Assembly (NCBI GenBank): GCA_016840695.1
Contig: JAEORV010000017.1
Coordinates: 1 to 10,990 of the forward strand
Direction: 5' to 3'
Source: Promethearchaeota archaeon
Lineage (GTDB): Archaea; Asgardarchaeota; Lokiarchaeia; Sigyniarchaeales; SOKP01
Length of the DNA stretch: 10,990 bases
Part shown: one piece after another, positions 1-10,990 of the stretch
How the letters are laid out: each line of letters begins with the position of its first letter
Numbering within the stretch: position 1 is the stretch's first letter
Notes under the pieces: generated by a model
The model's database searches: none
What the model was told of the DNA's origin: nothing
What the model saw: only the letters and a program-made list of their open reading frames with translations
Program-made: the position numbers and the translations under genes

Positions 1-65
1 TAAAAAGAGGAGATGTATTTATCTAATAACAGGGTTAAGGGTTGAGGTATTCCACCGATTCTCAT
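1..65 (-). CDS. Possible N-terminus of a leftward gene running off the left edge (partial)
   Basis: Reading leftward from an ATG at 65-63, the frame stays open to the window edge and begins MRIGGIPQPLTLLLDKYISS. A second in-frame ATG lies six bases further upstream (71-69), and the frame is closed by a TGA near 98. An A/T-rich TATA-like stretch (about 82-91, and another at 121-130) lies upstream. Only about 21 codons are visible, so no family can be recognised and chance is a real alternative in DNA this AT-rich. The amino-acid composition looks more protein-like than the surrounding intergenic DNA, which is the only reason to list it. Confidence 0.3.
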   Translation of the reverse strand, partial: MRIGGIPQPLTLLLDKYISSF

Positions 66-634
66 CGGCATTAGGTATAAGAATATATTTAGCCGTCATG
101 ATATTCCGATTTTTTTGTTAAATATTATATTGAAAGGGTAGTATATTAATATTTCCTTTTTTCACTTGAAAAAAAAGACATTACATTCCTCTTAGCCAGA
201 GTACTAAAAACCTCAAATTAATGCTAAATTACCAAAGTATCTCCGTTGAACAATTGTTCTTTAAATCTCGCTTTAATTTTCAGGTTTTTTACTTTTATTT
301 TAATTTTCCTTGAATAACACTTTTTTAGATTTTTCGATTTTACTACCTTAAAAAGGAAACAAAACACATCATAAATGGACTCCTTTCGCTTAAAAGAAAG
401 CATTTTTCGTTTGTTCAAATCTGTTGACCTAGAAGCCGCCTTCTTATAAATGATGCAGGCAATCTACCTCTAAGAACTCATTGAATTTTTCTTGAAATGC
501 AGATGAGCGTGAGGTGATAATTTTGAACCTAAAATTTAATAATTTGTAGGTATATGGATAATATGAGAATATCACTTTATAAAATAATGAACTAATATAT
601 AGTATAAATAAAAAATACCATTAAACCCTTCACG
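66..634. other. Long AT-rich intergenic region without a convincing gene
   Basis: This 569-base stretch is AT-rich with many homopolymer runs. It contains short open frames (for example leftward 224-418 from a TTG, and leftward 444-575 from a GTG), but none has a good start, ribosome site or recognisable product. A small perfect hairpin lies at 55-68 (CCGAT, 4-base loop, ATCGG), overlapping the possible gene start at 65. Promoter elements for the rightward gene at 635 occupy its right end. I see no tRNA, CRISPR or insertion sequence in it. Confidence 0.5.
603..610 (+). promoter_or_regulatory. TATA-like box (TATAAATA) for the 184-residue gene
   Basis: TATAAATA is centred about 28 bases before the ATG at 635, close to the usual archaeal distance from box A to the transcription start. 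The mRNA may therefore be leaderless or nearly so, which agrees with the lack of a Shine-Dalgarno motif before this start. A second candidate, TTTATAAAAT at about 577-586, would instead give a leader of roughly 25-30 bases. Confidence 0.4.
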
Positions 635-1189
635 ATGTCAGTCAATTTTAAAAAATTCATCTCTCGAGTGGGAAAGTCGAGCGAATTCAAACCCCTTAAA
701 AATCAATTGATGATATCGTTACAAAAAGAGAGTAATAGAAAGTACAAGAAATATCCTCATTTACTACAACTCATGAAAGATTATTGGCCTGAATATGCCG
801 CGCGCTCTCGTATCTCTCACCTTTTAAAAGATCACCATGAAGAGATATTTGGATTTCTTTTAAATTCAGTTTTTCCTTTTAGAAAAGGTGGTTTAACACT
901 TACAGATCCCGAGGCACCTACACCTGTGGACTTCAAGCTCGTGTACAAATACAGGTATAACAAGAAGGAAATTGAAGCTGTTGAAGAGGTCATGAAAGAA
1001 TTAAACATTCAAGGTAATGTTGACGGTATCTTAAAGCGGCTCCTTATATTTGCTGTTTCCTCATTCGCTCCTCCTATTGAGGAAGTATTTGAACGCCCTT
1101 TTGCGTTCCAATATTCTAGTATTGATTTTGAAGTACACGATGATGGAGAAAAAGAAGTAATCGCCATTATTTCAGGTCGAGAGCAATAA
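635..1189 (+). CDS. Hypothetical protein, 184 aa, unknown function
   Basis: I do not recognise this protein. It has no signal peptide and no transmembrane segment, so it should be cytosolic. The N-terminal 50 residues are basic and helical-looking. A middle part contains a Pro-rich turn (FRKGGLTLTDPEAPTPVD), followed by a charged helix (residues about 110-125) and a short hydrophobic helix (KRLLIFAVSSFAPP). The end is beta-like with alternating acidic residues (SIDFEVHDDGEKEVIAIIS). The start is the first ATG after a TATA-like box, and no ribosome site is visible, consistent with leaderless translation. It converges on the carbamoyltransferase gene with only 36 bases between the stop codons. 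Codon use and composition resemble the neighbours, and the uninterrupted 184 codons make it very likely a real gene. Confidence 0.8.
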   Translation: MSVNFKKFISRVGKSSEFKPLKNQLMISLQKESNRKYKKYPHLLQLMKDYWPEYAARSRISHLLKDHHEEIFGFLLNSVFPFRKGGLTLTDPEAPTPVDFKLVYKYRYNKKEIEAVEEVMKELNIQGNVDGILKRLLIFAVSSFAPPIEEVFERPFAFQYSSIDFEVHDDGEKEVIAIISGREQ

Positions 1190-1212
1190 GGACTTAAGGA
1201 TGCGCCTGTATA

Positions 1213-1218
1213 TTTTTT
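1213..1218 (+). terminator. T-run terminator after the 184-residue gene
   Basis: A run of six T (inside TATTTTTTATT) lies 24 bases after the stop codon at 1187-1189. It sits in the short gap before the convergent carbamoyltransferase gene. Oligo-T in the non-template strand is the usual intrinsic termination signal of archaeal RNA polymerase. No hairpin precedes it. Confidence 0.4.
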
Positions 1219-1225
1219 ATTCGCT

Positions 1226-2227
1226 TTAATCCTTTAATAAGTAGTATAATAACGCCTTTGCGGTATATAAGCGATTTTCTGCTTGATCATAGACTACTGA
1301 ATGTTTTCCATCAACTACGGAGTCGTCTGCCACGATGTTTCTCCTGATAGGCAAGCAATGCATGAAGATTGAATCTTTTTTGGTGTAATCCAGGTGTTCG
1401 TCTTTGATGCGCCAAGAGTCTCGATAAGTTAGTCTCATCCGTTTCTCGTCCTTAGCGTTTCCATAATGCTCTAACGATCCCCAACTCTTGACATATACCA
1501 CGTCTGCGTCGTTATAAGCTTCTTCGATATCATTCGAAACGCTTACCGATCCTCCGCAGTTTTTTACGTTCTCTCTTGCGAGATTCATGATTTCATCGTC
1601 TAATTCGTAATTTTTAGGGTGCACTAACGAAACATCCATTCCGTATTTAGTTGATGCCAATAGGATGGAGTTTGGAACGCTCACGGGGAGTGGTTTTGGG
1701 TGATATGCCCATGAAATGACTATTTTCTTTCCCTTCGTTTCCTTTTTCTTTTCTTGAATCGTGAAAATGTCCGTCAACGCTTGGAGCGGGTGAAATTGGT
1801 CGTCTTCAAAATTAATTATTGGAACGCTTGCCCATTTTGAGAACTCTCGCATGATTCTATTTCCTTCCTTGTACTTCCAATCGACCGCATTTGGGAATAT
1901 GCGTATTCCTATGGCATCGTAATATCTTGCCAGCACGATTGCCGTGTCCTTTATAGATTCTGATCCTTTATATCCTATCCAAGAGTCTTTTATGCTATTA
2001 AACGTCGGGAGCATTCCCAATTGATATGCCGCTACTTGAGTAGAGTTACGCGTTCGCGTCGAAGGATTGTAAAAAAACATGCAGATTGACTTGCCGTCCA
2101 GAGCGTTTTGATACTTTTTTGAATTCAATTTCATGTCTCTTGCGAGCGATAACAATTTGTCTAGCTCTTCCTTGTCCCAATCTTGCGTGCTGATAAAGCT
2201 CTTTTGAGTTCCTTTTTCTGAAGACAT
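1226..2227 (-). CDS. argF': N-acetyl/N-succinylornithine-type carbamoyltransferase
   Basis: A 333-residue member of the aspartate/ornithine carbamoyltransferase superfamily, which transfers the carbamoyl group of carbamoyl phosphate to an amino acid. Visible motifs are the carbamoyl-phosphate loop STRTR (residues 56-60), HPLQALTD (146-153), WAYHPKPLP (173-181) and HCLPIRRN (290-297). The HPKPL segment, VDW near 115-117, KSWG near 247-250 and the AEN near the end are typical of the N-acetylornithine (AOTCase) and N-succinylornithine (SOTCase) branch, not of ordinary ornithine carbamoyltransferase. STQ-AA--LGM after STRTR and PLP--VPNS resemble the Bacteroides SOTCase more. By eye, Ser89 falls where AOTCase has its specificity Glu92, and Val299 where AOTCase has the carboxylated Lys302. 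The start is ATG at 2227, with a TATA-like box about 50 bases upstream and no ribosome site. It probably acts in arginine biosynthesis; the exact acceptor is not settled. Confidence 0.85.
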   Translation of the reverse strand: MSSEKGTQKSFISTQDWDKEELDKLLSLARDMKLNSKKYQNALDGKSICMFFYNPSTRTRNSTQVAAYQLGMLPTFNSIKDSWIGYKGSESIKDTAIVLARYYDAIGIRIFPNAVDWKYKEGNRIMREFSKWASVPIINFEDDQFHPLQALTDIFTIQEKKKETKGKKIVISWAYHPKPLPVSVPNSILLASTKYGMDVSLVHPKNYELDDEIMNLARENVKNCGGSVSVSNDIEEAYNDADVVYVKSWGSLEHYGNAKDEKRMRLTYRDSWRIKDEHLDYTKKDSIFMHCLPIRRNIVADDSVVDGKHSVVYDQAENRLYTAKALLYYLLKD

Positions 2228-2274
2228 TTTCTTAAATCCGTTGGTTCGAATAATTCGTGTTCATATTGCTAAGG

Positions 2275-2285
2275 AAAAATATAAG
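2275..2285 (-). promoter_or_regulatory. TATA-like box for the carbamoyltransferase gene
   Basis: Read leftward this is CTTATATTTTT, a box-A-like element 48-58 bases before the ATG at 2227. It would place transcription start about 25-30 bases before the start codon. The gap to the PDCD5-like gene upstream is 128 bases, so independent transcription is plausible. Confidence 0.35.
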
Positions 2286-2338
2286 TTAGAATTCTTTGTA
2301 TAAGAATTTTCTCATTTTCAGTACATGAACAATGTGGT

Positions 2339-2354
2339 CGTGAATGAAATCACG
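2339..2354. repeat. Small inverted repeat just after the PDCD5-like stop codon
   Basis: CGTGA, a 6-base loop (ATGAAA), then TCACG make a perfect 5-bp inverted repeat that ends two bases from the stop codon at 2356-2358. It could fold at the 3' end of the leftward PDCD5-like mRNA. No T-run follows it, so a role in termination is not shown and chance is possible. Confidence 0.25.
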
Positions 2355-2355
2355 T

Positions 2356-2778
2356 TTATTTTGTAAGGTAGGATCCTAAGTCTAAGGTTTCGTCTCCTCG
2401 CTTTACTCGAATCGTGCTTTTAACTCCTTTAATTTTACGCTCTAACATGATTATGACATCTAATGGGATCCTCTTGGCAAGTGCTTGTGATGATACGATT
2501 GAAGCTAGATAATCTATGTTTTGAATGACGTCTGGGCTAATTAATTCGTTAAAAATGTGTTGGTATATCGAGGGCTCTTTGCTCTTTAATTCGTTAAAGT
2601 ACGAATAGGCGTCCGGAGTTAATACTGCTTTTAACACGTGATCTACTTTTTCATAAAGAGAAGTTGACCGTTCTTGCGCTGCTTGAGTTCTTTTCTGCGC
2701 TTCCATCAACGCTTTCATTTTTCTCATTCGAATCACATCGAGTTCGTGTTGGTCGGGAACCTTCTCGTTATCGTTCAT
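2356..2778 (-). CDS. PDCD5/TFAR19-like DNA-binding protein
   Basis: A 140-residue protein resembling the archaeal/eukaryotic PDCD5 family (archaeal type MTH1615), small helical proteins with nucleic-acid or partner binding and unclear cellular role. Visible features are an N-terminal charged helix starting ELDVIRMRKMKALMEAQKR, a central helical core (VLKAVLTPDAYSYFNELKSK, then KEPSIYQHIFNELI) and a basic C-terminal strand (STIRVKRGDETLDL) matching the place of the TVKFNRR tail of human PDCD5. By eye the core is about a dozen residues longer than in human PDCD5. Translation from ATG 2778 is supported by AGAGGT, nine bases upstream. No membrane segment is visible, so it is cytosolic. It lies 98 bases downstream of the tRNA-Tyr gene in the same direction. 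The family call rests on overall pattern, not on a catalytic motif. Confidence 0.7.
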   Translation of the reverse strand: MNDNEKVPDQHELDVIRMRKMKALMEAQKRTQAAQERSTSLYEKVDHVLKAVLTPDAYSYFNELKSKEPSIYQHIFNELISPDVIQNIDYLASIVSSQALAKRIPLDVIIMLERKIKGVKSTIRVKRGDETLDLGSYLTK

Positions 2779-2787
2779 TTCTTATTG

Positions 2788-2793
2788 ACCTCT
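2788..2793 (-). promoter_or_regulatory. Shine-Dalgarno site of the PDCD5-like gene
   Basis: Read leftward this is AGAGGT, ending nine bases before the ATG at 2778. It is one of only two clear ribosome sites in the window (the other precedes the E1-like gene), and it fixes the start of this gene. Confidence 0.55.
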
Positions 2794-2876
2794 TTATTAA
2801 AATAATCATGCTTACAATAATAATTTTTTGGAGTTCGTGAAAAATGGTTTGAAAGGCGAGTAAAGAATGAAAATTA

Positions 2877-3003
2877 TCCCCCCTGCCGGATTCGAGCCGG
2901 CGGCCACCCGGTTTCAGCTGACATGTGATCATAGACGTACTTAACGTCTCAACATGCGAATGTTCTTCTACAGCCGAGCGCTCTACCACTGAGCTAAGGG
3001 GGG
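2877..3003 (-). tRNA. tRNA-Tyr (anticodon GTA) with a 55-base intron
   Basis: The mature RNA is 72 bases without CCA. It has acceptor stem CCCCCCT/AGGGGGG with discriminator A, D-stem GCTC/GAGC, anticodon stem CTCGG/CCGGG (one T-G pair), anticodon GTA at 2971-2969, a 5-base variable loop, and T-stem GCCGG/CCGGC with loop CTCGAAT. C1-G72 is the tyrosine identity pair of archaea and eukaryotes, which supports the assignment. The 5' exon is 3003-2968 and the 3' exon is 2912-2877. The intron sits at the canonical place after position 37, although the exact junction can slide by a base because of repeated A residues. T-loop position 54 is C, not the usual T. CCA is not encoded. Confidence 0.93.
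2913..2967 (-). other. Archaeal tRNA intron with two perfect hairpins
   Basis: This 55-base intron separates anticodon-loop positions 37 and 38 of tRNA-Tyr. Read leftward it holds two tandem perfect hairpins: AACAT/ATGTT with a 4-base loop (2964-2951), and AGACGT/ACGTCT with a 5-base loop (2949-2933). Near the junctions, CTG of the anticodon loop (2974-2972) can pair with CAG in the intron (2920-2918), as part of a relaxed bulge-helix-bulge fold for the splicing endonuclease. The strict 4-bp central helix is not obvious. Confidence 0.8.
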
Positions 3004-3174
3004 TTATTTTATAAAATAGAATTATTCTAAATTACATAATGAAAAAGTGATGAAATTCTTATAATTTTTTCGATTTTTCCGTAAGAATCGTGAGGTTAGA
3101 AATAGAAAAAAAAAACCGACATGTTTCTAATATTTGTTATGAAAAATTATTTAAACAATAAATTTTATTAAATT

Positions 3175-3186
3175 TTTATAATAAAA
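3175..3186 (+). promoter_or_regulatory. TATA-like box for the E2-like gene
   Basis: TTTATAATAAAA is about 50-60 bases before the ATG at 3235 and would give a leader of roughly 30 bases. A five-codon frame (ATG to TAA, 3219-3233) ends one base before the E2 start inside that leader. The whole 3004-3234 region between the divergent tRNA and E2 genes is AT-rich and shows nothing else. Confidence 0.35.
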
Positions 3187-3234
3187 CTTAATATCACCAA
3201 AAGTTTAACAATTTTTTTATGAGTTTGGTTTAAC

Positions 3235-3744
3235 ATGCGTGAAGAAACTGATTATACAGAAGCCATTGAGGCATATAAAAACGACGATCTCGTTATCCTC
3301 GAACCTTGGGGGAGAAGCATTGATCATTTAAGGCTCACGATAATAGGAAAGAAAGGAACTCCATATCAAGAAGGTAAATTCGTTTTTGAGATAAAATTTC
3401 CCGCTAATTATCCATTTCAACCACCTTACGCTTATGCTGTTACATTAATGTGGCATCCAAATATAGACTCGAGCATCCCTCCCGGGAAATTAAACATTTG
3501 TTTGGATTTGATCAATCCTGATTTGGTAGGAAAGGTCGACGCAAGCACGGGGGCGAGCGGATGGACGCCATCGAAAACTTTAACTAATATTATAGAAGCT
3601 TTGAAAGGAATGATGCACGTGGAAGCACCTTTTTTCAATCCCGGAGATCCTTTAAACCACGAAGCTGGAGAGCAGTATTTCCGTAACGTGAAAAAGTTTA
3701 ACGATAAAGCAAAGAAATGGACGCAGAAATACGCAATGGATTAA
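3235..3744 (+). CDS. Ubiquitin-conjugating enzyme (E2)-like protein
   Basis: A 169-residue UBC-fold protein. E2 enzymes accept ubiquitin (or a ubiquitin-like modifier) from an E1 on their active-site Cys and pass it to a target, usually with an E3. Visible features are the beta-sheet with FEIKFPANYPFQPP (residues 51-64), the HPN motif (74-76), the active-site Cys89 in NICLDL, Trp110-Thr-Pro in the helix-2 lead-in, and PFFNPGDPLNHEAG (132-145). The last residues, WTQKYAMD, are nearly identical to the C-terminus of eukaryotic UBE2D. Between Cys89 and Trp110 are 20 residues, the spacing of the UBE2G/Cdc34 type and not the 7 of UBE2D. It has no tail extension or membrane anchor. The partner E1-like gene lies 1.2 kb away on the other strand. 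All catalytic features expected of an active E2 are present; the modifier it carries is not in this window. Confidence 0.93.
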   Translation: MREETDYTEAIEAYKNDDLVILEPWGRSIDHLRLTIIGKKGTPYQEGKFVFEIKFPANYPFQPPYAYAVTLMWHPNIDSSIPPGKLNICLDLINPDLVGKVDASTGASGWTPSKTLTNIIEALKGMMHVEAPFFNPGDPLNHEAGEQYFRNVKKFNDKAKKWTQKYAMD

Positions 3745-3755
3745 TTTAAAACAAA

Positions 3756-3777
3756 TTTTTATTCTCTTTTTCTTTTG
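3756..3777 (+). terminator. T-rich terminator after the E2-like gene
   Basis: Starting 12 bases after the TAA at 3742-3744 there is a T-rich tract containing runs of five, five and four T. This is the usual form of an intrinsic archaeal terminator. A new TATA-like box follows before the HAD gene, so the two genes probably have separate transcripts. Confidence 0.5.
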
Positions 3778-3794
3778 TAAAACTAACACAACTT

Positions 3795-3804
3795 GATATA
3801 AAAG
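3795..3804 (+). promoter_or_regulatory. TATA-like box for the HAD hydrolase gene
   Basis: GATATAAAAG lies 40-49 bases before the ATG at 3844, which predicts a leader of about 15-20 bases. No convincing Shine-Dalgarno motif lies before the start codon. Confidence 0.4.
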
Positions 3805-3843
3805 ATTTTTTCTAACATGATTAATTCATTTTAGTGAAGAATC

Positions 3844-4461
3844 ATGGAAAAAAAGTTTCGTTTCGAAAAGAGAAAGGCAATTATCTTTGATTTAGACGGT
3901 ACTATCGTCAAATTGAACGTTAATTGGAGAGAATTAAAAAATATTTTAAGTCAAAGATTCAACGATCTGTATGGAAATCATCATGAATTCCACAGTATAA
4001 CGGAGTGCTTGATGAAAGTTTTGGAAAAAGAGGATAAGAAAGAATTTGCAAATTTACTTGATATTATTGAGCAATTCGAGCTCAAGAACATAGCAAAAGG
4101 TGCTTATCTCGAAGAAACATTATTCTTCATTAAAAACTTAGATATATTTAACGTGCAAGAAGGTACAAAACTCGCAGTTTTCTCTCTCAACATGAGAAAG
4201 ACGATCATAGAATCGTTAAAGAACGCAGATCTTTACGAAAAAATCGATTATATTGTAGGACGGGAAGATTTAAGATGTTGGAAACCGAATCCAGATGGGT
4301 TATTAAAAATTCAAGAATATTTCAATTTAAAGAGAGAGGATTTAATCTATTTTGGGGATTTACAAAAAGATCTTGATACGGGCAAGAATGCTGGTATTGA
4401 CGCCTTTTTTATAGATGAGTTAATCTGTTTGGTAAAAGAAAAAAGAAATTTAATCAAGTGA
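3844..4461 (+). CDS. HAD-superfamily hydrolase (phosphoglycolate-phosphatase-like)
   Basis: A 205-residue haloacid-dehalogenase-fold phosphatase. Motif I is FDLDGT (Asp16 nucleophile, Asp18 acid/base), motif II is Ser114 in AVFSLN, motif III is Lys147 in CWKPNPDG, and motif IV is FGDLQKDLDTGKNAG (Asp172 and Asp176 binding magnesium). A helical cap between motifs I and II (residues about 25-100) places it in subfamily I with phosphoglycolate phosphatase and beta-phosphoglucomutase. Its substrate cannot be read from the sequence, since these enzymes act on many small phosphate esters. It has no signal or membrane segment. It follows the E2-like gene by 99 bases with its own promoter-like box, and its stop codon lies nine bases from the convergent CheY stop. 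A link to the ubiquitin-like genes is not shown. Confidence 0.88.
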   Translation: MEKKFRFEKRKAIIFDLDGTIVKLNVNWRELKNILSQRFNDLYGNHHEFHSITECLMKVLEKEDKKEFANLLDIIEQFELKNIAKGAYLEETLFFIKNLDIFNVQEGTKLAVFSLNMRKTIIESLKNADLYEKIDYIVGREDLRCWKPNPDGLLKIQEYFNLKREDLIYFGDLQKDLDTGKNAGIDAFFIDELICLVKEKRNLIK

Positions 4462-4476
4462 GTATAATTCTCACTT
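4456..4476. repeat. Perfect inverted repeat spanning both convergent stop codons
   Basis: AAGTGAG, a 7-base loop (TATAATT), then CTCACTT form a perfect 7-bp inverted repeat across the 9-base gap between the HAD and CheY genes. It includes the TGA stop of each. Transcripts from either side would fold the same hairpin at their ends. Part of the symmetry follows from both proteins ending in a Lys codon AAG plus TGA. Confidence 0.5.
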
Positions 4477-4836
4477 AAGGACCTTTCCTAATACTTCAAG
4501 AACGCCTTCCTCCTTAAACGGTTTTCTTACAAAACCTTTAATTTCTTTTGGTGTCTCGTGTCCCAGTGTTTCTTCATTTATAGTTGATACAATAACGATT
4601 GAAGCTGAACTATCTATTTTTAAAATCTCTTTAATTGCATCAATTCCCCCTTTTTGAGGCATGATGATGTCCATCGTGACTAAATCAGGTTTTAGTTCTT
4701 GATAAGCCTCAACGGCTTCGTCTCCATTCGCAGCTTCTCCTATAACTTCGGCATAATCCGTTGAATTTACGATTTTCTTTAGCATTGCTCTTGAAAACGA
4801 TGAATCGTCAACAATTAAGACTTTTTTTTTCGACAT
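4471..4836 (-). CDS. cheY: Single-domain response regulator (CheY-like receiver)
   Basis: A 121-residue stand-alone receiver domain with all active-site residues: acidic pocket Asp10-Asp11, phosphoacceptor Asp56 in TMDIIMP, switch Ser84 in IVIVST, and Lys105 followed by Pro in VRKPF. In archaea and bacteria such proteins take a phosphoryl group from a histidine kinase and signal by binding a partner, for example the archaellum switch. There is no output domain and no kinase, CheA, CheC or archaellum gene in view, so a chemotaxis role is inference; cheY is used in the broad sense. It is downstream of the E1-like gene in the same direction (142-base gap) with its own TATA-like box and a palindrome near the predicted transcription start. 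No Shine-Dalgarno site is seen before the ATG at 4836. Confidence 0.92.
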   Translation of the reverse strand: MSKKKVLIVDDSSFSRAMLKKIVNSTDYAEVIGEAANGDEAVEAYQELKPDLVTMDIIMPQKGGIDAIKEILKIDSSASIVIVSTINEETLGHETPKEIKGFVRKPFKEEGVLEVLGKVLK

Positions 4837-4867
4837 TATTTTTACCGTTCGTGATAATTTGAAATTT

Positions 4868-4885
4868 TTCTCTAAATCTAGAGAA
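4868..4885. repeat. 18-base palindrome at the predicted cheY transcription start
   Basis: TTCTCTA, a 4-base spacer (AATC), then TAGAGAA form a perfect 7-bp inverted repeat. It begins 32 bases before the CheY start codon and lies about 9-25 bases downstream of the TATA-like element. It could be a repressor operator covering the transcription start, or a hairpin at the 5' end of the mRNA. The sequence alone does not decide between these. Confidence 0.4.
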
Positions 4886-4893
4886 GATAATGC

Positions 4894-4902
4894 TATTTAA
4901 AC
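4894..4902 (-). promoter_or_regulatory. TATA-like box for cheY
   Basis: Read leftward this is GTTTAAATA, 58-66 bases before the ATG at 4836. The predicted transcription start near 4872 falls inside the palindrome at 4868-4885. Confidence 0.4.
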
Positions 4903-4953
4903 ATTTTTAATAGCAAAATCATTTTCATTATAATAGAAATAGACTATGAATTT

Positions 4954-4959
4954 AAAAAA
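4954..4959 (-). terminator. T-run terminator after the E1-like gene
   Basis: Read leftward, six T follow CAG about 20 bases after the E1-like stop codon at 4981-4979. They lie upstream of the cheY promoter elements, which supports separate transcription of cheY. Confidence 0.4.
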
Positions 4960-4978
4960 CTGAGTGATATCTACCTTA

Positions 4979-6565
4979 TTACATGTAGGTTATGATCACG
5001 TTGAATTTCTTGATTTCGGATTCTTCTTTGGCTTTACCTAATGGAGTTATTGAAACGATGTCGTTACTGTTTATTTTGAGAGCTTTTAGCTTGTAGTCTG
5101 GATCTTTAAATTTTGGAGTTAAAGGATCCCACACGATTTCTTTATTTACGGGATTGGTAATAATCCAATTTTCTGGATCTAAGGGATGCTCGCTAATTTC
5201 CATGGCTTTGAAGATATAACCGACGTCCGCGTCGAAAGGAACGACGATCTGCACGTTTTCTTCGCCTTCAATTTTTCCACACGCCAGACAGTCTTCTCTT
5301 TTAACGATTGGTAACGCGTCAAATTGACCATACACGCCATTATAATTGATATAAGGAGGATCCATCGGAGGACCGATATTTCTACCTTTTACTCGAAACA
5401 ACAACTTTAAAGCTTCTTGCGATTCCACGCTTGATATGATAGAACTTACTGTTTGTATAGCTGCGATTTTGTTTCCCAAAATATTTTCCATTTCTTCAAA
5501 TTTGTAATCCGGTCCGAATGTGTTCCTAATATTATCCCTCCATTCTTGAATTTCTTCATGGGTCATCTCTGCTTTCTTTTCCTCGGAAACATTTTCGTTA
5601 AAAACCCTTTCTCTTAGTTGTTCGAGTTGATCTTGAGCAAGAATTTTTAATTGGAGGACTTCCTCGTCGTCGTTTAAATCTGGTTTATGCCCAAATTTCT
5701 TTTCGAAGTCAACTTCGGCTTTAATAACGCAGTGATTTCTATTTCGGGGTAATCCTTTTAAAGTACACGCGGCAACAAGTTTATCGTCAGCGGGTGGTAC
5801 GGGCACGATGCACCTGTAGCACGGAGTTAAATCAAGGACCTCACTTGCGTACTTTTCATCGAATTTGCTCTCAACCTTTTCTCTGATTTTTGCTTTAATG
5901 GGATTGATTATTCTTTCTCGAATCTCTTCAATTTTCTCTTCGTAGTGTTCGATCATACGTTCTCCTTCGAAATACTCTGGATATTCTTCTTCTGATAAAT
6001 ACCACAATTCTGATTCCACTATGTTATCGATCTCAATTTCTCGATTTTTATATTGAATGTTTGAACCTTCTGGGATGATAATTTGAACGTGACCTTCAAA
6101 TCCAACAGTACCACCTTCCACAATTGGTTTTTTTAAGCGAAGACATATTTTGTTTAAATCTAATCGAGCGTTAAAATTGTCTAAAGCCATGATTATCACG
6201 TCCGCCTCTTCGTATACGGATACTGGTAATTTTTGAAGTTTTTGGTTGTAAAAATCAATCTTGAGGAATGGATTCATTAATTTTAATCGTTCAGCAGCAA
6301 CCTCGGCCTTTCCACGCCCTTCGTCTCCTGGTCTAAACAACATTTGTCTTGATAAATTTGATGTTTCAATGGTATCCAAATCCACCAGGATTAATTTGCC
6401 AATACCCATCAAGGCGAAGTCCTTGGCTATCTCACAACCAAGCGCTCCAACTCCAATTATTGCAATGCACCCATTTGATACAATATCTTGGTCCCACCCA
6501 TCGACTAATTGTTGCCTGGCATACATTCGAGACTTTTTAATGTCATCTTGATTTTGCGTCATCAT
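4979..6565 (-). CDS. Ubiquitin-activating enzyme (E1)-like protein
   Basis: A 528-residue protein of the ThiF/MoeB/E1 superfamily with the layout of eukaryotic UBA2/UBA3 subunits. The ATP-binding Rossmann motif is IIGVGALG (36-43), followed by DLDTIETSNLSRQ (62-74), Lys86 in GRGKAEV and ALDN (127-130). Zinc-binding pairs are CYRC (249-252) and CLAC (426-429). The likely catalytic Cys is Cys267 in AACTLKGLPRNRNHC, which lines up with the UBA3 CTIASMPRLPEHC segment. Residues about 430-510 resemble the ubiquitin-fold domain that recruits E2. It should adenylate a ubiquitin-like C-terminus and carry it as a thioester. About 75 highly charged residues (170-246) are inserted before the first CxxC. 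Two Met codons begin the frame; GAGGT at 6574-6570 suits either, with spacing best for the second (6562). A giant coiled-coil gene ends 84 bases upstream. Confidence 0.93.
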   Translation of the reverse strand: MMTQNQDDIKKSRMYARQQLVDGWDQDIVSNGCIAIIGVGALGCEIAKDFALMGIGKLILVDLDTIETSNLSRQMLFRPGDEGRGKAEVAAERLKLMNPFLKIDFYNQKLQKLPVSVYEEADVIIMALDNFNARLDLNKICLRLKKPIVEGGTVGFEGHVQIIIPEGSNIQYKNREIEIDNIVESELWYLSEEEYPEYFEGERMIEHYEEKIEEIRERIINPIKAKIREKVESKFDEKYASEVLDLTPCYRCIVPVPPADDKLVAACTLKGLPRNRNHCVIKAEVDFEKKFGHKPDLNDDEEVLQLKILAQDQLEQLRERVFNENVSEEKKAEMTHEEIQEWRDNIRNTFGPDYKFEEMENILGNKIAAIQTVSSIISSVESQEALKLLFRVKGRNIGPPMDPPYINYNGVYGQFDALPIVKREDCLACGKIEGEENVQIVVPFDADVGYIFKAMEISEHPLDPENWIITNPVNKEIVWDPLTPKFKDPDYKLKALKINSNDIVSITPLGKAKEESEIKKFNVIITYM

Positions 6566-6569
6566 TATT

Positions 6570-6574
6570 ACCTC
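6570..6574 (-). promoter_or_regulatory. Shine-Dalgarno site of the E1-like gene
   Basis: Read leftward this is GAGGT, four bases before the first ATG (6565) and seven before the second (6562). The longer spacing is the more usual one, so translation may begin at the second Met. Confidence 0.5.
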
Positions 6575-6607
6575 GTTTGTTTATTCTTATAATATTATTT
6601 CACTATC

Positions 6608-6617
6608 TATATTTAAA
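6608..6617 (-). promoter_or_regulatory. TATA-like box for the E1-like gene
   Basis: Read leftward this is TTTAAATATA, 43-52 bases before the first ATG and inside the 84-base gap after the giant gene. It would give a leader of about 20-25 bases containing the ribosome site, so the E1-like gene probably has its own promoter. Confidence 0.4.
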
Positions 6618-6649
6618 TTCTTTTAGTTGATGTTCTAAGAATAAATTTT

Positions 6650-9600
6650 TCATTTTTTACTTTTTTTTGCCGCTTCTTTAATCATTCGCGCTAAATCATC
6701 TATCTCTTCTTGATCTTTTGCTCTTTCAGCTTCTTCAGCATTTAGTTTTTCTATTTCTTGAGAATCTAACGTTACCGCTAACAAATCTTGCTTTAATCGT
6801 AGTAGGTTACTCATGCTTTTACCAAATTCTTTAGCTTCGCGTTCAATTCTCTCTTTTTCCTGTTCTTCAGCTAATAAATTTTGCTTCTTTCTTTCATCTA
6901 TCATCTCTGAAATATTTTGAGAGATATTTGTAATCTCTCCAACAGCTTGCTTCTTTTTTTGTGTTTCTTCCATTAATTGCTGCTTTTTCAATTCTCTCTG
7001 TTTTTTTAGTTCTTGTTCGATTTCTTGTATGCGAAATTCTTCAACTATTTCTTTTTCTTCGAGAGTTTTAGTATTCTTGATTTCGGTCTGGATGTATTGA
7101 ATTTCTTCATTCCACCCTATAGTTTTAAATTTTTCAATGGCTTGTTCGAAAAAATTATAAGCTTTTTCAAAGTCATGATGTGCTCTCCACTTTTTTCCTT
7201 GGTCAATTAAAGCTAATCCTTCATTTTTAAGCTGTTCGTTAACTTTCCTTTGTTCTATTAGTCCTTGATATTGCTTTTGTTGTTCTTCTTTCTGTTCTTC
7301 GAACCTTTCGTGTCTTTTACGAATTTCCTTTTGGAACTCTTCGTATTCTTGCTGTCTTTGTAAGCGGGCGATTTCCTCTAATTTTTTCTTCTCAATTTGA
7401 TCTACTTTTTCTTGCTGTAATTCATTTATCAAATCAGTTAAATTATTAATTTCTGGCTCCCATCCTACATTTTCAGCTAAGATTTTCCGTGCTTGAACAT
7501 ATAATGAGATAGCATTATCATAATCTGGAATTAGCCTTTTTAAATATTTTCCTGCCTCATCTAAAAGAGAATACGCTGCATCCCTTTGGCTCGCTTGTTG
7601 TTCTATTAATTGTTCTCGCTCAGCAATCGCTAATCGCCGTGCCGCTTTTTCTTCCCTCTCCTGTTTCTGTCTCTCGTCTAAGATTGCTTGTACTTCCTTT
7701 TCTTCAGCAATCTTGTGCAATTCTTTTTGTAATTCGTATTCCTCTTGGAGGTCTTTTTGTTTTTTCAAGTTGGTAACTTTGATTATCATACCTTTGATAG
7801 AATCTGTGGGAAATTGTAGTTCTTGTAATAATAATTCTGCCTTCCTATAGCGTTTCAATGCCAGATCGTATTCAAAAGTTTTTATAAGGTTTTCAGCTTC
7901 GTCCAAAATAGAAAACGCAGTCGCTTTTTTCTTTTCTAAAGAAGCTTTCAATTGTTCCATTTCTTCTACTTGAATTTGTTTAAGTTTTAACCTTTCTTTC
8001 TCTCTTTTGACATTTTCAGCTATTTGTAATTGGTACTCCCTTTCATCTCTTTCATTATTGATACGTGCTTGCAGTTCTTTTTCTTTTACTATTTGTTGGT
8101 CATATTTCATTTTTTGAACTTTCTTAATCATTTCGTTGATGGTTTCAGTTGGGAATTGGATTTCACTTAAAATCAGCATTGCGCTTTGATAATACTCAAT
8201 TCCCTTGTCATAAAAAGATTTTTTTACGAAAATTTCAGCTTCTTCTAAAATTTTGAAGGCATTTTCTTTTCGCCTTTCCATGTAAGCCATTAAATCTTCT
8301 CTTTTCTTAAGCTCTTTCTGCTGAGCTCTCATCTTTTGCTTTTCTATTTCCATTTTTTTTGTTATTTCTTGTTGGAATAGAGCTTCTTCATGTTTTTCTT
8401 TTAAGGTCCTTTCAAATTCTTCTTGTTTTCGTAACTCTTCGTTTTTCTTCTTTACTTGAACTTTCTGAATCATTTCTCTGATTGGCTCTAATGGGAATTG
8501 AATTTCACTTAGAATTAATTCGGCGCGACGGTATGTTTCTATGGATTTTTCATATTCCCCGTGGTTTAAGAAGGATTCGGCCTCATCCATTAATTTAAAT
8601 GCTAAAGACTTGCGTTCTTCCATTCGTGCTTGTAAAACTTCCTTCTTCTGCAATTCAATTTTTTTAGCCTTTACCTTTTCTTGTTCTTTTAACATTTGCT
8701 CTGAAATTTTTAATTGAAAGAGAACTTCCTCTTCGTTTCTTTTCTTGTTTAAATCCTGATCTTTGTGCTTTTCTTGTTCATATTCCTGCTTTTTAATTTG
8801 AATAGTCTCTAAAGTTTCTTCTAATAATTTTAGATAACCACCCGACCATCCTGATTGAGTTAAGATTGATATGGCTTGCTCGTAATTCTCAATAGCTCCA
8901 TTAAAATCTATATTTTTGAGTAAAAGATCTCCTTGGTCAATGAGTTTAAGTGCTTCTTCTTGTTTCTTTAAGTCTTGAGCGGCAAATTCTTTCTTTTTGG
9001 CCAATAAAGCCTTATCTGTCTCCAATCTTGCGTTTTCGATCTCTCGCTGATGTTTTAATTGTTCAATAAATGCGCGATGAGCAGCTTCTTGTTGCATTTC
9101 TTTTTCCAACAATTTTTGGTGCCAGTTTTCTTTTTCTATTTTCTTATCTTCTATAGCATTAATAGCTTCTTGAATCAAGGGAATTTCTTCTACCCACTGA
9201 ATTTGAGCGAATGCATTTGCTACATTACGATATATTTCAAGGGCTCCATCAAGTTTCCCTTGGGAAAGAAATTCTTGTGCTTTATCCAATAATTTGAATG
9301 CTTCTTCTTTTCTTTTCTCGCGATACTCAATTTCTTTATCACGTTCCCGATAGACTATTTCTCTTTTTCTTAATTTATCCCTATGAGCTTTCATTTCGTT
9401 TGCTAGTTGTGCTTGGAACTCTCTTTCTTGACGATCTCTTTCTAAAGTTGCTTCCATACTTTTTTGTGCTTGTAACATGTCTGCTTGTTTTCTTCTTTCC
9501 AATTCGATAATAGAGCTTTGAATCAAGTTAATTTCATCGTGCCAATGAATTTCAGCGAAAATATTTAAAGTTTTTCGATAAATTTCAATTGCTTCATCAA

Positions 9601-10990
9601 AATTTCCTTCTTTAATATGAACTTCTGCTTCTTCAAACAATTTAAATGCATCATGTTTTCTCTTCTCTTGATATTCTAATTCCTTTTCTCTTTCACGTAG
9701 TTTAACATCTCTAGCTTTAATTTTATCCCGTTCGATTTGTAATTGTTTTGTAATTTGTTTCTGGAATTCTTTCTCCTGCCTATTTCTTTCGATTTCTTTT
9801 TGAATTTGCTTTTGTTTTAGTTCCTTTTGCTCCAGTATCTTTCTTTCTAATTCTTTAATCGAATTCTCAATTAATGGAAGTTCATCAGACCACTGAATCT
9901 CGGCAAAAATTGTCCCTGCATTTTGATAAGAGTAAATGGCTTTTTCCAATTCACCTTGTTTTAGGCTTTCTTGAGCTACATCTAGAAATTCAAAAGCTTT
10001 TACCTTTCTCTGCTCACGATACTGCACCTCGTCTTTTCTTGCTTCGAAAGCAATCTCTTTCTTTTTCAATCTTTCACGTTCTTTTTCTAATTGTGTGGTA
10101 ATTTGTTCTTGAAATTCGATTTCTTGCTTCCTTTTCTTTAATATTTTTTCTTCTTCCGCTTTTTTTCTTTCTTTTTTAGATTTATTCAACTCTTGAATAT
10201 TCGAAATTGTAGTTTTTAATACTTCTATTTGGGAACTCCATCCAGGACCAATATCAGTAATCATTATTAAAGCATTCTGATATTCTTTAATAGCCGCATC
10301 ATAATCCTCTTCTTTTAATAAGAGGTTATCTGCTTTATCTAATAAGGCAAAAAATTCTTTCTCCTTCTTCTCTTCTTTATTTCTTTTTTCCAAAAAGACC
10401 TGCCTTTTTTGAGCAATTTCTTGTGCAGATTCTTCAAATTGTGCTTTTTGTTTTATATATATCGTTTCTTGAAGTTTTTCTAATTCCTCTTGTCTTTTTT
10501 CCCTAATTTTAATAGCTTGTTCTTCTCTTGCTAGTTTTTCTTTTATATTATTTTTAAAATTGATAATTGGTTGCACATGCGAGTCCCATTCAATAGATCT
10601 TAAGAGTTCAATTGCTTCATCAAATTTAATAATAGCCTCATCGAATTTTCTTTCTCTCTCTAATTTCTTTCCAAGGTCTATGATATTAAATGCCTTTGTT
10701 TGAATTTCTTCTTCTCTTTTCTTCTTCTCTTCAAATTCAATTAATTTAACTCCTCCAATTTCAGTATTGGCACTTGAAATGGAAGGTCTTACAATAATTA
10801 GTTCTTCTACTGGCGTTTCCTTTTCTACTTTATATTTTTCAAACTCTTCCTTTCTTCTCTTAAGATTTGCTAATATAACTTGAATATTCTTAGTTTGCTC
10901 CGTCCAACCTATAGAATTTAATAACTTGATGGATTCTTGGTATTTTTTAATCGCATCGTTAAAATTATTCGTTTTCTCAAGGTTCTTAGC
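6650..10990 (-). CDS. Giant coiled-coil protein with tandem TPR/MIT-like helical modules (partial, start outside window)
   Basis: The frame is open from the right edge to TGA at 6652-6650, giving at least 1446 residues. A GTG at 10576-10574 is internal, because the same repeat pattern continues to 10990 without a stop. The protein alternates a three-helix module of about 55 residues (pattern A-LLD-A---L--G-FD-AI--Y--A---I--I-W--E) with a charged helix of about 60 residues rich in Glu, Lys, Arg and Gln. Eleven complete modules and one partial are visible, followed by a charged helical tail (6650 to about 7070). There is no signal peptide, membrane segment, catalytic motif or cysteine-rich zinc site in the visible part. 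The module resembles TPR hairpins, or the three-helix MIT domain of ESCRT partners; I cannot choose by eye. It is likely an elongated scaffold or cytoskeleton-like protein, function unknown. It is upstream of the E1-like gene on the same strand. Confidence 0.9.
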   Translation of the reverse strand, partial: AKNLEKTNNFNDAIKKYQESIKLLNSIGWTEQTKNIQVILANLKRRKEEFEKYKVEKETPVEELIIVRPSISSANTEIGGVKLIEFEEKKKREEEIQTKAFNIIDLGKKLERERKFDEAIIKFDEAIELLRSIEWDSHVQPIINFKNNIKEKLAREEQAIKIREKRQEELEKLQETIYIKQKAQFEESAQEIAQKRQVFLEKRNKEEKKEKEFFALLDKADNLLLKEEDYDAAIKEYQNALIMITDIGPGWSSQIEVLKTTISNIQELNKSKKERKKAEEEKILKKRKQEIEFQEQITTQLEKERERLKKKEIAFEARKDEVQYREQRKVKAFEFLDVAQESLKQGELEKAIYSYQNAGTIFAEIQWSDELPLIENSIKELERKILEQKELKQKQIQKEIERNRQEKEFQKQITKQLQIERDKIKARDVKLREREKELEYQEKRKHDAFKLFEEAEVHIKEGNFDEAIEIYRKTLNIFAEIHWHDEINLIQSSIIELERRKQADMLQAQKSMEATLERDRQEREFQAQLANEMKAHRDKLRKREIVYRERDKEIEYREKRKEEAFKLLDKAQEFLSQGKLDGALEIYRNVANAFAQIQWVEEIPLIQEAINAIEDKKIEKENWHQKLLEKEMQQEAAHRAFIEQLKHQREIENARLETDKALLAKKKEFAAQDLKKQEEALKLIDQGDLLLKNIDFNGAIENYEQAISILTQSGWSGGYLKLLEETLETIQIKKQEYEQEKHKDQDLNKKRNEEEVLFQLKISEQMLKEQEKVKAKKIELQKKEVLQARMEERKSLAFKLMDEAESFLNHGEYEKSIETYRRAELILSEIQFPLEPIREMIQKVQVKKKNEELRKQEEFERTLKEKHEEALFQQEITKKMEIEKQKMRAQQKELKKREDLMAYMERRKENAFKILEEAEIFVKKSFYDKGIEYYQSAMLILSEIQFPTETINEMIKKVQKMKYDQQIVKEKELQARINNERDEREYQLQIAENVKREKERLKLKQIQVEEMEQLKASLEKKKATAFSILDEAENLIKTFEYDLALKRYRKAELLLQELQFPTDSIKGMIIKVTNLKKQKDLQEEYELQKELHKIAEEKEVQAILDERQKQEREEKAARRLAIAEREQLIEQQASQRDAAYSLLDEAGKYLKRLIPDYDNAISLYVQARKILAENVGWEPEINNLTDLINELQQEKVDQIEKKKLEEIARLQRQQEYEEFQKEIRKRHERFEEQKEEQQKQYQGLIEQRKVNEQLKNEGLALIDQGKKWRAHHDFEKAYNFFEQAIEKFKTIGWNEEIQYIQTEIKNTKTLEEKEIVEEFRIQEIEQELKKQRELKKQQLMEETQKKKQAVGEITNISQNISEMIDERKKQNLLAEEQEKERIEREAKEFGKSMSNLLRLKQDLLAVTLDSQEIEKLNAEEAERAKDQEEIDDLARMIKEAAKKSKK
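7067..10990 (-). repeat. Tandem protein repeat array, about 348-bp period
   Basis: The conserved aromatic at the end of helix 2 of each module marks the period. Trp codons begin (low coordinate) at 10904, 10586, 10238, 9890, 9542, 9194 and 8846. Phe codons follow at 8495, 8153 and 7811, and Trp again at 7460 and 7112. The spacings in residues are 106, 116, 116, 116, 116, 116, 117, 114, 114, 117 and 116. The modules at 8495, 8153 and 7811 share Phe-Pro in place of Trp and are closest to each other. The repeats are clear in protein but diverged in DNA. Confidence 0.9.

Follow-up and report, generated by a model that had tools for sequence, protein, structure and literature searches.

The window (the whole stretch of DNA analysed, 10,990 nt) carries a giant gene whose protein repeats a single unit, a three-helix module of MIT/TPR type followed by a charged helical linker, with a nearly constant period around 116 residues, linkers of constrained length and a stable position upstream of the gene for a second E1-like enzyme (E1b). 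With a rough probability of 0.42, we propose that this protein is a rigid, multivalent rod or scaffold of MIT-type modules that serves a second E1/E2 pathway and possibly docks ESCRT-III tails.

Extent and period of the array

ORF analysis revealed a minus-strand open frame of 1446 aa that runs from position 10990 to a stop at 6650 and lacks a start codon. The window is a whole contig, and the N-terminus of the gene is cut at its end. The original prediction, made from the window alone, had placed the repeat protein at 7067..10990; the array gene continues beyond this on both sides, reaching the stop at 6650 and, at its N-terminus, running past the contig end. The full gene could be recovered via a relative, P0001 (1651 aa), which spans all 1446 aa of the window frame at 100% reported identity, with a single residue difference found by eye. 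Compared with P0001, about 205 N-terminal residues are missing from the window, a part that holds modules 1 and 2, spaced 76 residues apart, and the beginning of module 3. Fourteen modules were counted in P0001 using a module HMM of 53 columns, made from the giant-array family itself. The features of the gene are:

6650..10990, minus strand, giant array gene (open frame; 1651-aa relative P0001)
10862..10990, minus strand, module 3, clipped by the contig end (module HMM)
10703..10861, minus strand, linker 3, 53 aa, contains Pro/Gly; 44-58 aa across species (full arrays)
10544..10702, minus strand, module 4 (module HMM)
10364..10543, minus strand, linker 4, 60 aa, helical composition, without Pro
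10196..10363, minus strand, module 5, 56 aa (module HMM)
10007..10195, minus strand, linker 5, 63 aa
9848..10006, minus strand, module 6, 53 aa (module HMM)
9659..9847, minus strand, linker 6, 63 aa
9500..9658, minus strand, module 7, 53 aa (module HMM; AlphaFold2 helices)
9311..9499, minus strand, linker 7, 63 aa, within a single modelled 94-residue helix (model 60-153; AlphaFold2)
9152..9310, minus strand, module 8, 53 aa (module HMM; AlphaFold2)
8963..9151, minus strand, linker 8, 63 aa; model break at window 8984-9016, pLDDT <50 (AlphaFold2)
8801..8962, minus strand, module 9, 54 aa (module HMM; AlphaFold2)
8612..8800, minus strand, linker 9, 63 aa, within a single modelled 92-residue helix (model 294-385; AlphaFold2)
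8459..8611, minus strand, module 10, 51 aa, Phe type (module HMM; AlphaFold2)
8270..8458, minus strand, linker 10, 63 aa
8117..8269, minus strand, module 11, 51 aa, Phe type (module HMM)
7928..8116, minus strand, linker 11, 63 aa
7775..7927, minus strand, module 12, 51 aa, Phe type (module HMM)
7586..7774, minus strand, linker 12, 63 aa
7418..7585, minus strand, module 13, 56 aa (module HMM)
7229..7417, minus strand, linker 13, 63 aa
7070..7228, minus strand, module 14, 53 aa (module HMM)
6650..7069, minus strand, C-terminal tail, 139 aa plus stop; terminal conserved amphipathic Lys-rich motif

All twelve of the Trp or Phe markers on which the near-constant period had been based are present, between window residues 29 and 1293, and their 11 spacings are 106, 116, 116, 116, 116, 116, 117, 114, 114, 117 and 116. 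Ten lie at the predicted 116 or 114-117 (six at exactly 116) and one is 106, while the span of the markers is 1264 residues, not the more than 1400 first given. Self-comparison of the protein with BLOSUM62 gave the top score at lag 116 (+0.285; lags 5-399 have a mean of -0.48, sd 0.10), with lags 232 and then 114 next best. The 116-residue period is genuine, and tighter than originally described. Tandem Repeats Finder did not report an array of that period in the DNA, so the units have diverged.

Linker length and predicted fold

Linker length was compared in 114 orthologs from the best 120 of 232 database matches, comprising proteins with 14 (38, three of which begin mid-array), 18 (59) and 20 modules (17); the other six of the 120 have different module numbers and were omitted from the counts. 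From linker 5 onward, 1345 of 1364 linkers in these orthologs are 63 aa long. The remaining 19 read as 60 aa, but 18 of them are boundary effects (the module is read as 54 and the total is unchanged), leaving a genuine deviation in one protein. Linker 4 is 60 aa in 110 of the same 114 orthologs, and linkers 2 and 3, which contain Gly and Pro, vary between 44 and 64 aa. The stretch from module 5 to module 14 (1098 aa) is gapless in all six fourteen-module orthologs at 53% identity, whereas an alignment of 10 neighbouring E1 sequences, at 71% identity, is interrupted by five internal runs of gaps (an eleventh, truncated E1 was removed, and the two sets are unlike in size and genomes). Judged from these alignments, the linker constancy is a genuine length constraint, as had been suspected, and the drifting Gly/Pro linkers 2 and 3 are its internal control. 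The modules are 51-56 aa long and differ mainly in their loops, so that the residue period varies with them.

Relatives with variable linkers had been named in advance as evidence against such a constraint, and these do exist in part: besides linkers 2 and 3, they include two fragmentary orthologs and many distant paralogs. The two orthologs, G019 (a single step of 106 residues, in the later part of the array) and G006 (steps of 79, 107, 106, 106 and 106), are the departing sequences among 21 compared, and both run into contig ends. A four-module version (G008) has steps of 76, 121 and 110. Many distant paralogs are irregular (including L115, L117, L120 and L127) or have other linker lengths, such as 67, 74 or 75-76 aa, or alternation with about 23 aa (L114, L122 and L116). 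One paralog in a 4.36-Mb genome (L122:3383-10684) has seven successive 127-residue steps, and since some of its 74-aa linker copies are identical, its expansion may be recent.

Orthologs carry 4, 9, 10, 14, 18, 20 or 25 modules, with other numbers in single database proteins, and the 18-, 20- and 25-module versions arose by duplication of blocks of whole modules. Because the number runs from 4 to 25, the fixed ruler of the original prediction is disfavoured; module number is free and spacing much less so, which speaks for a rack in which pitch counts rather than length. These block duplications, and the identical linkers of some L122 repeats, are what might be expected if the constant length were an unconstrained relic of recent duplication. 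Against this, linkers at 24% identity within one protein are still 63 aa long, as are six consecutive linkers of L125, a paralog from a different family, which share 17% identity, and the Gly/Pro linkers of the same proteins drift. The relic reading is already contradicted for the giant-array family and is considered highly improbable.

Across 34 proteins, proline is absent from linkers 4-7 and 9-13 and makes up 0.09% of linker 8, compared with 2.7-3.5% in the variable linkers 2 and 3. An excess of opposite charges at i+3 and i+4 was found in 400 sampled linkers. Single alpha-helices of the ER/K type are long, charged helices, poor in hydrophobic residues, with salt bridges at i/i+3 and i/i+4; the giant linkers show the charge pattern, but linkers 5-13 hold 22-26% ILVMFYW. 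Although 63 residues would make nine heptads, no heptad or other periodicity in the linkers rises above shuffles, and a heptad coiled coil was rejected and the heptad reading of the length given no weight for that reason. The same result bears on a register-locked filament, in which linkers would pair with non-equivalent linkers of another chain (staggered or antiparallel) and be forced to equal length. In-register homodimers would not need diverged linkers of one chain to be equally long, an argument from reasoning that favours the filament, as do conserved hydrophobic linker columns (28, 32, 43, 48 and 50), but with periodicity at the level of shuffles this arrangement seems distinctly improbable.

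Covariation was calculated from 1776 unique module-linker-module units (effective number 505). Among the top 50 couplings (separation of at least 6), 42 are internal to modules and the linker contributes none; intra-linker couplings number two among the top 85 and 16 among the top 169. In this pattern helix 2 pairs antiparallel with both helix 1 and helix 3. Coupling within the linker peaks at i+3 and i+4, and a helical hairpin there was rejected, as the antiparallel pattern is absent. An AlphaFold2 model of four consecutive modules (window residues 425-880, 29 sequences) reached a mean pLDDT of 83.5 with a pTM of 0.29, a value so low that the relative placement of the modules in it is untrustworthy. 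Structure prediction of consecutive modules, as first suggested, gave a mixed outcome: in two of the three linkers the helix is modelled as continuous (94 residues over linker 7 and 92 over linker 9), while linker 8 breaks at low confidence (pLDDT <50). The module fold and the continuous helices of 92-94 residues are thus predicted features, supported by both the model and covariation.

The second E1 locus

The genes of the window beyond the array stop include:

4979..6565, minus strand, second E1-like enzyme E1b, 528 aa (ThiF PF00899, E=1.8e-54), the gene that directly follows the giant gene, about 85 bases downstream of it
3844..4461, plus strand, HAD-family hydrolase, a frequent neighbour of the E1b locus
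3235..3744, plus strand, E2-like enzyme, 169 aa (UQ_con PF00179, E=1.6e-26)

In two ubiquitin loci that were inspected, the ubiquitin-family gene adjoins a different E1 (410 or 427 aa) with its own E2, and coordinates in further genomes give the same pairing of ubiquitin gene and other E1. No ubiquitin gene was found beside E1b at the window locus, and the E2 of the window is 38.6-38.7% identical to those of the two ubiquitin loci. Since the ubiquitin-family gene adjoins another E1, the window locus is taken as a second E1/E2 set, and the label of ubiquitin operon or locus was given up for that of second E1 locus. The AACT motif and CxxC pairs of E1b align with those of the E1 adjoining the ubiquitin-family gene, and it is predicted from sequence to be an E1. 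The module model also gave matches near the two ubiquitin loci, but these turned out to be a TPR array, in contrast to the 106-119-residue recurrence of the giant array, and a protein with TPR-like repeats (the latter by eye). A pair of E1s is encoded in many of these genomes (window 4979-6565; L169, L170). The shorter, of about 400-437 aa, adjoins a ubiquitin-family gene and an E2 in the loci read; the other, of 528 aa and with an insertion of about 60 residues, is found by the giant gene. A ubiquitin-fold match was also seen within a 4221-residue open frame of another genome (G023:C1:47401-47580).

A search of the genomes' contigs with the giant protein gave no match; loci for the neighbourhood analysis were collected via alignment of E1 rather than of the giant protein. 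This gathered 64 E1 loci, 53 of them at 60% identity or more (within L042-L099), of which 46 have at least 2 kb of sequence upstream. The giant gene lies upstream of E1b on the same strand in 45 of these 46 testable loci, the exception being L094, with gaps of up to 300 bases in 26, 301-800 in two and longer in 17. Left out of the count were five loci below 60% (L084, L085, L086, L089 and L091) and L101-L105 (Helarchaeota/other), for none of which was an upstream giant found in the available sequence, and L100, whose E1 has a 7-module relative close by on the opposite strand. Among 37 genomes of the family, the giant gene (E <1e-60, plus the short or cut copies G006 and G008) and E1b (E <1e-100) occur together in 25 and are both absent in seven, with E1b alone in four and the giant alone in one; joint presence or absence in 32 of 37 gives a Fisher p=0.0002, a statistic weakened by the adjacency of the genes and the incompleteness of assemblies. 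In the 24 genomes that are at least 90% complete, the corresponding figures are 20, two, two and none (p=0.02).

This pairing bears on whether the protein might be a passive rod with a purely structural role: a spacer or fibre akin to spectrin, its modules serving as mere joints and its E1 neighbour there by coincidence. Constant helical spacers and a module number changed by block duplication would suit such a rod, and, one doubtful Pfam match aside, the paralogs consist of the array alone. However, the modules of one protein are unlike each other (27% identity) yet conserved between species (61%), as measured in 34 proteins in which the linkers gave 24% and 51% (orthologs), respectively, and a plain spacer needs no such conservation; nor would it account for a pairing with E1b as stable as that found. 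We regard a passive rod as doubtful, though not negligible.

Several other genes recur around these loci. In several genomes the giant and the E1 are separated by a gene for a subtilase, Peptidase_S8 (L027, L030, L031, L032, L038; L100), and upstream of the giant many relatives carry genes for a RACo-like iron-sulphur activator, a Ras-family GTPase and an aspartokinase-like amino-acid kinase (as at L041:2753-7010). In the window, a CheY-like response regulator is encoded near the E1 (4471-4836), as in two of 20 relatives' loci compared, and a 184-aa protein (635-1189), with only a sub-cut-off match to HEC/Ndc80, recurs near the locus in relatives. The E1b frame is interrupted by two stop codons in G005:C52 and likewise by two in G013:C108, through either a broken gene or an assembly error.

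Module family, distribution and proposed function

The whole giant protein matches the Pfam MIT profile PF04212 (E=2.8e-19, 69.4 bits, cut-off 30), and four TPR models exceed their cut-offs on it as well (TPR_2 at 56.5 bits, cut-off 27; TPR_11, TPR_12 and TPR_1). The original view that no named family has this layout therefore fails for the modules, while the array architecture appears new. In profile searches with single modules, those of the window are split between TPR and MIT models, all below cut-off, but single modules from two relatives exceed the MIT cut-off (37 and 30.2 bits). Foldseek aligned the modelled modules to archaeal Vps4 MIT domains (64 of 75 residues, 1.9 A, 27-28% identity), and to yeast Vps4 and NRBF2. 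TPR repeats align equally well, with the CHIP TPR domain matching over 64 residues at 1.8-2.0 A, and so fold comparison alone does not decide between the two. We call the modules MIT-type because a third helix is present and the 34-residue tandem typical of TPR proteins is absent; successive modules are 106-119 residues apart, except for a distance of 76 between the first two.

A TPR-like substrate adaptor of the second E1/E2 pathway, independent of ESCRT and acting in the manner of an E3 scaffold, would also explain the E1b and E2 gene neighbours. It draws on the CHIP alignment, on the helix 1-2 hairpin, which resembles TPR models and consensus TPR proteins, and on the whole-protein TPR matches. 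The giant protein has a single hairpin per unit, followed by a third helix that covariation sets along helix 2 in the manner of a closed bundle, and this adaptor is considered unlikely. Spectrin-type rods likewise consist of tandem three-helix units linked by continuous helices with a near-constant period, but a spectrin repeat forms a bundle over its whole length of about 106 aa, while the giant unit is, as estimated from covariation, a module of roughly 64 aa plus a lone helix of roughly 52 aa. No spectrin family is among the 10 Pfam matches of the giant protein up to E=1.

The MIT domain (PF04212) of Vps4, VPS4A, katanin and MITD1 (tandem in LIP5, CAPN7 and ULK3) likewise has three helices and about 65 aa. 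Eukaryotic MIT domains link enzymes to ESCRT-III polymers. PMC9477494 names MIT domains in single or tandem (two) copies; the giant array instead strings 4-25 modules along helical spacers of constant length. Among the papers listed in searches of open-access PMC, none describes such an array in its title or the opening of its abstract. Asgard ubiquitin-ESCRT gene sets combine E1, E2 and MIT/ESCRT parts in one lineage, as here, but the window locus is a second E1/E2 set without ubiquitin.

The proposed MIT-type scaffold would be a long, mostly rigid alpha-helical rod bearing a row of docking modules. Helices 1 and 3 of each module would run forward and helix 2 in the reverse direction, and helix 3, the linker and helix 1 of the next module would form one helix of about 92-94 residues, so that the chain advances one way. 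Length variation falls mostly in off-axis module loops, and axial spacing would therefore be near constant, at an estimated pitch of 11-12 nm inferred from helix lengths. Since they are individually conserved, the modules are probably not interchangeable. The evenly placed docking sites of the original prediction are supported in part, in that the modules are of MIT/TPR type; they may dock helical motifs of partners, with ESCRT-III C-terminal tails as first candidates, and the docked partners would be brought to the conjugation pathway of E1b and the E2 (E2b). A docking role is suggested by the presence of ESCRT-III in all 39 genomes searched and by the binding of ESCRT-III MIM motifs by Asgard Vps4 MIT domains (PMC7240154). 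The C-terminal tail of the giant protein was itself tried as a MIM1 and dropped, since the search pattern matched none of 120 tails despite the conserved amphipathic motif. Where the MIM consensus has its signature Arg, most of the tails listed carry Met.

A bolder version, in which a second ubiquitin-like conjugation pathway of Lokiarchaeia is carried on an MIT-array rod of more than 100 nm along ESCRT-III polymers or membranes, with docking sites at constant axial pitch, is speculative and probably goes too far. To our knowledge, such a molecular rack has no eukaryotic counterpart. An archaeal rod that carries as many as 25 MIT-type modules at fixed spacing and is paired with a second E1/E2 would represent a new type of organiser where the ubiquitin and ESCRT systems meet, in the lineage closest to eukaryotes; the proposal is testable with recombinant fragments.

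A profile of the array unit was searched against 119 genomes of the phylum. Ninety-two gave no match, and the 20 of these that were listed lie outside the order of the window. The 27 that match at E 1e-6 all belong to that order, and among the genomes listed the giant-array family was found, by this profile, to be restricted to one order of Lokiarchaeia.
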